Assembly (NCBI GenBank): GCA_014896535.1
Contig: JADBKE010000019.1
Span: 1 to 64,000, forward strand
Reading direction: 5' to 3'
DNA from: Candidatus Fermentithermobacillaceae bacterium
GTDB taxonomy: Bacteria > Bacillota > Sulfobacillia > Fermentithermobacillales > DUSS01
DNA length: 64,000 bases
The notes under the pieces: generated by a model
Database searches by the model: none
What the model saw: only the letters and a program-made list of their open reading frames with translations
Told to the model about the DNA's origin: nothing
Shown here: piece after piece, positions 1 to 64,000 of the stretch
How the letters are laid out: the number at the start of each line of letters is the position of its first letter
Numbering within the stretch: the stretch's first letter is position 1
Program-made: the position numbers and the translations under genes

Positions 1-525
1 CTGCGACAAGCGCCAGGAAGAGGAATTCGAAGGGAACACGCCGTAAAGGCTCTGGCCGATAGGGGCGTGGCCGTGGAAGATATTGCCCAGTTAGTGCTGG
101 AGATTCAGAAGCGGTACGTCCCCGACTTGACTCTCGAGGATGCCCGCGAGAGCGTGGAAAGAGTTCTGGACAAGAGGGAAGTTCAGAACGCCATTCTGAC
201 AGGGGTGGCTCTGGACGTGCTCGCCGAACAGGGCGTTCTGCCAGAACCTCTCGGTCAAACCGTGAAAACGGACGACCCTTTATATGGCATTGATGAAATT
301 TTAGCTTTGTCCATCGTTAATGTGTATGGAACGATCGGGCTCACGAATTTCGGTTACCTGGACAAACTTAAGCCCGGTATCATCGGCAGACTCAACTCTG
401 AAAAAGACGGCAAGGTGAACACGTTCATCGATGACATAGTGGCTGCGATCGCTGCGGCCGCCGCTGGCCGGGTTGCTCACCGTGCTCGCGACGGTACATT
501 GAGGGAGACGACCCCCCCGGAATGA
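1..525 (+). CDS. yutG: YutG/PgpA-like phosphatidylglycerophosphatase, 5' end outside window
   Basis: The frame is open to the left edge, so the true start lies outside or at the very border. The GTG at 67 is a poor start because upstream codons (HAVKALADRGV) still read like the family. Hallmarks are KREVQNAILTG, LYGIDEILALSIVNVYG, NFGYLDKLKPGIIG and DDIVAAIAAAAAGR, which match the soluble YutG branch of the phosphatidylglycerophosphatase A family in Firmicutes. By family, it would dephosphorylate phosphatidylglycerophosphate to phosphatidylglycerol. No membrane segment is seen, unlike E. coli PgpA. Family assignment is firm; the substrate is inferred. Confidence 0.8.
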   Translation: MRQAPGRGIRREHAVKALADRGVAVEDIAQLVLEIQKRYVPDLTLEDARESVERVLDKREVQNAILTGVALDVLAEQGVLPEPLGQTVKTDDPLYGIDEILALSIVNVYGTIGLTNFGYLDKLKPGIIGRLNSEKDGKVNTFIDDIVAAIAAAAAGRVAHRARDGTLRETTPPE

Positions 526-757
526 CGTAGATATCTGAGGACAGAGTAAATAGATATTAGGGCGTAGTTCGCCGGGCAGGGGGACAGGCAGAAACGACGG
601 CTCCGTGTCAGCGAATTCGAGACCCGGGCTGTTTTCCACGGCGAGACTGCGATTTGAGCCGGTAAGCGACGCAGTGAAATCCCGCCTGAGCTGCGTCTCA
701 TCTATGGGATTGTAGAGAATACAGGCCTAAATGTGGGCTACGGAGGCAGGGAAACTA

Positions 758-1864
758 ATGGAGAAATTCGATTACCGCGATGCCGCGGCCGATGAAAGGC
801 AATCTCCCAAAGGAGCCAGGATTCTGGACTTCAAAAAGATCGCGATAGGCGCCGGGTGGGCGCTGGGGCTCAGCATCGCTGCGGTGTGGCTTCTCTTGAG
901 GCTCACCGGTGTTGAGAACTTCTCCCGTCAGGTGGGGCAGGTTCAGGTCGTCTTTCTCGTCCTGGGGGTATCCATGATTGCCCTGAGTTGGTGGTTCGAC
1001 ACCATCAGGCTCGTCATCTTGTCTCGTAGCCTCGGGCGGCGGCTTTCTCTGGCCGGAGCGTTTAAGATCACGATGATGTCCTCGTTTATGGCCGGCGTTA
1101 CTCCCTTCGATACGGGGGGAGAACCCTTGAAAGTGTACCTTTTGCACCGTGAGGGAGTTCCTCTGGGCGAAGGCGCCGCCATCGTGGCTCTTGCCGCCCT
1201 ACTTCACGCCACATCTCGATTGTTGTTATTTCTTGTCGCGCCCTTGGTAGCGCTGGCCACCGGTGTAGCGTGGGCTGCTCTTCCAGCCGTTAAAGCTGCG
1301 CTGGGGCTGGGCTTGTTCATATACCTTGTGTTTTTGGGCCTCATGATAGCTTCTCTCATCCGACCCGAAATTGCCAATAACTTGGCGAGGAGAATATGCA
1401 GGTCCAGGGTGGTTAGTAAGATCACTTCGGAACGGACTCGGGAGGAAATAGTCCGGAGGGTATCTACCCATGTTCAGGAGTTTCGCGAGGGGGTCCTCAG
1501 GTTTTCCAACATGCGTCTCTACGCGGGGACGGCAAGCCTGCTCAGCGTGGCTTACTGGCTGTCGCTGACCCTCGTACCCTTCTTCATCTTGACCGGCGTC
1601 GGGGTGGGCGCTTCTTATCCTGCGGCCTTCGCCACCACCATGTCCCTCTATCTGGTCACAGCATATGTTCCCACCCCCGGGGCAAGCGGGGGTGCAGAGA
1701 TCGGCTCCGCCGCTCTCTTCGCCGCCATGGTTCCATCTCGGCTCATCGGCGTATTTGTCTTGTTGTGGCGTCTGGTCAGTTATTATCTGACCATGGCGGT
1801 GGGTGGCCTTTTCATCGCCTTTGAGACGATCTCCTGGTCGTTCAGAAAGATCGTAGCCGACTAA
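758..1864 (+). CDS. Flippase-like (lysylphosphatidylglycerol synthase TM region family) membrane protein
   Basis: About 368 residues with seven or eight hydrophobic segments and the family signature around GVTPFDTGGEPLKVYLL and PTPGASGGAEIGSAALF. This is the UPF0104/lysylphosphatidylglycerol-synthase transmembrane family. There is no soluble aminoacyl-transferase domain, so the protein matches the stand-alone flippase-like members rather than full MprF. I place the start at the ATG at 758, which has a GGAGG about 11 bases upstream; the in-frame ATG at 731 has no ribosome site. Its stop overlaps the stop of the convergent CapA gene by a few bases. A role in lipid or lipid-linked precursor transport is inference. 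Confidence 0.8.
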   Translation: MEKFDYRDAAADERQSPKGARILDFKKIAIGAGWALGLSIAAVWLLLRLTGVENFSRQVGQVQVVFLVLGVSMIALSWWFDTIRLVILSRSLGRRLSLAGAFKITMMSSFMAGVTPFDTGGEPLKVYLLHREGVPLGEGAAIVALAALLHATSRLLLFLVAPLVALATGVAWAALPAVKAALGLGLFIYLVFLGLMIASLIRPEIANNLARRICRSRVVSKITSERTREEIVRRVSTHVQEFREGVLRFSNMRLYAGTASLLSVAYWLSLTLVPFFILTGVGVGASYPAAFATTMSLYLVTAYVPTPGASGGAEIGSAALFAAMVPSRLIGVFVLLWRLVSYYLTMAVGGLFIAFETISWSFRKIVAD

Positions 1865-3510
1865 GAGCCCGAAGCGCGTTCCTTCAGCAAAAGCCATTTG
1901 TAAAGAAGGGCGGCCCCCTGTGCTCTCGTGAAAGGATCCGAGGCTCCGACGCGATTGTCGCCATACCCGGCAAACAGCCCTTGAGCTCGGGCCCAGAGAA
2001 ACGCAGCCCGCTCCTGGGAATTAAGGTTAACCGTATCGGCAAAATCCGGGACGCCGGGAGGCGCAGGCGGTTTGCCTGCCTTCTTCCACATCATCAACGC
2101 CACTTCCGCTCTGGTGAGAGGAGCCGCGGGATTGAAGCCAGGCTCGGCCGGGGCGAAAACGCCTTCGAGACACATGTAGACCAGGTAGGGATAAGACCAT
2201 CTTTCCTGAGTCACCAGGGAAAAGCCAGCGGGCGCGACCAGCTGTGCCAATTCCTCCTTTGTTCTTTCCGCCGAGGCCAAAAGACAAGCCCATTCTTCTA
2301 CCGTTAAGGGATCGTTGGGCCGAAAAGTACCATCAGGAGTACCGTTTACGATGCCTCTTCGTTCCAGCGACATGACGTAGGTCACTGCCCAGTGACCCGA
2401 CAGGTCCGAAAACCGCCTTTCCCATATGTTGCCTTCCGCGTCTACCTGGGTGGCAAAGCGCTGGGACAGTGCGTTCAGCGAGGAAAATAATTCCGCCTTT
2501 TTTGAGGGGTCTTCTAGAAGACTTGTCCTTCCCCACGTTATCGTGGTGGGATAGAGCTTGGCCGACTTCACCCCTTCGCGGGTGACGGTGAGCCTCAGAA
2601 TTCCTCCGGTTTGGCAAAGAGGGACCTTGGGGTTGGTGATGAACACGAAATTACCCAGGCTGAACGCGGTGAATCGCTTGCCGTCGTAAGAGAAGCCCTG
2701 AAGGACGTGGGGATGCGTTCCGATTATGATATCCGCTCCCGCATCGAGCAAAGCCTGGCGCAGTTTGAGCACCCAGTCTTCGGGTTCGAGAGCGTGCTCT
2801 CTTCCCCAGTGGACGAGGACGACGACGACGTCGGCCCTGGCTTTCATCGCCTTGACCTCGGAGACGATGGCTTTGTTCCAGGTAGAGAAGTCGGCGGCGA
2901 CACCTGGCTTGTCGGTATCGGCCCTCCACCATCCCCACGGGATGACCATGGTGGTGGCGAGAAAACCGATTTTGATGCCCTTCACTTCGATTATCCGCCC
3001 TTCCCAGGCGGAAGCCGCATCTTTGCCTGCGCCTACGTGCAAGATACCGTAATCATCCAGATGCTTGATAGTTTCGAGCATGCAGTCAACTCCGTAGTCG
3101 AGGGTGTGATTGTTGGCCAGCGAAACGATGTCGAACCCGCATTCCACCAGACCCTTCAAAGACTCAGGGCGGGCGCGGAAAGTGTATTCTTTGCCTTTCA
3201 GCGGTTCTCCGGTTGTGCCGACAGCGCATTCCAGGTTACCAACGGTGAGATCCGCCGAAAGCAGAGCGTCTTTGACACCCCACCACGGGGCCATGGGACC
3301 CTCTCTTTGTATGAGATCTCCTATTCCATGTGCCAGAAGTACGTCACCGACGAAGTTGATGGTTACTTCCGGAGATGTCGACGAAGGATTCTCCGGTGCT
3401 GCCCAACAAAACGGGAGGGCCGACGCACTCGCTGCGGTTATTGCCAGTAGCGCCGCGAGGAGCGGCACGGCCAAGACCTTGAGCGCGATCTTTTTGGACA
3501 CCCTGACCAT
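1861..3510 (-). CDS. Secreted CapA-family protein with C-terminal SLH repeats
   Basis: About 549 residues. Order: signal peptide (hydrophobic run within residues 10-35), a CapA/PgsA-type metallophosphatase-like domain (VTINFVGDVLLAHG, LANNHTLDYG, GTHPHVLQG), then three S-layer homology repeats in the last 190 residues (FSDLSGHWAVTYVMSLE; GFNPAAPLTRAEVALMMW; ARAQGLFAGYGDNRVG). The SLH repeats should anchor it to secondary cell-wall polymer. CapA relatives act in poly-gamma-glutamate or capsule synthesis, but no pgsB/pgsC partners are nearby, so the substrate is unknown. The ATG at 3510 has GGAG eight bases upstream and is preferred over the TTG at 3537. It is convergent with the flippase-like gene. 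Confidence 0.82.
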   Translation of the reverse strand: MVRVSKKIALKVLAVPLLAALLAITAASASALPFCWAAPENPSSTSPEVTINFVGDVLLAHGIGDLIQREGPMAPWWGVKDALLSADLTVGNLECAVGTTGEPLKGKEYTFRARPESLKGLVECGFDIVSLANNHTLDYGVDCMLETIKHLDDYGILHVGAGKDAASAWEGRIIEVKGIKIGFLATTMVIPWGWWRADTDKPGVAADFSTWNKAIVSEVKAMKARADVVVVLVHWGREHALEPEDWVLKLRQALLDAGADIIIGTHPHVLQGFSYDGKRFTAFSLGNFVFITNPKVPLCQTGGILRLTVTREGVKSAKLYPTTITWGRTSLLEDPSKKAELFSSLNALSQRFATQVDAEGNIWERRFSDLSGHWAVTYVMSLERRGIVNGTPDGTFRPNDPLTVEEWACLLASAERTKEELAQLVAPAGFSLVTQERWSYPYLVYMCLEGVFAPAEPGFNPAAPLTRAEVALMMWKKAGKPPAPPGVPDFADTVNLNSQERAAFLWARAQGLFAGYGDNRVGASDPFTRAQGAALLYKWLLLKERASGS

Positions 3511-3649
3511 CGCTTCATCTCCGTTCTTCCGACTCAAACTGTTTCGCGGACAGCCTCGTTGACTAAGATACTCCTTTGCCCCGGAAAATCCTGCTAGCGA
3601 GGCGGGTTCTGCGGAAGGCCGAAACGCTCCGTCTGTAGCGAAATATGAT

Positions 3650-3678
3650 TTGACGACCAGCGGCCGGTTCGCTATACT
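3650..3678 (+). promoter_or_regulatory. Sigma-A type promoter of the tRNA cluster
   Basis: TTGACG (3650-3655) and TATACT (3673-3678) with exactly 17 bases between them, ending 20 bases before the first tRNA. This is close to consensus and fits a strong constitutive promoter for the six tRNA genes that follow. Confidence 0.8.
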
Positions 3679-3698
3679 ATCCCTTGCCGGAGAGTTCA

Positions 3699-3773
3699 GG
3701 GCGAATAGCTCAGTGGGAGAGCACCTGCCTTACACGCAGGGGGCCACAGGTTCGAACCCTGTTTCGCCCACCA
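3699..3773 (+). tRNA. tRNA-Val (anticodon UAC)
   Basis: Full cloverleaf: acceptor GGGCGAA pairs with TTCGCCC, anticodon stem CCTGC/GCAGG, loop CTTACAC with anticodon TAC, T-loop TTCGAAC, and an encoded CCA. First gene of a six-tRNA array. The anticodon reads GUA and probably other GUN codons. Confidence 0.95.
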
Positions 3774-3785
3774 TCGAGTTCACGC

Positions 3786-3863
3786 GGAGGCGTGGTGTAG
3801 CCGGTCAAACATACGTGCCTGTCACGCACGAGATCGCGGGTTCAAATCCCGTCGCCTCCGCCA
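3786..3863 (+). tRNA. tRNA-Asp (anticodon GUC)
   Basis: Acceptor GGAGGCG pairs with CGCCTCC; anticodon loop CTGTCAC with GTC; T-loop TTCAAAT; discriminator G as expected for tRNA-Asp; CCA encoded. It follows the first tRNA-Val after 12 bases. Confidence 0.95.
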
Positions 3864-3869
3864 TAGTGT

Positions 3870-3945
<76 letters not shown>

Positions 3946-3952
3946 TTATCGA

Positions 3953-4027
3953 GCGGAAGTAGCTCAGTGGTAGAGCATCGCCTTGCCAAGGCGAGGGCCG
4001 CGGGTTCAAATCCCGTCTTCCGCTCCA
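3953..4027 (+). tRNA. tRNA-Gly (anticodon GCC)
   Basis: Acceptor GCGGAAG pairs with CTTCCGC; anticodon loop TTGCCAA with GCC; T-loop TTCAAAT; discriminator T(U) typical of tRNA-Gly; CCA encoded. Confidence 0.95.
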
Positions 4028-4041
4028 GTTTTTGATCACCG

Positions 4042-4115
4042 GGCGACATAGCCAAGTGGCAAGGCAGGGGTCTGCAAAACCCTTATCCCCGGTTCGAATC
4101 CGGGTGTCGCCTCCA
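4042..4115 (+). tRNA. tRNA-Cys (anticodon GCA)
   Basis: Acceptor GGCGACA pairs with TGTCGCC; anticodon loop CTGCAAA with GCA; T-loop TTCGAAT; discriminator T(U), an identity element of tRNA-Cys; CCA encoded. Confidence 0.95.
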
Positions 4116-4126
4116 AAAAGGATATA

Positions 4127-4203
4127 GGGCGGCTAGCTCAGTTGGTTAGAGCGCCACGTTGACATCGTGGAGGTCAGAGGTTCGAATCCTCTGTCGCCCA
4201 CCA
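4127..4203 (+). tRNA. tRNA-Val (anticodon GAC)
   Basis: Acceptor GGGCGGC pairs with GTCGCCC (one G-U); anticodon stem CCACG/CGTGG with loop TTGACAT, anticodon GAC; T-loop TTCGAAT; CCA encoded. Second valine isoacceptor of the array, reading GUC/GUU, and complementary to the UAC species at its head. Confidence 0.94.
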
Positions 4204-4213
4204 TAAGTTTTCA

Positions 4214-4241
4214 GCCTCCCAGACGGGAGGCGTTTTGCTTT
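4214..4241 (+). terminator. Intrinsic terminator of the tRNA array
   Basis: GCCTCCC and GGGAGGC form a 7-bp GC stem with a 4-base AGAC loop, followed by GTTTTGCTTT. It lies 11 bases after the last tRNA CCA and before ytxC. Confidence 0.8.
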
Positions 4242-4309
4242 ATAACCCCTCTCTTGCATGGAATTCCCCCAGGATCGCGCCTGACATACTACGTTTGGAG
4301 GTGGAGGAC

Positions 4310-5245
4310 GTGAAGCTCATCTCCGTTTCGGCGAAAAGACCCTTGCAGAGCGTGAGAGAAGCTTTGCGTTCCGAGATAGCCTCTATGAGAAAAGAGGGCA
4401 TCCGGGTGTTTCTGCGGGAGAACCACCGGGGCTCCGTGGTCGCCCTCAGATGCGACGCCCGGGGCAGCGACCGCACTCCTGTGGAAAGACTTTCTTCCAG
4501 GCTGAAAGCGGTTACGGCGAATGCTCTGGCCGACGTAATAATCGACGAGTACGAGGAAACGCTCGTGAGCTGCCTCGTCGACGAAAACTACGAGTTTCTC
4601 TCCGGGAAGGACAGGACGGCGCTCAAACGGGCCGTCCTGAAAAAGCTCGATGACGGGGCTGACCTGAGTCAAAGCCTCTCCAAAAGGCAACAGAGAAAGA
4701 GCATAGTATGGGCAAAAATAGTCGAATACCTGGACAAAGAGGATGACGTCATACTCGAAGGCTTCGTGACTTTCCGGCTAAAGGAATACCTGGAGTACCT
4801 CGCTGACACCGTGAAAAGCGTGGCCGAAGACTACCTCACCAGGAGAGAGTACAAGGAGTTTCTCAAACTACTCCGGTACTTCATGAACCTCCAGGAAAAG
4901 CCCATTCCGGTGCTGAACGTAATTCGAAAGTCGGCCGGTTACGATCTTCTGGACGTCAGTGGAGAAAGGCTCCGCGGGGAAGTGGAAAAACTTGCCCTGG
5001 TCAAGTCCCTTCATCCGGAGCTTACCCCCGACGAGCTGCTTGTCTCTATAGCGGTCACGCTGTCTCCCCAAAAGCTGGTCTGGCACGGAGCGACGGACGG
5101 GTGTCAAGCTTGCGACCTCTTAAAGGACTTGTTTGGGGAGCGTTTCACGGTGTGTACCGGGTGTGCATGGGACGGGGAAAGCCCGCAGGGAGATGGGGCC
5201 GAGCCACCGCCGGGTGAGCCACCGAAAGCTCCAACCCCGCCGTAG
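4310..5245 (+). CDS. ytxC: Sporulation protein YtxC family
   Basis: About 311 residues. Recognised from the YtxC core (EGFVTFRLKEYLEYLADTV, EDYLTRREYKEFLKLLRYF) and the C-terminal cysteine pairs CQAC and CTGC around LFGERFTV. The function is unknown in the family; genes of this type are restricted to endospore formers. I choose the GTG at 4310 because GGAGGTGG lies five to six bases upstream; an open frame back to 4235 would run into the tRNA terminator. The tail after CTGC is a proline-rich stretch without recognisable fold. Its place beside thrS is common in clostridia. Confidence 0.8.
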   Translation: MKLISVSAKRPLQSVREALRSEIASMRKEGIRVFLRENHRGSVVALRCDARGSDRTPVERLSSRLKAVTANALADVIIDEYEETLVSCLVDENYEFLSGKDRTALKRAVLKKLDDGADLSQSLSKRQQRKSIVWAKIVEYLDKEDDVILEGFVTFRLKEYLEYLADTVKSVAEDYLTRREYKEFLKLLRYFMNLQEKPIPVLNVIRKSAGYDLLDVSGERLRGEVEKLALVKSLHPELTPDELLVSIAVTLSPQKLVWHGATDGCQACDLLKDLFGERFTVCTGCAWDGESPQGDGAEPPPGEPPKAPTPP

Positions 5246-5548
5246 GAATCCCAGGAGTTTTGGGATGATCCCGGGAGCTGTACGGAGACGTACTGTCACC
5301 CGGCGGGTTCACCCCTCCCCGACGCAAAGGAAACCGGCGGTCCGTCCCAGCCGGGGAGCGGGTTCTCGGCTTACGGTTTCTCCTGCGTGTGGAACCACGG
5401 CAAAGGGACGATGAGTCTGCGCGCGCTGCGCCCCGGCACCCAATTCGATTGTGACCTCGGGCGATGCACCCTGTCCCGCGTCGTAGATAACGGGTGAGCC
5501 CGACCGGCCCATGCCGACTACGTTGACGCGACCACAGCCCGAAAGGTC
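5246..5548. other. Intergenic stretch without a recognised gene
   Basis: About 300 bases between ytxC and the thrS promoter. A minus-strand frame runs through it (5309-5557 from a GTG, open further to about 5626), but it crosses the thrS promoter and T-box start, has no ribosome site, and its product resembles no family I know. No repeat or RNA motif is recognised. Confidence 0.4.
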
Positions 5549-5575
5549 TTGATCCACGGTGCTCTGCGCTATAAT
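5549..5575 (+). promoter_or_regulatory. Putative promoter of the thrS T-box leader
   Basis: A perfect TATAAT at 5570-5575 lies just upstream of the leader. The best -35 candidate is TTGATC at 5549-5554 with a short 15-base spacer, so the -10 is convincing and the -35 is not. Confidence 0.55.
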
Positions 5576-5579
5576 ATCT

Positions 5580-5850
5580 AAGCCGTAAGAGACCTGAATA
5601 CAGGACCGTTGAACGTGCTATGACGGGGAGAGTACCGAAAAGCTCTCCATACAGAGAGAGACGGTCGGGGCTGAGAGCCGTCTCTGGAAGCTTGAGGGAA
5701 GACCGCCCCTGAGCACCAGGCCGAAAAGCGCTGCGCGCAAAAGGTCTGCGGGCTTCGCCCGTTACAGCGAAGACGAGCCTTGATGGAAAATAAGGGTGGA
5801 ACCGCGAGTCACAAGCTCGCCCCTTTGGGGCGGGCTTGGTTTTTTTAGAG
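5580..5850 (+). promoter_or_regulatory. T-box leader (threonine) controlling thrS
   Basis: The conserved T-box AGGGTGGAACCGCG is at 5793-5806. It is followed by a terminator hairpin (arms AAGCTCGCCCC and GGGCGGGCTT) with seven T at 5840-5846. Upstream are an AGTA-type S-turn, an AGAGAG bulge and a GCTGAGAG apical loop of Stem I. The 3' side of the specifier loop reads GAAG-ACC-GCCC, giving ACC (threonine) at 5702-5704. By the T-box mechanism, uncharged tRNA-Thr would stabilise the antiterminator and allow thrS transcription. Folding was done by eye. Confidence 0.88.
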
Positions 5851-5881
5851 CCCTATCTACTGCGTGCTAGGAGGTATGACC

Positions 5882-7819
5882 GTGAACGGCTCGACAGAAT
5901 TCATCATCAGGTGCGAAGGCGAGGAATTAAAGGTACGGCAGGGGGAGACTTTTCTGGATCTGGCGGAAAGGGCCGGATGGTCCCGGGACGTCCTCATGGT
6001 TGAGGTAGACGGTATTCCGCAGGAGCTTCGCTCACCCGTGCCCGGACCGTGCGAGGTGAAACCGCTGGGATTCGAATCTCCCGCCGCTCGCGAAGCGCTT
6101 CGGCACAGCGCTTCCCACGTCCTGGCTCAGGCGGTGAAACGGCTTTACCCCGATGCCGAACTGGGCATTGGTCCGGCCATAGAAGACGGGTTCTACTACG
6201 ATTTCCGGCTGGGTCATTCTTTCGAACCGGAAGACCTAGAGAAAATAGAGCGAGAGATGGAAAAGATCGTCGAGGAGGACCTGCCCATCACCAGGCACGA
6301 GGTGTCCCGGCAAGAAGCCTTTGACATCTTTTCAAGAAGACGTGAGCCGTTGAAACTGGAAATCCTCGAGGAGATTCCCGCGGGCGAACCGGTTTCCATC
6401 TACAAACAGGGGGAGTTCATCGACCTGTGCGCGGGTCCTCATGTCCCCAGCACCGGTTACATTCGCGCGTTCAAACTCACGTCGGTGGCGGGTGCCTACT
6501 GGCGGGGGGATGAAAAGCGCGACATGCTGCAGCGCGTATACGGGACGGCGTTTTTGACCCGGGAGGAACTGGAACAGCACTTGAGGCGCCAGGAGGAAAT
6601 CAGGCAGAGAGATCATAGAAAGCTCGGCAAGGAGCTGGGTATATTCAGCATCCAGGAAGAGGGAGGACCCGGACTGGTTTACTGGCACCCGAAAGGCGGA
6701 GTCATCCGCCAGGTTATCGAGGACTTCTGGAGGGAGGAGCACCGCCGCCGTGGTTATGACATCGTATATACTCCCCACATAGCTAAGCTCGACCTGTGGA
6801 AGACCTCGGGTCACTGGGACTGGTACCGGGAGAATATGTACTCGCCCATAGTGGTGGAAGGGGTAGAGTACCTCTTAAAGCCGATGAACTGCCCGTTTCA
6901 CATCCTTATGTATAAGAGCTCCCTCAGGAGCTACAGGGATTTGCCTCTGAGATGGGCCGAACTCGGAACCGTTTACCGTTATGAGCGGTCGGGTGTGCTC
7001 CACGGCATGTTGAGGGTGCGGGGATTTACCCAGGACGATGCGCACATATTCTGTCGTCCGGACCAGCTCGAGGACGAGCTCGTCGGAGTCCTGGATCTTG
7101 CTCAGTTCATGCTGAAGACCTTCGGGTACGAAGAGTATGACTGCATGCTGTCGGTCAGGGATCCGCACGACAAGAAAAAGTACATCGGGGAAGACAGCGT
7201 GTGGAACCAGGCGGAGGCCGCCCTGGAGGCTGCTCTGAAGCGCAAGGGGCTCGCTTATGTTCGCGACGAAGGAGAAGCCAAGTTCTACGGGCCGGCGATC
7301 GACATCAAGATAAAAGATGTGTTCGGCAGGGGCTGGCAGGGACCCACGATTCAGGTGGACTTCAACCTGCCGGAGCGCTTCGACCTCACATATATCGGTC
7401 AGGACGGAAAGCCTCACAGGCCGGTGATGATCCACAGGACCGTGCTGGGAGCTATGGAGCGGTTTGTCGGTGGTCTCATCGAGCACTATGGCGGGGCTTT
7501 TCCCGTGTGGCTTGCGCCGGTGCAGGTAAAGGTGATACCCGTCACCGAAGGGCAAGAGGATTATGCTGCGGAAGTTGTGAAGATCCTCAAGGCCGAAGGA
7601 ATCCGTGCGGAAGGTTTCTTCGGGCCCGAGAAGGTCGGTTACAAGATTCGTCAGTGCCAGCTGGAAAAGATTCCGTACATGCTGGTGGTGGGTCCCAGAG
7701 AAAAGCAATCGGGGACGGTAGCCGTAAGACACAGGTCGAAAGGGGATCTCGGTCCCCAGCCCCTTTCGGAGTTCAGTCAAAAGGTGAAAGAGGAGATATC
7801 GGCGAAAAGTTTGGACTAG
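5882..7819 (+). CDS. thrS: Threonyl-tRNA synthetase
   Basis: About 645 residues, full length for bacterial ThrRS. Order: TGS domain (residues 1-60), editing domain with HSASHVLAQAV and DLCAGPHV, which supply the paired His and Cys/His of the editing site, class II catalytic core with zinc ligands in MNCPFHILMY, VLHGMLRVRGF and IHRTVLGAMERF, and a C-terminal anticodon-binding domain. It charges tRNA-Thr in the cytoplasm. The GTG at 5882 has AGGAGG seven bases upstream; the ATG at 5876 abuts that site and the GTG at 5864 lies before it. Expression should depend on the threonine T-box upstream. Confidence 0.96.
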   Translation: MNGSTEFIIRCEGEELKVRQGETFLDLAERAGWSRDVLMVEVDGIPQELRSPVPGPCEVKPLGFESPAAREALRHSASHVLAQAVKRLYPDAELGIGPAIEDGFYYDFRLGHSFEPEDLEKIEREMEKIVEEDLPITRHEVSRQEAFDIFSRRREPLKLEILEEIPAGEPVSIYKQGEFIDLCAGPHVPSTGYIRAFKLTSVAGAYWRGDEKRDMLQRVYGTAFLTREELEQHLRRQEEIRQRDHRKLGKELGIFSIQEEGGPGLVYWHPKGGVIRQVIEDFWREEHRRRGYDIVYTPHIAKLDLWKTSGHWDWYRENMYSPIVVEGVEYLLKPMNCPFHILMYKSSLRSYRDLPLRWAELGTVYRYERSGVLHGMLRVRGFTQDDAHIFCRPDQLEDELVGVLDLAQFMLKTFGYEEYDCMLSVRDPHDKKKYIGEDSVWNQAEAALEAALKRKGLAYVRDEGEAKFYGPAIDIKIKDVFGRGWQGPTIQVDFNLPERFDLTYIGQDGKPHRPVMIHRTVLGAMERFVGGLIEHYGGAFPVWLAPVQVKVIPVTEGQEDYAAEVVKILKAEGIRAEGFFGPEKVGYKIRQCQLEKIPYMLVVGPREKQSGTVAVRHRSKGDLGPQPLSEFSQKVKEEISAKSLD

Positions 7820-7873
7820 GAAGGGATGTTCCACCACCTGGGATGTCCGTCAATCTGTTGCAGGTCCTCCGAG

Positions 7874-7903
7874 TAGACCGGCGTTAATTCCCTGTGGTAT
7901 ACT
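7874..7903 (+). promoter_or_regulatory. Putative promoter of infC-rpmI-rplT
   Basis: TATACT at 7898-7903 is preceded by TGG, an extended -10. TAGACC at 7874-7879 serves as a weak -35 at 18 bases. It lies 55 bases after the thrS stop and before the structured infC leader. Confidence 0.6.
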
Positions 7904-7915
7904 CGGAGTCGTCGA

Positions 7916-8030
7916 AAGAAGAAGCCATCCGCTTCTCACCTTACGGCATTGCCAGTAAGGTTCGTAAACGAGAGTGGCTGTCGTCGGGAATAAGAGGCGG
8001 GTGGAGCCCGCCTCTTTGACGTTGAGGAGG
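7916..8030 (+). promoter_or_regulatory. Structured infC leader, resembling the L20 autoregulatory leader
   Basis: Three hairpins can be drawn: GAAGC/GCTTC, CCTTAC/GTAAGG, and a strong AAGAGGCGGG/CCCGCCTCTT (7992-8016). The AGGAGG of infC begins eight bases after the last one. The position and the operon (IF3, L35, L20) match the leader in Firmicutes through which L20 represses its own operon. The last hairpin has only CTTTGACGTT after it, not a U-tract, so it looks like a weak terminator or a translational block. The match is by context and shape, not by a covariance model. Confidence 0.55.
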
Positions 8031-8039
8031 TGTATATCA

Positions 8040-8615
8040 ATAAGTCAAGATCTCAGGGTAAACGAGGAGATCAAGGTCCGCGAAGTGAGGCTTATCTCGC
8101 CGGAGGGAGAGCAGCTGGGCGTAGTGCCGATACGTCAGGCCCTGGAGATGGCCCGGGAGCGCAACCTCGACCTCGTTGAGGTAGCCCCTCAGGCTAAGCC
8201 GCCGGTATGCAAGCTGATGGACTACAACCGGTGGAAGTATGAACAGCAAAAGAAGCAGAGGGAAGCTAAGAAGAAACAACGAGTTCAGGATGTGAAGGAA
8301 CTCAAAATGCGCCCGGTCATCGACGACCACGACTTTAACGTCAAGGCCAGAAACGCCCGGCGCTTTTTGATGGAAGGCGACAAGGTGAAAGCCGTCATCG
8401 TTTTCCGGGGCAGGGAAATAGTTCACCTTCAGCTCGGCCAGAGGGTGCTGGAGCGGTTGTACGACAGCATCAAGGATATAGGTGCCATCGAACGGCCTCC
8501 TAAGCTCGAGGGGCGCAACATGGTCATGGTTATTGCGCCGAGGCCGGCTCCCAAGCAACCTGCACTCGCCAAGGCTGAAGCGCAGGAAGCCGTTCCGGAG
8601 GAAAAGGAGTTGTGA
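8040..8615 (+). CDS. infC: Translation initiation factor IF-3, apparent AUA start
   Basis: The product from 8040 reads I/M-S-Q-D-L-R-V-N-E-E-I-K-V, the usual IF3 N-terminus. About 191 residues with the N-terminal domain, lysine-rich linker (KKQREAKKKQR) and C-terminal domain, then a variable tail. No ATG, GTG or TTG fits: the in-frame GTG at 7974 and the TTG codons at 8016 and 8022 lie inside or before the leader hairpin and ribosome site. AGGAGG at 8025-8030 is nine bases before the ATA at 8040. A rare start codon is a known device by which IF3 limits its own synthesis. The stop is three bases before rpmI. Confidence 0.9.
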   Translation: MSQDLRVNEEIKVREVRLISPEGEQLGVVPIRQALEMARERNLDLVEVAPQAKPPVCKLMDYNRWKYEQQKKQREAKKKQRVQDVKELKMRPVIDDHDFNVKARNARRFLMEGDKVKAVIVFRGREIVHLQLGQRVLERLYDSIKDIGAIERPPKLEGRNMVMVIAPRPAPKQPALAKAEAQEAVPEEKEL

Positions 8616-8618
8616 AAA

Positions 8619-8822
8619 GTGGCCAAAAACAAGATGAAGACCCATAAGGGGGCAGCTAAACGCCTTAAGGTGACCGGGACCGGAAAGATAAAGCACTACC
8701 ATTCCGGTCACAACCACAGGCTTCAAGTGAAATCGACCAAGGCCAAACGACGACTGCGGAAATCGTCAATTCTCACCCCTGTACACGAAAAAGCCGTGCG
8801 CCAGCTCATTCCTTACAAATGA
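8619..8822 (+). CDS. rpmI: 50S ribosomal protein L35
   Basis: 67 residues beginning MAKNKMKTHKGAAKRLKVTG, the standard L35 sequence, rich in Lys and Arg. It starts with GTG three bases after infC, with AAAAGGAG upstream inside the infC end, so it is translationally linked to infC. Part of the infC-rpmI-rplT operon. Confidence 0.96.
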   Translation: MAKNKMKTHKGAAKRLKVTGTGKIKHYHSGHNHRLQVKSTKAKRRLRKSSILTPVHEKAVRQLIPYK

Positions 8823-8867
8823 GCTGGTCCGGGGTAAGGACAGTCTGTCGGAAGGAAGCGTGATATC

Positions 8868-9239
8868 ATGCCGCGAGTAAAAACCGGGGTTATCAATAAG
8901 AAGCGTCATAAGAAGATATTGAAGCTTGCCAAGGGATACTGGGGCAAAAGGTCCAAGACGTTCAGGGCAGCTAACGAAGCTGTCATGAAGGCCCTGTACT
9001 ATGCCCGGAGGCACCGCCGGGAGAAAAAGCGCGAGTGGAGAAGTCTCTGGATCTCCCGGATTAACGCAGCAGCTAGGTCTAACGGAATGACCTATTCCAC
9101 CTTTATCGCTGGCCTCAGGAAAGCAGGCGTCCAGGTGAACAGGAGGATCCTGGCAGACCTCGCCGTCACAGACAAGAAAGCTTTTGAGGAGCTCGTTCAG
9201 GTGGCCAAGGCAAACCAGACCCGGCACGAGAAGATTTGA
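8868..9239 (+). CDS. rplT: 50S ribosomal protein L20
   Basis: 123 residues beginning [19 protein letters not shown] and containing [19 protein letters not shown], typical L20. Beyond its place in the large subunit, L20 is in Firmicutes the autorepressor acting on the leader before infC; such a leader seems to be present here. The gap to rpmI is 45 bases, so the genes are co-transcribed. Confidence 0.96.
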
Positions 9240-9259
9240 GCTCTGAAGGAGCATAACTC

Positions 9260-10603
9260 ATGTCGGACAAACCTTTTCCCAGGCGTCTTACCCCCGTTCG
9301 CCTTCTGGTGATGGGGTTTGCCTTGGTGATACTGGTCGGAGCGGGCATTTTGACGCTGCCGGTTTCGAGCGCACGGGGAACGTTCACATCGCCGGTGGAT
9401 GCCCTGTTTACGGCAACTTCTGCCGTATGCGTCACGGGGCTCACCGTGGTCAACACCGCTTTCCACTGGAGCACCTTCGGCAAGGCGGTAGTCCTTTTGC
9501 TGATCCAGGTCGGCGGGTTGGGCATCATGACCATAGCGACGGGGCACGCGCTGGTTACCGGAAGGCGGGTGGGGTTATGGGAGCGCATGGCCATACAGGA
9601 GCAGACCGGCTTCTGGACGTTGCAGGGTCTGGTCCTGCTGGTCAAGCGGATAATCTTAGCGACCGCCCTTTTTGAGTCGCTGGGTGCACTGATCCTCGCG
9701 GTGGTTTTCCATTTTTCCGGGGGGTTGCCCGTCGGCGAATCCCTCTGGTTCGGACTATTCCACTCGGTTTCAGCTTTCTGCAACGCGGGTTTTGATATAA
9801 CCGGGCGAAGCCTCGTCGATTTCGTGGATAACACCACGCTGGTGTTGACCGTGACCTCTTTGATCATTGCGGGAGGGCTCGGCTTCCACGTCCTGGTTGA
9901 CCTGTACCAGAGCAGGGGCAGGTTCCGGGAGCTGAAGCTTCACAGCAAGATCGTGATCAAGACGACCTTCTGGCTCCTCCTGGCGGGCACGGTCCTGTCG
10001 CTCTTGTTGGAGCACGGGAACCCGGGAACCATGGGCAACCTGGATGCGAAGGGAAAGATACTGGCTTCCTGGTTTCTCAGCGTTACACCCAGGACCGCCG
10101 GGTTTAACACGGTGCCCACGGAAGCCCTTCGAACCGCCACTGCTTTTGTGGTCATTCTCCTCATGTTCGTGGGAGCCTCGCCCGGCGGCACGGGCGGCGG
10201 TATCAAGACCAGCACCTTTGCCATCCTCGTGAGGAGTGTGATAGGGTTCGTAAGGCGGGAAGCTGACGTTACGTTTGGTGGCAGACGCGTTCCCGAATCT
10301 GCCGTAATGAAGGCCATAGTGATCTTCGCAGTCGCCCTGGGACTTGTCGTAACCTCGACTCTGGTGCTATGCATCACGGAAGAAGCTGAGTTTCTGGATA
10401 TTTTGTTTGAAGTGGTATCGGCTTTTGGGACCGTGGGGCTTTCCCGGGGGATCACCCCGAATCTGACGGTAGTGGGGAAGCTCACTCTCATCCTGACGAT
10501 GTTTGCGGGGCGAGTGGGCCCTCTGACCTTGGCAATGGCGCTTTCAAAGCCAAGGCAGTGTGCCGATATCAAATATCCTGAAGAGAAGGTATCGGTCGGG
10601 TAA
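9260..10603 (+). CDS. Potassium uptake transporter, TrkH/KtrB family
   Basis: 447 residues, mostly membrane segments, with the four pore loops of the superfamily: TATSAVCVTGL, SVSAFCNAGFD, SVTPRTAGFNT and SAFGTVGLSRG. The length is that of KtrB rather than E. coli TrkH. It should form the K+-translocating dimer and work with the regulatory subunit encoded 36 bases downstream. GAAGGAG stands before the ATG. The pair sits between the L20 operon and the methyltransferase, a place seen in other clostridia. Confidence 0.92.
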   Translation: MSDKPFPRRLTPVRLLVMGFALVILVGAGILTLPVSSARGTFTSPVDALFTATSAVCVTGLTVVNTAFHWSTFGKAVVLLLIQVGGLGIMTIATGHALVTGRRVGLWERMAIQEQTGFWTLQGLVLLVKRIILATALFESLGALILAVVFHFSGGLPVGESLWFGLFHSVSAFCNAGFDITGRSLVDFVDNTTLVLTVTSLIIAGGLGFHVLVDLYQSRGRFRELKLHSKIVIKTTFWLLLAGTVLSLLLEHGNPGTMGNLDAKGKILASWFLSVTPRTAGFNTVPTEALRTATAFVVILLMFVGASPGGTGGGIKTSTFAILVRSVIGFVRREADVTFGGRRVPESAVMKAIVIFAVALGLVVTSTLVLCITEEAEFLDILFEVVSAFGTVGLSRGITPNLTVVGKLTLILTMFAGRVGPLTLAMALSKPRQCADIKYPEEKVSVG

Positions 10604-10639
10604 TCGGACCCCACTGCATACGAGGTGGTATGACCGCGT

Positions 10640-11302
10640 ATGACTAAACAGTGTTTGGTGATAGGAATTGGGCGCTTCGGGAGTTCGGTTGCCGAAACTC
10701 TCACCGAGCTTGGAGCCGAAGTCCTGGCCGTGGACAAAGAAGAGGAGCGGGTCAGGGCTGTAGCTCCCCGAGTGACTCAGGCCATTGTGGCGGACGCGAC
10801 GGACGAGACGGTGCTGAGGGAAATCGGGGTGCGTAACTTCGACGTGGTCATTTGCTCCATGGGCGAATCTCTCGAGGCCAGTCTTCTCGTCACGATGCTT
10901 CTGAAGGAACTCGGGGCAAAGCGCGTTATCGTGAAGGCCGCCAACGAGATTCACGGGAGGATTCTGGCCAAGATCGGTGCGGATACGGTAGTTTACCCCG
11001 AAAGAGATATGGGAAAAAGGCTCGCCTATTCGCTGCTGTCGGGAAGTATAATAGACTCCATCGAGCTTTCCAGCGACTATCGAGTGGTAGAGGTAGTCGT
11101 GTCGGGCGGCCTCGTGGGGAAGACTTTGCGGGGTCTGAATCTTCGCAACAAAATCGGAGTTAACGTCATGGCCGTCAAGCGGGGAAGTCAGGTCAACGTG
11201 GCTCCGGACCCCGATGAGCCGCTCGAGGAGGGCGATATCCTGGTTGTGGTGGGGCCGAACTCGGGAGTTGCGCGGCTGAACCAGATCGTGGAAAGAGGCT
11301 GA
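10640..11302 (+). CDS. Potassium channel regulatory subunit, TrkA/KtrA family
   Basis: 220 residues. N-terminal Rossmann RCK domain (CLVIGIGRFGSSVAETL, with an acid at the end of strand 2) that binds nucleotide, and a C-terminal RCK_C domain (DPDEPLEEGDILVVVG). One RCK unit, as in KtrA, rather than the duplicated TrkA of enterobacteria. It gates the transporter encoded just upstream. Confidence 0.92.
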   Translation: MTKQCLVIGIGRFGSSVAETLTELGAEVLAVDKEEERVRAVAPRVTQAIVADATDETVLREIGVRNFDVVICSMGESLEASLLVTMLLKELGAKRVIVKAANEIHGRILAKIGADTVVYPERDMGKRLAYSLLSGSIIDSIELSSDYRVVEVVVSGGLVGKTLRGLNLRNKIGVNVMAVKRGSQVNVAPDPDEPLEEGDILVVVGPNSGVARLNQIVERG

Positions 11303-11373
11303 GGCAATTCGTCGGGCAACGATGACTTTGGCCGTAACCGTGAGGCTGACATTCGGAGGAGTACGGACGGGGA

Positions 11374-12252
11374 TTGGCACCCTCAAATGACCGTGACGTT
11401 CCCTGGAGATTCGTAAAATCCCTTCACCTCAAGAAGCGGCGAGATGAAGTGGGTCTGTCATTGGCGGAAGGACTCAGGGTAGTGAAGGTCTGTATTGACG
11501 CGGGGGTTGAGATTCACTCGGTATTCTTGTCTCGCGAGTTTGCCCAATCGACTGCCGGGCAAGCTTTTCGGGGCGAGGTTGAAGCGTACCGGCGGGAAGC
11601 CGCCGCGCTTTCCGGCCGGCCCTTTCCGGTCTACACGGTGCCGGACGACTTATTCCAGAAGATGTCCGCCACGGAGACTCCGCAGGGTGTTTTAGCGGTC
11701 GTTCCCGTCCCACCGAGGTTCGCCCGTGCCCAACCGCGGGGTTTGTGGCCCGAACCCCTCGTGGTGGTGGGTTCCGGTATCCAGGACCCCGGGAACGTAG
11801 GTACGATGATGAGAACGGCTGCGGCATTCGGCGCCACTGAGGTCATTTTTGGGGATGATTCGGCTGACCCGTTTTCGCCCAAAGCGATACGGGCGTCTGC
11901 CGGTGGTTTTGTCCAGGTGAAGGTGACTTACGTGAGATCCGTTGAGGAGGAGCTCCGCCGCTGGGGCGAGCGGGGGGTAACTCTATGGAAGGCTCATCCT
12001 GCTGACGGCACTCTGCCGTGGGAAGCGTCGTTTACGGGCCCAGTGGCCATAGCTTTCGGAAGTGAGGCCAGAGGCCTGCCAGCTTCCGTGGATCGCCTAA
12101 TCCCGTCCGCCGTCAGGGTACCGATGCCCGGCGGAGTCGAATCCCTCAACGTTGGAGTCTCGTGCGCAATTATCCTTTACGAGGTTCTGCGCCAGCGCTC
12201 CCTGACAGGTGGACTGAGCGCTAAAACGGCACCAGCTCGGGGGCCAGCATGA
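11374..12252 (+). CDS. TrmH/SpoU-family RNA 2'-O-methyltransferase
   Basis: About 292 residues. The N-terminal substrate-binding part (LHLKKRRDEVGLSLAEGLRVV) is followed by the knotted SPOUT domain with motif 1 QDPGNVGTMMRTAAAFG, motif 2 FGSEARGLP and motif 3 SLNVGVSCAIILYEVL. By family it methylates a ribose of rRNA using AdoMet; the target nucleotide cannot be read from sequence. The start is a TTG with a weak upstream site (GGACGGGGA), so the N-terminus is uncertain. Usual neighbour of pheST in Firmicutes. Confidence 0.9.
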   Translation: MAPSNDRDVPWRFVKSLHLKKRRDEVGLSLAEGLRVVKVCIDAGVEIHSVFLSREFAQSTAGQAFRGEVEAYRREAAALSGRPFPVYTVPDDLFQKMSATETPQGVLAVVPVPPRFARAQPRGLWPEPLVVVGSGIQDPGNVGTMMRTAAAFGATEVIFGDDSADPFSPKAIRASAGGFVQVKVTYVRSVEEELRRWGERGVTLWKAHPADGTLPWEASFTGPVAIAFGSEARGLPASVDRLIPSAVRVPMPGGVESLNVGVSCAIILYEVLRQRSLTGGLSAKTAPARGPA

Positions 12253-12430
12253 CCGCAGCGGTGACCATGAAGACCATGAAAAGCCGCAAGAACAGGGAAA
12301 GCCCGCCCGATACCTGGAAACGCTCGGCATAGGTCGACGTGTCGGATGACCTGAACCAGAACAGCTCGTTGCCATCCGGGTGGCAGGATGGTATCATCAT
12401 CACAACCGACCGGCAGCCTACCCCGGACAA
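12221..12430 (-). CDS. Possible small membrane protein (doubtful)
   Basis: A minus-strand frame of up to 69 residues ending in a hydrophobic helix (LSLFLRLFMVFMVTAAVML). The segment ELFWFRSSDTSTYAERF before it looks protein-like. Against it: no clear ribosome site, overlap with the 3' end of the methyltransferase gene, and overlap with the promoter of the Phe T-box on the other strand. I recognise no family. Internal ATG starts would give a shorter protein. Confidence 0.25.
   Translation of the reverse strand: MSGVGCRSVVMMIPSCHPDGNELFWFRSSDTSTYAERFQVSGGLSLFLRLFMVFMVTAAVMLAPELVPF
12369..12397 (+). promoter_or_regulatory. Promoter of the pheST T-box leader
   Basis: TTGCCA (12369-12374) and TATCAT (12392-12397) with a 17-base spacer, directly before the structured leader. 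Confidence 0.65.
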
Positions 12431-12765
12431 CGCGGGAACTCAACGGGCCGTCGGCCGTCAAACGCGATAACAACAGAGCGAGAGTGCGATGAAGGAGAGG
12501 TTGGGCTGGCAGAAGCTGACAGGGCGAGGGGGCCGCGACTGAGAGCCTCCTTCTGCGGAGCCGGCTGAGATTCGCTCCGGAGCACCTGTGCTGAAAGAGG
12601 GTAAACGGGAGTTCCGTCTGTTTCGGACGGTCCGTCTTCCTCAAGTAGGCGCAGCGTATCTCCGCGATAAGGAGACACGAGGTGGGCGATGGCTTTAGTC
12701 GCCAATGCCAGGGTGGTACCGCGGAAGCTTTGGCTTTCGTCCTAGGACGGAAGCCTTTTCTTTTT
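12400..12765 (+). promoter_or_regulatory. T-box leader (phenylalanine) controlling pheST
   Basis: The T-box AGGGTGGTACCGCGG is at 12710-12724. The terminator has 11-bp arms, GGCTTTCGTCC and GGACGGAAGCC, followed by TTTTCTTTTT. The 3' strand of the Stem I internal loop reads GAGA-TTC-GCTCC, giving specifier UUC (Phe) at 12571-12573. Uncharged tRNA-Phe is expected to bind and permit read-through into pheS. The leader is about 360 bases, longer than the Thr one. Folding was done by eye. Confidence 0.88.
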
Positions 12766-12939
12766 GAAGCGGCTTTCGGTGCTACCGTAGTCCGTTGCCC
12801 GCTCAAGATGGGTTAGACTATGCTGAGACCACTTTAGTTCAGGCGGTCTAAGGAGGGACTGACGCAGATGAGATGAAAGGATGAGATGTCCGTGACTTCG
12901 TAAGGCGATGCTGATAGCGGCAACTGGGAGGGTTTACCG

Positions 12940-14010
12940 ATGGATGAGAACAAGGGGTCTCTGTCTGCGCCAGCGATGAGTCTCCTCGGTGAGATCGGGA
13001 AGATGGAGCAGAGTGCTCTGACGGAACTCGAGACGATCTCGTCCGAGCAGGAACTGGAGCAGTTCCGCACGAGATACCTGGGAAGAAAAGGCCTTCTCAC
13101 TGCGGTCCTCCGTCGTCTAGGAGAGCTTCCTCAGGAGGAGCGACCGGTGGTGGGACAAAGGGCCAACGCCCTCAGGCAAAAACTCGAAGAGGAGATAACC
13201 CACCGTGACGAAGCCTTAAGGCGCGAGGCTCTCGCGAGGAGCCTCGAGCGCGAGCAGCTGGACGTTACTTTGCCGGGCATTCCTTTCCGCCGGGGTACGC
13301 TACATCCCCTGACCCTTGCGCTCAGGCAAATCCTGGATATCTTTGTCGGCATGGGTTTCAGCGTTTTCGAAAGCCGGGAAGTGGAGACGGATGAGATGAA
13401 CTTCGTCTTCCTGAATGTCCCGCCGGGACACCCGGCCAGAGACATGCAGGCGACGTTCTACGTCAATCCCGAGGTGGTGCTGCGAACTCAGACGTCTCCC
13501 GGGCAAATAAGGGGTATGCGCACATACGAGGGCCGCTTGCCCGTCAGGTTCATCGTGCCGGGCAGGGTGTACCGGAGAGATCCCGCCGATGTTTCTCACC
13601 ATCCGGTATTCCACCAGATCGAGGGAATAGCCGTAGACCGGGACATAAGTTTCCGCAACCTGGTATGGGTCCTGGAGGAGTTTGCCAGAAAGTTTTTCGG
13701 TCCTGATACTCGCATCCGGTTGCGTCCGAGTTACTTTCCCTTTACTGAACCCAGTGCCGAGATGGAAGTGTCCTGTACCATTTGCCGGGGAAAAGGTTGC
13801 TCGGTTTGCAAGTACTCCGGGTGGCTGGAGGTGGCCGGAGCGGGGATGGTCCATCCCGTGGTCTTGAGAAACGGGGGGTACGATCCCGACGAGGTGACGG
13901 GCTTTGCCTTCGGAATGGGCCTCGAACGCCTCACCATGCTCAAACTGGGGATCGATGATATTCGCTTGTTTTACTCGTGCGACACGAGGTTCCTCAGGCA
14001 GTTCGCTTAA
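12940..14010 (+). CDS. pheS: Phenylalanyl-tRNA synthetase alpha subunit
   Basis: 356 residues, normal length. N-terminal coiled coil, then the class II catalytic core with motif 2 (VYRRDPADVSHHPVFHQIEG) and motif 3 (GFAFGMGLERLTMLKLGI). CTICRGKGCSVC within the core is common in PheS. The ATG at 12940 follows GGGAGG. It forms an alpha2-beta2 enzyme with PheT encoded downstream and charges tRNA-Phe. Confidence 0.96.
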   Translation: MDENKGSLSAPAMSLLGEIGKMEQSALTELETISSEQELEQFRTRYLGRKGLLTAVLRRLGELPQEERPVVGQRANALRQKLEEEITHRDEALRREALARSLEREQLDVTLPGIPFRRGTLHPLTLALRQILDIFVGMGFSVFESREVETDEMNFVFLNVPPGHPARDMQATFYVNPEVVLRTQTSPGQIRGMRTYEGRLPVRFIVPGRVYRRDPADVSHHPVFHQIEGIAVDRDISFRNLVWVLEEFARKFFGPDTRIRLRPSYFPFTEPSAEMEVSCTICRGKGCSVCKYSGWLEVAGAGMVHPVVLRNGGYDPDEVTGFAFGMGLERLTMLKLGIDDIRLFYSCDTRFLRQFA

Positions 14011-14096
14011 GTTCTGTTCGATCGTGACCTGGATGTTCAGGTCGTTATCCATGCCATGTTAACTGCGTAAACCGAGTGAGAAAGGGCGGATCAACC

Positions 14097-16607
14097 GTGA
14101 AGGTACCGTGGAAGTGGCTCATGGAGTATTGCCGGTCTCCGTGGTCGGTGGAAGAGACCGCAGAGCGGTTGACGATGGTGGGCGTCAGCGTCGAAAACGT
14201 GGTACACGACTCGTTTGAGGGAAAGGGCCTTATCACAGCGAAGGTGGTTTCGGTGTTCCCCCATCCGCAGAGGCCCGGACTCAGCGTCGGTTACGTCGAT
14301 GCCGGGGGTAGGCGCTATGCAGTCGTTTCGGGTGCGCCGGGGTTCAAGCCGGGGGTTGTAACGGCCTTCGCTCCGCCCGGGTCCAAGCTTCCTCGGAAGG
14401 GAAGTCAAAAAAAGCAAGGTCCTGCCGAAGATGATTCCTCGAGATCGGGCCCGGAAGCTCTTGAGGTGCTGGCCCGGGATGTACACGGGGTTCTTTCCGA
14501 AGGAATGGTGCTTTCCGCGAACGAGATCCTGACGGGCGAAGGGCCGCGGCCCGGTGAAGACATACTGATCTTCCCGGAAGGCACTGCTTCAGGGCTTCCC
14601 CTTGACGAGTTTCTGGATCTCGATGACTACGTTCTGGAACTGGATCTCACCCCGAATTTTTCGCATTGCCTGTCCATCATCGGGGTGGCCGTCGAGCTCA
14701 GTGCCATCTCGGGTGTTCCCGTACGGCTCCCGAAAACGCTTGCCTCATGGTCCTTCTTAGACCCGGCAGGTTCACTCGAGACCGGGGACGACTCTTCCGC
14801 CGCAGCTTGGGAGGGCGAGGGCCCACGCATCGAAGTGGTGTTGGAGGACCCAGACCTGTGCCCGCATTACGTCGGCAAAGTCATCCGCGACGTGAAGTGG
14901 GGTTATTCTCCCATCCAGGTGGAACGCAGGCTTTACCTGGCCGGAATGAGGCCCATCAACGCGCTGGTGGATGCGACCAACTATGCCATGTTGGAGACGG
15001 GACAGCCGCTCCACGCTTTCGACCTGGACAAGCTCGCGGGCGGCGTCATTCAGGTGCGCCGGTCCCGCCCGGGGGAATCCATAGTGACGCTGGATGGGGT
15101 TGTGCGGGAGCTACCTCCGGAGAGTCTCGTGATCGCTGACGCTCGCGGTCCCGTAGCCATCGCGGGTATCATGGGGGGAAAGGAAACCGAGGTTTCGGAG
15201 ACCACGCGCAACGTGTTTCTGGAGTCGGCCTGGTTTAGCCCGAGGAGCGTGAGGGCGACCTCGATGCGTTTGGGGCTCCGGACCGAAGCTCTGATCCGCT
15301 TTGAAAAAGGAGTGGATCCCACGGCCCAGGTAGCTTGCGTCGAACGGGCCGCCGAGCTCATCACGCGGGTCTCGGGCGGCACGCCGCTACCGGGTTGGTC
15401 CCGAGCCCGGGCCTTCGAACCACCTCGGAGGAAGACCGTTCTGGACTTACGCTATCTCGAAAAGGTCCTGGGTCAGAGCATGGAAAAGGACCAGGTTGAG
15501 GGTATCTTGAGGCGGCTGGGGTTTTCCGTACAGGACAAGGACGGCGACCTCGAAGTGTCGGTTCCTCCCCGGAGGGTGGACGTCGCCGAACAGGTGGACC
15601 TGATTGAGGAAGTAGCGAGACATCTCGGCTACGGGAGTTTCCTGGGGCAGCCGTTGAATGTGACGGTTTCGCCGAACGTGCCCGCCGTGGCCGTCTACAA
15701 AGAACGCCTGCGAGATTTCCTGCGCTGTCTTGGAGGGAGCGAGGTGGTGACCAATTCCCTCTGCGGTCCAGACGATATCGCTGCCATGGGCTGGGAGGCA
15801 GATGATCCTCGGGCGAACCCGGTCAAGCTGGAAAACCCCCTTACCTCGGATGAATCGCTGTTGAGGACGAGCCTGTTGCCCGGGCTGCTGAAAGGGCTGG
15901 AAACGAACAAGCGGTATAAGGCCGCGGGCACCGTTATCTGGGAGATCGGGACGGTGTTCTTTCCTTCGAAAGAAGAGCTGCCTCTGGAGAAGCTTCAACT
16001 CGCCATCGCGGCGTATGGCGTGCTCTCACCCAAAACGTGGAACGCGCCGCCTCTGGAAGCTGACTTTTACTACATGAAGGGGCTGGTCCAGTCCCTTTTG
16101 GAGGGTCTCGGAGTCGACGACGTAACGGTGGAAAAGCGTGCCGGCATGCCTTTCCATCCCGGAAGGTCCTGCAAAGTACTGTCAAAGGGCGTGACCTTAG
16201 GGGAAATGGGAGAGGTGCATCCTCTGGTCCTCGAAAAGTACGGGCTGGACCGGAGGACCGCCCTCGCGTGGTTCGACGTGGAGGCTCTGAGGGCCATGTC
16301 ACGAGAACCGCGATACCAGCCCGTTCCGAGATTCCCCCGGGTCGAACGGGATCTGGCGGTCATCGCCCCCGAAGAACTGGAAGCAGGTGCCATCGAGCGC
16401 CTGGTGAGAAGGGAGGCCAAGCACCTGGTGGGCTTCAGGGTGTTCGACCTCTGGAAAGGTGCTCCCGTTCCCGCCGGTAAGAAGAGCATTGCGTTTTCCA
16501 TGATCTTCGGGGCGCCTGACAGAACCCTAACTGACGACGAGGTGACTTTGGAAATCCAGAAGATCGTCAGGAAGCTTGAGGAGGAACTGAACGTTACGTT
16601 GCGGTAA
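14097..16607 (+). CDS. pheT: Phenylalanyl-tRNA synthetase beta subunit
   Basis: About 836 residues. Order: N-terminal tRNA-binding OB domain (VVSVFPHPQRPGLSVGYVD), B3/B4 editing module, B5 domain, catalytic-like domain, and C-terminal FDX-ACB domain (PRFPRVERDLAVIAPEEL). A polar segment of about 25 residues (KGSQKKQGPAEDDSSRSGPE) is inserted in the OB domain before the SEGM motif. The GTG at 14097 has AGGGCGG eight to nine bases upstream and gives MKVPWKWLMEY, the normal start; the GTG at 14076 is less likely. Operon with pheS. Confidence 0.95.
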   Translation: MKVPWKWLMEYCRSPWSVEETAERLTMVGVSVENVVHDSFEGKGLITAKVVSVFPHPQRPGLSVGYVDAGGRRYAVVSGAPGFKPGVVTAFAPPGSKLPRKGSQKKQGPAEDDSSRSGPEALEVLARDVHGVLSEGMVLSANEILTGEGPRPGEDILIFPEGTASGLPLDEFLDLDDYVLELDLTPNFSHCLSIIGVAVELSAISGVPVRLPKTLASWSFLDPAGSLETGDDSSAAAWEGEGPRIEVVLEDPDLCPHYVGKVIRDVKWGYSPIQVERRLYLAGMRPINALVDATNYAMLETGQPLHAFDLDKLAGGVIQVRRSRPGESIVTLDGVVRELPPESLVIADARGPVAIAGIMGGKETEVSETTRNVFLESAWFSPRSVRATSMRLGLRTEALIRFEKGVDPTAQVACVERAAELITRVSGGTPLPGWSRARAFEPPRRKTVLDLRYLEKVLGQSMEKDQVEGILRRLGFSVQDKDGDLEVSVPPRRVDVAEQVDLIEEVARHLGYGSFLGQPLNVTVSPNVPAVAVYKERLRDFLRCLGGSEVVTNSLCGPDDIAAMGWEADDPRANPVKLENPLTSDESLLRTSLLPGLLKGLETNKRYKAAGTVIWEIGTVFFPSKEELPLEKLQLAIAAYGVLSPKTWNAPPLEADFYYMKGLVQSLLEGLGVDDVTVEKRAGMPFHPGRSCKVLSKGVTLGEMGEVHPLVLEKYGLDRRTALAWFDVEALRAMSREPRYQPVPRFPRVERDLAVIAPEELEAGAIERLVRREAKHLVGFRVFDLWKGAPVPAGKKSIAFSMIFGAPDRTLTDDEVTLEIQKIVRKLEEELNVTLR

Positions 16608-16628
16608 TGGTGCATGGGAGCCAGTGAC

Positions 16629-18392
16629 ATGGATAACCTGACCGTCGCCAGCATATTGCGGGAGATCTCGGCCCTTCTGGCGGTGAAGGGCGAGGACCCG
16701 TTCAAAGTCCGGTCTTACGAAAAGGCCGCCGACAGCATCGAGTACCTTAACCGGCCTCTTTCCGAGATCGTGGCTGAAGGAAGCCTTTTGGACATACCGG
16801 GGATAGGCAAGAACCTCGCCCCGAAGATCGAGGAAATGGTCAGGACCGGGAGATCCAGTTTTCTTGAGAGACTCAAAAGGGAGATCCCCGAGACCGTCCT
16901 CGAACTCCTCATGGTGCCGGGTATCGGTCCCAAGACCGCGCACATGCTCTTTCGCGACCTCGGTGTCGTGAGTCTCTCCGGGCTGGAAGAGGCGCTCGCC
17001 CGGGGGTCGCTGCGCGACCTGGCGGGACTCGGTCCGAAGCGGGTGGAGTTGATTTCGAAAGGCGTTGCGGAAGTGAAGAAGTATCTGGGCAAGGCCCTCC
17101 TGGGCATCGCCCTTCCTCTCGGAGAAGAGTTAGTCTCGCGCCTGGAGACCGAGGGATTTCGCTGCACGATAGTGGGAGAGGTGCGACGAAGGACGCCCGT
17201 TGTGTCGCAGCTGGAGCTGCTTGTGTGCGTGAACGAGGGTGAATGGCTCGCCTGCTCAGACGCGTTAGGGGACCGGTGTTTGTCCCGGGTGGAAGAAGTC
17301 CTGGGTGTGGGACTGGAATGGCAAAGGAATGATGGGGGGCTCATTCGGGGTCGGTCTTCGGGTCCCGGCTTAAAAGTGGAGGTATCCCTTTGCTCCCCGG
17401 CGGAATTCGGACTGTGGACCCTGATTCTCACCGGGGAAGAGGGATACGTGTCCCACGTCAGGGAGGTCCTGGCCGAACGTGGCTGGTCCGTGGCTCCTGG
17501 TGGGCTCAAAAGAGACGGTGATACCCAGATTTTTCCGGTCCCCGATGAGGCGACTCTGTTCGCCGCGGTGGGCCTTTGTCCCGTGCCTCCTGAAATCAGG
17601 CACCGCCCGGAAATGTGGAGGGAAGTGGAAGACCGCGGATTCAAACTCCTTTCAACCTCTGACATCCGCGGGGATCTGCATGTCCATACGACCTGGAGCG
17701 ACGGGGTGATGAGCATAGCAGATGCCGTCTCGGAGTGCCGGCGTCTCGGTTATGAATACGTTGCTATTACCGACCACGCCACGAAGATCTCGTTCATCCA
17801 GGGACTCGACGCCGGCCGCATCCCTCTCCAGGCGGAGGAAATCGCCCGCGCAAGTCGCCTTTTCCCGGACGTGTCGCTGATCAGGGGAGTAGAGGTGGAC
17901 GTTTTGAAGGACGGAAGCTTGAGCCTGCCCGACGAGGATCTCGGGCAGGTGGAGCTGGTAATAGCTTCGATTCATCAGGGGTTTGAGCCGCCCGATGTCT
18001 ACCTTGAGAGGCTCAAAAAGGCTGCTTCCAATCCGTTCGTGCACGTCATCGGGCATCCCACCGGCCGGAAAATGGGGAGGAGACCCCCGGCCATCGTCGA
18101 CATCGAGCCGCTTCTCGAGATATGCAGCAGAACGGGAACTTGTCTTGAAGTCAACGCTTCCCCCGACCGGCTGGACCTCGACGAGGAAGCTGTGCGTCTG
18201 GCCTGGCAAGCCGGGGTTAAGCTGGTCGTTGCCACGGACGCCCATTCCGTTCGGGGGCTTTCTGATATGCGCTACGGCGTGGATGCGTGTTTGAGAAGAG
18301 CTGGCCTCCCTCCTGATGCCGTGCTCAACTCAAGACCTTTGAGCGAATGGTTTCCCCTCAAGAGATCTTCCCGCCGGAATAGCCGGTCCTGA
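16629..18392 (+). CDS. polX: PolX-type protein with PHP domain; polymerase site degenerate
   Basis: About 587 residues, with the family layout: helix-hairpin-helix repeats (IPGIGKNLAPKI, VPGIGPKTAHML, LAGLGPKRVEL), a family X polymerase domain, and a C-terminal PHP phosphoesterase. The PHP metal ligands all look intact (DLHVHTTWSDG, ITDHATK, GVEVDV, IASIHQG, VIGHPTG, ATDAHS). In the polymerase domain the place of the D-x-D pair reads SQLELLVCV and the third carboxylate is KVEVSL. All three catalytic Asp are therefore changed (Q, E, E), suggesting a nuclease without polymerase activity. Start at ATG 16629 with GGGAG seven bases upstream, 21 bases after pheT. Confidence 0.9.
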   Translation: MDNLTVASILREISALLAVKGEDPFKVRSYEKAADSIEYLNRPLSEIVAEGSLLDIPGIGKNLAPKIEEMVRTGRSSFLERLKREIPETVLELLMVPGIGPKTAHMLFRDLGVVSLSGLEEALARGSLRDLAGLGPKRVELISKGVAEVKKYLGKALLGIALPLGEELVSRLETEGFRCTIVGEVRRRTPVVSQLELLVCVNEGEWLACSDALGDRCLSRVEEVLGVGLEWQRNDGGLIRGRSSGPGLKVEVSLCSPAEFGLWTLILTGEEGYVSHVREVLAERGWSVAPGGLKRDGDTQIFPVPDEATLFAAVGLCPVPPEIRHRPEMWREVEDRGFKLLSTSDIRGDLHVHTTWSDGVMSIADAVSECRRLGYEYVAITDHATKISFIQGLDAGRIPLQAEEIARASRLFPDVSLIRGVEVDVLKDGSLSLPDEDLGQVELVIASIHQGFEPPDVYLERLKKAASNPFVHVIGHPTGRKMGRRPPAIVDIEPLLEICSRTGTCLEVNASPDRLDLDEEAVRLAWQAGVKLVVATDAHSVRGLSDMRYGVDACLRRAGLPPDAVLNSRPLSEWFPLKRSSRRNSRS

Positions 18393-18537
18393 CCGTTCAT
18401 ACATTTCTCTCGGACCTGCCAGGGTGGGTTTTTTACCAGAATCCGCGCGGAGTGGCGCGGACATTCCCCGCCAGGGTGCCCGGCGCAAGGGCATCCGGAG
18501 CGCCGTGGCGGGGCGTCCTGGCATCTGGGGGACAGGT

Positions 18538-19542
18538 ATGATGAGGCGGACAACGGGTTTGCTTTACGGGACGTTCCACAAAAGCTCGTGTCCCGTAGCC
18601 CGTTACAGGGCGTTTAAGGTTGCATTGGTCATCAGCCTCGTTTTCAGTATTCTGGCAATTCCGGGAGCGTCAGGCCTGCCCCGAAAGGTCCCGGACTACC
18701 TGGCGGTGCACGAGACGGACGAACCGCTGATCCCCTCCAAGCCTCCGATGGTTCGTCACGATGTGCTCGAGCTCAAGATCCGTCTCCGGGACCTGAATCT
18801 TTACTCCGGACCCATCGACGAAGTCTACGATCCCCTGTGTGTTTCCTCGGTCAAAGAGTTTCAGCGGAGAAACTGGCTTGACCCCACCGGGGTAGTGGAC
18901 CGCAATACCTGGAAAGCGTTGGCGGCCGGGATCAAAGCTCCCCCCGTTCAGGCAAGGGCACCCTTTCGCGAGGGTGAGATCAGCCTGTACATCGACACCG
19001 AAAGGCTTGAACTCACGGTGCTCATCGACGGTCAGCCCTGGAAAACGTATCCGGTCGCCGTAGGAAGGTGGAATTCGATGACCCCGGTGGGCGAGTGGAA
19101 GGTAGTAGACAAGGGCTATGAGACGGGCGGGGCTTACGGGACCCGGTGGATGGCTCTGGATGTCCCCTGGGGAGGATATGGCATCCACGGGACCAACAGG
19201 CCCTGGTCGATAGGAAGTTATGCCAGTCTAGGTTGCGTACGGATGTTTAACGAGCACATCGAAGAAATCTTCGACATGATACCCATTGGTACCAGGGTCA
19301 AGATAGTGGGCCTTCGACCGCCGTTGCGTTTCGAAGGGCCCCTACGTCCGGGGGCTGTAGGGCCAGAAGTGGTGAGGTTGCAGGAGGTACTGAGGGAATT
19401 CGGCTTCGACCCCGGTCCGCTGGACGGGCGGTACGGGCCCATGACGGAAGCTCAAATTCGGGACGTAAGGTCTCTTTTTGGACTGAGTTGGGGAGGCGGG
19501 GCAGACGGCGACCTCTACGTGCTCATCGGAGTCGAAAGCTAG
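18538..19542 (+). CDS. Secreted L,D-transpeptidase with two peptidoglycan-binding domains
   Basis: About 334 residues. N-terminal signal or anchor (VALVISLVFSILAIPGASG), a PG_binding_1 domain (KIRLRDLNLYSGPIDEVYD), a YkuD/ErfK catalytic domain with GIHGTN and the active-site SLGCVRM, then a second PG_binding_1 repeat (LQEVLREFGFDPGPLDGRYG). By family it cross-links peptidoglycan through 3-3 bonds or attaches wall proteins. ATGs at 18538 and 18541 follow GGGGGA. The gap after polX holds GC-rich hairpins without a U-tract. Spore-cortex or envelope-stress roles are possible; nothing here decides between them. Confidence 0.9.
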   Translation: MMRRTTGLLYGTFHKSSCPVARYRAFKVALVISLVFSILAIPGASGLPRKVPDYLAVHETDEPLIPSKPPMVRHDVLELKIRLRDLNLYSGPIDEVYDPLCVSSVKEFQRRNWLDPTGVVDRNTWKALAAGIKAPPVQARAPFREGEISLYIDTERLELTVLIDGQPWKTYPVAVGRWNSMTPVGEWKVVDKGYETGGAYGTRWMALDVPWGGYGIHGTNRPWSIGSYASLGCVRMFNEHIEEIFDMIPIGTRVKIVGLRPPLRFEGPLRPGAVGPEVVRLQEVLREFGFDPGPLDGRYGPMTEAQIRDVRSLFGLSWGGGADGDLYVLIGVES

Positions 19543-19621
19543 AAACCGGGAACCGCATGGGGGCGCTTTGGACGTGGGGAAGGCTGTGTACTTCCTGACA
19601 AGTCGCGCAAGGGGTGGCGGG

Positions 19622-20884
19622 ATGCGTTTCGGCCTCGGTATTCTCTTGGCAGTAACCCTCCTTATGTCCACATGTTTCGGATGCTCGGGGCGGCTGCCGG
19701 AGAAATCGGAAGGGCCGGTCCCGGCTCTGCCTCCAGGAGAGGAGCTCGTGGTATGGGACATGAAGCAGCCGCACTTTCCAGGGTCCAGGCCGTACGAAGA
19801 GGAAGTTCAGAGAGTATGCGAAGAGTTTCAGAAAAAAACGGGCATACCGGTCAAGCTCGTGTTTGTAAGCAGGTGGGAGCTTCCGGATGCACTGCTGAAA
19901 GCGAAGCGGGAATCCAAGCTTCCCGATGTATTGTTCAGCGGCGAGTTTCCCTGCCTTACGGGGCTGGAAAGGGACTTGGCCGGCCTATTGAATTCGGGGC
20001 AGTATCAGGAAGCGGCTATAGCCGCGTGGACCCGGGGCGGGCGCATTGTGGGGATTCCTTCGGCGGTGCTGTGGTTGGGCATCGCAGCGCGGAAAGATGC
20101 CCTGAATTCGCAGCAGCCTGGGCAATCCGGTGACCTCGGAATCGATCCTTCGACCGTGACCGGCCTACTGCGGTCTCTGGCAGTGCTTCCCACTTCCGAG
20201 GCGTTCATGGAGATCGCTACCCGCGATCTTTCGGGCCGGTACAGGTCTCCCCGGGAAATCGCTTCTTTTGTGTCGTGGATAAAGATGAACGTTCCTCAGT
20301 TTCCCGCAGAGTCCTGCCTTGAGCGCTTCAAGCGCGGGGAGGTTTGGGGCATTTACGGTGCGACCCCTTACAGTTTTAAGTGGCTCAGAATCTCTTCAGA
20401 GCCGGGAAGCTCCGGGCAGCCCGTACTTGGACCACTGGTCTTTCAAGGGGGAGATGTCGGTTTCCGGTTTACTGTGCCGGGTTACGTGATACTCAGCGGC
20501 AGCGAAGCGAAGATGAAAGCGTCAGCGGAACTCGGTAAGCTCCTTGCCGAGAACCACGGCCGGTGGGGGGCACGGGCTTTAGGCCTGATACCCGCGAGGA
20601 TTGAGGACCTACCCATTTTCACGCTGGAAAGCGGCTTCACGAGAGAGGAGAGGTCTTGCCTTCTGAGGAGCCTCGGTACAACCGCTACTGGCCCTTCGCC
20701 CCAAGGCCAGGGTGCGGGGAGGGGGAACGCGCCCGCGAATGCTGCTCCCGATGATCTCTTCACCCGCTACAAGCGTCTTGAGCAACTTGCCGGGGTGCTT
20801 TCCAGCTACTTCTCCGGCGACCTCACCGACGATGAACTCGTGGAAGAAATTGCCCGCGTCCTCGAAGGCAATACTAATCGTTAG
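19622..20884 (+). CDS. Solute-binding-protein-like lipoprotein
   Basis: About 420 residues. Signal peptide MRFGLGILLAVTLLMSTC followed by FGC, giving a probable lipobox cysteine. The mature part (VVWDMKQPH, EEFQKKTGIPVKLVFVSRW, LPDVLFSGE) has the layout of family 1 extracellular sugar-type binding proteins. No permease or ATPase gene is adjacent, so it is not part of a local ABC transporter. The start is chosen at the ATG at 19622, just before the signal peptide. The C-terminal 60 residues, after a Gly/Pro-rich linker, look like an added helical tail. Confidence 0.7.
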   Translation: MRFGLGILLAVTLLMSTCFGCSGRLPEKSEGPVPALPPGEELVVWDMKQPHFPGSRPYEEEVQRVCEEFQKKTGIPVKLVFVSRWELPDALLKAKRESKLPDVLFSGEFPCLTGLERDLAGLLNSGQYQEAAIAAWTRGGRIVGIPSAVLWLGIAARKDALNSQQPGQSGDLGIDPSTVTGLLRSLAVLPTSEAFMEIATRDLSGRYRSPREIASFVSWIKMNVPQFPAESCLERFKRGEVWGIYGATPYSFKWLRISSEPGSSGQPVLGPLVFQGGDVGFRFTVPGYVILSGSEAKMKASAELGKLLAENHGRWGARALGLIPARIEDLPIFTLESGFTREERSCLLRSLGTTATGPSPQGQGAGRGNAPANAAPDDLFTRYKRLEQLAGVLSSYFSGDLTDDELVEEIARVLEGNTNR

Positions 20885-20936
20885 ACGCTCAAGAAAGGCT
20901 GCGGTTGACTTTAGCCGGAAGGAAGGACGCTTTTGG

Positions 20937-21548
20937 GTGGAAGTACTCAAGGACATACCCTTAATGGTAATGCGGTCTATCGTAATGTATTTTCTTGCCC
21001 TGGTAGCCGTGAGGTTTATGGGGAAACGGTCGATAGGGCAACTTGCTCCGTTTGATCTGGTAGTCATAATCATCATGGGTTCGGTTGCCGCTCTTCCTCT
21101 GGAAGAGCCGTCGATTCACCCGATCAAGGGGATAGTGCCGATAATAGTCATGTCCGGGCTTCAGTACGTGCTCAGCGTGGTCAATATGCACTGGCGAGAG
21201 GCGGAAAAGGTGACGCAGGGTATGTCCACACCCCTGATAATGAACGGGCAAATCCTCTACGAAAACTTGAAGAAGGAACGGGTTTCCCTTGCGGACCTGC
21301 ACATAGTGTTGAGACAGCAGGGTGCCGATAGGGTGGAAGACGTGGCCCTGGCCGTGCTGGAACCCACCGGGGAAGTGAGCGTGATAAAGAAGAAAGAGGC
21401 TCAGCCGGTGACTCCGAGGGATATGGACCTCATGACGCTGTCCCGGGTGGACACGGTGCGGCAGCAGATGCACGACCGGCTTGTCGTACAGTACAGGGAC
21501 CTTTCCCGGGATTTCGCGAGGACACGGAGGCTCCGGGGTCGAACATAA
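20937..21548 (+). CDS. DUF421 (YetF-family) membrane protein
   Basis: About 203 residues. Three N-terminal membrane segments with the family pattern VRFMGKRSIGQLAPFDLVV and IIMGSVAALPLEEPS, followed by a soluble domain (TPLIMNGQILYENLKKERVS, LHIVLRQQGA). The molecular function is not settled; Bacillus members are made in the forespore or under stress. No ATG fits well: a GTG at 20937 follows GGAAGGA and begins before the first helix, and an ATG at 20964 is the alternative. The start is 52 bases after the lipoprotein gene, so they may share a transcript. Confidence 0.82.
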   Translation: MEVLKDIPLMVMRSIVMYFLALVAVRFMGKRSIGQLAPFDLVVIIIMGSVAALPLEEPSIHPIKGIVPIIVMSGLQYVLSVVNMHWREAEKVTQGMSTPLIMNGQILYENLKKERVSLADLHIVLRQQGADRVEDVALAVLEPTGEVSVIKKKEAQPVTPRDMDLMTLSRVDTVRQQMHDRLVVQYRDLSRDFARTRRLRGRT

Positions 21549-21568
21549 AGCCTCGGAGGTGAAGCAGT

Positions 21569-22138
21569 TTGATTCCCCGGCGGTTTCACGAGGGGTTATC
21601 CTTCGAAGAATACTTGGCCTATTCTTCCATGAACGTGCCCACTATGCGGGAAAACTTCAACGAAACGGAGCCCGGTCAGGCTTCTGCCCGCTATTTTGAA
21701 GGACTGTGCCGCATGCTCGAGCCAGGCGCAATCCGAGTTCTGGCCCTGTCTGAGGACTGGTGCGGCGACTGCGTGGAAAACGTGCCCATCGTGGCGAAAC
21801 TGGCCCACCTGTACCCCGTTTTCGAGCTCCGGATCTTCCCCCGGGACGAAAATCTCGATATCATGGACGAGTACCTCACCGAAGGAAGGAGAGTGATCCC
21901 CGTATTCGCGTTCTTCGACGAGGCGGGGGAGGAGATCGGCAGGTTCATCGAGCGTCCAAAGGGGGCTCACCGCTTCCTTCAGGAATTCATGCAAAGTCAC
22001 CCTGCCCAGGACGAAGCTGAAAGGAAACAAATCGTTTACAAGGCTCGGGCCGAGCTCCGCAAGTTGTACAAGGCGGGGCTCAGGGAGGAGACCATAGGAG
22101 AAATCAGGTCCATCCTCGAGAAGCGTTATCCCGCATGA
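21569..22138 (+). CDS. Thioredoxin-like protein with CGDC motif
   Basis: 189 residues. The segment IRVLALSEDWCGDCVENVP carries a CxxC redox motif in a thioredoxin context, and RRVIPVFAFFDEAG contains the cis-Pro strand. No signal peptide, so cytoplasmic. It resembles the thioredoxin-family proteins of Bacillus that carry SEDWCGDC. A TTG start at 21569 has GGAGGTG upstream. It begins 21 bases after the DUF421 gene. The substrate is unknown. Confidence 0.82.
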   Translation: MIPRRFHEGLSFEEYLAYSSMNVPTMRENFNETEPGQASARYFEGLCRMLEPGAIRVLALSEDWCGDCVENVPIVAKLAHLYPVFELRIFPRDENLDIMDEYLTEGRRVIPVFAFFDEAGEEIGRFIERPKGAHRFLQEFMQSHPAQDEAERKQIVYKARAELRKLYKAGLREETIGEIRSILEKRYPA

Positions 22139-22301
22139 GGCGGCCTCTGCGCCGGTGGACGAGTACGGCACGGCTAGAACGCAGCCGGTCCCTTTCTGGT
22201 CCGAGCGCACTTTGCCCGGGAGCTCAGGATGGGAGCGAGTTGGAAGATGGAAAGACCTCCCGGCTTCCACCGGTTGATGGGAAAGAGGAGACTGGCCACA
22301 G

Positions 22302-24698
22302 ATGAATCGCAAAGCCCTGGAGATACTGGACTTCTATGAGATACAGAAACTACTGGCCCAGGAGACCGTCACCCCCATGGGGAGAGACCTGGTCATGTCC
22401 GCGTACCCTTGCACGGCCCGGGAGGCGAGAGCCCGTCAGTGTCCCGTGCTGGAGGTCCGCAAGGCATCGGCGAGTGCACCCGCACCCTCCTTGTCCGGTA
22501 TCGGGGACCCGAGACCGGCCCTGGTAAAGATGGATGCCGGCGGCGTCCTGAGCTCCGGCGATCTCTCCCTCATGTTGAGGGTCTTTTCCGTCATGGACTC
22601 GGTGCGATCGTGGCTCTCCCACTTGGATGCCGGTGAATATCCCGAGCTTCATTCCCTGGGCCAGAAAGTACCTCCTGTAAAGGGAATCGTCGAACTCTTA
22701 AACCGCATCGTGACACCCGATGGGGAGATAAAGGATTCCGCCTCGGATCTGTTGAGGAAGATTCGCCGGGAGATTAGGAAGCACCTCGACGAGATGAGGG
22801 CGCGCGTTGAGTCGCTCTGCAAATCCCCTGAGATAGCCCCGTATCTCCAGGAACCCGTTGTGAGCTTGCGATCGGGAAGGTACGTTCTCCCGGTCAAGCG
22901 GGAATACGCAGCCCGCATCCCCGGGGTCATTCACGACCAGTCCGGTTCCGGACAAACGGTGTTCATAGAGCCTTTGGTTATCGTGGAGATGTGGAACGAA
23001 CTCAGAAAACTGGAGCTCTCGGAACGGGACGAAATCGAGCGGATTTTGAGGGAAGCCACATCGGCTATTCGAGCCGTTCCGGGATTGAGGAACGCGGTTG
23101 TCGCTCTGGGCGAACTGGATTTCGCTTTGGCCAGGGCGAGTTTGATGGACAAATGGCGGGGCGTGTTGCCCGAGCTCACGGACCGCCACGACATCGTCCT
23201 CAGGAAGGCCAGGCACCCTCTTCTCAGGGGAAACGCGGTTCCTCTGGATGTGGCTCTCGAGGAATCGGGACGAGCTCCGCGGACGCTGGTAATAACCGGC
23301 CCCAATATGGGTGGCAAGACCGTCGCCCTGAAGACCATCGGTCTTCTCACAGCCCTCGCCCTGTCCGGATTTCCAATCCCGGCTGCAGAAGGGACCGTTG
23401 TGGGGGACTTTTCGGATATCCTGGTGGACATCGGAGACGAGCAATCCATTCAGGAGAACTTGAGTACTTTTTCGGCTCACATCAAAAACATCATAGCCAT
23501 CTTGCGGGAAGCAGGTCCTGGAAAGCTGGTACTGATCGATGAGCTGGGTGCCGGGACGGACCCGAAAGAAGGCGCGGCTTTGGGCCTGGCCATCTTGAGA
23601 CGACTTCATAACTCGGGGGCCCTGGTAGTTGTCAGCACCCACTATTCGGAGATAAAGACCCTCGCCTACGAAACCCCCGGGATGGAAAACGCGTGCATGG
23701 AATGGGATTCCGTCAACATGGTTCCCACCTACAGGCTGGTGGTGGGGCGGCCTGGAAGGTCCAACGGGTTGGATGTGGCGTTGAAAATAGGGCTCCTCCC
23801 TGAAATCGTCCGGGAGGCGCGAGACCTCATGCCGCGGGATTTGGTGCGCCTCGAGGACATGGTTCGCGAAATGGAGGAAAAGAACCGGGAAGTTGAACGG
23901 GAGCTTTTGAAGCTCCGGGAGGAGGCATCCCGCTACGAGAAGCTTCGAATAGAAATGGAAACGATGGTCAGAGCTACCGAGAACGAGAAGAAGGAGATCC
24001 TCGCCGCGGCCAGACGGGAGGCGCGGGAGATCGTTAGAAGAGCTGCGGTCGAGACGGAGAAGCTCGTGAAGGAAATCAGGAAAGCATCCCGTGCCCGGCA
24101 CAGAGAGGGGCTCATAGCGGCGGTACGGGAAGGACTCGACGCGCTGCGCCGGAGCGTGGACGAAGAGACGCCTGGAGCGAGCGAACCTGGATTTATTCCC
24201 GTCCCGCCCGAAAAAATCGCGCCGGGAACCCCGGTGCGGGTCAGGGGGTTTACCGAGCCCGGCCGCGTGCTCGAAACCCCGGACGAGGACGGGACTGTTC
24301 GGGTCCAGGTAGGCTCGGTTGCGGTGCGGGTGAAGGTGGGAGATCTCGCAGTTGTGTTTGAACCTGGTGAGAAAACGCCTGCGGAGGCGGAATCCCAGCG
24401 CCTACGCGAAAAGATTTCTCTCCCGAACGTGGCAGCGAAGAAGGCCGTGCAAATCCGGTCCGAAATAGACCTCAGAGGGATCCGGGCATCCGAAGCCCTG
24501 GAACTCCTGGACAAATACCTTGACGACGCGTATCTCGCTGGCCTTAGAACCGCGCGGATAATCCACGGCAAAGGCACGGGGGCTCTGAGGAAAGCCGTAG
24601 TGGACTTCCTCCAGAACCACCCTCACGTAAAGGAGTTCCGGAGCGGGGAAATCGCCGAAGGCGGTTACGGTGTCACCGTGGTGGCCCTGAAGGAGTGA
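22302..24698 (+). CDS. mutS2: Endonuclease MutS2
   Basis: 798 residues, normal length. Core MutS-like domains, then the ABC ATPase with Walker A TGPNMGGKTVALKTIG and Walker B LVLIDELGAGTDPKEG, a long coiled coil (residues about 520-620), and a C-terminal Smr nuclease domain (EIDLRGIRASEALELLD, RIIHGKGTGALRKAV). The mismatch-recognition domain of MutS1 is lacking, as in all MutS2. Proposed roles are suppression of recombination and rescue of collided ribosomes. Its end is 20 bases from the end of the convergent penicillin-binding protein gene. Confidence 0.96.
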   Translation: MNRKALEILDFYEIQKLLAQETVTPMGRDLVMSAYPCTAREARARQCPVLEVRKASASAPAPSLSGIGDPRPALVKMDAGGVLSSGDLSLMLRVFSVMDSVRSWLSHLDAGEYPELHSLGQKVPPVKGIVELLNRIVTPDGEIKDSASDLLRKIRREIRKHLDEMRARVESLCKSPEIAPYLQEPVVSLRSGRYVLPVKREYAARIPGVIHDQSGSGQTVFIEPLVIVEMWNELRKLELSERDEIERILREATSAIRAVPGLRNAVVALGELDFALARASLMDKWRGVLPELTDRHDIVLRKARHPLLRGNAVPLDVALEESGRAPRTLVITGPNMGGKTVALKTIGLLTALALSGFPIPAAEGTVVGDFSDILVDIGDEQSIQENLSTFSAHIKNIIAILREAGPGKLVLIDELGAGTDPKEGAALGLAILRRLHNSGALVVVSTHYSEIKTLAYETPGMENACMEWDSVNMVPTYRLVVGRPGRSNGLDVALKIGLLPEIVREARDLMPRDLVRLEDMVREMEEKNREVERELLKLREEASRYEKLRIEMETMVRATENEKKEILAAARREAREIVRRAAVETEKLVKEIRKASRARHREGLIAAVREGLDALRRSVDEETPGASEPGFIPVPPEKIAPGTPVRVRGFTEPGRVLETPDEDGTVRVQVGSVAVRVKVGDLAVVFEPGEKTPAEAESQRLREKISLPNVAAKKAVQIRSEIDLRGIRASEALELLDKYLDDAYLAGLRTARIIHGKGTGALRKAVVDFLQNHPHVKEFRSGEIAEGGYGVTVVALKE

Positions 24699-24718
24699 GC
24701 GTCGCGTTATTATCGTAA

Positions 24719-26833
24719 CTAGGGCCCGCTCGGTGATGTTGGCTGGGTGGCCGGGGGCTCACCCGGAGCCGTGTGGTACGTGCAGAACTGCGTCGGCTCG
24801 CGTCCCTTGATGAAGAGGTCTTCGCCGATATCCGAAGGCGGACAAAACGGACCCGGTAAGAGCCCCGATTTTCTGCAGAATTTTGAGGATACGATGTTCG
24901 GCGGAACTGCAAAATCGGAAGGTGGCACGTCCTTGAGTATTTCCTTCATCATGCGGTTCCAGATCATCGCCGGGTAACTTCCGCCCGTGACTTTCCACTG
25001 GGACATATTCTTGTCCTGATCGAAACCCATCCAGACGATGCCCACCATTTCCGGCGTGTAACCGCAGAACCAGGCATCCGTATAACTCGAAGTAGTCCCG
25101 GTTTTTCCCGCGCAGGGTCTGCCGATATTGGCAAGCTGGCCCGTCCCGCCGGGTTTCGTGATGACGTCCTTGAGCATGCTGGTCATGAGATACGCGACCT
25201 GCTCCGACATGACGATGCTTCGTTTGGGTTGAGTTTCTTCCAGAACGTTACCTTCCTTGTCCTCAACCCTCAGAATCGCCACCGGCTCGACCTTTATGCC
25301 CCTGTTGGCCAGAGCGCTGTAAGCTTCGGCCATTTCGATGACGCGCACACCGTGGGTCAGGCCTCCAAGGGATAGGACCATGGTGTAATCGGTCTTGCCG
25401 TCGTCGGATGAATCCTTATCCAGCGTAGTAATGCCAAATCTTTCACAGGACTCGACCCCGACCTTCGGCGTTATCTGCTCAAGCACCTTAAAGGCCACCA
25501 CGTTCACGGATTCCCTTACGGCGTCCCTGATGGTGATGAGTCCTCTGAAGGTGCCGCCGTAGTTCTGGGGTGAAAACTCTTCACCTGTGTAGGGGTCTTT
25601 CCAGGTGTAGGGAGAGTCGTCCACTACCGTCGCCGGGCTCATGCCCATTTCGAGAGCGGGAACGTATACCGCCAGCGGCTTGATGGCGGAGCCTGGCTGT
25701 CTCGTTGTGTCCACCGCCCGGTTCCAGGTGAGCATTCCTTTGTGCTCTCTTCCTCCGACCATGGCCAGGATGTGGCCGGTTCTCGCATCCATTACGATTG
25801 CCGCAGCCTCGACGTGATCCTTACCCTCCACAATGGGAAACACGGGATCGAGCACTGACGCTATGGCTTCTTCCACCGCCTTCTGAGCGCTGGGAACGTA
25901 GGTGGTGTAGATCCTCAGACCACCTCCGTACACCAGTTCCTTGGGATATCGCGAGAGGAGTTGCTTCAAGACATAGTCGAAGAAGTATGCGCCTTCGGGT
26001 ACCACCATGCCGCCCTTGTACGGAATTGGCCGGAACGGCTCGGCTTTTCCGCGATCGGCCTCTTCCTTGGAGATAAAACCGTATTGAACCATTTTATCCA
26101 GTACGTTGTTGCGCAGGGCTATGCACTGGTCGGGCCGCTTCTCGGGATCGTATAGCGAAGGACCGTGGATGAGTCCCGCCAGGAAAGCTCCCTCTCCCAG
26201 CGACAGCTCGGATGCGGACTTTCCGAAATACACCCGGGCAGCGGCTTCGATGCCGTAAGCGTTTCTTCCGAAGAATACCTGGTTCAAGTACATTTCGAGG
26301 ATCTCGTCTTTGGTAAAGCTCCGTTCCAGTCTGACCGCTAGGATCACATCCTGGATTTTTCGCTTGAGGGTTCTGGCGGGCTCGAGGAAAGCGATTTTGG
26401 CCAACTGCTGGGATATGGTACTTCCGCCCTCCCGTATGGACTGGCTCCTCAGATTCACGTAAAGGGCCCTCAAGATAGCTCTCAGGTCAAATCCTTTGTG
26501 CGTGTAAAACCTGTGGTCCTCCTGGGCTACAACGGCATCGCGTACATACTTGGGGACATCCTCGAGGTCGATGGGTATTCTGTACTCGCTGGACCGCAAC
26601 TCAGTCCACAGATTGCCGTTGGCATCGAAAACGTAGGATGCCTGCGTGGGCTTAGGTTCCAGCGAAGAAAGAGCGGGAAGGGTTCTCACCGCGTCGAAAA
26701 CGAAGAGGCCTACCGCAAGCGCCCCGGTAAAGCCTATGATCAGTATGACATAGAGGATTATGTCCAAAATGGGAGTTTTCCGCCTGGTCCTCCGCAAAAG
26801 CCATTCCTCCGTATCACGCAAGGTTGCTCGCAC
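24719..26833 (-). CDS. Class A penicillin-binding protein (glycosyltransferase/transpeptidase)
   Basis: 704 residues. Cytoplasmic tail and one membrane helix (IILYVILIIGFTGALAVGLF), a GT51 glycosyltransferase domain with catalytic Glu in AQEDHRFYTHKG and GGSTISQQLAK, then a transpeptidase domain with GSAIKPL (SxxK), ESVNVV (SxN) and GKTGTTSSYTD (KTG). It polymerises lipid II and cross-links the wall outside the cell. The GTG start at 26833 lacks a clear ribosome site; an in-frame TTG at 26821 is another choice. A TATAAT on the minus strand (26900-26905) may be its -10. The C-terminus ends in a Pro/Thr-rich tail. Confidence 0.94.
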   Translation of the reverse strand: MRATLRDTEEWLLRRTRRKTPILDIILYVILIIGFTGALAVGLFVFDAVRTLPALSSLEPKPTQASYVFDANGNLWTELRSSEYRIPIDLEDVPKYVRDAVVAQEDHRFYTHKGFDLRAILRALYVNLRSQSIREGGSTISQQLAKIAFLEPARTLKRKIQDVILAVRLERSFTKDEILEMYLNQVFFGRNAYGIEAAARVYFGKSASELSLGEGAFLAGLIHGPSLYDPEKRPDQCIALRNNVLDKMVQYGFISKEEADRGKAEPFRPIPYKGGMVVPEGAYFFDYVLKQLLSRYPKELVYGGGLRIYTTYVPSAQKAVEEAIASVLDPVFPIVEGKDHVEAAAIVMDARTGHILAMVGGREHKGMLTWNRAVDTTRQPGSAIKPLAVYVPALEMGMSPATVVDDSPYTWKDPYTGEEFSPQNYGGTFRGLITIRDAVRESVNVVAFKVLEQITPKVGVESCERFGITTLDKDSSDDGKTDYTMVLSLGGLTHGVRVIEMAEAYSALANRGIKVEPVAILRVEDKEGNVLEETQPKRSIVMSEQVAYLMTSMLKDVITKPGGTGQLANIGRPCAGKTGTTSSYTDAWFCGYTPEMVGIVWMGFDQDKNMSQWKVTGGSYPAMIWNRMMKEILKDVPPSDFAVPPNIVSSKFCRKSGLLPGPFCPPSDIGEDLFIKGREPTQFCTYHTAPGEPPATQPTSPSGP

Positions 26834-27101
26834 AACGAGTTTACTCTACATTACGACCGCAGCCCGGTCGGCGATGCAGGTAGGCCTGAATTCGGAGTTA
26901 TTATATCACCCTTGCCGTATGCGCCGGTATGGCGTGTAGCTGCCGGCATACTCTTAGGGTCCAATGGTGGTCATTTCCAAAGAGCGCTATCCGCGTCTTG
27001 GTTTCCTGGCGCTTCTCCCGCGGGACAAGCTAATCTGTGCTCCGAGGGAGGCAGGGGCGGGGTTTCGTCGGGGTGCTAGCCGCGCGAGGTAGCTATTGCG
27101 G
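26834..27101. other. Divergent intergenic region between pbp and tyrS
   Basis: No gene or RNA motif is recognised. It holds a minus-strand TATAAT at 26900-26905 that may serve the penicillin-binding protein gene. No T-box sequence is seen before tyrS, unlike thrS and pheS. Confidence 0.4.
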
Positions 27102-27130
27102 TGGACAGTCTAACCCGACGATGCGATAAT
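27102..27130 (+). promoter_or_regulatory. Putative promoter of tyrS
   Basis: TGGACA (27102-27107) and GATAAT (27125-27130) with a 17-base spacer, 30 bases before the likely TTG start of tyrS. Each hexamer is one base from consensus. Confidence 0.55.
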
Positions 27131-27159
27131 CAAGAGCATAAGACGTGGGGGTGGGCAGG

Positions 27160-28410
27160 TTGAGTCGTACAGACGAAGACATCGTCCGCGAAACCGGGCG
27201 GCAGATGGAATTGCTTTGCCGGGGTACCCTGGAGGTTGTGACTAAAGAGGAGCTTTCCGCCAAGATTCGCCGGTCGCTCGCAGAGGGAAAGCCGCTCAAA
27301 GTCAAACTCGGGGTGGACCCCAGCGCTCCTGACCTTCACCTGGGCCACGTCGTCGTCATGAGAAAGCTCAGGGAGTTTCAGGAGTGCGGTCACGAGATTT
27401 ACTTCGTAATCGGCGATTTCACCGGGATGATCGGAGACCCGTCCGGCCGGTCGGAGACCCGGCCCCAACTGTCCCGGGAGCAAGTGCAAGCTAACGCCGA
27501 AACATATCGCAGACAAGCGTCGCTGATTTTGGATCCCGAGAAGACCCACACGGTTTTCAACTCTCAGTGGTTATCCAAACTTGACTTTTACCAGGTAATA
27601 CACCTGGCTTCCAAATTCACGGTAGCACGCATGCTGGAGAGGGATGACTTCCAGAAAAGATACGCCCAGGGACATCCCATAGCCATTCACGAGTTTCTGT
27701 ACTCCCTGGCCCAAGCCTATGATTCGGTGGCCCTGGGGGCCGACGTGGAGCTCGGCGGTTCTGACCAGACCTTTAACCTTCTGGTGGGGCGCCACATACA
27801 AAGGGAGTACGGACAGGAGCCGCAGGTGAATATGACGATGCCGCTTCTCGTGGGCCTCGACGGGCGCAACAAGATGTCCAAGAGCCTCGGCAATTACGTC
27901 GGGGTTACGGATAGTCCCGGCGAAATGTTCGGAAAGATCATGTCGTTGCCCGACTCCCTGATGAAAGATTACTTTGTGCTTGTCCTGGGGGACGACCCCA
28001 GCGCCGTCGATGCAATAATGCGTGACATTGCCGCGGGTAAGTCCCACCCCATGGATGTCAAACTGACGCTCGCCCGAAGGATCGTAGCGATGTTTTACGG
28101 TTCGTCGCAGGCATCCTGGGCCGAAAGGGAGTTCCTCAGAGTGTTCAGGGAAAAGGAACTCCCCAGCGAGATCAGTGTGGTGACGCCCCGGGAACTCAAA
28201 CCCGGAGAAAGCGTGGGAGTGGCCCGGCTCCTGGTTTTGCTGGGGCTTGTGCCCTCTTCCAGCGAAGGGCGCCGGCTGATCGCCCAGGGAGGCGTTAGGA
28301 TCGACGGAGAGACGGTGGCTTCCGAGTCCGACTTCGTCTCGGTGAGAGAGGGCATGCTCGTCCAGGTCGGCAAGAGAAAAGCTTGCCGGGTGAGTTTCAA
28401 CCGGTCATAG
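27160..28410 (+). CDS. tyrS: Tyrosyl-tRNA synthetase
   Basis: About 416 residues. Class I signature [13 protein letters not shown] (HIGH), specificity region [25 protein letters not shown] and a C-terminal S4 RNA-binding domain ([17 protein letters not shown]). The HLGH form and the S4 tail place it in the TyrZ-like branch. I prefer the TTG at 27160, preceded by GGGGGTGGG; the GTG at 27145 has no ribosome site. It stands alone under its own promoter with no T-box. Confidence 0.95.
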
Positions 28411-28538
28411 GACTGCGCGCTGCCAAAAAGAGGCCTCCACGGCGGATGTCCCGACGCACCGGCGTCGGGTGCCGGAGCACGTCTGAAGTCACGGGCGAAT
28501 AAATATGAAAAGCCCGGTCCCCAAAGGAGTCGTGCTCT

Positions 28539-29213
28539 GTGTTCCGCCGGCGCTTCGTAAGACGACGATCGCCTCAAAGAGGCGTTTTCTGGCTGCTTGC
28601 GTTTGTCGCAGCGGCCGTCTTCGCCTTTGCGTTCGTGGAACGCTCGGTGGTTCCCACTCTTGTAGCGCTGGCCGAATCGGAGGCTTCCGGCGCCGCAAAC
28701 CGGCTTATCGTTGATACGGTCCGGAGCGAGGTACTGCCGTTCCTCCAGGATAAGCATCTCGTCGAGTTTGTGACCGGCCCGTCGGGGGAGATCGTATTTG
28801 TCAGGGTGAATACTGCGTACCTCGGCGAGGTGGAAGCTATATCCCTTCGAGCGCTTCAAGACGGGCTGGCCAGAGTCGGGGCCTTCAAAGTGTACGTGCC
28901 GCTGGGTCAGTTGGTTGGATCGCGGATACTTGCCGCATCCGGACCGAAAGTCCCCGTGACGCTCATCCCCGCCGGGGTAGTCAGCACGAAGATCGCTGAC
29001 AGCTTTGAGGTGGCTGGGATAAACCAGACGAAGTATACGCTTTTCCTCACGGCGAAAGTCTCGATTAAGGTGGTCATACCGTTGGTGTCCTCTTCTACGG
29101 TCGTCTCCGCGGAGGTTCCGCTTGCGACCGTGCTCATCCCCGGGAAAGTTCCCGACACATACTTGTCCTTGCCATCGCCGGCAAACCCGTCGTCGCAGGG
29201 CCAGGGGAAGTGA
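28539..29213 (+). CDS. yunB: Sporulation protein YunB
   Basis: About 224 residues. One N-terminal membrane helix (GVFWLLAFVAAAVFAFAFV), then the YunB domain (ANRLIVDTVRSEVLPFL, VSTKIADSFEVAGINQTKY, VVSAEVPLATVLIPGKVPD). In B. subtilis yunB is in the sigma-E regulon and loss impairs sporulation; its biochemical role is unknown. GTG start with AAAGGAG upstream. Confidence 0.88.
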   Translation: MFRRRFVRRRSPQRGVFWLLAFVAAAVFAFAFVERSVVPTLVALAESEASGAANRLIVDTVRSEVLPFLQDKHLVEFVTGPSGEIVFVRVNTAYLGEVEAISLRALQDGLARVGAFKVYVPLGQLVGSRILAASGPKVPVTLIPAGVVSTKIADSFEVAGINQTKYTLFLTAKVSIKVVIPLVSSSTVVSAEVPLATVLIPGKVPDTYLSLPSPANPSSQGQGK

Positions 29214-29408
29214 CGCCCGGGTTTCAGGACAAACTCTTGTTGAAGCTCGCCTGTCCGCGGCGTATTCTCTTTCTGGGAATTAGTCTTTGCCTGCGGGAGA
29301 TATCTGTGCCTGGCGGACCGCCTGAAAAATCGAAAATCCCCAGACGCGGGGTCCGAGGAGTGGGCCGACCCAGGACGGGGCTTCCCCTGGGCAATGGAGG
29401 GGTCTCTC

Positions 29409-30176
29409 GTGGATGCCGCAAAAAAGGCGAGCGAGATTGTGGAATGGATGAGGGAGGCCGGAAGTAGAGCGGGGACGGACGGTGCCGTGGTGGGAGTCTC
29501 CGGTGGTGTGGACTCGGCGGTAACCTTGATGTTGTCCTGCCGCGCGTGGCCCGGAAAGACTCTGGGACTGGTCCTACCCTGTCATTCCGACCCCAAGGAC
29601 GTGGAAGATGCCCTCAGGGTCATCCGGTTTGCCGGGTGCGAGTACAGGGTCATAGATCTTTCCCCTGCCTATGACCTCCTGGTGGCCTCCTTCGATGCGG
29701 CTGACCCGAGCGGGTTGGACCTGTGGGACAGAGCTTCTTTGGATCGGCAGAAACTTGCCCGGGCGAACCTCAAGCCAAGGCTCAGGATGCTCACCCTCTA
29801 CTACCACGCAAACGCCTTGAACAGGCTGGTCGTGGGAACCGGAAACCGTTCTGAGATTTACGTGGGCTACTTTACCAAGTACGGTGATGGAGGAGTCGAC
29901 ATCCTGCCCCTCGGTGATCTGGTGAAACGGGAAGTCAAGGATATGGCGAGGTATTTCGGCCTACCTGAAGACATAGTCGAACGGGTTCCTTCGGCGGGAC
30001 TGTGGCCCGACCAGACCGACGAAGGAGAGATGGGCGTTGAATACAGGCATCTCGACGGCTACCTCAGGGGCGAACCGGTGCCTCCCGAAGTTGTAAGAAA
30101 GGTCGAGGAGATGCACCAGAGGAGCGCTCACAAGAGACAAATGCCTGCAACGCCCGGTTGCGGTCGAGGAGGATGA
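29409..30176 (+). CDS. nadE: Ammonia-dependent NAD+ synthetase
   Basis: About 255 residues. ATP-pyrophosphatase loop GVSGGVDSAV near the N-terminus, and conserved LVVGTGNRSEIYVGYFTKYGD with SAGLWPDQTDEGEMG. No glutaminase domain, so ammonia is the likely nitrogen donor. It adenylates and amidates nicotinate adenine dinucleotide, the last step of NAD synthesis. A GTG at 29409 has GGAGGGG seven bases upstream; the ATG at 29394 overlaps that site. Confidence 0.94.
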   Translation: MDAAKKASEIVEWMREAGSRAGTDGAVVGVSGGVDSAVTLMLSCRAWPGKTLGLVLPCHSDPKDVEDALRVIRFAGCEYRVIDLSPAYDLLVASFDAADPSGLDLWDRASLDRQKLARANLKPRLRMLTLYYHANALNRLVVGTGNRSEIYVGYFTKYGDGGVDILPLGDLVKREVKDMARYFGLPEDIVERVPSAGLWPDQTDEGEMGVEYRHLDGYLRGEPVPPEVVRKVEEMHQRSAHKRQMPATPGCGRGG

Positions 30177-30179
30177 CCC

Positions 30180-30950
30180 ATGTCAGGACATTCCAAGTGG
30201 GCTAACATCAAAAGGCACAAGGCAAAGATGGATGCGCTCAGGTCCAATATCATATCCAAAGCCCTCAGGGAGATCATGCTGGCTGCAAGACAGGGAGGAG
30301 GCAATCCCGAGGCCAACCTCCGGCTGAGGGTTGCCATCGAGAGAGCCAGAGAAGCTAATGTCTCGATGGATAGCATAACCAGGGCTATAAAGCGGGGAAC
30401 CGGTGAACTCGAAGGCGGAAACCTGGAGGAAGTTACCTACGAAGGTTACGGTCCCGGTGGCACGGCCGTTCTCGTGGAGGCCGCCACGGACAACCGGAAC
30501 AGGACCACCTCGGATTTGAGATACATCTTCTCTAAGCACGGTGGGAAACTTGGAGAAGTCGGCTCGGTGGCGTGGATGTTTCAGCCGAGAGGCTATATTT
30601 CTCTGGAAAAAACCGGGTTGTCCGAAGACGAGGCCCTGTCCTTAGCCATTGACGCTGGCGCTTTGGATTTCAAAGTGGAAAAGGAATGCTTCGAGGTGTA
30701 CACCGAGCCAGCGGACCTCATAAAAGTGAAGGAATCTCTGGAAAAGGCCGGGGCGAAGGTGATCACCGCCGAGGTGACCATGGTGCCGCAGACCACCGTG
30801 TTTCTTACGGGTGAGGACGCCCAGCGAATGCTCAAGTTGATGGACGCTCTGGAGGAACACGACGACGTTTCCAAGGTATACGTCAACTTCGATATACCCG
30901 AAGAAGAGATGGAAAAGAGTCTGCTCGAGAGCGCAAAGGGCGACGAATGA
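30180..30950 (+). CDS. yebC: YebC/PmpR-family protein
   Basis: 256 residues with the standard start MSGHSKWANIKRHKAKMD and the family motif YEGYGPGGTAVLVEAATDN. Annotated as a transcriptional regulator by family; recent work on YebC proteins links some of them to translation of proline stretches. It starts three bases after nadE. The same gene precedes ruvC in many bacteria. Confidence 0.94.
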   Translation: MSGHSKWANIKRHKAKMDALRSNIISKALREIMLAARQGGGNPEANLRLRVAIERAREANVSMDSITRAIKRGTGELEGGNLEEVTYEGYGPGGTAVLVEAATDNRNRTTSDLRYIFSKHGGKLGEVGSVAWMFQPRGYISLEKTGLSEDEALSLAIDAGALDFKVEKECFEVYTEPADLIKVKESLEKAGAKVITAEVTMVPQTTVFLTGEDAQRMLKLMDALEEHDDVSKVYVNFDIPEEEMEKSLLESAKGDE

Positions 30951-31047
30951 TTGAATAGCACCCCCCTCTCCGTGGGAAGATAGATCGTCCACAAGGAGCG
31001 TTTACGCTATCGGAGTGGACAAGGATGCCCGAGGGGAGGAGGGGACT

Positions 31048-31593
31048 GTGAAACGGTTTCGTCCCGACGCGTGGTGGAAGGCCATCGGCGTCCTGGCGCT
31101 CGTGACGGCTGTCCTTGCCGGGATAACCTGTTATGCCCTCGTGTCAAGGCGAAGGCCCCAAGCGGGGGAAGGCGCTTCTCCTGAAGGGCCGGTCCGGGCG
31201 GTCTTCGAAACCCGCTATTTGCTCTGCGGTTGCGTTGCGGTGGAGGAACGGGAACTGGAAGGGGGCAAGATCGACGTGTCGTCCCCTTCCGGCACCCCCG
31301 CGTGGCAGCTTGCCAGCGCACGCGAGGGGCGACCGTGCTTTTTCCGCGTGGTCGACGATTATTGCCCGGAACACTCCCGCTTCCGGCTGATAACCCTCAA
31401 GGACGGCGTGGTGGCCGTGTACAGGGGGAAGAGGGTCGTCGGGGGTTTTCTTCTCAAAACGTACCCTGAACTTCAAGAGCGCCTGATGACTTCCGATACC
31501 AGGCAGGTTCTCACAACGGGGGTTCTGGTGGAGGGTGACCCGCGCGAAGTGGACCAGACCGTCAAACTGTACCTTGAAGGGATCATCGACTGA
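31048..31593 (+). CDS. BofC C-terminal domain protein
   Basis: About 181 residues. N-terminal membrane helix (WWKAIGVLALVTAVLAGITCYALV), then a region with three Cys, and a C-terminal BofC-like domain (FRLITLKDGVVAVYRGKRV, DPREVDQTVKLYLEGIID). BofC in B. subtilis restrains the intercompartmental sigma-K checkpoint; the relation here covers the C-terminal domain and the function is inferred. A GTG at 31048 follows GGGGAGGAGGGG. It sits between yebC and ruvC, where clostridia often carry it. Confidence 0.75.
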   Translation: MKRFRPDAWWKAIGVLALVTAVLAGITCYALVSRRRPQAGEGASPEGPVRAVFETRYLLCGCVAVEERELEGGKIDVSSPSGTPAWQLASAREGRPCFFRVVDDYCPEHSRFRLITLKDGVVAVYRGKRVVGGFLLKTYPELQERLMTSDTRQVLTTGVLVEGDPREVDQTVKLYLEGIID

Positions 31594-31785
31594 CATTGAA
31601 ACGATGACCAAAGGCCGTTCAACAAGTTACTGTTCGCTGGCCTGGTGGCTCGAAGGCGAGGTAGCGGATCCGAGCCCGGGCTGACCGAGCCAGCTCGGTG
31701 CACTTGCCCGGGAATACCGAGCGCACCGGCGGAAATCTCGAAGGAAGTGCGGCGGATTCTGTCGAAGCCCTTCGGGGTGATGCTG

Positions 31786-32292
31786 GTGAGAATATTGGGC
31801 ATCGACCCGGGTACCGAGAGGACCGGGTACGGCGTGATAGAGGTTTCCGGTCAGTCTCTGACGTGCCTGGACTACGGGTGTATCATAACGGATAAAGGCA
31901 TTTCCCTGCCTGAGAAGCTCCTTTCCATTCACGAGAGGGCCACGGGCGTAGTCGCAAAGTGGAGTCCTGACATCATGGCCGTCGAGCAAGTGTTTTTCTC
32001 CCACAACGCGAGGACGGCGTTTCAGGTGGGTCAAGCCAGAGGTGTCATCCTTCTGGTGGCGGCCGCCTTCGGGATGGAGCTGGATGAGCTCAGCCCCGTC
32101 GAGGTGAAATCCGCCGTGGTCGGTTACGGAAACGCTTCCAAAGAGCAGGTTAAGGCTATGACCCGGGTGATCCTGGGTCTTGACCGCGTGCCGGAGCCGG
32201 ACGATGCCGCTGATGCGCTTGCGTGCGCCATCGCTTCTTCCGTAAAGAGGACCTTTAAAGCCCATCTCGAAAGGGTTGAAGACCGAGTATGA
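31786..32292 (+). CDS. ruvC: Holliday junction resolvase RuvC
   Basis: About 168 residues. Catalytic acids are visible in LGIDPG, AVEQVFF and DDAADALA. It nicks Holliday junctions held by RuvAB. I choose the GTG at 31786 (GGGGTG six bases upstream); the ATG at 31780 abuts that site. It overlaps or abuts ruvA, and ruvC-ruvA-ruvB form one operon. Confidence 0.95.
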   Translation: MRILGIDPGTERTGYGVIEVSGQSLTCLDYGCIITDKGISLPEKLLSIHERATGVVAKWSPDIMAVEQVFFSHNARTAFQVGQARGVILLVAAAFGMELDELSPVEVKSAVVGYGNASKEQVKAMTRVILGLDRVPEPDDAADALACAIASSVKRTFKAHLERVEDRV

Positions 32293-32314
32293 TAAGGGAA
32301 GAAGGCTGATCCGA

Positions 32315-32911
32315 TTGATATCCGAGCTCCGAGGTACCGTTCTTGCCTGCCGGGGATCGAAAATCGTCCTCGACGTGAACGGAGTCGGGTTCGAGGTTAA
32401 CGTGGGCCCCGACCGGGCCAGTGCCTACCGCCCCGGGCAGGAAGCACGCGTGTTTACCCGGCTCATTTTCCGCGAGGACGGGCTTTATCTTTACGGCTTT
32501 CAAGCTGAGGAAGAGAGGGCGGTATTCGATCTCCTCCTCACCGTTCGGGGCATAGGCCCGAAGCAAGCTTTGGCTCTAGCAGCTTTTCTTGAACCATCCG
32601 ACTTTTACAGGGCGGTGCTTTCCCAGGACGATGCCACCCTCGCGAAGTGCCCGGGGGTGGGGAGGAAAACCGCTTCCCGAATCTTGGTGGAACTCAGGGA
32701 CAAAATCGGGTTGGCTGCTGAGGAAAGATGTGGTTCCCGGACGAGCAAACCGGCGAATGTGTGGGAAGATGCGCTGGAGGGCCTGGTAGCTTTGGGCTAT
32801 ACTCAAGAAGAGGTTCGTCCGATACTGGATGAGGTCAAGCGGGAGGGCGTGGCTTCAGACCTGGAAACCATCCTGAGGGAGGCGCTGAAGAGGATTGCCA
32901 GGCGACGGTAA
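32315..32911 (+). CDS. ruvA: Holliday junction branch migration protein RuvA
   Basis: About 198 residues. OB-fold start ISELRGTVL, helix-hairpin-helix segments ([36 protein letters not shown]) and a C-terminal domain III. Start codon TTG at 32315 gives the usual RuvA N-terminus; an in-frame TTG at 32276 inside ruvC is less likely. RuvA tetramers hold the junction and load RuvB. Confidence 0.94.
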
Positions 32912-33947
32912 GAGATCTCTCGACGAAAGGATAACTTCAGCTCAAAAACTCCCCGGGGACGAGGGTTTTGAAGAGTCGCTGAGGCCGTACTTTCTTTCCG
33001 AATACATCGGACAGGCCCGGGTCAAAGAAAACCTGGCCGTTTACATCGAAGCAGCTCGAATGCGCAAAGAACCCATGGACCACGTGCTGCTTTCAGGTCC
33101 GCCGGGCCTGGGAAAGACTACCCTAGCCCACGTCATCGCCAACGAACTTGGCGTGGGTATAAGGGTCACTTCGGGGCCGGCTATAGAGCGGGCGGGGGAT
33201 CTCGTGGCCATCCTGACGTCCCTCGAGGACAGGGACATACTCTTCATCGACGAGATCCACCGGCTGAACAGAACCTGCGAAGAAGCTCTGTATCCCGCCA
33301 TGGAGGACTTCGTTTTCGACTGGGTTTCCGGGAAAGGGCCCTCTGCCCGAACGTACAGGATAAAAATACCCAGGTTCACCCTGGTGGGGGCCACCACCAG
33401 ACAGGGTCTCCTCACCTCGCCTTTGAGAGACAGATTCGGGATAAACCTGAGGCTTGAGTACTACAGCTGCGACGAATTGCTGCAGGTGGTGTTGCGTTCG
33501 TCGAGGATCTTGAAGATTCCCGTGGACGAAGAAGGTGCGCGTGAGATAGCTTCGAGATCTCGGGGTACTCCCAGGGTGGCAAACCGGCTCCTGAGGAGAG
33601 TCAGGGATTATGCGGAAGTGAGAAAAGACGGCAGGATCACCAGAGAGGTAGCGCGAGAAGCTCTGGACTTGCTGGAGATCGATGAGGCGGGGCTGGATAA
33701 GCTCGACCAGGAGATACTTCGAACCATAGCATACAAGTACGGAGGCGGTCCGGTGGGGCTCGCCACCGTCGCGGCTGCTCTTTCAGAAGATCCCGAAACC
33801 ATCGAATACGTGTATGAACCGTACCTCCTCCAGTTGGGGTTTCTGGAGCGAACGGCCAGAGGGCGAGTCATCACGCCGCTCGGCCTGAAACATCTGGGTT
33901 CGAACCCGGCCCGACCCGCTCAGGGGGGGTTGTTCCCCCAGGCATGA
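32895..33947 (+). CDS. ruvB: Holliday junction branch migration helicase RuvB
   Basis: 350 residues. Walker [16 protein letters not shown], Walker [13 protein letters not shown], sensor 1 [19 protein letters not shown] and a C-terminal winged helix. Hexameric AAA+ motor that drives branch migration with RuvA. The TTG start lies 17 bases inside the ruvA end. Its stop overlaps the queH start by four bases. Confidence 0.96.
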
Positions 33948-34495
33948 GAGTGCTTCTTCACACGTGTTGCGGACCATGCGCGATTTTCCCGGCGTCGCTG
34001 CTGGAAGCCGAGGGTTTCTCGGTGACTTTGTTTTTCTACAATCCGAACGTGTTTCCCGTGGAGGAAAAGGTTAGGCGCTGGGATGCTCTGGCATCGCTGG
34101 CGAAAGAAGAGGGATGGAGCGTCGTGTATGACGACGCACCTTACGAAGATTACGAGTCGCGCGTTGCTACGCCGGAAAAGCCCCGGCGTTGCCAGGAGTG
34201 CTATTTGATGAGGCTGGAGAAGACGGCTCGGACCGCCGTTGATGGCGGGTATGATGCCTTTTCCACCACGCTGCTGGTGAGCCCGTACCAGAGACACGAA
34301 GATGTTCGCCGGACCGGCGAGCTTCTGGCGAGCAGATTCGGAGTCTCGTTTATGTACAGGGATTTCCGGGTAGGTTACCGGCGAGGACGAAACGCCGCCA
34401 GAGGAAAACACATATACATGCAGAATTACTGCGGATGCGCGCGAAGCATGGGAGAGCGCGCCGCGATGGGCGCGCCTTCCCGGACTTCTCTGTGA
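33944..34495 (+). CDS. queH: Epoxyqueuosine reductase QueH
   Basis: 183 residues. The adjacent cysteine motif HTCCGPC, a second cysteine pair CQECYL, and YCGCARSM match QueH (former DUF208), an iron-sulfur enzyme that reduces epoxyqueuosine to queuosine in tRNA. It replaces QueG in many Firmicutes. queA and tgt follow, so three steps of queuosine modification are clustered here. Confidence 0.92.
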
Positions 34496-34508
34496 GAGAG
34501 GGGTGCAC

Positions 34509-34736
34509 ATGCTGGGGTTCTCGGATTTTGGCCGGATTCTGATGGTATTCGGGGTACTCCTGCTGGTATTCGGTGCGTTTTTGACTTTCAGCAGCAGGTT
34601 CTTCTCCCTCGGTCGCCTGCCGGGAGACATCTTGATACGGCGGGGAAACTTCACCTTCTATTTTCCCCTGGCCACTTCGTTGCTCTTGAGCGTGGTTTTG
34701 TCGTTGGTCTTGTGGCTGGCGGCACGGGGGAGGTAA
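34509..34736 (+). CDS. DUF2905 small membrane protein
   Basis: About 75 residues with two membrane helices around the family signature FSLGRLPGDILIRRGNFTFYFP. Function unknown. It is commonly found between ruvB and queA in clostridia. The ATG at 34509 follows GAGAGGGG; a GTG at 34503 is possible. Confidence 0.85.
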   Translation: MLGFSDFGRILMVFGVLLLVFGAFLTFSSRFFSLGRLPGDILIRRGNFTFYFPLATSLLLSVVLSLVLWLAARGR

Positions 34737-34745
34737 AGGCCTGGA

Positions 34746-35774
34746 GTGCGCGTAGACGAATTCGACTACGAGCTGCCCCCCGAACTCATAGCTCAAGAGC
34801 CTCTGGAGCGCAGGGATGAATCGCGTCTCCTGGTTTTAAACAGGGCCACCGGCGAGGTGACGCACAGGGTATTCCGGGATGTGCTGGACTATTTGTATCC
34901 CCAGGATGCCCTGGTCATCAACGAAACCAGGGTGATCCCGGCGAGGCTCTTGGGAAGGAGGTCTTCGGGCGGGAAGACCGAGGTACTTCTCCTGAAGGAC
35001 CTGGGGGACGACAGATGGGAATGTCTCGTTCGTCCCGGCCGGAAGGTGCGGCCCGGTGACCACATAATTGTAGAGAAAAACGGCTGCCGCATGGAAGGAG
35101 AGGTGCTCGCCCGGACCTCGTACGGAGGAAGGATAATTAAATGGAGCTACCGGGGCGACTTCCGAGAAAACCTTGAAACTCTGGGCACCGTTCCCCTCCC
35201 GCCGTATGTGAGAAAACCCGTTCGAGACCCCGAACGTTACCAGACCGTTTACGCCAGGATTCCGGGATCCGTCGCCGCACCCACCGCGGGTCTTCACTTC
35301 ACCCCGGAACTGTTGAGCCAAGTCCAGTCGAAAGGGGTCCATGTGGTGAGAATTCGTCTCGACGTCGGCCTGGGCACTTTCCGGCCTGTCAGAGAAAGCG
35401 AAGTAGAAAAACACGTAATGCACGAAGAGTATTTTCAGATCGGCGAAGAGGCTGCGGAGACGATTAACCGGGTGAGGGAAAGCGGCGGGAAAATCATCGC
35501 CGTCGGCACGACGGTGGTGAGAGCTTTGGAGTCGGCGGCTTCTTCCGATGGGAAAGTGGAGCCGAAGGCGGAGGAAACGCGTCTTTACATTTACCCCGGG
35601 TACGAATTCAAGGTGGTGGACCGTCTCATCACCAATTTTCACCTGCCCCGTTCGACCCTTCTCATGCTGGTTTGTGCTTTCGCGGGGAAGGATCTCGTCC
35701 TGAGGGCTTACAGAGAGGCCGTTAAGGAGAGATATAGGTTCTATTCTTTCGGTGATGCCATGCTGATCCTGTGA
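34746..35774 (+). CDS. queA: S-adenosylmethionine:tRNA ribosyltransferase-isomerase QueA
   Basis: 342 residues. Family motifs: DEFDYELPPELIAQEPL, NETRVIPARL, TYGGRI-like region, VAAPTAGLHFTPELL and NFHLPRSTLLMLVCAFAG. It transfers the ribosyl part of AdoMet to preQ1 in tRNA, giving epoxyqueuosine, the substrate of QueH encoded two genes upstream. GTG start after GGAG. Its stop overlaps the tgt start. Confidence 0.95.
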   Translation: MRVDEFDYELPPELIAQEPLERRDESRLLVLNRATGEVTHRVFRDVLDYLYPQDALVINETRVIPARLLGRRSSGGKTEVLLLKDLGDDRWECLVRPGRKVRPGDHIIVEKNGCRMEGEVLARTSYGGRIIKWSYRGDFRENLETLGTVPLPPYVRKPVRDPERYQTVYARIPGSVAAPTAGLHFTPELLSQVQSKGVHVVRIRLDVGLGTFRPVRESEVEKHVMHEEYFQIGEEAAETINRVRESGGKIIAVGTTVVRALESAASSDGKVEPKAEETRLYIYPGYEFKVVDRLITNFHLPRSTLLMLVCAFAGKDLVLRAYREAVKERYRFYSFGDAMLIL

Positions 35775-36925
35775 GGACAGGTTCTCAAGTGAGCAAATTC
35801 GCGTTTACCGTCGAAACCAAAAGCGGTCCGGCCAGGACCGGCCGGCTTTACACCGCGCACGGGCAGATTGAGACACCGGTCTTTATGCCGGTGGGGACCA
35901 AGGCGACCGTGAAGTCCCTCACCCCAGACCAGGCCTGGGAGGCGGGAGCTAGGATTTTGCTGTCCAATGCTTACCACCTCTATTTGAGGCCCGGGCCGGG
36001 GGTCATAGAAGCTCTGGGAGGACTTCACTCGTTCATGGGGTGGCCGGGGGCCATTCTCACCGACAGCGGTGGCTTTCAAATCATAAGTCTCGGGGGCCTC
36101 GTTGCGATAGAGGACGAAGCGGTGCGGTTCAGGTCTCACATAGACGGCAGCGTCGTCGTGTTCACGCCGGAGCAGAGCGTCAAAACCCAGGTGGCGTTGG
36201 GAGCGGACATCATCATGTGCCTGGACCAACCGGTCCAGTACCCGGCTACGAGAGAACAGGCAGAAGAAGCGGCCCGCCGAACCGTACTGTGGGCTCGGCG
36301 CTCGAGGGAAATTGCAGTTCCCGACCACCAGGCCCTGTTCGGGATAGTACAGGGGTCGGTATACACCGATTTGAGGGAGTGGTGTGCGCGAGAGCTTTGC
36401 CGGCTGGACTTCCCGGGTTATGCCCTGGGAGGGCTGTCCGTGGGGGAGCCCGCGGAAGAATTCTACCGGGTGATGAGGGAAACCGCCGCAATGCTCCCGG
36501 AGGACCGCCCGAGATATCTCATGGGGGTTGGCCATCCGCTCGACCTCGTGGAAGGCGCCGCAGCCGGGATAGATATGTTTGACTGCGTACTGCCGACGAG
36601 AAACGCAAGGCACGGCAGGGCGTACACTTTCGCCGGGTCCTTGAACCTCAAAAACACCGTCCACCGCAACGACTCGTCGCCGCTGGAGGAAGGTTGTCCG
36701 TGCTATACGTGCTCTAAATTCAGCCGGGGCTATATCCGGCACCTTTTGCAAGAGGACGAGGCGCTGGGCAGGACGCTTTTGACCATCCATAATCTCCGCT
36801 TCTTCTTTCGTTTGATGGAAAAGATCAGAAATGGGATACGGTCGGGTTGTATGGAATCCCTCAAGGAAGAGATTCGTCGGGTCTACCCGAGAAAAGGGTA
36901 CGGAGAGACCGCGTCGAAGGATTAG
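35771..36925 (+). CDS. tgt: Queuine/preQ1 tRNA-guanine transglycosylase
   Basis: About 384 residues. Active-site motifs TDSGGFQIISL (nucleophile region), ALGGLSVGEPAEEF, and the zinc site in DCVLPTRNARHG with CPCYTCSKFSRGYIRHL. It exchanges guanine 34 for preQ1 in tRNAs with GUN anticodons. The GTG at 35771 overlaps the queA stop; a second GTG at 35789 is also possible. Confidence 0.95.
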   Translation: MRTGSQVSKFAFTVETKSGPARTGRLYTAHGQIETPVFMPVGTKATVKSLTPDQAWEAGARILLSNAYHLYLRPGPGVIEALGGLHSFMGWPGAILTDSGGFQIISLGGLVAIEDEAVRFRSHIDGSVVVFTPEQSVKTQVALGADIIMCLDQPVQYPATREQAEEAARRTVLWARRSREIAVPDHQALFGIVQGSVYTDLREWCARELCRLDFPGYALGGLSVGEPAEEFYRVMRETAAMLPEDRPRYLMGVGHPLDLVEGAAAGIDMFDCVLPTRNARHGRAYTFAGSLNLKNTVHRNDSSPLEEGCPCYTCSKFSRGYIRHLLQEDEALGRTLLTIHNLRFFFRLMEKIRNGIRSGCMESLKEEIRRVYPRKGYGETASKD

Positions 36926-36966
36926 GGAGTATACCGGCAAGACACTCATGGTAAGGAGGGAAAACC

Positions 36967-37245
36967 GTGGCGGAAACAACAACAACATCGTCGTATTATC
37001 TCCTGATCTGGCTTGGGATTTTCGTCGTGATGATGTACTTTTTGTCCATCCGTCCGCAGCAGCAGGAGCAACGCAGGCGCGCTGAGATGTTGAGGAACCT
37101 CCATCCCGGGGACAAGATTGTGAGCGAAGGCGGCCTTGTGGGCGTCATCACCAAGGTTGAGGACAACGTGGTAAGAGTTCGGGTCGCCGAAAAGACCGAG
37201 GTAGAGATCTGGAAGACAAAGGTAGCTCGAGTGCTCAAGGAATAG
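36967..37245 (+). CDS. yajC: Preprotein translocase subunit YajC
   Basis: 92 residues. One membrane helix (YYLLIWLGIFVVMMYFLSI) and the conserved RPQQQEQRRRAEML and LHPGDKIVSEGGLVGVI. Accessory part of the SecDF-YajC membrane complex; secDF is not in the window. GTG start after AAGGAGGG. Last gene of the ruv-que run; a terminator follows. Confidence 0.93.
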   Translation: MAETTTTSSYYLLIWLGIFVVMMYFLSIRPQQQEQRRRAEMLRNLHPGDKIVSEGGLVGVITKVEDNVVRVRVAEKTEVEIWKTKVARVLKE

Positions 37246-37313
37246 GAGGACCCTGGGAAGGCAGTAATTCCAAGTGCCGTAAGCGGTTTAAAATTGGACT
37301 TGGAAGATGATCC

Positions 37314-37344
37314 AATCCGGGCGCACGCCGCCCGGATTTCTTTT
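37314..37344 (+). terminator. Intrinsic terminator after yajC
   Basis: Nine-bp arms ATCCGGGCG and CGCCCGGAT with a 5-base loop, then TTTCTTTT. It separates the queuosine/yajC transcript from the GntR regulator. Confidence 0.85.
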
Positions 37345-37399
37345 GCCCGGAGGAACCGTACGAACCAAGTGAGCACATGACAACGGGAATTTTTCGATG

Positions 37400-37470
37400 T
37401 TGGAATTGGACCAAAAGAGGAATTCAATTAGCCTCAAAGAATAGATCCATTGGTATAATTGGATTGGCCT
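37400..37470 (+). promoter_or_regulatory. Putative promoter and operator of the GntR-kor genes
   Basis: A perfect TATAAT at 37454-37459 is framed by TTGG blocks (CCATTGGTATAATTGGATTGG region). Upstream, TTGGACCAA at 37406-37414 is a 9-base palindrome. The -35 is weak. Symmetric elements around a -10 in front of a GntR gene suggest autoregulation; this is inference from sequence only. Confidence 0.45.
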
Positions 37471-37499
37471 TTAGGGGGCGGCAAGGAGGTGAGAGGTCG

Positions 37500-38543
37500 T
37501 TGCGGAACCCTGCGATCGATTTGCCGCTGGAAATCGAACGTCGCGGAGGTCTTCCCATATACATTCAAGTTAAGCGAGAGTTGGAGAAGCTCGTGGCCAG
37601 CGGCCAGTTAAAAAAGGGCCAGCGCCTACCGACCGAACGGGCTCTGGCTCAGAAGCTCGGCGTAAGCCGGAACACGGTGAGTTTGGCATACCGCCAGCTG
37701 GAAGCGGAAGGACTTATCACCTCCAGACAGGGGAAGGGGACTTTCGTCACAGAGGCCGACGATATAGTCCGCATCGAGAACAGGCGGGAAAGGCTCAAGC
37801 GGATTATCGATTCTTCTATAGAGGAAGCCATTGCCCTCGGCATCAGCCTGGACGAGTACTTGGAAATGGCCGCTAAGAGAGCCAGCGAGAAAAAGGAGAT
37901 GCTGGCTCGCCTCAGGGTAGTGTTCGTCGAGTGCAACCGAGAACAGCTCGATTATTTCTCCAAAGAACTCCAGCTGGATACGGGTGTGAGCGTGGTGCCG
38001 CTCATGATAGACGACCTGCGTGCGGGCGGTGAGCAGGTGGCGGAGATCATCGCCGGCGCAGACCTCATAGTCACAACGTTCTTCCACCTGGATGAGGTGA
38101 AGTCGCTTCTGTCGGCCAGAAGCGAAGACATCGTGGGAATCGCCCTCGATCCCGTCCTCGAGAGTATCGTGAGAATAGCGAGGTTGCCGAAAGGTGCCAA
38201 GGTCGCCCTGGTTTGCATTTCGGAAGCTTTCGCTGAGCGGGTCCTCAAGTCGGTGGAAAACGCGGGAATCGACGGGCTTGAGATAACCGTGGTCACCTCC
38301 AGAGATCCCGACGAAGTCCGGGCCTCCCTACGGGGTAAGAGGGCGTGCATCGTTTCCCCGGGGAGATTGAAAGAGGTTCAGGCTCTGGCAGGAAGGGGAA
38401 CCGAGATCATCGAGTTCATCTACAAACCCGATGCCGGTTCGGTAAACTTCCTTCGTTCACTGGTACTTGAAAGGAAAAACAGGCATATGACGGAGGTGGG
38501 GATAGTTGGCAGTAGAAGCACGTCCCTGGGACGTCAAGATTAA
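37500..38543 (+). CDS. GntR-family transcriptional regulator
   Basis: About 347 residues. N-terminal winged helix of the GntR type (PIYIQVKRELEKLVASGQL, LPTERALAQKLGVSRNTV, GLITSRQGKGTFV), then a long effector part (VVFVECNREQLDYFSKEL, VVPLMIDDLRAGG, DLIVTTFFHLDEV) that looks like an alpha/beta ligand-binding fold but matches no effector class I can name. A TTG at 37500 with AAGGAGGT nine bases upstream is the start. Its end overlaps the ferredoxin start by 38 bases, so it is probably cotranscribed with and controls the oxidoreductase genes; ligand unknown. Confidence 0.85.
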   Translation: MRNPAIDLPLEIERRGGLPIYIQVKRELEKLVASGQLKKGQRLPTERALAQKLGVSRNTVSLAYRQLEAEGLITSRQGKGTFVTEADDIVRIENRRERLKRIIDSSIEEAIALGISLDEYLEMAAKRASEKKEMLARLRVVFVECNREQLDYFSKELQLDTGVSVVPLMIDDLRAGGEQVAEIIAGADLIVTTFFHLDEVKSLLSARSEDIVGIALDPVLESIVRIARLPKGAKVALVCISEAFAERVLKSVENAGIDGLEITVVTSRDPDEVRASLRGKRACIVSPGRLKEVQALAGRGTEIIEFIYKPDAGSVNFLRSLVLERKNRHMTEVGIVGSRSTSLGRQD

Positions 38544-38715
38544 CTCGAACTGGTGCAAACAATGCGGCCTATGTGTCGCATTTTGTCCCAGGGGAGTCTT
38601 GAAGCTCGGTGATGATGGGAGACCAGTCGTAGTGGACATCGCCCGTTGCACTGGTTGTCTATTGTGCGAGATGCACTGCCCCGACTTCGCGATCGCTGTG
38701 AAAAGGAGTGAGTGA
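38506..38715 (+). CDS. korD: Ferredoxin-like subunit of 2-oxoacid:ferredoxin oxidoreductase
   Basis: 69 residues with two 4Fe-4S motifs (CKQCGLCVAFCP and CTGCLLCEMHCP). It is the delta-type electron-transfer subunit of the enzyme encoded by the next three genes. TTG start with CGGAGGTGGGG upstream, inside the end of the GntR gene. The order delta-alpha-beta-gamma is typical for the Kor type. Confidence 0.88.
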   Translation: MAVEARPWDVKINSNWCKQCGLCVAFCPRGVLKLGDDGRPVVVDIARCTGCLLCEMHCPDFAIAVKRSE

Positions 38716-38716
38716 G

Positions 38717-39862
38717 GTGGAGGAGTCAAGATCCAGGCTCTATCAGGGGAATGAGGCGTGTGTCGAGGGCGCGATAGCCGCTGGCATGAGGTTTTTCGCG
38801 GGGTACCCCATCACGCCGTCTACCGAGATCGCCGAACTGTGCTCGGTGCGTCTTCCCCAGGTAGGTGGCACCTTCATACAGATGGAAGACGAGATCGCAA
38901 GCATGGCCGCGGTATGCGGGGCTTCCCTGGCCGGTCTCAAAGCGATGACGGCCACGTCGGGACCGGGATTCTCTTTAAAACAGGAGAACATCGGTTTCGC
39001 TGCGGAAGCGGAAATCCCCTGTGTGATCGTGAACGTTCAGAGGGTAGGTCCCTCCACGGGAATGCCTACCTCGCCGGCTCAAGGCGATCTGATGCAAGCC
39101 CGATGGGGCAGGCACGGAGACCAAGAAATCGTGGTTTTGAGCCCGGCGTACGTGGACGAGGTCTATTCTCTCACCATAGAAGCTTTCAACATTGCCGAGG
39201 AGCTGAGGACGCCGGTCATCCTCCTCATGGATGAAGTCGTCGGTCATCTCAGGGAAAAGGTGACTTTGCCGAAGCCGGGCGACCTGGTTATCAAGGATAG
39301 GAAGAAGCCGGTACCCGGTTCGCGGTATCTACCTTACGCTCCCGGCGAAGGCGAAGACGGGGACGTTCCGCCGCTGGCAGCGTTCGGAGATGGTTTCAGA
39401 TTTCACGTGACGGGACTCACCCACGGGCCGGATGGTTTCCCCACAAACAGCCCGAGCGTCGGTGAACCTCAGATCAAGCGAATAAACTCGAAAATATCAT
39501 CGCGAAGGGAAAAACTGTGCAAAGCTGAAGAGCTCTTCACCGAAGATGCAGATATCCTCGTGGTGTCCTTCGGTTCTTCGGCCAGATCCGCCAAGAAGGC
39601 CGTGAAAGACCTGCGAGCTGTGGGGGTGAAAGTCGGGCTTCTGCGCCTCATCACCCTGTGGCCCTTCCCCGAACACGTCATTCAAAGGATCGCGGCGGGA
39701 AAACTCAAGGCGGTCATTGTTCCCGAGATGAATCTCGGTCAACTCGCACGGGAAGTGAGAAGATGCCTCGATGGTAGAGCCCCCGTGATCGGTGTGAACC
39801 GGGTGGCTGGAAAGCTCATAGAGCCCGCCGATGTCATCCGCGCAGTTCAGGAGGTGAAGTGA
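38717..39862 (+). CDS. korA: 2-oxoacid:ferredoxin oxidoreductase alpha subunit (KorA type)
   Basis: About 381 residues. Pyrimidine-binding domain with GNEACVEGAIAAGMRFFAGY, PITPSTEIAEL, IQMEDEIASMAAVCGASLAG and TSGPGFSLKQENIG, then a C-terminal domain II (ILVVSFGSSARSAKKAVKDL). Closest by motif to 2-oxoglutarate:ferredoxin oxidoreductase alpha subunits, a view supported by the glutamate dehydrogenase gene downstream. Oxygen-sensitive cytoplasmic enzyme that makes acyl-CoA and reduced ferredoxin. GTG at 38717 with GGAG eight bases upstream. Confidence 0.9.
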   Translation: MEESRSRLYQGNEACVEGAIAAGMRFFAGYPITPSTEIAELCSVRLPQVGGTFIQMEDEIASMAAVCGASLAGLKAMTATSGPGFSLKQENIGFAAEAEIPCVIVNVQRVGPSTGMPTSPAQGDLMQARWGRHGDQEIVVLSPAYVDEVYSLTIEAFNIAEELRTPVILLMDEVVGHLREKVTLPKPGDLVIKDRKKPVPGSRYLPYAPGEGEDGDVPPLAAFGDGFRFHVTGLTHGPDGFPTNSPSVGEPQIKRINSKISSRREKLCKAEELFTEDADILVVSFGSSARSAKKAVKDLRAVGVKVGLLRLITLWPFPEHVIQRIAAGKLKAVIVPEMNLGQLAREVRRCLDGRAPVIGVNRVAGKLIEPADVIRAVQEVK

Positions 39863-39863
39863 C

Positions 39864-40691
39864 ATGGGTTCGGATCTGACCAAGTACCTCAGGGTGGAAA
39901 AGCTTCCTCACATCTGGTGCGCGGGGTGCGGGCACGGCATCGTCACCCAGGCGATAGTGAGAGCCATCGACGAACTGGGGCTTGACCCGGCTAAAGTAAC
40001 GATCGTCTCGGGCATCGGTTGCTCGTCGCGAGCCCCGGGTTACATGAACTTCGATACTCTGCACACGACCCATGGACGAGCCATAGCCTTCGCGACCGGG
40101 GTCAAACTGGCCCGCCCCGAACTCAAGGTCATCGTGATCACCGGGGACGGGGATGCAGCTGCCATCGGAGGCAATCACCTGATCCACGCCGCCAGAAGAA
40201 ACATAGACCTCACCGTCGTTTGCTACAACAACTCTATTTACGGAATGACTTCTGGCCAGTACTCTCCGGTCACCCCGCTGGGAAGTTTTGCTTCAACTGC
40301 GCCTTACGGGATGGTTGAGCGTCCCTTCGATCTCTGCGAGCTCGTGATGGGCGCCGGGGGCACCTTCGTAGCCCGTAGCACTACTTACCACGCGCGTCAT
40401 CTCACCAACGTCATAAAGCAAGCGATTCAACATAAAGGGTTTTCCTTCGTGGACGCGTTGTCGCAGTGTCCCACCTACTTTGGCCGGAGAAACAACATGA
40501 AAGACGCCCTCGCGATGCTCAACTGGTACAAGGAAAACGCCGTGTCGCGGGATGATTGGGCGAAAATGCCTCCGGCCGAGAGGGGCTCGAAGTTCCCCAT
40601 AGGGGTGTTCAGAGACGAAGAAGCTCCCGAGTACTGCGAAACTTACCGGAAAGTTATCGAAAAAGCGATGGAGGAGGTGGGCGCGAAGTGA
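39864..40691 (+). CDS. korB: 2-oxoacid:ferredoxin oxidoreductase beta subunit (KorB type)
   Basis: 275 residues. Thiamine-diphosphate domain: IWCAGCGHGIVTQAI with the cluster cysteines, SGIGCSSRAPGYMNFDTLH, and the GDGDAAAIGGNHLIHAAR-type ThDP motif with YNNSIYGMTSGQYSP. Starts directly after korA. With KorA it forms the catalytic core converting, most likely, 2-oxoglutarate plus CoA to succinyl-CoA. Substrate inferred from family and neighbours. Confidence 0.92.
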   Translation: MGSDLTKYLRVEKLPHIWCAGCGHGIVTQAIVRAIDELGLDPAKVTIVSGIGCSSRAPGYMNFDTLHTTHGRAIAFATGVKLARPELKVIVITGDGDAAAIGGNHLIHAARRNIDLTVVCYNNSIYGMTSGQYSPVTPLGSFASTAPYGMVERPFDLCELVMGAGGTFVARSTTYHARHLTNVIKQAIQHKGFSFVDALSQCPTYFGRRNNMKDALAMLNWYKENAVSRDDWAKMPPAERGSKFPIGVFRDEEAPEYCETYRKVIEKAMEEVGAK

Positions 40692-41260
40692 GGAAGGAAT
40701 TCAGGCTGGCCGGTGCGGGAGGGCAGGGTCTCATCAGCGCGTCCATAATCCTCGCGGAGGCCATTGCTTCCCGGACCGACCTGTACGTCGCTCAAACTCA
40801 GTCCTACGGTCCTGAATCGCGAGGCGGATCTTCCCGGGGTGACGTAATAGTATCCGATTCTCAGGTGGACTATCCCGAGGTCACGAACCCCGAGTACCTT
40901 CTGGTGATGACCCAGGACGCCTGCTCGACGTATGCCAAAGACCTCGCTCCCGGAGGTGTGCTGATCGCCGATTCCACCTACGTGAAGGAAATTCCCTCCG
41001 TGAACGGAACGGTCAAGTCTTACCCCATCAGCGAACGAGCTAGGGAGATGGGCAGGGAAATAGTGGCCAACATGATCGGTTTGGGTATCCTCGCTGGTCT
41101 TACCGGCGTGGTATCTCTTGAGGTTCTCGAAGAGGCCGTGATGGAAAGGCTGCCCAAGAGCACCTGGGATCTAAACAAGAAAGCTCTCCGTCACGGTTTC
41201 GAGGTGGGAATGCAAATGGCCGGTGGAGGGGAGGAGGTGGGCGAAGGGACGCGAGCCTGA
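40688..41260 (+). CDS. korC: 2-oxoacid:ferredoxin oxidoreductase gamma subunit (KorC type)
   Basis: About 190 residues. CoA-binding gamma domain with RLAGAGGQGLISASIILAEA and QTQSYGPESRGGSSRGDVIV. The GTG at 40688 overlaps the korB stop and follows GGAGGAGG, implying translational coupling. Last of the four oxidoreductase genes. Confidence 0.92.
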   Translation: MRKEFRLAGAGGQGLISASIILAEAIASRTDLYVAQTQSYGPESRGGSSRGDVIVSDSQVDYPEVTNPEYLLVMTQDACSTYAKDLAPGGVLIADSTYVKEIPSVNGTVKSYPISERAREMGREIVANMIGLGILAGLTGVVSLEVLEEAVMERLPKSTWDLNKKALRHGFEVGMQMAGGGEEVGEGTRA

Positions 41261-41355
41261 CGGCCCGATTTGGGCGACCTGGAGAAGTAGAAGTAGATGG
41301 AGTTTTCCAGAAGGCAGTCTAGTTGTAAGCAATTACTGGGGGAGGTTTCTTGAGA

Positions 41356-42609
41356 ATGGCGGAGAAGACGTTAAATCCTTTTGAAATCGTCCAGGGTCAA
41401 ATCAAAAGGGCCTGCGATCAGCTGGGCCTGGAACCCGCGGCCTACGATATCCTGAAGCAACCGGAGAGGGCCATCGAGGTTTCGTTCCCGGTGGAGATGG
41501 ACGATGGCACGATCAAGGTGTTCACCGGATGGCGCTCCCAGCACAACACCGCATTGGGGCCGGCGAAGGGCGGAATCAGGTTCCACCCCAATACCAACTT
41601 TGATGAAGTAAAAGCGCTCTCCATGTGGATGACGTTCAAGTGCTCGGTAGTGGGTCTTCCATATGGCGGCGGCAAGGGTGCTGTGAGGTGCAACCCCAAG
41701 GAACTTTCGCCCAGGGAGCTTGAGAGAGTTTCCCGCGGTTTCATCAGAGCTCTTGGCGATTTCATCGGTCCCCTCAAAGATATCCCGGCGCCGGACGTAT
41801 ACACCAACGCACAGATCATGGCGTGGATGGTGGACGAGTTTTCTTCAATGAAGGGATTCCCCAACCCCGCGCTACTGACGGGAAAGCCGATATTGCTTGG
41901 AGGTTCTCTCGGGCGCAATACGGCGACCGCCAGGGGTTGTACCTACGTTATCCGCGAAGCCGCCAAGAAAATCGGTCTCGATCTGAAAAAAGCTACTTAC
42001 GCCGTAAACGGCTTCGGCAACGCCGGGTCTTATTCGGCCTTCTTCATGAAAGATATGGGCGCCAAGATGGTGGCGTGCAATGACTCCAAGGGCGGTGCTT
42101 ACAACCCCGAAGGAATGGACCCGGTAGCAGTCTCCCAGTGGAAAGCCGAGCACGGCACGGTGAAGGGATTCCCGGGTTCTCGGGATATTACCACCGAAGA
42201 GCTTTATGCCCTCCCGGTGGACATACTCATCCCGGCGGCTTTGGAGAACACGATAACCGAGTCAATTGCTCCGCACGTGAAGGCCAAGATAATCGGGGAA
42301 GCTGCCAACGGGCCCACTACTCCCGAAGCCGACGAGATCCTGAACAAGAAGGGGGTTATGGTTCTCCCCGATATCCTGGCGTCAGCCGGCGGGGTGACCG
42401 TGTCCTATTTTGAGTGGGTGCAAAACCTGATGAACTTCTACTGGACGGCCGAGGAAGTGGATAGCCGGCTGGAGAATATCATGGTGAAAGCTTTCGAGGA
42501 AGTCTACTCCATGCACAAAGAAAAGGGAGTCTCCTTGAGGGAAGCGGCGTTCCTCGTGGCCGTCAAGAAAGTGGTCGACGCCATGAGGCTCAGGGGCTGG
42601 CTCTCCTAA
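41356..42609 (+). CDS. gdhA: Glutamate dehydrogenase (Glu/Leu/Phe/Val family)
   Basis: About 417 residues. Substrate-side motifs [13 protein letters not shown] and [15 protein letters not shown] with catalytic Lys/Asp, and a Rossmann domain with [10 protein letters not shown]. Length and sequence match catabolic GDHs of Firmicutes. It deaminates glutamate to 2-oxoglutarate, the likely substrate of the enzyme encoded just upstream. ATG 41356 or TTG 41350 after GGGGGAGG. A hairpin follows the gene. Confidence 0.93.
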
Positions 42610-42632
42610 GGCAAACCCACCCGAGATGCGCA

Positions 42633-42665
42633 GGCCCATCCCCAGTTCTCGGGGATGGGCCTTGT
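42633..42665 (+). terminator. Hairpin after gdh, possible terminator
   Basis: Perfect 11-bp arms GGCCCATCCCC and GGGGATGGGCC with a 7-base loop. Only TTGTC follows, so termination may be partial and the mutase gene could be reached by read-through. Confidence 0.55.
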
Positions 42666-42689
42666 CTGAAACGAAGGGGGAGTGCACAG

Positions 42690-44366
42690 TTGTCGCAGGA
42701 GAAAAACAGGGAACTGGAGAACGCGAAAGCCTCCTGGGAGCGCTCGACTCTCGCCAGGGTGGTTTCCAAGTTTCCCGAAAGACAATCCTCGTTCAGGACG
42801 GACTCGGGTATCGAAATGGAGCGGGTGTTCACCCCGGTCGAACTGGGAGATTGGGATTACCTGACCAAGCTCGGCTTTCCCGGTGAGTACCCCTTTACCA
42901 GGGGAGTTCAGCCCACCATGTACCGGGGAAGGCTCTGGACCATGCGTCAGTACGCCGGTTTCGGAACGGCCGAAGAGACCAACAAACGGTTTCGTTTTCT
43001 CCTCGAGCAGGGACAAACCGGTTTGAGCGTAGCTTTTGACCTTCCGACTCAAATGGGGTACGATTCGGACCATCCCCTTGCCGAAGGAGAAGTTGGCCGG
43101 GTCGGGGTGGCGGTGGATTCCCTGGAAGACATGGAGCTGATATTTCAGGGCATCCCCTTGGATAAGGTTTCCACTTCCATGACCATTAACGCTCCCGCTG
43201 CGATACTCCTGGCCATGTATCAGGTGGTAGGCGAAAAGCAAGGGACGAGGCCGGAAAAACTCGAGGGGACGGTCCAAAACGACATATTGAAAGAATACGT
43301 TGCCAGAGGGACGTACATTTTCCCGCCCGGTCCCTCCATGCGCCTCGTCACGGACGTGTTCGAGTACTGCTCCAAAGCGATCCCCAACTGGAACACGATT
43401 TCTGTCAGCGGTTACCACATAAGAGAAGCGGGCGCTACCGCCGCTCAAGAGCTGGCGTTTACCCTCGCCAACGGTATCGCTTACGTCGAAGCGGCCATGA
43501 AGCGCGGGCTTGACGTAGACGCGTTTGCGGGACGGTTGTCTTTCTTCTTCGCGTGCCAGATCAACTTCCTCGAGGAAATCGCGAAGTTCCGGGCGGCGAG
43601 AAGGCTTTGGGCCAGAATTATGAAGGAGCGGTTCGGTGCGAAAAACCCGAGGTCCTGGATGCTGCGGTTCCATACTCAAACGGCGGGTTCTTCCCTTACG
43701 GCGCAGCAACCTTTCGTAAACATCGTCCGGACGGCCATAGAAGCGCTTGCGGCCGTCCTCGGGGGGACCCAGTCTCTTCACACCAATTCGTGGGACGAAG
43801 CTCTGTCCCTTCCCACCGAGGAATCGGTTAAGATCGCCCTCCGGACCCAGCAGGTCATCGCTTACGAGACGGGTGTCGCCGATACCGTGGATCCCCTTGG
43901 AGGGAGCTATTGCGTCGAGCGACTCACCGACGAACTCGAGGCCCTTGCGGAGGACTACATTCGGAAGATCGATGATTTGGGAGGAGCGGTTTCCGCCATC
44001 GAGTCCGGCTTTATGCAGCGGGAGATCCAGGAGAGCGCGTACCGATACCAAAAGGCCGTGGAAAAGAAGGAACGGATCATTGTGGGGGTAAATGCGTTTA
44101 CGGAGAAAGAAGAGCCTCCCAGGGAGATACTGCGCCTGGATCCGGCCGTGGCAGAGTCTCAATTGAAGAGGCTCCGGGCCCTGCGGACGCGGAGGGACGG
44201 CACCGCTGTGGCAAGAGCGCTGAAAGAGATAGAGAGGGCGGCAAAAGGGAACGAGAACCTCATACCCCCTATCATCGAAGCGGTAAAGGCATACGCCACC
44301 ATCGGAGAGATCTGCGATGTGCTCAGGGAGGTGTTCGGTACCTACCACCCCACGGTTGTATTTTGA
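42690..44366 (+). CDS. Methylmalonyl-CoA mutase large (catalytic-barrel) subunit
   Basis: 558 residues. CoA-mutase barrel domain with [44 protein letters not shown] and [14 protein letters not shown]. It ends where the barrel ends ([11 protein letters not shown]); the B12-binding domain (DxHxxG) that single-chain mutases carry is not present in this ORF nor in the 148 bases before the epimerase gene. It must pair with a small B12-binding subunit encoded elsewhere. It interconverts succinyl-CoA and (R)-methylmalonyl-CoA. TTG start after GGGGGAG. Confidence 0.92.
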
Positions 44367-44514
44367 GACTCGAGCGATCCGCTCGCGCAGAATCCTCCAG
44401 AGGGCGTCGGTTGAGGGCCACCGGGAGACAGGATACGGCGAGGTACGCGCCGCCCGTCATGGTGGACCCGGGAAGATCTGGGGCTGTGGTGCAGGAGATT
44501 GGAGGTGGCTTTGC

Positions 44515-44913
44515 GTGATAAAGAAGATCGATCACCTGGGGATAGCTGTAAACGATATGAAACAGGCTGCGGAGGACTTTGCCCGGGCTTTCGGTATCGT
44601 ACTTGGAGGAGAAGAAGAAGTCCCTTCCCAGAAAGTGAAGGTTGGCTTTTTGCAAGTGGGCGAGGTGCGGCTTGAACTTCTTCAGCCGCTGGAAGCGGAC
44701 AGCCCAGTCGGGAAGTTCCTATCATCCCGCGGAGAGGGCTTTCACCACATAGCTTTTGAGGTAGATGACATCGAAAGCGACCTCAGGAAGGCGGAAAGCG
44801 CCGGGTTGACCCTCGTAGACAAGACGCCGAGGTCCGGCGCTCATGGTACGAAGGTTGCGTTCATCCATCCCAAGAGCACCCACGGTCTTCTGGTGGAGCT
44901 CGTGCAGAAGTGA
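44515..44913 (+). CDS. mce: Methylmalonyl-CoA epimerase
   Basis: About 132 residues of the vicinal-oxygen-chelate fold: IDHLGIAVNDM, VGFLQVGEVRLELL, FHHIAFEVDDIESD and HGLLVELVQ supply the metal-binding His and Glu. It swaps the R and S forms of methylmalonyl-CoA. A GTG at 44515 with GGAGGTGG six bases upstream. The neighbour upstream is the mutase subunit, confirming the pathway. Confidence 0.93.
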   Translation: MIKKIDHLGIAVNDMKQAAEDFARAFGIVLGGEEEVPSQKVKVGFLQVGEVRLELLQPLEADSPVGKFLSSRGEGFHHIAFEVDDIESDLRKAESAGLTLVDKTPRSGAHGTKVAFIHPKSTHGLLVELVQK

Positions 44914-45060
44914 CAAAGGCACGCGAAGTCCAGGGGCTCTTATTCCAGCGAAAGCTTCGTGGTCTTTTCGCGGAAGCTAAGAGGAAATGACGTCTCCGAG
45001 TGAGAATAATGTAAATGAGAGGCTGTCTCAGGCCCAACGAAACCCTAAGGGGGCTCGGGG

Positions 45061-45255
45061 ATGGAAAGACCACCCAGGATCGTGGAGTACATCTGTCTGG
45101 TGTGCGGAGCTCAGGGGACGGGAAAGATCGATGAGAGTGATTCGGAAACCATAGAGAACGGGGGCGGGAAACCGCTCTGCTGTCCCAGGTGCGGAAGCCC
45201 GGTGAAGACGGTGGAGAGAGGACCCGCCCCTCAAGTTGAAACGGTGGCACGATAA
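45061..45255 (+). CDS. Small zinc-ribbon protein of unknown function
   Basis: 64 residues with two CxxC pairs (CLVCGAQG and CCPRCGSP) that can hold one zinc. ATG after GGGGCTCGGGG, a poor ribosome site. A strong terminator follows nine bases after the stop, which supports a real transcription unit. No family or function recognised; it precedes the division cluster. Confidence 0.55.
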   Translation: MERPPRIVEYICLVCGAQGTGKIDESDSETIENGGGKPLCCPRCGSPVKTVERGPAPQVETVAR

Positions 45256-45263
45256 ATGCCTGG

Positions 45264-45304
45264 CGGTCGGAGGATGCGGAAAATATCTCCTCCGACCGTT
45301 TTTT
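45264..45304 (+). terminator. Strong intrinsic terminator before the mraZ leader
   Basis: Eleven-bp arms CGGTCGGAGGA and TCCTCCGACCG followed by TTTTTT. It closes the zinc-ribbon unit and insulates the division cluster. Confidence 0.9.
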
Positions 45305-45482
45305 GTTCCTCCGCTAAAGGCAATGCCGCACAAGGATGCAGACCGTGCGGTATGGTGACGGTGTCAACAACGGTGCCGGGTAGCGCCCGGTAACCCCGGA
45401 TACCACCGAGCAACATCCCCCGACCGGCCAACAGGTGGACAGAAACGCGCCACTTCGGTCGTCTCCCGACGTTTTGGAATTT

Positions 45483-45525
45483 GAAAAATCTCGGGAGATC
45501 CCCCTTCACGTGAGGAGGATTTTTC
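45483..45525 (+). repeat. Inverted repeat in the mraZ leader
   Basis: Perfect 8-base arms GAAAAATC (45483-45490) and GATTTTTC (45518-45525) enclose a 27-base loop containing TGAGGAGG. The A-rich arm then T-rich arm could act as a terminator-like hairpin or a protein site. The 45305-45482 stretch before it holds nothing I recognise. Confidence 0.45.
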
Positions 45526-45550
45526 ATTGCAGTGGCGAATGTAGGCATCG

Positions 45551-45580
45551 AATGGAGTGAAGTGGGGTAAAGTGGCACAA
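45551..45580 (+). promoter_or_regulatory. Putative MraZ operator: three 10-bp TGG repeats
   Basis: AATGGAGTGA, AGTGGGGTAA and AGTGGCACAA stand in a row, placing TGG exactly every 10 bases across the mraZ ribosome site and start. MraZ represses its own operon in other bacteria by binding direct repeats of TGGGN with 5-base spacers (10-bp period). The match in period and place is direct; binding is inferred. Confidence 0.6.
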
Positions 45581-46009
45581 CCTTCGTTCGTGGGGGAGTA
45601 CCAGCATACGCTGGACGACAAAGGGAGAGTAGCTCTCCCGGCGCGTTTCAGGGAGTCGCTGGGTCCCAAGTTCATACTGGCAAGGGGCCTCGACGACTGC
45701 CTTTTCATCTACCCCTTGGACGAATGGGAAAGACTCGTCGACAGGCTGAAATCGATCCCGATCAGCCAGAGCGATTTCCGGGCATTTGCCAGGTACTTCC
45801 TGGCCGGCGCCGTCGAGGTGGAACCTGACAAACAAGGCAGGTTTGTCCTCCCTTCACACCTGCGGGAGTACGCCGGCTTAACGAAGGAAGTATCCATACT
45901 CGGTGTGGGGAACAGACTCGAGATCTGGGACAGGGCGAAGTGGGAGGAAATGAAGGCAAAGATACATCGGGAGTTTGCAAAGCTGGCGGAAACCGTTACG
46001 GCAATCTAA
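45572..46009 (+). CDS. mraZ: Transcriptional regulator MraZ
   Basis: About 145 residues with two SpoVT/AbrB-like repeats: EYQHTLDDKGRVALPARFR and VEPDKQGRFVLPSHLREY. It forms ring-shaped DNA-binding oligomers and controls the division and wall operon it heads. I choose the GTG at 45572; a GTG at 45557 would add five residues. First gene of the division cluster that runs to sigE. Confidence 0.94.
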   Translation: MAQPSFVGEYQHTLDDKGRVALPARFRESLGPKFILARGLDDCLFIYPLDEWERLVDRLKSIPISQSDFRAFARYFLAGAVEVEPDKQGRFVLPSHLREYAGLTKEVSILGVGNRLEIWDRAKWEEMKAKIHREFAKLAETVTAI

Positions 46010-46167
46010 GCCGGTTCTTGTGGCAAAGAGACAAGCCTTCAGGTTCTACTGCAAAAGATGAAATTGCTCTAAGGCCTTGTAGTTCGAGGGAGGCGTGCGC
46101 CTGCCTCTTACTATCTAAGGCGGAAGTTTCCAACAAGGGCGTCGGGCCTCAGAAAGGGAGGAGCGCG

Positions 46168-47079
46168 GTGAGTCTCGTAGGCGGCGAGTTAGGGGAAGGC
46201 GCCCTCCACGTTCCCGTGATGGTGGAGGAAGTCCTGGCTAAGCTCGTCCGGGGGACGGAGAGCGCGATCCTGGACTGCACGGTGGGAGAAGGCGGACACG
46301 CCCTCCGGATTCTAGAGAGGTCCAAGTGCTTCCTGGTGGGCATCGATAAGGACGAGCAACTCCTGGAAGTCGCGAGGAAGCGACTGGTGCGTTACGTAGG
46401 GCGCTTCTTCTTAACCAAGGCCGATTTCCGTGAGGCCCGGTCGGTACTGGCCCTGATTGGCATACCCCGGGTGGACGGAGTTCTCTTCGATCTCGGAGTA
46501 TCCCTGAGGCAGCTCGCGGACCCATCCAGAGGGTTTACGTACTGGGGGGACGCGCCGCTGGACATGAGGATGGATAGAACCGGGTCCCTGACGGCGGCGG
46601 ACCTGCTCGAGACCTGTACTGAGGAGGAGCTCGAGCGCATCCTGCGGGAGTACGGTGAAGAGAAATACGCCCGATCCATTGCCCGTCTGATAGTGGCCGA
46701 ACGGGAGAGGCGACCTCTGCGGACAGCTCGCGACCTCGTGGAGCTCATTTACCAGGCGATTCCGGCAAGGGCGAGGAGAACGGGCGGGCACCCCGCGAGA
46801 AGGACGTTCCAGGCACTGAGGATAGCGGTAAACCGCGAGTTAGAAGGCCTTGACCGGGCTATCGAAATGGCGTTTTACCTTACGAAGCCCGGGGGCAGGG
46901 TGGTCGTCTTGAGCTATCACTCTCTTGAGGACCGCGTAGCAAAGAGCGTTTTCAGGCGCATGGAAGCGGCTGGAATCGCTTCGATTCTGGAAAGAAAGCC
47001 TTTGACACCGACAAGAGCGGAGAGAGAGCGGAATCCGAGATCGAGAAGTGCCAAGCTTCGCGCAGCGGCCCTGATCTGA
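46168..47079 (+). CDS. rsmH: 16S rRNA (cytosine-1402-N4)-methyltransferase RsmH
   Basis: About 303 residues. HVPVMVEEVLAKL, AdoMet site LDCTVGEGGHALRIL, LFDLGVSLRQLADPSRGF, PLDMRMDR and the C-terminal LSYHSLEDR. It methylates N4 of C1402 in the decoding centre. A GTG at 46168 follows GGGAGGAG. Standard second gene of the mraZ cluster. Confidence 0.95.
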   Translation: MSLVGGELGEGALHVPVMVEEVLAKLVRGTESAILDCTVGEGGHALRILERSKCFLVGIDKDEQLLEVARKRLVRYVGRFFLTKADFREARSVLALIGIPRVDGVLFDLGVSLRQLADPSRGFTYWGDAPLDMRMDRTGSLTAADLLETCTEEELERILREYGEEKYARSIARLIVAERERRPLRTARDLVELIYQAIPARARRTGGHPARRTFQALRIAVNRELEGLDRAIEMAFYLTKPGGRVVVLSYHSLEDRVAKSVFRRMEAAGIASILERKPLTPTRAERERNPRSRSAKLRAAALI

Positions 47080-47186
47080 GATGAAATGAACTCGGCCGGC
47101 GGCCATCGTCACCCGGTTCTTTCGCAGGAGAGATTTCCGACCGGGTCCGGTAAAGGGAGAAAAGGGAGCTCAGGGAGGAAAGAGCC

Positions 47187-47657
47187 ATGATACGCAACGT
47201 TACTATTGAGGCAGCACCTGCCCGCGCCCGGCGACGGGGGAGGACGACCGGACTCCCAATCGAGGCAGTTGGCATCCTGTATCTGGTCGTGGCCGTCCTA
47301 TTTGGGCTCATGCTGGTGTGGCAGCCGGCAAATCTCGCCAACCTCGCTCACCGGGCAAGGGAGTTGGAGCGGCAGGTAGAGGCCTTAAAGGTTGAGAACC
47401 ACAGCCTCAAGGCCGAACTCTCAAGGCTTGAGTCCCTTTCCTACGTGGAATCCGTAGCCAAGACGAAACTGGGAATGGTAGAACCACCCCAGGTCAAGAC
47501 CGCAGCTGTTGTGGCACTCGATACGGGCGATTTCGGTGCGAGCTCCGGGGCGATCGCGGAAGCGACCAACCGCAAGCCCGAGGGCATAATGGGGATCGTT
47601 CAGCGCATAGCTGAGATCTTTGGGGGACGCGGGGTCGAAGCTGGGGGTCGGAAGTAA
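47187..47657 (+). CDS. ftsL: Cell division protein FtsL
   Basis: 156 residues: short basic cytoplasmic part, one membrane helix (AVGILYLVVAVLFGLMLV) and a heptad-like coiled coil (RARELERQVEALKVENHSL) followed by the YVESVAKTKLGMVEP segment typical of FtsL/DivIC. It scaffolds the septal complex with DivIB. Position between rsmH and spoVD fits FtsL. The C-terminal 50 residues are variable. Confidence 0.85.
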   Translation: MIRNVTIEAAPARARRRGRTTGLPIEAVGILYLVVAVLFGLMLVWQPANLANLAHRARELERQVEALKVENHSLKAELSRLESLSYVESVAKTKLGMVEPPQVKTAAVVALDTGDFGASSGAIAEATNRKPEGIMGIVQRIAEIFGGRGVEAGGRK

Positions 47658-47674
47658 CACGGGAGAGGATAGAT

Positions 47675-49765
47675 TTGTCCACCAGAGGGCTCCTGGTACG
47701 AAAGAGGGTTATGTGGGTCTTCTTCGCCACGACCCTCATTTTTGTCTTGCTCCTCGGGAGGATCGGGTACATCCACTTCATCTGGTCTGATGAGCTCAGC
47801 AGAAAGGCTATGGATATGCGCACCCAGGATATCCCCATTCAGGCGCGACGCGGCACAATCTACGACAGAAACGGCCGTGAACTCGCATTCTCCATAGACG
47901 TGGAGTCGGTGTTCGCCATACCGTCGCAAGTGAAGGATCCCGAGGCTGCTGCCGAACAACTATCCCGCCTCCTTGGTACGAAGAAAGAAGTCATTCTGAA
48001 CAAACTAACGAGGAAAAGCTGTTATGAATGGATCAAGCGAAAAGTTCCAGACGAAATAGTCAAACAGATAAAAGCCCTCAGGATTCCGGGGATCGGGTTT
48101 ACCCAGGAGTCCCTCAGAGTGTTTCCCAAAGGCATGCTTCTGGCCAATGTCCTCGGCATCGCCGGCATAGACAACCAAGGTCTCGAAGGCTTGGAATTCC
48201 AGTACGACCAGGTGCTTGCAGGTAAGCCCGGGAAGTCTACCGTGGAAGTTGACGCCATAGGAGAGGCGATACCCGGTGCCGTCAAAGAATACGTGCCGCC
48301 TATCCCCGGCAAAAACCTCGTACTGACGGTGGATGAAGTGATCCAGTTCATCGCCGAGAGGGAGCTGGACAAAGCGGTCGCGAGCAGCCATGCAAAGGGC
48401 GGTGTAGTCATAGCGATGGACCCTTCCAACGGCGAAATCCTGGCCATGGCCGTGAGGCCCACATATGACCCCAACCGGTATGACGAATACCCTGCAGAAA
48501 ACCGACGTTTGATAGCCATCACCGACGCGTTTCCTCCCGGTTCTATGTTCAAGCCGATCACCCTTGCGGCGGCGTTAGAGTCGGGCGCCGTCAGCATGCA
48601 AGACACCTTCTACTGCCCTGGTTCTATCAGAGTCGACGATGAGATCTTGAACTGCTGGGGCCCAGCCCATGGGAGCCAGTCCACCGTCGAAATCGTTCAG
48701 AATTCGTGCAACGTCGGGTTCATAACCGTGGGATTGCGAACGGGGACGGATGCTTTTTATAAGTACCTCGAAGCTTTCAATCTGACCCGCCCTACCGGAA
48801 TCGACCTGCCGGGTGAGGGAACGGGAATCGTCCCTGCCAAGGAAGACGTCAAGCCGGTGGACCTCGCATGCATGTCTTTCGGGCAAACTCTCACGCTTAC
48901 CCCTCTTCAAGTGATCACCGCGATTTCTGCGATAGCCAACGGCGGAAACCTGGTGGTTCCCCACGTCGTCAAGGAGATCAGGGAAATCGATGGGACCGTC
49001 GCTCAGACGATGTCTTACCCGGTCAAGCGCATCATCTCCGAGAAGACGTCGGAAGAATTGAGGTTCGCGATGGAGCAGGTGGTTTCGAAAGGCACCGGGA
49101 AACAGGCCTACATTCCCGGCTACCGTGTGGCGGGGAAAACGGGGACTTCCAATAAAATCGTGGGCGGCAGGATCGCCGAAGGCAAATATATAGCTTCCTT
49201 CGTTGGATTCGCTCCGGCGAACGAGCCTCGCGTCGTTCTGCTGGTGATGATAGATGAGCCTCAGGGGGCCTATTGGGGAAGCCAGGTGGCGGCGCCGACC
49301 TTTGCGGCCATCATGAGGGATGTCCTGAGATATATGGGAGTCCCGCCCCAGGAAGAGCCCTCTGCGGAAGGAGAAAAACGGGTGACCGTCCCCGATGTCA
49401 GAGGGCTCGATGTGGCCATAGCTCATGGCGAACTGAAGAAGACGGGGCTTGTGGGTCTGAAGGAGGGCACGGGATCTAGGGTGATGGACCAGTCTCCACC
49501 CCCCGGGGTAAGCGTGAAAGAGGGAACCACGGTGATACTGTACACTGACGAGACCACGGAGAAGTCAGGTTTCGTGGAAGTTCCTTCCCTCATAGGGCTT
49601 ACTCTGACCCAGGCTAGGGAAAAATTAGCAGAGAGAGGGCTTCTCATGGGCGTGTCCGGCAGTGGTTTCGTGACGAGCCAGGACCCGCCGGCCGGAACCA
49701 GGGTTCCTCAGGGGACGATGGTCAAGGTAATCTTGCGGATGGATGTAGGCGCAACTAGCAGGTAA
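47675..49765 (+). CDS. spoVD: Class B penicillin-binding protein, SpoVD/PbpB type
   Basis: 696 residues. N-terminal membrane helix, dimerisation domain, transpeptidase with PPGSMFKPITLA (SxxK), QNSCNVG (SxN) and GKTGTSN (KTG), then two PASTA domains (VTVPDVRGLDVAIAHGELK and VEVPSLIGLTLTQAREKL). It cross-links septal or cortex peptidoglycan with its partner FtsW/SpoVE. Whether it serves vegetative division, sporulation or both cannot be told, as only one copy is in the cluster. TTG start after GGGAGAGGA. Confidence 0.93.
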   Translation: MSTRGLLVRKRVMWVFFATTLIFVLLLGRIGYIHFIWSDELSRKAMDMRTQDIPIQARRGTIYDRNGRELAFSIDVESVFAIPSQVKDPEAAAEQLSRLLGTKKEVILNKLTRKSCYEWIKRKVPDEIVKQIKALRIPGIGFTQESLRVFPKGMLLANVLGIAGIDNQGLEGLEFQYDQVLAGKPGKSTVEVDAIGEAIPGAVKEYVPPIPGKNLVLTVDEVIQFIAERELDKAVASSHAKGGVVIAMDPSNGEILAMAVRPTYDPNRYDEYPAENRRLIAITDAFPPGSMFKPITLAAALESGAVSMQDTFYCPGSIRVDDEILNCWGPAHGSQSTVEIVQNSCNVGFITVGLRTGTDAFYKYLEAFNLTRPTGIDLPGEGTGIVPAKEDVKPVDLACMSFGQTLTLTPLQVITAISAIANGGNLVVPHVVKEIREIDGTVAQTMSYPVKRIISEKTSEELRFAMEQVVSKGTGKQAYIPGYRVAGKTGTSNKIVGGRIAEGKYIASFVGFAPANEPRVVLLVMIDEPQGAYWGSQVAAPTFAAIMRDVLRYMGVPPQEEPSAEGEKRVTVPDVRGLDVAIAHGELKKTGLVGLKEGTGSRVMDQSPPPGVSVKEGTTVILYTDETTEKSGFVEVPSLIGLTLTQAREKLAERGLLMGVSGSGFVTSQDPPAGTRVPQGTMVKVILRMDVGATSR

Positions 49766-49847
49766 ATCCGTTGCCCGTCGTCGAAATAGGGTGCAAGGAG
49801 GACGCCTGGGCATCGGCCCATGACGGCGCTGATTTCATGACGGGGAC

Positions 49848-51386
49848 GTGAGAGGCAGGTGCGTCGGGTTGCTTCTCTCGGAGATCGCTTCGGGGATAAG
49901 CGGAGTTGAGGTGTTGAAGGACGCGCAGGTGACCGGGGTGTCGTACGACTCGCGGAGAGTGAAGCCCGGAGACCTCTTCGTGGCGATAAAGGGTTTTCGC
50001 TTCGATGGTCACGATTTCTTGGAAGATGCCCTCCGGAAAGGTGCCACGGCCGTCCTGGTGGAGAAAGGAAGGGAGCTCCCGGTTGTCGCGGCGGGCGTGG
50101 CCCTGGCTGAGGATACGAGGTTAGCCCTGGCCGGCGTATCTGCGGCCTTTTACGGACATCCATCGAGAAATCTGACCGTCATAGGTGTAACCGGGACCAA
50201 GGGGAAAACCACCACAACTCACTTAATCCGGAACGTGCTGCGCCAGGCCGGGATCGACACGGGTCTTGTTGGAACGGTCCACAACCTGGTGGGGGACGAA
50301 GTGCTGCCGGTAGTTCACACTACCCCGGAGGCTCCCGAGCTTCAGTCTCTCCTGGCGCGGATGGTTTCGGCCGGCTGTTCTGCGGTAGTCATGGAAGTTT
50401 CCTCTCACGCCTTAGTCCTCCACAGGGTGGCCCAGACCGCGTTCGACGTGGCTGTCCTGACCAACATCGGCAGGGACCACCTGGACTTTCATCCGTCGTT
50501 TGAAGATTATCTAGAAGCCAAGAAAAAGCTTTTTCGCATGTTGGGGGAGTCCCACCCGGGTCATCCTCCCGAGAGAAAATTCTCGGTTGTGAACCTGGAT
50601 GACCCCGAGTCGAGCGGTTTCATCGAGAGCTCCCCCGTTCGCTGCGTTACTTTTGGAATCAAGAAAGAAGCGACGGTAAGGGGTTGCGATATCTCGCTGC
50701 AACCAGCGGCGACCGAGTTTTCCCTGGTCGTAGGCGCTCGCAGTCTGCGTGTTCGTCTTTCTATGCCCGGGAGATTCAACGTGTACAATGCTCTGGCGGC
50801 TGCTTCCGTGGCCCACGGAATGGGTATCGACTTGGAGACCGTAGCTTGTGCCCTGGAGAACTCCACAAGCGTCCGGGGTCGGGCTGAAGTGGTGGACGAG
50901 GGCCAGCCGTTCACCGTGCTCGTGGACTACGCGCACACTCCTGACAGCCTCGAAAACGTTCTCGAAATGATAAGGGAAACCTCAAACGGAGAAGTCATCG
51001 TCATCTTCGGATGCGGCGGGGATCGCGACAGAGGCAAACGTCCTTTGATGGGCAAGGTCGCCGCCACCTTGGCGGACCACGTCATACTTACCAGCGATAA
51101 CCCCAGGTCCGAAGAGCCCGAAGCCATTATCGAGGAAATCGAGGGCGGTGTGCTTGAAGCCGTGAGATGCTCAGCGGGCCGCGCTCGTCTTAAAGATTAC
51201 CGCAAGATCGTCAGCAGGTTTGATGCAATCAAAGAGGGAATACGCATGGCCCGCCCCGGCGACGTCGTGCTCATTGCAGGGAAAGGTCATGAGACTTATC
51301 AGGTATTCAAAGACAGAACCGTCGCTTTCGACGACGTGGCGGTATCCCGGCAGATTTTGCGAGAGTCGATGGAGAGATCGAGATGA
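49848..51386 (+). CDS. murE: UDP-MurNAc-tripeptide synthetase MurE (meso-DAP type)
   Basis: About 512 residues. ATP loop VTGTKGKTTTTHLI, EVSSHALVLHRV, and DNPRSEEPE, which marks enzymes adding meso-diaminopimelate. Its substrate UDP-MurNAc-L-Ala-D-Glu requires MurC and MurD, whose genes are broken or missing in this cluster. GTG start with a modest site (GACGGGGAC). Stop overlaps murF start by four bases. Confidence 0.95.
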   Translation: MRGRCVGLLLSEIASGISGVEVLKDAQVTGVSYDSRRVKPGDLFVAIKGFRFDGHDFLEDALRKGATAVLVEKGRELPVVAAGVALAEDTRLALAGVSAAFYGHPSRNLTVIGVTGTKGKTTTTHLIRNVLRQAGIDTGLVGTVHNLVGDEVLPVVHTTPEAPELQSLLARMVSAGCSAVVMEVSSHALVLHRVAQTAFDVAVLTNIGRDHLDFHPSFEDYLEAKKKLFRMLGESHPGHPPERKFSVVNLDDPESSGFIESSPVRCVTFGIKKEATVRGCDISLQPAATEFSLVVGARSLRVRLSMPGRFNVYNALAAASVAHGMGIDLETVACALENSTSVRGRAEVVDEGQPFTVLVDYAHTPDSLENVLEMIRETSNGEVIVIFGCGGDRDRGKRPLMGKVAATLADHVILTSDNPRSEEPEAIIEEIEGGVLEAVRCSAGRARLKDYRKIVSRFDAIKEGIRMARPGDVVLIAGKGHETYQVFKDRTVAFDDVAVSRQILRESMERSR

Positions 51387-52798
51387 AAGAGATTTCCGTG
51401 GAAAAAATAGTCCAGGTTACCCGCGGGGTTTTGATCCGGGGAGACCCGTTGCAGCGGGTCACGGGCGTGACGGTGGATTCCAGATGTGTGGCGGAAGGAA
51501 ACCTGTTCTGCGCCATCAAGGGTGAAAAAGCAGACGGCCACGACTACGTGCTGGATGCCTTTTCAAAAGGAGCGGTAGCTTCTCTCGTATCGAAAGAGGT
51601 TGAGGTCCCTTCCGACTTTTCGCCGCAAAAGGCCCTCATTCTGGTACCCGACACGGTGAAGGCGCTGGGAGATCTCGCCCGTTTCTATCTGGACTCGCTC
51701 GATGTTACGGTCATCGGCGTGACGGGAAGCGTGGGGAAGACCAGCACCAAAGACATGATTTACTCGGTCTTGCGGAAGCGGTTCCGCGTGGGGAAGAATC
51801 CGGGAAACCTTAATTCCGACATAGGCCTGTGCCTGGCGGCCTTCCAGCTCGACCCCGGCATCGAAATCGCCGTCCTCGAAATGGCCATGAGGGCGGTGGG
51901 GGAGATAAAGTACCTGGCTTCTATCGCTCGTCCCACTTACGGGGTCCTGACGGACATTTCCCAGTCTCACATCGGCGTGGTTGGAAGCCTCGAGAAGATA
52001 GCGAGAGGAAAAGCCGAGCTCATCGAGGCGCTGCCCGCGGACGGAATTGCCTTCCTCAACGGCGACAACTCCCTGATCCGCGAGGTGACCGCCGGGGTCA
52101 CGTGCAGGAAAGTTTTCTACGGGTTCGGACCGGATTGCCAGTACAGGGCCGAAGGAGTCACCATCCTCGGGGAGGAAGGGGCCGCTTTTACCCTGCGATA
52201 TCCGGGTGGCGAGATTCGGGCGAAGATCCCCGTTCCCGGAAGACACCAGGTGCAAAACGCCCTTTGCGCAGCTGCGGTAGGGTTCGAACTGGGCATGACG
52301 TCCGGCGAGGTGGTGAGCGGTCTTGGGGACGCAAGTCTTTCGGGTATGCGGACGGCGCTGACGCACGCGGGACGGCTCACCATTCTGGATGACTCTTACA
52401 ATTCCAGCCCTGTGTCGTGCAAAGCTGCGCTGGACCTCCTTTGCGAATTGCCGGGGGAGAGGAAGGTTGCGATCCTCGGTGACATGCTGGAACTCGGCGA
52501 ATGGGCACCGGAGGCCCACCGGGAAGTGGGCCGGTACGCTGCCGGCAGGGTTGACGTCCTAGTGACTCAGGGAGATCTGGCCCGGTACATCGCCGACGGC
52601 GCCATTGAAGCCTCGGGCTTGGTCGGGCGGGCAACCGAAGTTACCTGGGTTCCCGACAGGGAGTCGGCTCGGAGGTTTCTCGCGGGATCCCTGAAAGCCG
52701 GTGATGTGGTGCTGGTCAAAGCTTCTCGCGCTATGAAGTTCGAGGAGTACGTGGAGTTCTTGAAGGCCAAGGGTCGGGAGATGGGCGCCGATGAATAG
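51383..52798 (+). CDS. murF: UDP-MurNAc-tripeptide D-Ala-D-Ala ligase MurF
   Basis: 471 residues. ATP loop VTGSVGKTSTKDMI, NLNSDIGLCLAAF and ILDDSYNSSPVSCKAALD. It finishes the UDP-MurNAc-pentapeptide. Overlaps murE at its start and mraY at its end, so the three are translationally coupled. Confidence 0.95.
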   Translation: MKEISVEKIVQVTRGVLIRGDPLQRVTGVTVDSRCVAEGNLFCAIKGEKADGHDYVLDAFSKGAVASLVSKEVEVPSDFSPQKALILVPDTVKALGDLARFYLDSLDVTVIGVTGSVGKTSTKDMIYSVLRKRFRVGKNPGNLNSDIGLCLAAFQLDPGIEIAVLEMAMRAVGEIKYLASIARPTYGVLTDISQSHIGVVGSLEKIARGKAELIEALPADGIAFLNGDNSLIREVTAGVTCRKVFYGFGPDCQYRAEGVTILGEEGAAFTLRYPGGEIRAKIPVPGRHQVQNALCAAAVGFELGMTSGEVVSGLGDASLSGMRTALTHAGRLTILDDSYNSSPVSCKAALDLLCELPGERKVAILGDMLELGEWAPEAHREVGRYAAGRVDVLVTQGDLARYIADGAIEASGLVGRATEVTWVPDRESARRFLAGSLKAGDVVLVKASRAMKFEEYVEFLKAKGREMGADE

Positions 52799-53777
52799 CG
52801 GTCTCGTCTACGGCATCGAAGTTCTCGCCGGCTTTGCGGTATCAGTGGCAATCGGGCATGCGTTCGTGCCCTACATCAAGCGTTTGAAGATCGGTCAGCA
52901 CATCAGGGGGGAAGGTCCTCGAGCTCACTTCAAGAAGGCCGGGACTCCCACGATGGGTGGGGTGATCTTCCTCCTCGGAACTCTGGTTCCCGCGATTGCA
53001 GAGGGGTTTTTCGGGCTCCTCGGGCGCGACGCTTGGCTGGCAATCGGGGTCTTTTTCGCTTTTGGACTCATAGGTTTCATCGATGACTGGAGGAAATTCC
53101 GGCTGGGTCGTTCTCTTGGATTGAGAGCTCGGGAAAAGATGGGCCTTGCGATTCTCGCGGCGGCGGTGTTTCTCTACATCTGGCGGACGGGAGGAGGCTC
53201 TAGCGACGTCATCGTTCCGGTGATAAACCGTGTGGTACACCTGGGCGCTTTGTACCCCGTTTTCGGCGTTCTCGTGATGGTGGGTTCTTCCAACGCTATG
53301 AACCTCACTGACGGACTGGACGGGCTTGCGGCAGGGGTATCTGCTATAGGGCTTGCCGCGCTTTCCCGGGTGGCCCTGGCCAAGGCAGCATTGAACGGGG
53401 CCGGAGGGCTTGAGCACCTGGCACCCACCGCCATCGGGGCGATTCTGGGCTTTCTCGTGTATAACCGTCACCCGGCCAAGATATTCATGGGCGACACGGG
53501 CTCGCTGGCTCTGGGGGCGTTGCTTGCGGCCTTCGGAATCCTCACAAAGACCGAGCTTTTGCTGCTATTTTTCGCCGGCGTCCCGGTGGTGGAGACTCTT
53601 TCCGTAATCGCACAGGTCATTTCGTTCCAGCTCTTCGGCCGGCGCATATTCAAGATGAGCCCGCTGCACCATCACTTTGAGCTTCTGGGATGGCCGGAGG
53701 TAAAAGTGGTAAGGACTTTCTGGCTGGCTCAAGCTCTTCTGGCTGCCGCCGGAATATGGGTGATGACGCTCGTGTGA
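52791..53777 (+). CDS. mraY: Phospho-MurNAc-pentapeptide transferase MraY
   Basis: 328 residues with about ten membrane helices. Catalytic motifs GFIDDWRK, MNLTDGLDGLAAG, FMGDTGSLALGA and PLHHHFELLGWPEVKVV. It makes lipid I at the membrane. murD normally follows; here only 40 bases separate it from the ftsW/spoVE gene. Confidence 0.96.
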   Translation: MNSGLVYGIEVLAGFAVSVAIGHAFVPYIKRLKIGQHIRGEGPRAHFKKAGTPTMGGVIFLLGTLVPAIAEGFFGLLGRDAWLAIGVFFAFGLIGFIDDWRKFRLGRSLGLRAREKMGLAILAAAVFLYIWRTGGGSSDVIVPVINRVVHLGALYPVFGVLVMVGSSNAMNLTDGLDGLAAGVSAIGLAALSRVALAKAALNGAGGLEHLAPTAIGAILGFLVYNRHPAKIFMGDTGSLALGALLAAFGILTKTELLLLFFAGVPVVETLSVIAQVISFQLFGRRIFKMSPLHHHFELLGWPEVKVVRTFWLAQALLAAAGIWVMTLV

Positions 53778-53817
53778 GAAATCAGTAAGACGTCTTCGGG
53801 AGGTTCTTCGGGCTTCC

Positions 53818-54930
53818 GTGCAAAGAAGGACGAACGTCACAAGGGGAAAACCCGATTACATTCTTTTCTTCACCGTTCTGACGTTGCTTGCTTTGGGCAT
53901 AGTGATGGTGTTTTCCGCGAGCTTCGTGAGGGCCGAACGGTTTTACGGCTCGCGCTACTACTTTTTGGTTAGGCAGGTCATATGGGCGGCAATCGGCGTC
54001 ACCATGATGATGTTCTTCATGAACTTCGACTGCTGGCGCTTGCGACCGGTGATTCCGTATCTATACGGTCTTTCGTTGCTCCTTCTCGTGCTGGTGCTCA
54101 TACCGGGCATCGGCAAAATGGCCAATGAAGCCAGACGTTGGATCAAACTCGGGCCGATAAACCTGCAACCCGCCGAGCTTTCAAAGCTGACCACGCTGTT
54201 ATTCATGGCCGACAGCCTCGCCAGGAAAAAAGAAAGGGTGCGAGGGTTCTGGTCCGGCCTCTTCCCTTATCTGGTGCTCCTGGGCCTGACCTTCGCGCTC
54301 ATACTTGCCGAACCCGACCTGGGTACGGCGGTGGCGGTGGCCGCTTCGGCCGGAGTGATGGTGTTCGTAGCCGGCGCGAACATGTGGCACCTCGCTCTGG
54401 TAGGTGCTGGTGCGGTACCGGTACTGATCTGGGCCATTATGTCCTCAGAATACAGGCGCGAGCGATTCTTCGCTTTTCTCGATCCCTGGAAGGATCCCAT
54501 GGGTTCCGGGTTTCAGATCATTCAGGCCCTGTATGCTCTGGGTTCCGGGCACCTCTTCGGTACCGGCGTTGCCTATTCAAGGCAAAAATACTTTTACCTG
54601 CCGGAACCTCATACGGATTTCATATTCGCCATCATCGGGGAAGAACTCGGCTTCATAGGTTCCTTCGTGGTGTTGTTCTCGTTCTTCGTCATAGCATGGA
54701 GGGGTTACAGGACAGCTCTGGCAGCACCTGACAGGTTTTCCTGCATTCTAGCGGCGGGAACGACGTCCCTGGTGGTGGGGCAGGCCATCGTAAACATCGG
54801 TGTTGTGACGGGCTGTCTTCCCATCACCGGGATTCCCCTGCCGTTTTTGAGTTACGGGGGCTCCTCTCTCGTGGTAAGTCTGGTCTGTGTGGGGATTCTT
54901 CTCAACATTTCGCGTTATGCGGGGCGCTGA
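53818..54930 (+). CDS. FtsW/SpoVE-type SEDS glycosyltransferase
   Basis: 370 residues, about ten membrane helices, with the SEDS motifs ARRWIKLGPINLQPAELSKL, EPDLGTAVAVAASAG and GIPLPFLSYGGSSL. It polymerises lipid II with the class B PBP encoded four genes upstream. The cluster position matches spoVE in B. subtilis; the vegetative ftsW role cannot be excluded. GTG start at 53818 after CGGGAGG. Confidence 0.93.
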   Translation: MQRRTNVTRGKPDYILFFTVLTLLALGIVMVFSASFVRAERFYGSRYYFLVRQVIWAAIGVTMMMFFMNFDCWRLRPVIPYLYGLSLLLLVLVLIPGIGKMANEARRWIKLGPINLQPAELSKLTTLLFMADSLARKKERVRGFWSGLFPYLVLLGLTFALILAEPDLGTAVAVAASAGVMVFVAGANMWHLALVGAGAVPVLIWAIMSSEYRRERFFAFLDPWKDPMGSGFQIIQALYALGSGHLFGTGVAYSRQKYFYLPEPHTDFIFAIIGEELGFIGSFVVLFSFFVIAWRGYRTALAAPDRFSCILAAGTTSLVVGQAIVNIGVVTGCLPITGIPLPFLSYGGSSLVVSLVCVGILLNISRYAGR

Positions 54931-54945
54931 AAGGAGACTGGAGGA

Positions 54946-56067
54946 ATGAGGCTGGTCGTCTCGGGAGGCGGAACCGGGGGTCACATCTATCCGGGTCTCG
55001 CCGTTATCGAGGTTTTGAAGGAGATGGTTCCCGGATCCCGCATTCTCTACGTGGGCACGGCAGAGGGGATGGAGGCAGATATCGTACCGAAGCAAGGGAT
55101 CGAGTTTGCACGGGTGAGGTCCGGAGGCATCAGAGGGAAATCGCTCGTCAAGGCCATGGCCGGCGCCGTTCGCGCCGCGTTGGGTGTGAAAGATGCCTTC
55201 GGGATTTTGAGGGATTTCCGTCCCGACGTGGTGCTGGGGACCGGTGGGTATGTTTCGGGCCCCGTGATCCTCGCAGCGTGGACCCAGCGCATTCCCTGTG
55301 CGATTCAGGAGCAAAACTCGGTTCCTGGCAAGACCAACCTCATACTCGCCGGGTTCGTCCAGCGGATCTTTTGCGCATGGGAGAAAACCAGGACTTCTTT
55401 CCGCGGCAGCTCCAAGGTAATGGTCACGGGAAACCCCGTACGCAAAGCGGTGATCGAGGCCAAAAGAGACGATGGTTATCGCCGGTTCGGACTGGACCCG
55501 GGCAAGACCACCGTACTGTTGCTGGGCGGTTCGCGGGGGGCGATGACCCTGGCCGAGGCAGGTCTGAAAATAGCAGAAAGGGCGGACGACCTCGGCTTTC
55601 AAATGTTGTTTATCACGGGTAATCCGTATTTCGACATGGTCGCGGAAAAGTTGGGATGCCGGCCTCAGGAGGGAATAAAGAACGCAAAAGTCGGCAACGT
55701 TATCGTACAAGCCTACGTGTACGACATCGAATACGCTCTTGCCTGCGCGGACCTGGCAGTGTGCAGAGCCGGCGGGATGACGCTGGCGGAGGTTACCGCC
55801 CGGGGAATTCCCGCGGTAGTGGTTCCCTCGCCTAACGTTGCCGGAAACCACCAGGAGTACAACGCGAGAGCTCTGGAAGAGCTCGGGGCTTGTGAAGTGG
55901 TGACCGAGGCACGAGGGGCGGGGGCCGTCGCCGAAGCTTGCCTCGACTTGCTCGTGGATCGCGCTAAGATGGCGAGGATGGCGGAGGCGTCGAAGGCGGC
56001 GGGGAGGCCCCACGCAGCCGAGACGATAGTGAGGGAACTCATCAAACTCGCCAGGACCAGGCGCTGA
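54946..56067 (+). CDS. murG: Lipid II synthase MurG
   Basis: 373 residues. GT-B glycosyltransferase with GGGTGGHIYPGLAV, GTGGYVSGPVILAAW and the UDP-GlcNAc site CRAGGMTLAEVTARG. It adds GlcNAc to lipid I on the inner face of the membrane. ATG after GGAGG, 15 bases after the SEDS gene. The reading frame is clean to its end, unlike the murC remnant that follows. Confidence 0.96.
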   Translation: MRLVVSGGGTGGHIYPGLAVIEVLKEMVPGSRILYVGTAEGMEADIVPKQGIEFARVRSGGIRGKSLVKAMAGAVRAALGVKDAFGILRDFRPDVVLGTGGYVSGPVILAAWTQRIPCAIQEQNSVPGKTNLILAGFVQRIFCAWEKTRTSFRGSSKVMVTGNPVRKAVIEAKRDDGYRRFGLDPGKTTVLLLGGSRGAMTLAEAGLKIAERADDLGFQMLFITGNPYFDMVAEKLGCRPQEGIKNAKVGNVIVQAYVYDIEYALACADLAVCRAGGMTLAEVTARGIPAVVVPSPNVAGNHQEYNARALEELGACEVVTEARGAGAVAEACLDLLVDRAKMARMAEASKAAGRPHAAETIVRELIKLARTRR

Positions 56068-56106
56068 GAATAGCGTGAAAGAGACGCCAGCCGTTTGAGG
56101 TGAATT

Positions 56107-57530
56107 ATGAAGAAAGTACACTTCGTGGCCATTGGTGGACAGGGGATGTCCGGCATCGCCCGAATCCTCTTGCGGAGAGGGTACCAGGTCTCCGGATCCG
56201 ATCTCAAGGAATCGTCGGTCACCGAGCTTTTGAGAAAAGAGGGTGCCCAGACATTCATATAGGGCAATCGGAGGAAAACGTGGCTTCTGATGTGCGGTCC
56301 AGTAAGCCTCTCCGCAGATCCCCTGGCGGGAAAAACCTGTAGCGATGACGGCCTGCATCGCCGGGATTCCTCTGATTCCAAGCAGGGTGGACATGCTCGC
56401 AGGACCGGTAATCTGAAGGCGTGGCGGCTGCCGCTGCGGCCGGCAGCACACGGGAAATGACCAATTCGACCACTGTGGCTGTATGCCTCGCGTGGGTTTT
56501 GATGGTGAAGACCTGGAAAGAATCCGACTTTTCTCGTTCGTCGAGGGGCGCCGCAAAGAGCGGAAATTCGTGGCGGGAGGGAAGAGGACGCGATGCCGTC
56601 ATTGAGACGGGACGAGCTTGACGTGATCCTTCTCAAAAACCATCCCCGATCGCCGCCACGCCATCGTGACGAACATCGATGATGACCATTTGGACTACTG
56701 TGGATCTGTAGAAAACCTGGAGCAGTTTTCGCGCTTCGCGAGGGGGGTAGGCGAGGGAGGGTAAAGGTTGTGTACAACGCCGACGATCCGAGCGCTTCCG
56801 AAAAGCTTTGTGCGGGCGGAACAACTGCGTCGGCTACTCGCTGGCAAGCAACGGGGATCTTTTCGAGCTACGGGTCTCGTCCCGAACGGCCAAAGTTCTT
56901 CCTCGAACACACTTGGGCGCATCACACTGCAGGTGCAGTTGCTCGAACTGATCCGCAAGCCGGGCCGGCATGACGTCCATCTCGATGCTGGCTGGCCGCG
57001 TCCGGTGGCGGCGACGGTTTCCCACCCTCGGGCGAGGGTGAGTCGCTTCGAGCTTTGAAATCTTTTCCAGGCGTGAAGAGGCGCTCCTGCAGAGGACGGT
57101 CTGTTCCAGGGACTGCGAGCGGCTGCTTGCTGGACGATTTTCGGGCAAACCATCCTTCGAACGAAACCGGGCCAGCCTCAGCGCCGTGCGTGGAAGCCGG
57201 GCGCCGCAAGTCAAAAAGATCCGGTTGTCTTTCAGCCGCAACGGGCATGAGCCAATTGGTGATTATTACTGGGCGACATTTGGGACTTTGGCTGCCAGGC
57301 GACGCCCGGTTATCACTCAGCAATTCACGCTTCTGGTCCGGAGAGTGCCTTGTAAGAGGGGGCGTGACGTGCCGGGCTTTTGTACTTCAGAGCGGTCGAG
57401 TCTTTGGTGTGCCGAGGCAGTCCGGCATTGTCCTGATACAATAGGCTGCAGCTGTGGCTGCAAAAGAGCTGGTCCGGGGCGATACTCACTCACCAGGCGC
57501 GGGGACACTCTTCAAGAAATCTCAATTGAG
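56107..57530 (+). pseudogene. murC: murC wreck (UDP-MurNAc-L-alanine ligase), many frameshifts and stops
   Basis: A normal start (GAGGTG, ATG at 56107) gives [20 protein letters not shown] and stops at TAG 56260. MurC motifs then go on in order but in changing frames: [13 protein letters not shown] from 56256, IAGIPLIPSRVDMLAG from 56354, the P-loop remnant AHGK followed by TGA at 56458, TNIDDDHLDY near 56670, VVYNADDPSA at 56767-56796, SFPGVKRR at 57061, LLDDFRANHPS at 57127, VVFQPQRA at 57224, and the C-terminal GD-x5-GAGTLFK near 57478. At least nine frame changes plus substitutions, so no active enzyme can come from this sequence. True decay or local sequence error are both possible. murB is not found here. 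Confidence 0.9.
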
Positions 57531-57735
57531 GACTCCATGACCCCTTGTAACGCAAAGGCACCACTGAACTGACGGGGTGGGGCAGCCCCTGGAAAACACT
57601 GCGGTGGCTTTGGCTCCTAGGCCTGTGGACCACCAACCCTCCTTTCGCCAATGACCTGATTGCATTTTTTCGTAGAGTGGTAGCGCGGATGGCCCGGTTC
57701 GTGATCGAAAGGGTGGTGCACCCGTCAGAGGAAGC
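57531..57735 (+). other. Region between murC wreck and murA, with out-of-frame murA 5' end
   Basis: An ATG at 57689 begins MARFVIE, the expected first residues of MurA. The frame is then lost: GAAAGGGTGGTGCACCC does not connect to the GGAPVRGSVSVSGAKN frame that runs into murA. The 150 bases before it hold no gene and are too short for murB. Confidence 0.65.
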
Positions 57736-58950
57736 GTGTCGGTGAGCGGGGCGAAAAATGCGGTCTTGCCCATGATGGCCGCATCTGTGATGGCGTCCAG
57801 GCCTTGTCTCATACAGAATGCGCCGCACCTGGTAGATGTGGAGGTAATGGCCGCTATTTTGACTTCCATCGGCGTCCACGTGCGCTGGACCGGGGTCACC
57901 GGGAGCGACCTTTATATCGACCCGTCGGGGCTAAGGAGCCACGTCGTGGATGAGGCGTTGATGCGAAAGGTACGGTCCTCGATATTCTTGATGGGACCTC
58001 TTCTCGCAAAATTAGGAAAGGTGGAGGTGTCGCATCCGGGAGGTTGCGACATCGGGCCAAGGCCCATCGATTTGCATCTCAAGGGACTGCGGGCCATGGG
58101 CGCGCGGTTCGAGGAATCTCACGGAAGGATCCTGGGTGTGGCGGAGTCCTGGAAAGGGGTGGACATACACCTGGACATCCCCAGCGTGGGAGCTACCGAG
58201 AATATCATGATGGGTGCCTGCCTGGCCGAGGGTGTGACCATTATCAGAAACGCCGCCAAAGAGCCTGAGATCGTAGACCTTCAGGGGTTCTTAAACTCCA
58301 TGGGTGCTTCGGTGCGCGGCGCGGGCACCGACGTCATAAGGGTGGAGGGTTTGAAGTCGCTGAAGGGCGCGGTTTACTCGGTGATGCCCGACCGCATAGA
58401 AGCCGGTACTTTCATGGCGATGGCCGCCATAACCGGCGGCGAAATCTGGATAAGGAACGCCATCGCCGAACACGTTCAGGCCGTTATCGCGAAGCTTCGG
58501 GAAACCGGGGCTGATGTGATCGAGAAGCCCGATGGCTTGTTCGTAAGGGGACCCAGAAGGCCATTGCCCACCGATGTTAAGACGCTCCCGTACCCCGGGT
58601 TTCCCACAGACATGCAGCCTCAAATGATGGCCCTGCTTACGTTGGCGGATGGCACCTCGGTAATTACAGAGACGGTTTTTGACTCCAGGTTCAAGCAGGC
58701 AGAGGAGCTCGGGAGGATGGGAGCGCGAATCCGAGTGGACGGACGAACGGCGATAATCAAGGGAGTGCCCGCGCTATCCGGAGCGCAGGTGGAAGCGACG
58801 GACCTTCGCAGCGGCGCCTCTCTGGTTCTGGCTGCGCTCGCCGCCGAGGGAGTCACGGTCGTCACGGGTATTCAGAATCTGGACCGAGGGTATGAGAAAT
58901 TCGAGGACAAGATAAGGGCTCTCGGTGGCAACATCGCGAGGGTTGATTAA
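57736..58950 (+). CDS. murA: UDP-GlcNAc 1-carboxyvinyltransferase MurA, 5' end frameshifted
   Basis: 404 residues in the open frame, about 15 short of normal. Catalytic Lys/Asn in VSGAKNAVLP, catalytic Cys in HPGGCDIGPRP, and PDRIEAGTFMAMAAITGG are intact. The natural N-terminal strand (MARFVIE from 57689) is in another frame. The GTG at 57736 has only a weak GAGG four bases upstream. Either a shortened enzyme is made or the lesion is a sequence error. MurA makes the first committed precursor of peptidoglycan. The end overlaps divIB. Confidence 0.88.
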   Translation: MSVSGAKNAVLPMMAASVMASRPCLIQNAPHLVDVEVMAAILTSIGVHVRWTGVTGSDLYIDPSGLRSHVVDEALMRKVRSSIFLMGPLLAKLGKVEVSHPGGCDIGPRPIDLHLKGLRAMGARFEESHGRILGVAESWKGVDIHLDIPSVGATENIMMGACLAEGVTIIRNAAKEPEIVDLQGFLNSMGASVRGAGTDVIRVEGLKSLKGAVYSVMPDRIEAGTFMAMAAITGGEIWIRNAIAEHVQAVIAKLRETGADVIEKPDGLFVRGPRRPLPTDVKTLPYPGFPTDMQPQMMALLTLADGTSVITETVFDSRFKQAEELGRMGARIRVDGRTAIIKGVPALSGAQVEATDLRSGASLVLAALAAEGVTVVTGIQNLDRGYEKFEDKIRALGGNIARVD

Positions 58951-59713
58951 AATCGGATTCGCAGGGGTTGAACTTCACGTCAACGGGGGTGGACCGTTGA
59001 AGTCTGGCCTCTTTTCCTTCCTGGGTCTGGTGTTCCTTTTTATGGTTGGCGGGTTCCTATTTCTCCGGTCGCCTTACTTTTCCATAAGGGAAGTAAGGGT
59101 TGATGGCTGTGTGGCCGTTTCGAGAGAGGAAGTCCTGCAGCTCGCCGGCATCCGCGAAGGGATGAACATTTTTGCCGTGAATTTGGACAAGACCCAGGAG
59201 GTTCTGGAGTGCTCCCCCTTGATAAAGAGGGCCGATGTCAAGAGAGAGCTGCCCTCGACAATCTATATCCGAATCGAAGAACGCAAACCCGTGGCTCTGG
59301 TCGTTTCCGGAGGGAAGCTCTGGCTTGTGGATGCGGAGGGGAAGGTCCTGGGGGAAGATAACGGCAAGGTCCCCGGGCTTGTAGCTATCGTGGGCGTTTC
59401 CGGAAGCGTCTCCACCGGATCTCGTCTGGAAGGCAAGGAGTTAGAAGCCCTTGCGTGCGTGCGTGCCATGGGTCCGCTGACCAGACGCGCATCCTCTGAA
59501 ATCCAGCTTCGCGGTGATGAGCTGGTGCTGTTGCTCAAAGACGGAGGTGCCCTGGTTTATCTGGGGGAGCCCGACGCGGGTCTGCGGGGCCGCCTAGAAT
59601 CCCTGGAATCCGTGCTCAGCGCCCTTGGGCCTCAGGACTTGCCGAGAGTAGACTACATAGAGCTCCGGTATGGAAAGCCTTCCGTGAGGTTCCGGGACCG
59701 AATGGTCAAGTAA
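58925..59713 (+). CDS. Cell division protein FtsQ/DivIB
   Basis: About 262 residues: membrane helix (FSFLGLVFLFMVGGFLFL), POTRA domain (FSIREVRVDGCVAVSREEV) and FtsQ domain (PSTIYIRIEERKPVALVV). It bridges FtsL and the septal synthases outside the membrane. The GTG start lies 26 bases inside murA, implying coupling; a TTG at 58943 is an alternative. Confidence 0.9.
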   Translation: MATSRGLIKIGFAGVELHVNGGGPLKSGLFSFLGLVFLFMVGGFLFLRSPYFSIREVRVDGCVAVSREEVLQLAGIREGMNIFAVNLDKTQEVLECSPLIKRADVKRELPSTIYIRIEERKPVALVVSGGKLWLVDAEGKVLGEDNGKVPGLVAIVGVSGSVSTGSRLEGKELEALACVRAMGPLTRRASSEIQLRGDELVLLLKDGGALVYLGEPDAGLRGRLESLESVLSALGPQDLPRVDYIELRYGKPSVRFRDRMVK

Positions 59714-59788
59714 CCTGCTTCGGAGCCACCGGGTTATGGTATCTTTGAAGGGAAGTTGTTGAGCGGAGCGAGAACAGGGGGGATGGGC

Positions 59789-60505
59789 GTGTCAAATCGG
59801 GGCACGCAGCTCATTTTAAGCGTGGTCCTCATGATCTTCGGTTTTATGCTCGCTCTTCAATTGAAGGCGCGGCCGGCGATAACCGCGAACATTTCGTACC
59901 AGAGAGCGGCGGAGCTCACGGCGCTCCTCAAGGCCGTTGAAGAAGAAAGAAACTCCCTCAGGGAGGAGGTCAAGCAGTTAAGAGACCGCCTGGCGGAGAG
60001 CGCCGCTGGACTCAGCCGGGAACAAGCTCTCAGGGAAGAGCTTTCAAAGGCCAGGATCTTGGCGGGCTTGGCCGATGTGAAGGGTCCCGGCGTAATAGTG
60101 CAGATGACCGATTCCAAGAAACCGTCAACAGCAGGTCAGGATCCCAACGTTTACCTGATCCACGACGATGATGTTCGCGCCGTGGTCAACGAACTTTTCA
60201 GCGCAGGCGCCGAGGCCGTCAGCATCAACGGTCAGCGGTTCGTTGCCACGACGGAGATAAGGTGTGCGGGTCCCGTTTTTATGATCAACGGCGTAAGGGT
60301 CGCCCCTCCCATCGAAATACGGGCGATAGGGGACCCGGAGACCCTCGACTCGGCCTTGCACTTGCGGGGAGGAGTCATAGACAACTTGGCCTTATGGGGC
60401 ATCGAGGTCAAAGTGAAACGGGAAGAGGAAGTTTTGGTTCCCGCATATAACGGTACGCTGCAGTTCAAGTACGCCAGGCCCGTAAAGGCGGAGGGAACGC
60501 GCTGA
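59789..60505 (+). CDS. DUF881 family protein
   Basis: About 238 residues. One N-terminal helix (LILSVVLMIFGFMLAL), a coiled coil (EERNSLREEVKQLRDRL), and the DUF881 core (LADVKGPGVIVQMTDS, DDDVRAVVNELFSAGAEA, NGQRFVATTEIRCAGP). Like ylxW/ylxX of B. subtilis it lies between divIB and sbp; function unknown. A GTG at 59789 is six bases after AGGGGGG; the ATG at 59783 touches that site. Confidence 0.88.
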   Translation: MSNRGTQLILSVVLMIFGFMLALQLKARPAITANISYQRAAELTALLKAVEEERNSLREEVKQLRDRLAESAAGLSREQALREELSKARILAGLADVKGPGVIVQMTDSKKPSTAGQDPNVYLIHDDDVRAVVNELFSAGAEAVSINGQRFVATTEIRCAGPVFMINGVRVAPPIEIRAIGDPETLDSALHLRGGVIDNLALWGIEVKVKREEEVLVPAYNGTLQFKYARPVKAEGTR

Positions 60506-60849
60506 TGTGGATGATTCTGGGCGGTCTTCTCCTCGGGATTCTCATCGGCTTTCATCTGCCCGTTCAAATCCCTCAGAGCGTGGCCAGGTATCTGGCGGTG
60601 AGCGTCCTTGCCGGCCTGGACACGGCTTTCGGGGGGTTGAGAGCTACTTTGGAGGGAGATTTTGATACCGCTATATTCGTCAGCGGCTTTCTGGCCAATA
60701 CGGTTCTGGCGGCGCTTCTGACTTACGCCGGTGATCTCCTCGGGCTCGAGCTGTACCTGGCGGCCGTATTTGCATTTGGCGTTCGAATTTTTACGAACCT
60801 GGCTATGATCAGGCGGCACCTGATCAAACGTCTCGCAAAAAACAGGTGA
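60505..60849 (+). CDS. Small basic protein (DUF1290, Sbp-like)
   Basis: 114 residues with three membrane helices and the family start [20 protein letters not shown]. Shares a base of stop/start with DUF881 (TGATG-type overlap). Usually sits between DUF881 and ftsA/ftsZ; function not known. Its last codons form the first copy of the repeat that recurs before ftsZ. Confidence 0.88.
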
Positions 60850-60925
60850 AAGTGCGCCGCGAGGTACCTCGCCTCGTCGGCGGTCCAGGCACCTGGTCAA
60901 ACGTACCGCAAAAAACAGGTGAAAG
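60817..60925 (+). repeat. 36-base direct repeat pair with hairpin arms before ftsZ
   Basis: Copies at 60817-60852 and 60890-60925 share 33 of 36 bases, 73 bases apart. Each begins CACCTG and has CAGGTG near its end, so each can fold into a 6-bp stem. The first copy covers the end of the DUF1290 gene; the second is noncoding and lies 44 bases before the ftsZ start. Confidence 0.85.
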
Positions 60926-60968
60926 CCGAGAAGACGTGGAAATCCATGCTCCTGGGAGGGCGAGGGTG

Positions 60969-62042
60969 ATGAAGCTTCTCGAAGACGGGGAAACAAGATA
61001 CGCATCGCTCAAAGTAGTCGGCATCGGTGGAGGCGGTACTAACGCCGTTAACAGAATGATCGAGGCGGGAATCCGCGGAGTCGACTTCATCGCCATCAAC
61101 ACCGATGCTCAGACCCTCAACCTGTCCAAAGCCAAGGTAAAAATCCAGATCGGCAAGAACCTCACCCGGGGGCTTGGGGCGGGAGCCAATCCCGAGGTTG
61201 GGCTCAGAGCCGCCGAGGAATCGCGGGAAGAGATTTTGAACCACGTCAAAGGCGCGGACATGGTATTCATAACTGCTGGCATGGGAGGAGGAACGGGTAC
61301 GGGAGGGGCTCCCGTGGTCGCGCAGATTTGCAAGGAAGTAGGGGCCCTTACCATCGGTGTCGTGACCAAACCCTTCAGCTTCGAGGGAAAAAGGCGGATG
61401 AGCGTAGCTGAGCAGGGTATAGAAAAGCTGAGACAGGCGGTGGACACCCTCATCGTGATACCCAACGATAGATTGCTCCAGGTGATGGACAAGCGTGCGT
61501 CGATTCTGGAAGCTTTCGCCGTGGCCGATGAGGTTTTGCGCCACGGAGTCCAGGGCATTTCGGACCTGGTGTGCGTACCCGGCCTCATAAATCTGGATTT
61601 TGCCGACGTAAGAACCATTATGATGGATACAGGTTCAGCTCTTATGGGCATAGGGGTAGGTCATGGTGAGTCCAGGGCCATAGATGCGGCAAACCAGGCA
61701 ATCTCGAGCCCGCTTTTGGAAACCACTATCGAAGGTGCCAAGGGGATCCTCATCAACATTACGGGCGGCCCCGACCTCGGTTTGTTTGAGGTGAACGAAG
61801 CAGCTCAGGTCATCATCAACGCCGCCGATCCCGAAGCCAACATCATATTCGGTGCCGTTATCGACGAGAAACTTCAGGACGAGGTCAGGATCACGGTTAT
61901 CGCCACTGGATTCGAGCGAAAGCCGAAACCCGCGGACACACGTCGGCAGCCGATCCTCGATGACAGCGAGCTTTTCGAGGTACCCGTCTTCTTGAGGTCG
62001 AAAACCTCCGACAAGCCGCCGAAAAAAGACACTTTGCGGTAG
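60969..62042 (+). CDS. ftsZ: Cell division protein FtsZ
   Basis: About 357 residues. Tubulin-like GTPase with [28 protein letters not shown] and NDRLLQVMD. The short C-terminal tail [15 protein letters not shown] is the binding peptide for FtsA, SepF and other partners. The ATG at 60969 follows GGGAGGGCGAGGG; the frame is open upstream through the second repeat copy, but that extension is not FtsZ-like. ftsA is not between DUF1290 and ftsZ. Confidence 0.96.
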
Positions 62043-62047
62043 TCCTT

Positions 62048-62080
62048 TTGACAAGTCTCGTCCTCCGCCACTGCTATGAT
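62048..62080 (+). promoter_or_regulatory. spoIIG-type promoter with long spacer
   Basis: A consensus TTGACA (62048-62053) and TATGAT (62075-62080) are separated by 21 bases. The B. subtilis spoIIG promoter is known for a similar 22-base spacer and is activated by Spo0A~P. A near 0A-box (TCCGACA, 62007-62013) lies about 35 bases upstream of the -35. The hexamers are seen; Spo0A control is inferred. Confidence 0.65.
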
Positions 62081-62146
62081 CGATGCCGACCTGGTCATAT
62101 CCGGGTCATGTCCGGAATAGTCATTATTCCCGGGGAAGGGTTGGAC

Positions 62147-63022
62147 ATGACCAGGTACGTCTACGCTGACGTATTATTCCTGGTGAATTTCGCAGCCAAC
62201 TACCTGTTGCTCACCGCTACTGCTCGCTTGAGTCGCCGGAGGGCGAGGCGGGGGAGGATAACCCTCAGCGCCCTCGGAGGAGCGCTGTACGCTGCGTTTG
62301 CCCTTGTTCCGGGCTTAGAGCCTCTTTACGCATGGCCGGTCAGACTGATGGCCGGGGCCTTGATGGTTCTGATATCTTTTCCCGACGCGAGAGGCGCAGG
62401 TGTTTACCTGCTTTTTCTTTCGTTTTACCTGTGTTGCACGGTTGCCGCCGGCACGGCCATGGCCCTCTTGAGTCTGGTCCAGAGTTTGCGGTCTTATTCC
62501 CTGGCTGACCGGCTGTGGTCGCCAGCCTCGTGGTGGACGGTGCTTGTGGGGCTCCTGGTGGCGGCAGCTATTCCCTTGCTCTTGGCCTTGAGTTCGCAAA
62601 AACCCGGGTCTCCTTTCCTTCAGGTGGAGCTGGAAGTCGACGGCAAATCTGTAACCCTTGTCGGGCTGCTCGACACCGGTAACGATTTACGAGATCCATT
62701 GAGCGGGTTACCCGTGATCGTCGTGGACCTCGACAGTCTGAAGAGCATACTGTCCGGCGAGACCCTCGACTTTTTCTCATCCAACTGGGAGTCCATCGGG
62801 GAGAACCTGGCGCTCGACCCAATGGCCAGGCGGCTGCGGCTCATTCCGTATTGCGGAATATCGGGCAAAAGGGGAGTTCTGCCCGGGTTCATTCCCGATA
62901 AGGTGCTTGTGTCCGGGAGAACGGGCCTGCGCACCCCAATCGATGCCGTGGTTGGCGTATCCTGGCAAAAGCTTTCGCCATCCGGAGCATATCAAGCTCT
63001 GGTCCATCCCGACCTGGTTTAG
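62147..63022 (+). CDS. spoIIGA: Sigma-E processing peptidase SpoIIGA
   Basis: About 291 residues. Five N-terminal membrane helices (YADVLFLVNFAANYLLL onward), then a soluble aspartic protease domain with GLLDTGNDLRDPLSGLPV and LIPYCGISGKRGVLPGF. It cleaves the pro-peptide of sigma-E, encoded next, at the septum. ATG at 62147 after GGGGAAGGG. Confidence 0.93.
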   Translation: MTRYVYADVLFLVNFAANYLLLTATARLSRRRARRGRITLSALGGALYAAFALVPGLEPLYAWPVRLMAGALMVLISFPDARGAGVYLLFLSFYLCCTVAAGTAMALLSLVQSLRSYSLADRLWSPASWWTVLVGLLVAAAIPLLLALSSQKPGSPFLQVELEVDGKSVTLVGLLDTGNDLRDPLSGLPVIVVDLDSLKSILSGETLDFFSSNWESIGENLALDPMARRLRLIPYCGISGKRGVLPGFIPDKVLVSGRTGLRTPIDAVVGVSWQKLSPSGAYQALVHPDLV

Positions 63023-63133
63023 CAGAGGAAATCCCTTTTCTGAAGGGTGTGAAGAGATAGCTTCGCCGTCCTTCGCGGCGTAGCAAAGCAAGGAGGACGG
63101 CGCCGTCGTCGGTGCAACAGGAGGTGTTGGCGC

Positions 63134-63856
63134 TTGGACTTTTTGCGGCTGAAGTGGACGCTGCTTTTAAAGTGGTTCAAATTGAGAAGGGCGCTCGGGC
63201 TCGATGTCTTCCTGGGATACATCGGGGGAACGGAGGCGCTCCCGCCGCCTTTGACTGCGGACGAGGAGTCTTTTCTCATAGAGAGGCTCCAAGAAGGGGA
63301 CCCTGACGTGAAGAGCGTCCTCGTGGAGAGGAATATCAGGCTCGTGGTGTACATCGCGAGGAAGTTCGAGAACACCGGTGTGCCCATCGATGACCTTGTG
63401 TCCATCGGGTCGATCGGTCTCATCAAAGCCATTTCCACCTTCGACCCGTCCAAGAAAATCAAACTCGCCACATACGCCTCGAAATGCATAGAAAACGAGA
63501 TCCTCATGTACTTGAGACGCGTTGCGAAGACCAGGGCGGAAGTATCGTTCGAAGAACCCCTGAACATCGATGCGGAAGGCAACGAGCTGTGCCTTGCCGA
63601 CGTCAAGGGTACCGACGAGGACGTGATATACAGGTCGCTGGAAAAAGAGGTGGACCGGGCCGTTTTGAGGGAGGCTCTGGACCGCCTTTCGTGGAGAGAA
63701 AGGACCATCGTTGACCTTCGCTTCGGTCTGAAAGACGGAATTGAGAGAACTCAAAAGCAAGTCGCGGACATGCTCGGGATCTCGCAGTCATACATCTCGC
63801 GGTTGGAGAAAAGGATCATGCAAAAGCTTCACCACGACATTATGACTTATCAGTAA
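63134..63856 (+). CDS. sigE: Sporulation sigma factor sigma-E (pro-form)
   Basis: 240 residues. The N-terminal [18 protein letters not shown] resembles the pro-sequence removed by SpoIIGA. Region 2 ([32 protein letters not shown]), region 3 and region 4 helix-turn-helix ([20 protein letters not shown]) follow. It drives mother-cell genes; yunB in this window is a sigma-E gene in B. subtilis. TTG start after AGGAGGTG. sigG, its common next neighbour, is not seen in the 144 bases left. Confidence 0.95.
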
Positions 63857-64000
63857 CCCCGCCTTACTCCAGACCTAACCGCCTCCTTATCAACATCTCA
63901 TCCCGATTCTGAACAGGCTTCCCGTCGGGAGAGCCATCAACGAACTGCCAACCAACACCCGGTTATTCCGTCCTCACCAACTTTTCTCGGCCACATCCGC
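63857..64000. other. Right-edge stretch, possible minus-strand gene remnant
   Basis: A minus-strand frame from 63962 to a TAA at 63864-63866 reads WQFVDGSPDGKPVQNRDE then a basic tail. It has a stop just upstream and no start, so it is at most a fragment. No family is recognised. Confidence 0.25.

Follow-up and report, generated by a model that had tools for sequence, protein, structure and literature searches.

Gene content of the murG-murA region

The analysed window comprises the first 64,000 nt of contig 19 (171,311 bases) in the assembly of a Candidatus Fermentithermobacillaceae genome (1.95 Mb, 19 contigs, 92.57% complete). It harbours a cell-wall gene cluster in the order murE, murF, mraY, ftsW, murG, a broken murC, murA, an FtsQ-like ORF (49.8 bits, under the cut-off of its model) and ftsZ. 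The genes murD, murE, murF, mraY, ftsW, murG and ftsZ are all open and score above their cut-offs. The interval between mraY and ftsW (window positions 52791-54930) contains no murD, and a MurD over cut-off is encoded on contig 12 at 39821-40837. The window also presents a run of six tRNA genes at 3699-4203 (Val, Asp, Phe, Gly, Cys and Val). Among the 40 genomes searched, the closest relatives by murA were two members of the same genus: G001, which is the Candidatus Fermentithermobacillaceae MAG AS04akNAM_61 (the sequences are identical), and G002, taken as the Candidatus Fermentithermobacillaceae MAG Tomsk_2_57_33. The region from murG to murA contains the following features.

54946..56067, + strand: murG, open and full length (NCBIfam TIGR01133, 272.6 bits, cut-off 250.25), serving as left flank and control
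56107..56262, + strand: start of murC (~50 codons), ended by an in-frame TAG (56260-56262) that already belongs to the patch (translation; TIGR01082 positions 1-50)
56257..57710, no strand assigned: indel-ridden patch extending over the remainder of murC, the intergenic spacer and the opening murA codons (137 indel events against G001)
57689..57745, + strand: broken murA start; after the correct ATG and MARFVIE the reading leaves the frame and runs into a stop (translation; G001 orthologue)
57712..58950, + strand: remaining murA, open and conserved (TIGR01072, 509.7 bits; identity to G001 and G002)

Both murC and murA are intact in the two same-genus relatives (2/2), with murC directly upstream of murA and scoring 455.1 bits in G001 and 442.5 bits in G002, over a curated cut-off of 335.1 bits; the G001 orthologue, located between murG and murA, continues to 462 aa. 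At the locus studied here, no full-length TIGR01082 match over that cut-off was obtained between murG and murA, and the profile returned only fragments of 56.7 bits (56113-56262) and 24.2 bits (56654-56815). Among the 41 genomes searched, this one included, murC exceeded the curated cut-off in 39, the exceptions being the studied genome and G030, in which murC is present as two pieces on two contigs.

A profile search of the studied assembly identified no other murC over cut-off, and a second copy may lie outside this 92.57% complete assembly. The strongest of the other matches to the profile was a 114-bit hit on contig 12, which is MurD (366.6 bits as MurD); two further matches at 50163-51290 and 51665-52435 fall within MurE and MurF, and two more lie on contig 6 (30 and 21.7 bits). 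Plasmid-borne relatives of the patch were sought among 72,556 plasmid records, with no match.

The murA reading frame breaks after its first codons

The ATG at 57689 opens the peptide MARFVIE and its frame terminates after 18 residues, with positions 57689-57745 of the forward strand reading MARFVIERVVHPSEEACR before the stop. The segment GGAPVRGSVSVSGAKN of murA lies in a different frame from this ATG, and the conserved continuation GGAPVRGSVSVSGAKNAVLPMM... is readable from 57712, again in a frame other than that of MARFVIE. The G001 orthologue includes MARFVIEGGIPIKGSVSVSGAKN and its NCBIfam murA match starts at the MARFVIE methionine (residue 31 of the G001 ORF), which identifies MARFVIE as the correct murA start. 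A previous sequence-only reading had proposed both that ATG 57689 is the true MurA start and that the frame breaks immediately after it, and the orthologue and the translations agree with it on both points.

The ORF finder places murA between GTG 57736 and position 58950 (404 aa), and this ORF exceeds the TIGR01072 curated cut-off (392.7 bits) over profile positions 17-416 of 416, with 96% identity to G001 and 93% to G002. A complete in-frame N-terminus was thus not found. Downstream of 57710, the alignment spanning murG start to murA end reveals no indel in murA with respect to G001.

The EPSP synthase family has three members in this genome, all of them MurA according to NCBIfam, and the same number of family matches was detected in G001 and in G002. 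The two members other than the murA studied here are full length. The second MurA that the sequence-only reading suggested looking for is therefore present twice over, and the loss of the N-terminus in this murA need not by itself be lethal. AroA is absent among the three family members of this genome (92.57% complete), and the usual shikimate step may be missing from this organism.

A single patch of dense indels spans two genes

The alignment with G001 from murG start to murA end contains 145 gap events, 137 of which fall inside 56257-57710. Of the remaining eight, six form three offsetting pairs within murG and two are 1-base deletions in the spacer that separates murG from murC. The patch is hence about 1.45 kb in size; it sets in at about codon 51 of murC, covers the spacer and reaches about codon 8 of murA. 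The break at the murA start constitutes its right-hand edge, with the last ~22 bases of the patch included in 57689-57750.

Insertions account for 91 of the 137 events and add 148 bases, whereas deletions account for 46 and remove 66 bases; 123 of the 137 break the frame, their lengths not being multiples of three. Their spacing (mean 10.7, sd 10.9 bases) is that expected of random placement. The excess of insertions fades rightward, with 22 insertions and 22 deletions from 57300 on, and both this excess and the exact insertion:deletion ratio vary with the alignment used, a gap-permissive alignment against G001 yielding 119 insertion and 71 deletion events. In gap-permissive alignments with G001, insertion events number 9.3 and deletion events 5.6 per 100 aligned bases of the patch, versus 0.6-0.8 of each in the flanks; with G002 the two rates are 9.7 and 6.1, versus 1.3-1.9 outside. 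Mismatches present a modest rise, reaching 13.2% in the patch against G001 (flanks 11.4% and 9.8%) and 15.9% against G002 (flanks 14.1% and 13.5%). The patch is collinear with G001 along its entire length.

In order to establish how common such patches are, indels of 1-2 bases were counted in 1000-base scanning windows. Against G001 (200 scanning windows, median 0), those touching the patch reached 51 and all others remained at or below 7; against G002 (228, median 1), the corresponding values were 41 and 12. On contig 12, compared with G001, the maximum was 10 (333 scanning windows, median 1). The short-indel count thus sets the patch apart from every scanning window examined. The aligned sequence, which amounted to 50,201 and 56,758 bases within the window and to 79,539 bases on contig 12, contained no second such patch. 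When indel density was computed in 200-base bins over the aligned parts of contig 19, the patch occupied eight adjacent bins and the next longest run three. On contig 12, two adjacent bin pairs were present among the top eight bins listed. Of eight other density peaks inspected, some are intergenic, but one or more (such as that near 48000 on contig 12) overlap an ORF that is open in both genomes, so that gene context by itself does not clear these peaks.

A survey of contigs 19 and 12 in full, and of 160,000 of the 168,579 bases of contig 18, identified 34 ORF holes of at least 500 bases, one of them within the patch and eight of them in stretches compared with G001 and G002. A scan for frame changes under a codon model missed even the murC patch and is uninformative.

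Other departures from the relatives were observed along the contigs. Roughly 18 kb of contig 19 (~82800-100900) did not align to the G001 and G002 stretches compared, and the sequences bordering this block are separated by ~0.3 kb in G002 (contig 68) and by ~1.8 kb in G001 (contig 36), so that it looks like an insertion in the studied genome. On contig 12, a stretch of some 1 kb (96864-97917) that lacks a long ORF aligned partially to G001 at 83%, and its G001 counterpart has no ORF of at least 110 aa covering most of the region.

Codon-position bias and simulated divergence

Within the damaged murC, mismatches at codon positions 1, 2 and 3 amounted to 31/391, 40/383 and 81/382, and to 10/125, 11/120 and 24/120 in columns without a gap within four (chi-square p = 0.007). 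In neighbouring genes, the mismatch rate is 1-5% at the first two codon positions and 24-27% at the third. The retention of a third-position bias indicates that the patch resembles a selected gene overlaid with noise. The first two positions are nonetheless raised in the patch (7.9% and 10.4%, versus 1-5% in the neighbouring genes), which is explained by noise but would also be explained by young decay.

Nine models of divergence, with rates of our own choosing, were simulated in 30 runs each, starting from the matching G001 segment given flank-like divergence. The closest was a noise model with 10% insertions, 5% deletions and 8% substitutions, which produced, per 100, 13.5 mismatches (observed, 13.4), 8.9 insertion events (observed, 9.1) and 4.9 deletion events (observed, 5.4), and lengthened the segment by 73 bases net (observed, 82). 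This model runs low on indel bases, with 11.1 inserted and 5.6 deleted per 100 versus 13.4 and 7.1 observed. Noise richer in deletions (3% insertions, 6% deletions, 5% substitutions) did not fit, yielding a net loss of 43. The three decay models, which gave 17.6, 21.5 and 23.2 mismatches per 100 and shortened the sequence by 6 to 31 bases net, depart from the observed values in both respects and argue against decay.

Origin of the patch

A sequence-quality artefact, to which we assign a probability of about 95%, is the reading favoured by the patch and its edges, by the mix of indels within it, by the codon-position bias that it retains and by the intact orthologues in both relatives. The traits by which uncorrected long-read sequence would be recognised, namely dense, randomly placed, frame-blind and indel-heavy differences with sharp edges, were all found in the patch. 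About 1.45 kb of uncorrected, probably single-pass long-read sequence would cover the murC-murA junction, for instance as a gap fill joining well-polished pieces, and the organism itself would most likely carry intact murC and murA. Both the cause and the involvement of long reads are inferred here, and the platform is uncertain because the total noise of the best model exceeds 20%, which is high for a single read on recent platforms. An error-prone assembly might also be expected to show several such patches, and the lack of a second one in the compared parts weighs against an error. The broken murA start is almost certainly not a real feature. The sequence-only reading had favoured one error-rich segment crossing from murC through noncoding DNA into murA over gene decay; the single sharp patch, indifferent to gene boundaries, the indel-heavy mix, the third-position bias and the intact orthologues all bear it out. 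Its alternative, a MurA lacking the first strand, finds support in nothing outside the damaged patch.

Real decay, with murC a pseudogene and the damage extending into the murA start, would agree with an unreadable murC in a genome where no other was recognised, with the raised first and second codon positions and with the two MurA paralogues, which would make the loss of this murA start bearable. We nevertheless consider it very unlikely. In bacterial mutation substitutions outnumber indels, the reverse of the best noise model, in which indels are about twice as frequent as substitutions. Decay old enough to have accumulated 137 indels should have removed the third-position bias, which persists, and neither the sharp ends of the patch nor its disregard for gene boundaries is expected of decay. 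The mismatch-heavy divergence, loss of third-position bias and deletion excess that would mark a bacterial pseudogene formed by mutation were not found in the patch. Furthermore, loss of the sole MurC should halt peptidoglycan synthesis, yet the other steps seen here are intact, and a cell with those steps but without MurC is not likely. It is extremely improbable that a localised burst of indels over murC and the murA start truly deprived a free-living Bacillota cell of its sole MurC while the remaining peptidoglycan pathway was kept. The preponderance of insertions over deletions also runs contrary to the deletional bias described for bacterial genomes (PMC2916853).

An assembly chimera or a mixed-strain consensus, instead of raw long-read noise, would likewise yield a bounded damaged patch and could fit an indel mix that varies along it. 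A mixture of two intact homologues should, however, yield differences that mostly keep the frame and not 123 frame-breaking indels, and the collinearity with G001 throughout also speaks against this scenario, which we regard as scarcely credible. Equally hard to credit is an intact murA truly starting at GTG 57736 and encoding an N-terminally shorter MurA: the ORF is open and scores well as murA, but it aligns to the profile from position 17 onward, the G001 orthologue and the two MurA paralogues match from position 1, and the correct start sits upstream, severed by indels within the patch. Programmed frameshifting or recoding at the murA start can be ruled out, since the break is one among 137 indel events spanning two genes.

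With a sequence-quality artefact as the preferred explanation, neither a lack of MurC nor a shortened MurA should be concluded from this genome, and automated annotation might report both. The combination of an indel-heavy mix, a retained codon-position bias and edges blind to gene boundaries provides a usable, read-free signature for such patches.

Comparison with known systems

Compared with the MurC family (TIGR01082), the murC studied here matches at profile positions 1-50, aligns a second piece at positions 169-225 and sits, as in G001, between murG and murA; unlike the family, its frame ends at codon 52. The murA resembles the MurA family (TIGR01072) in being open over profile positions 17-416 and 93-96% identical to its same-genus orthologues, and differs from it in that its first codons are out of frame, inside the damaged patch. 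That assembly errors can create false pseudogenes in bacteria has been documented (Cooley and Wright 2024, PMC11017572). Such cases resemble the present one in presenting frameshifts and internal stops, of sequence-quality origin, in a gene that is intact in near relatives, and differ from it in that the errors here are crowded into one 1.45-kb patch.
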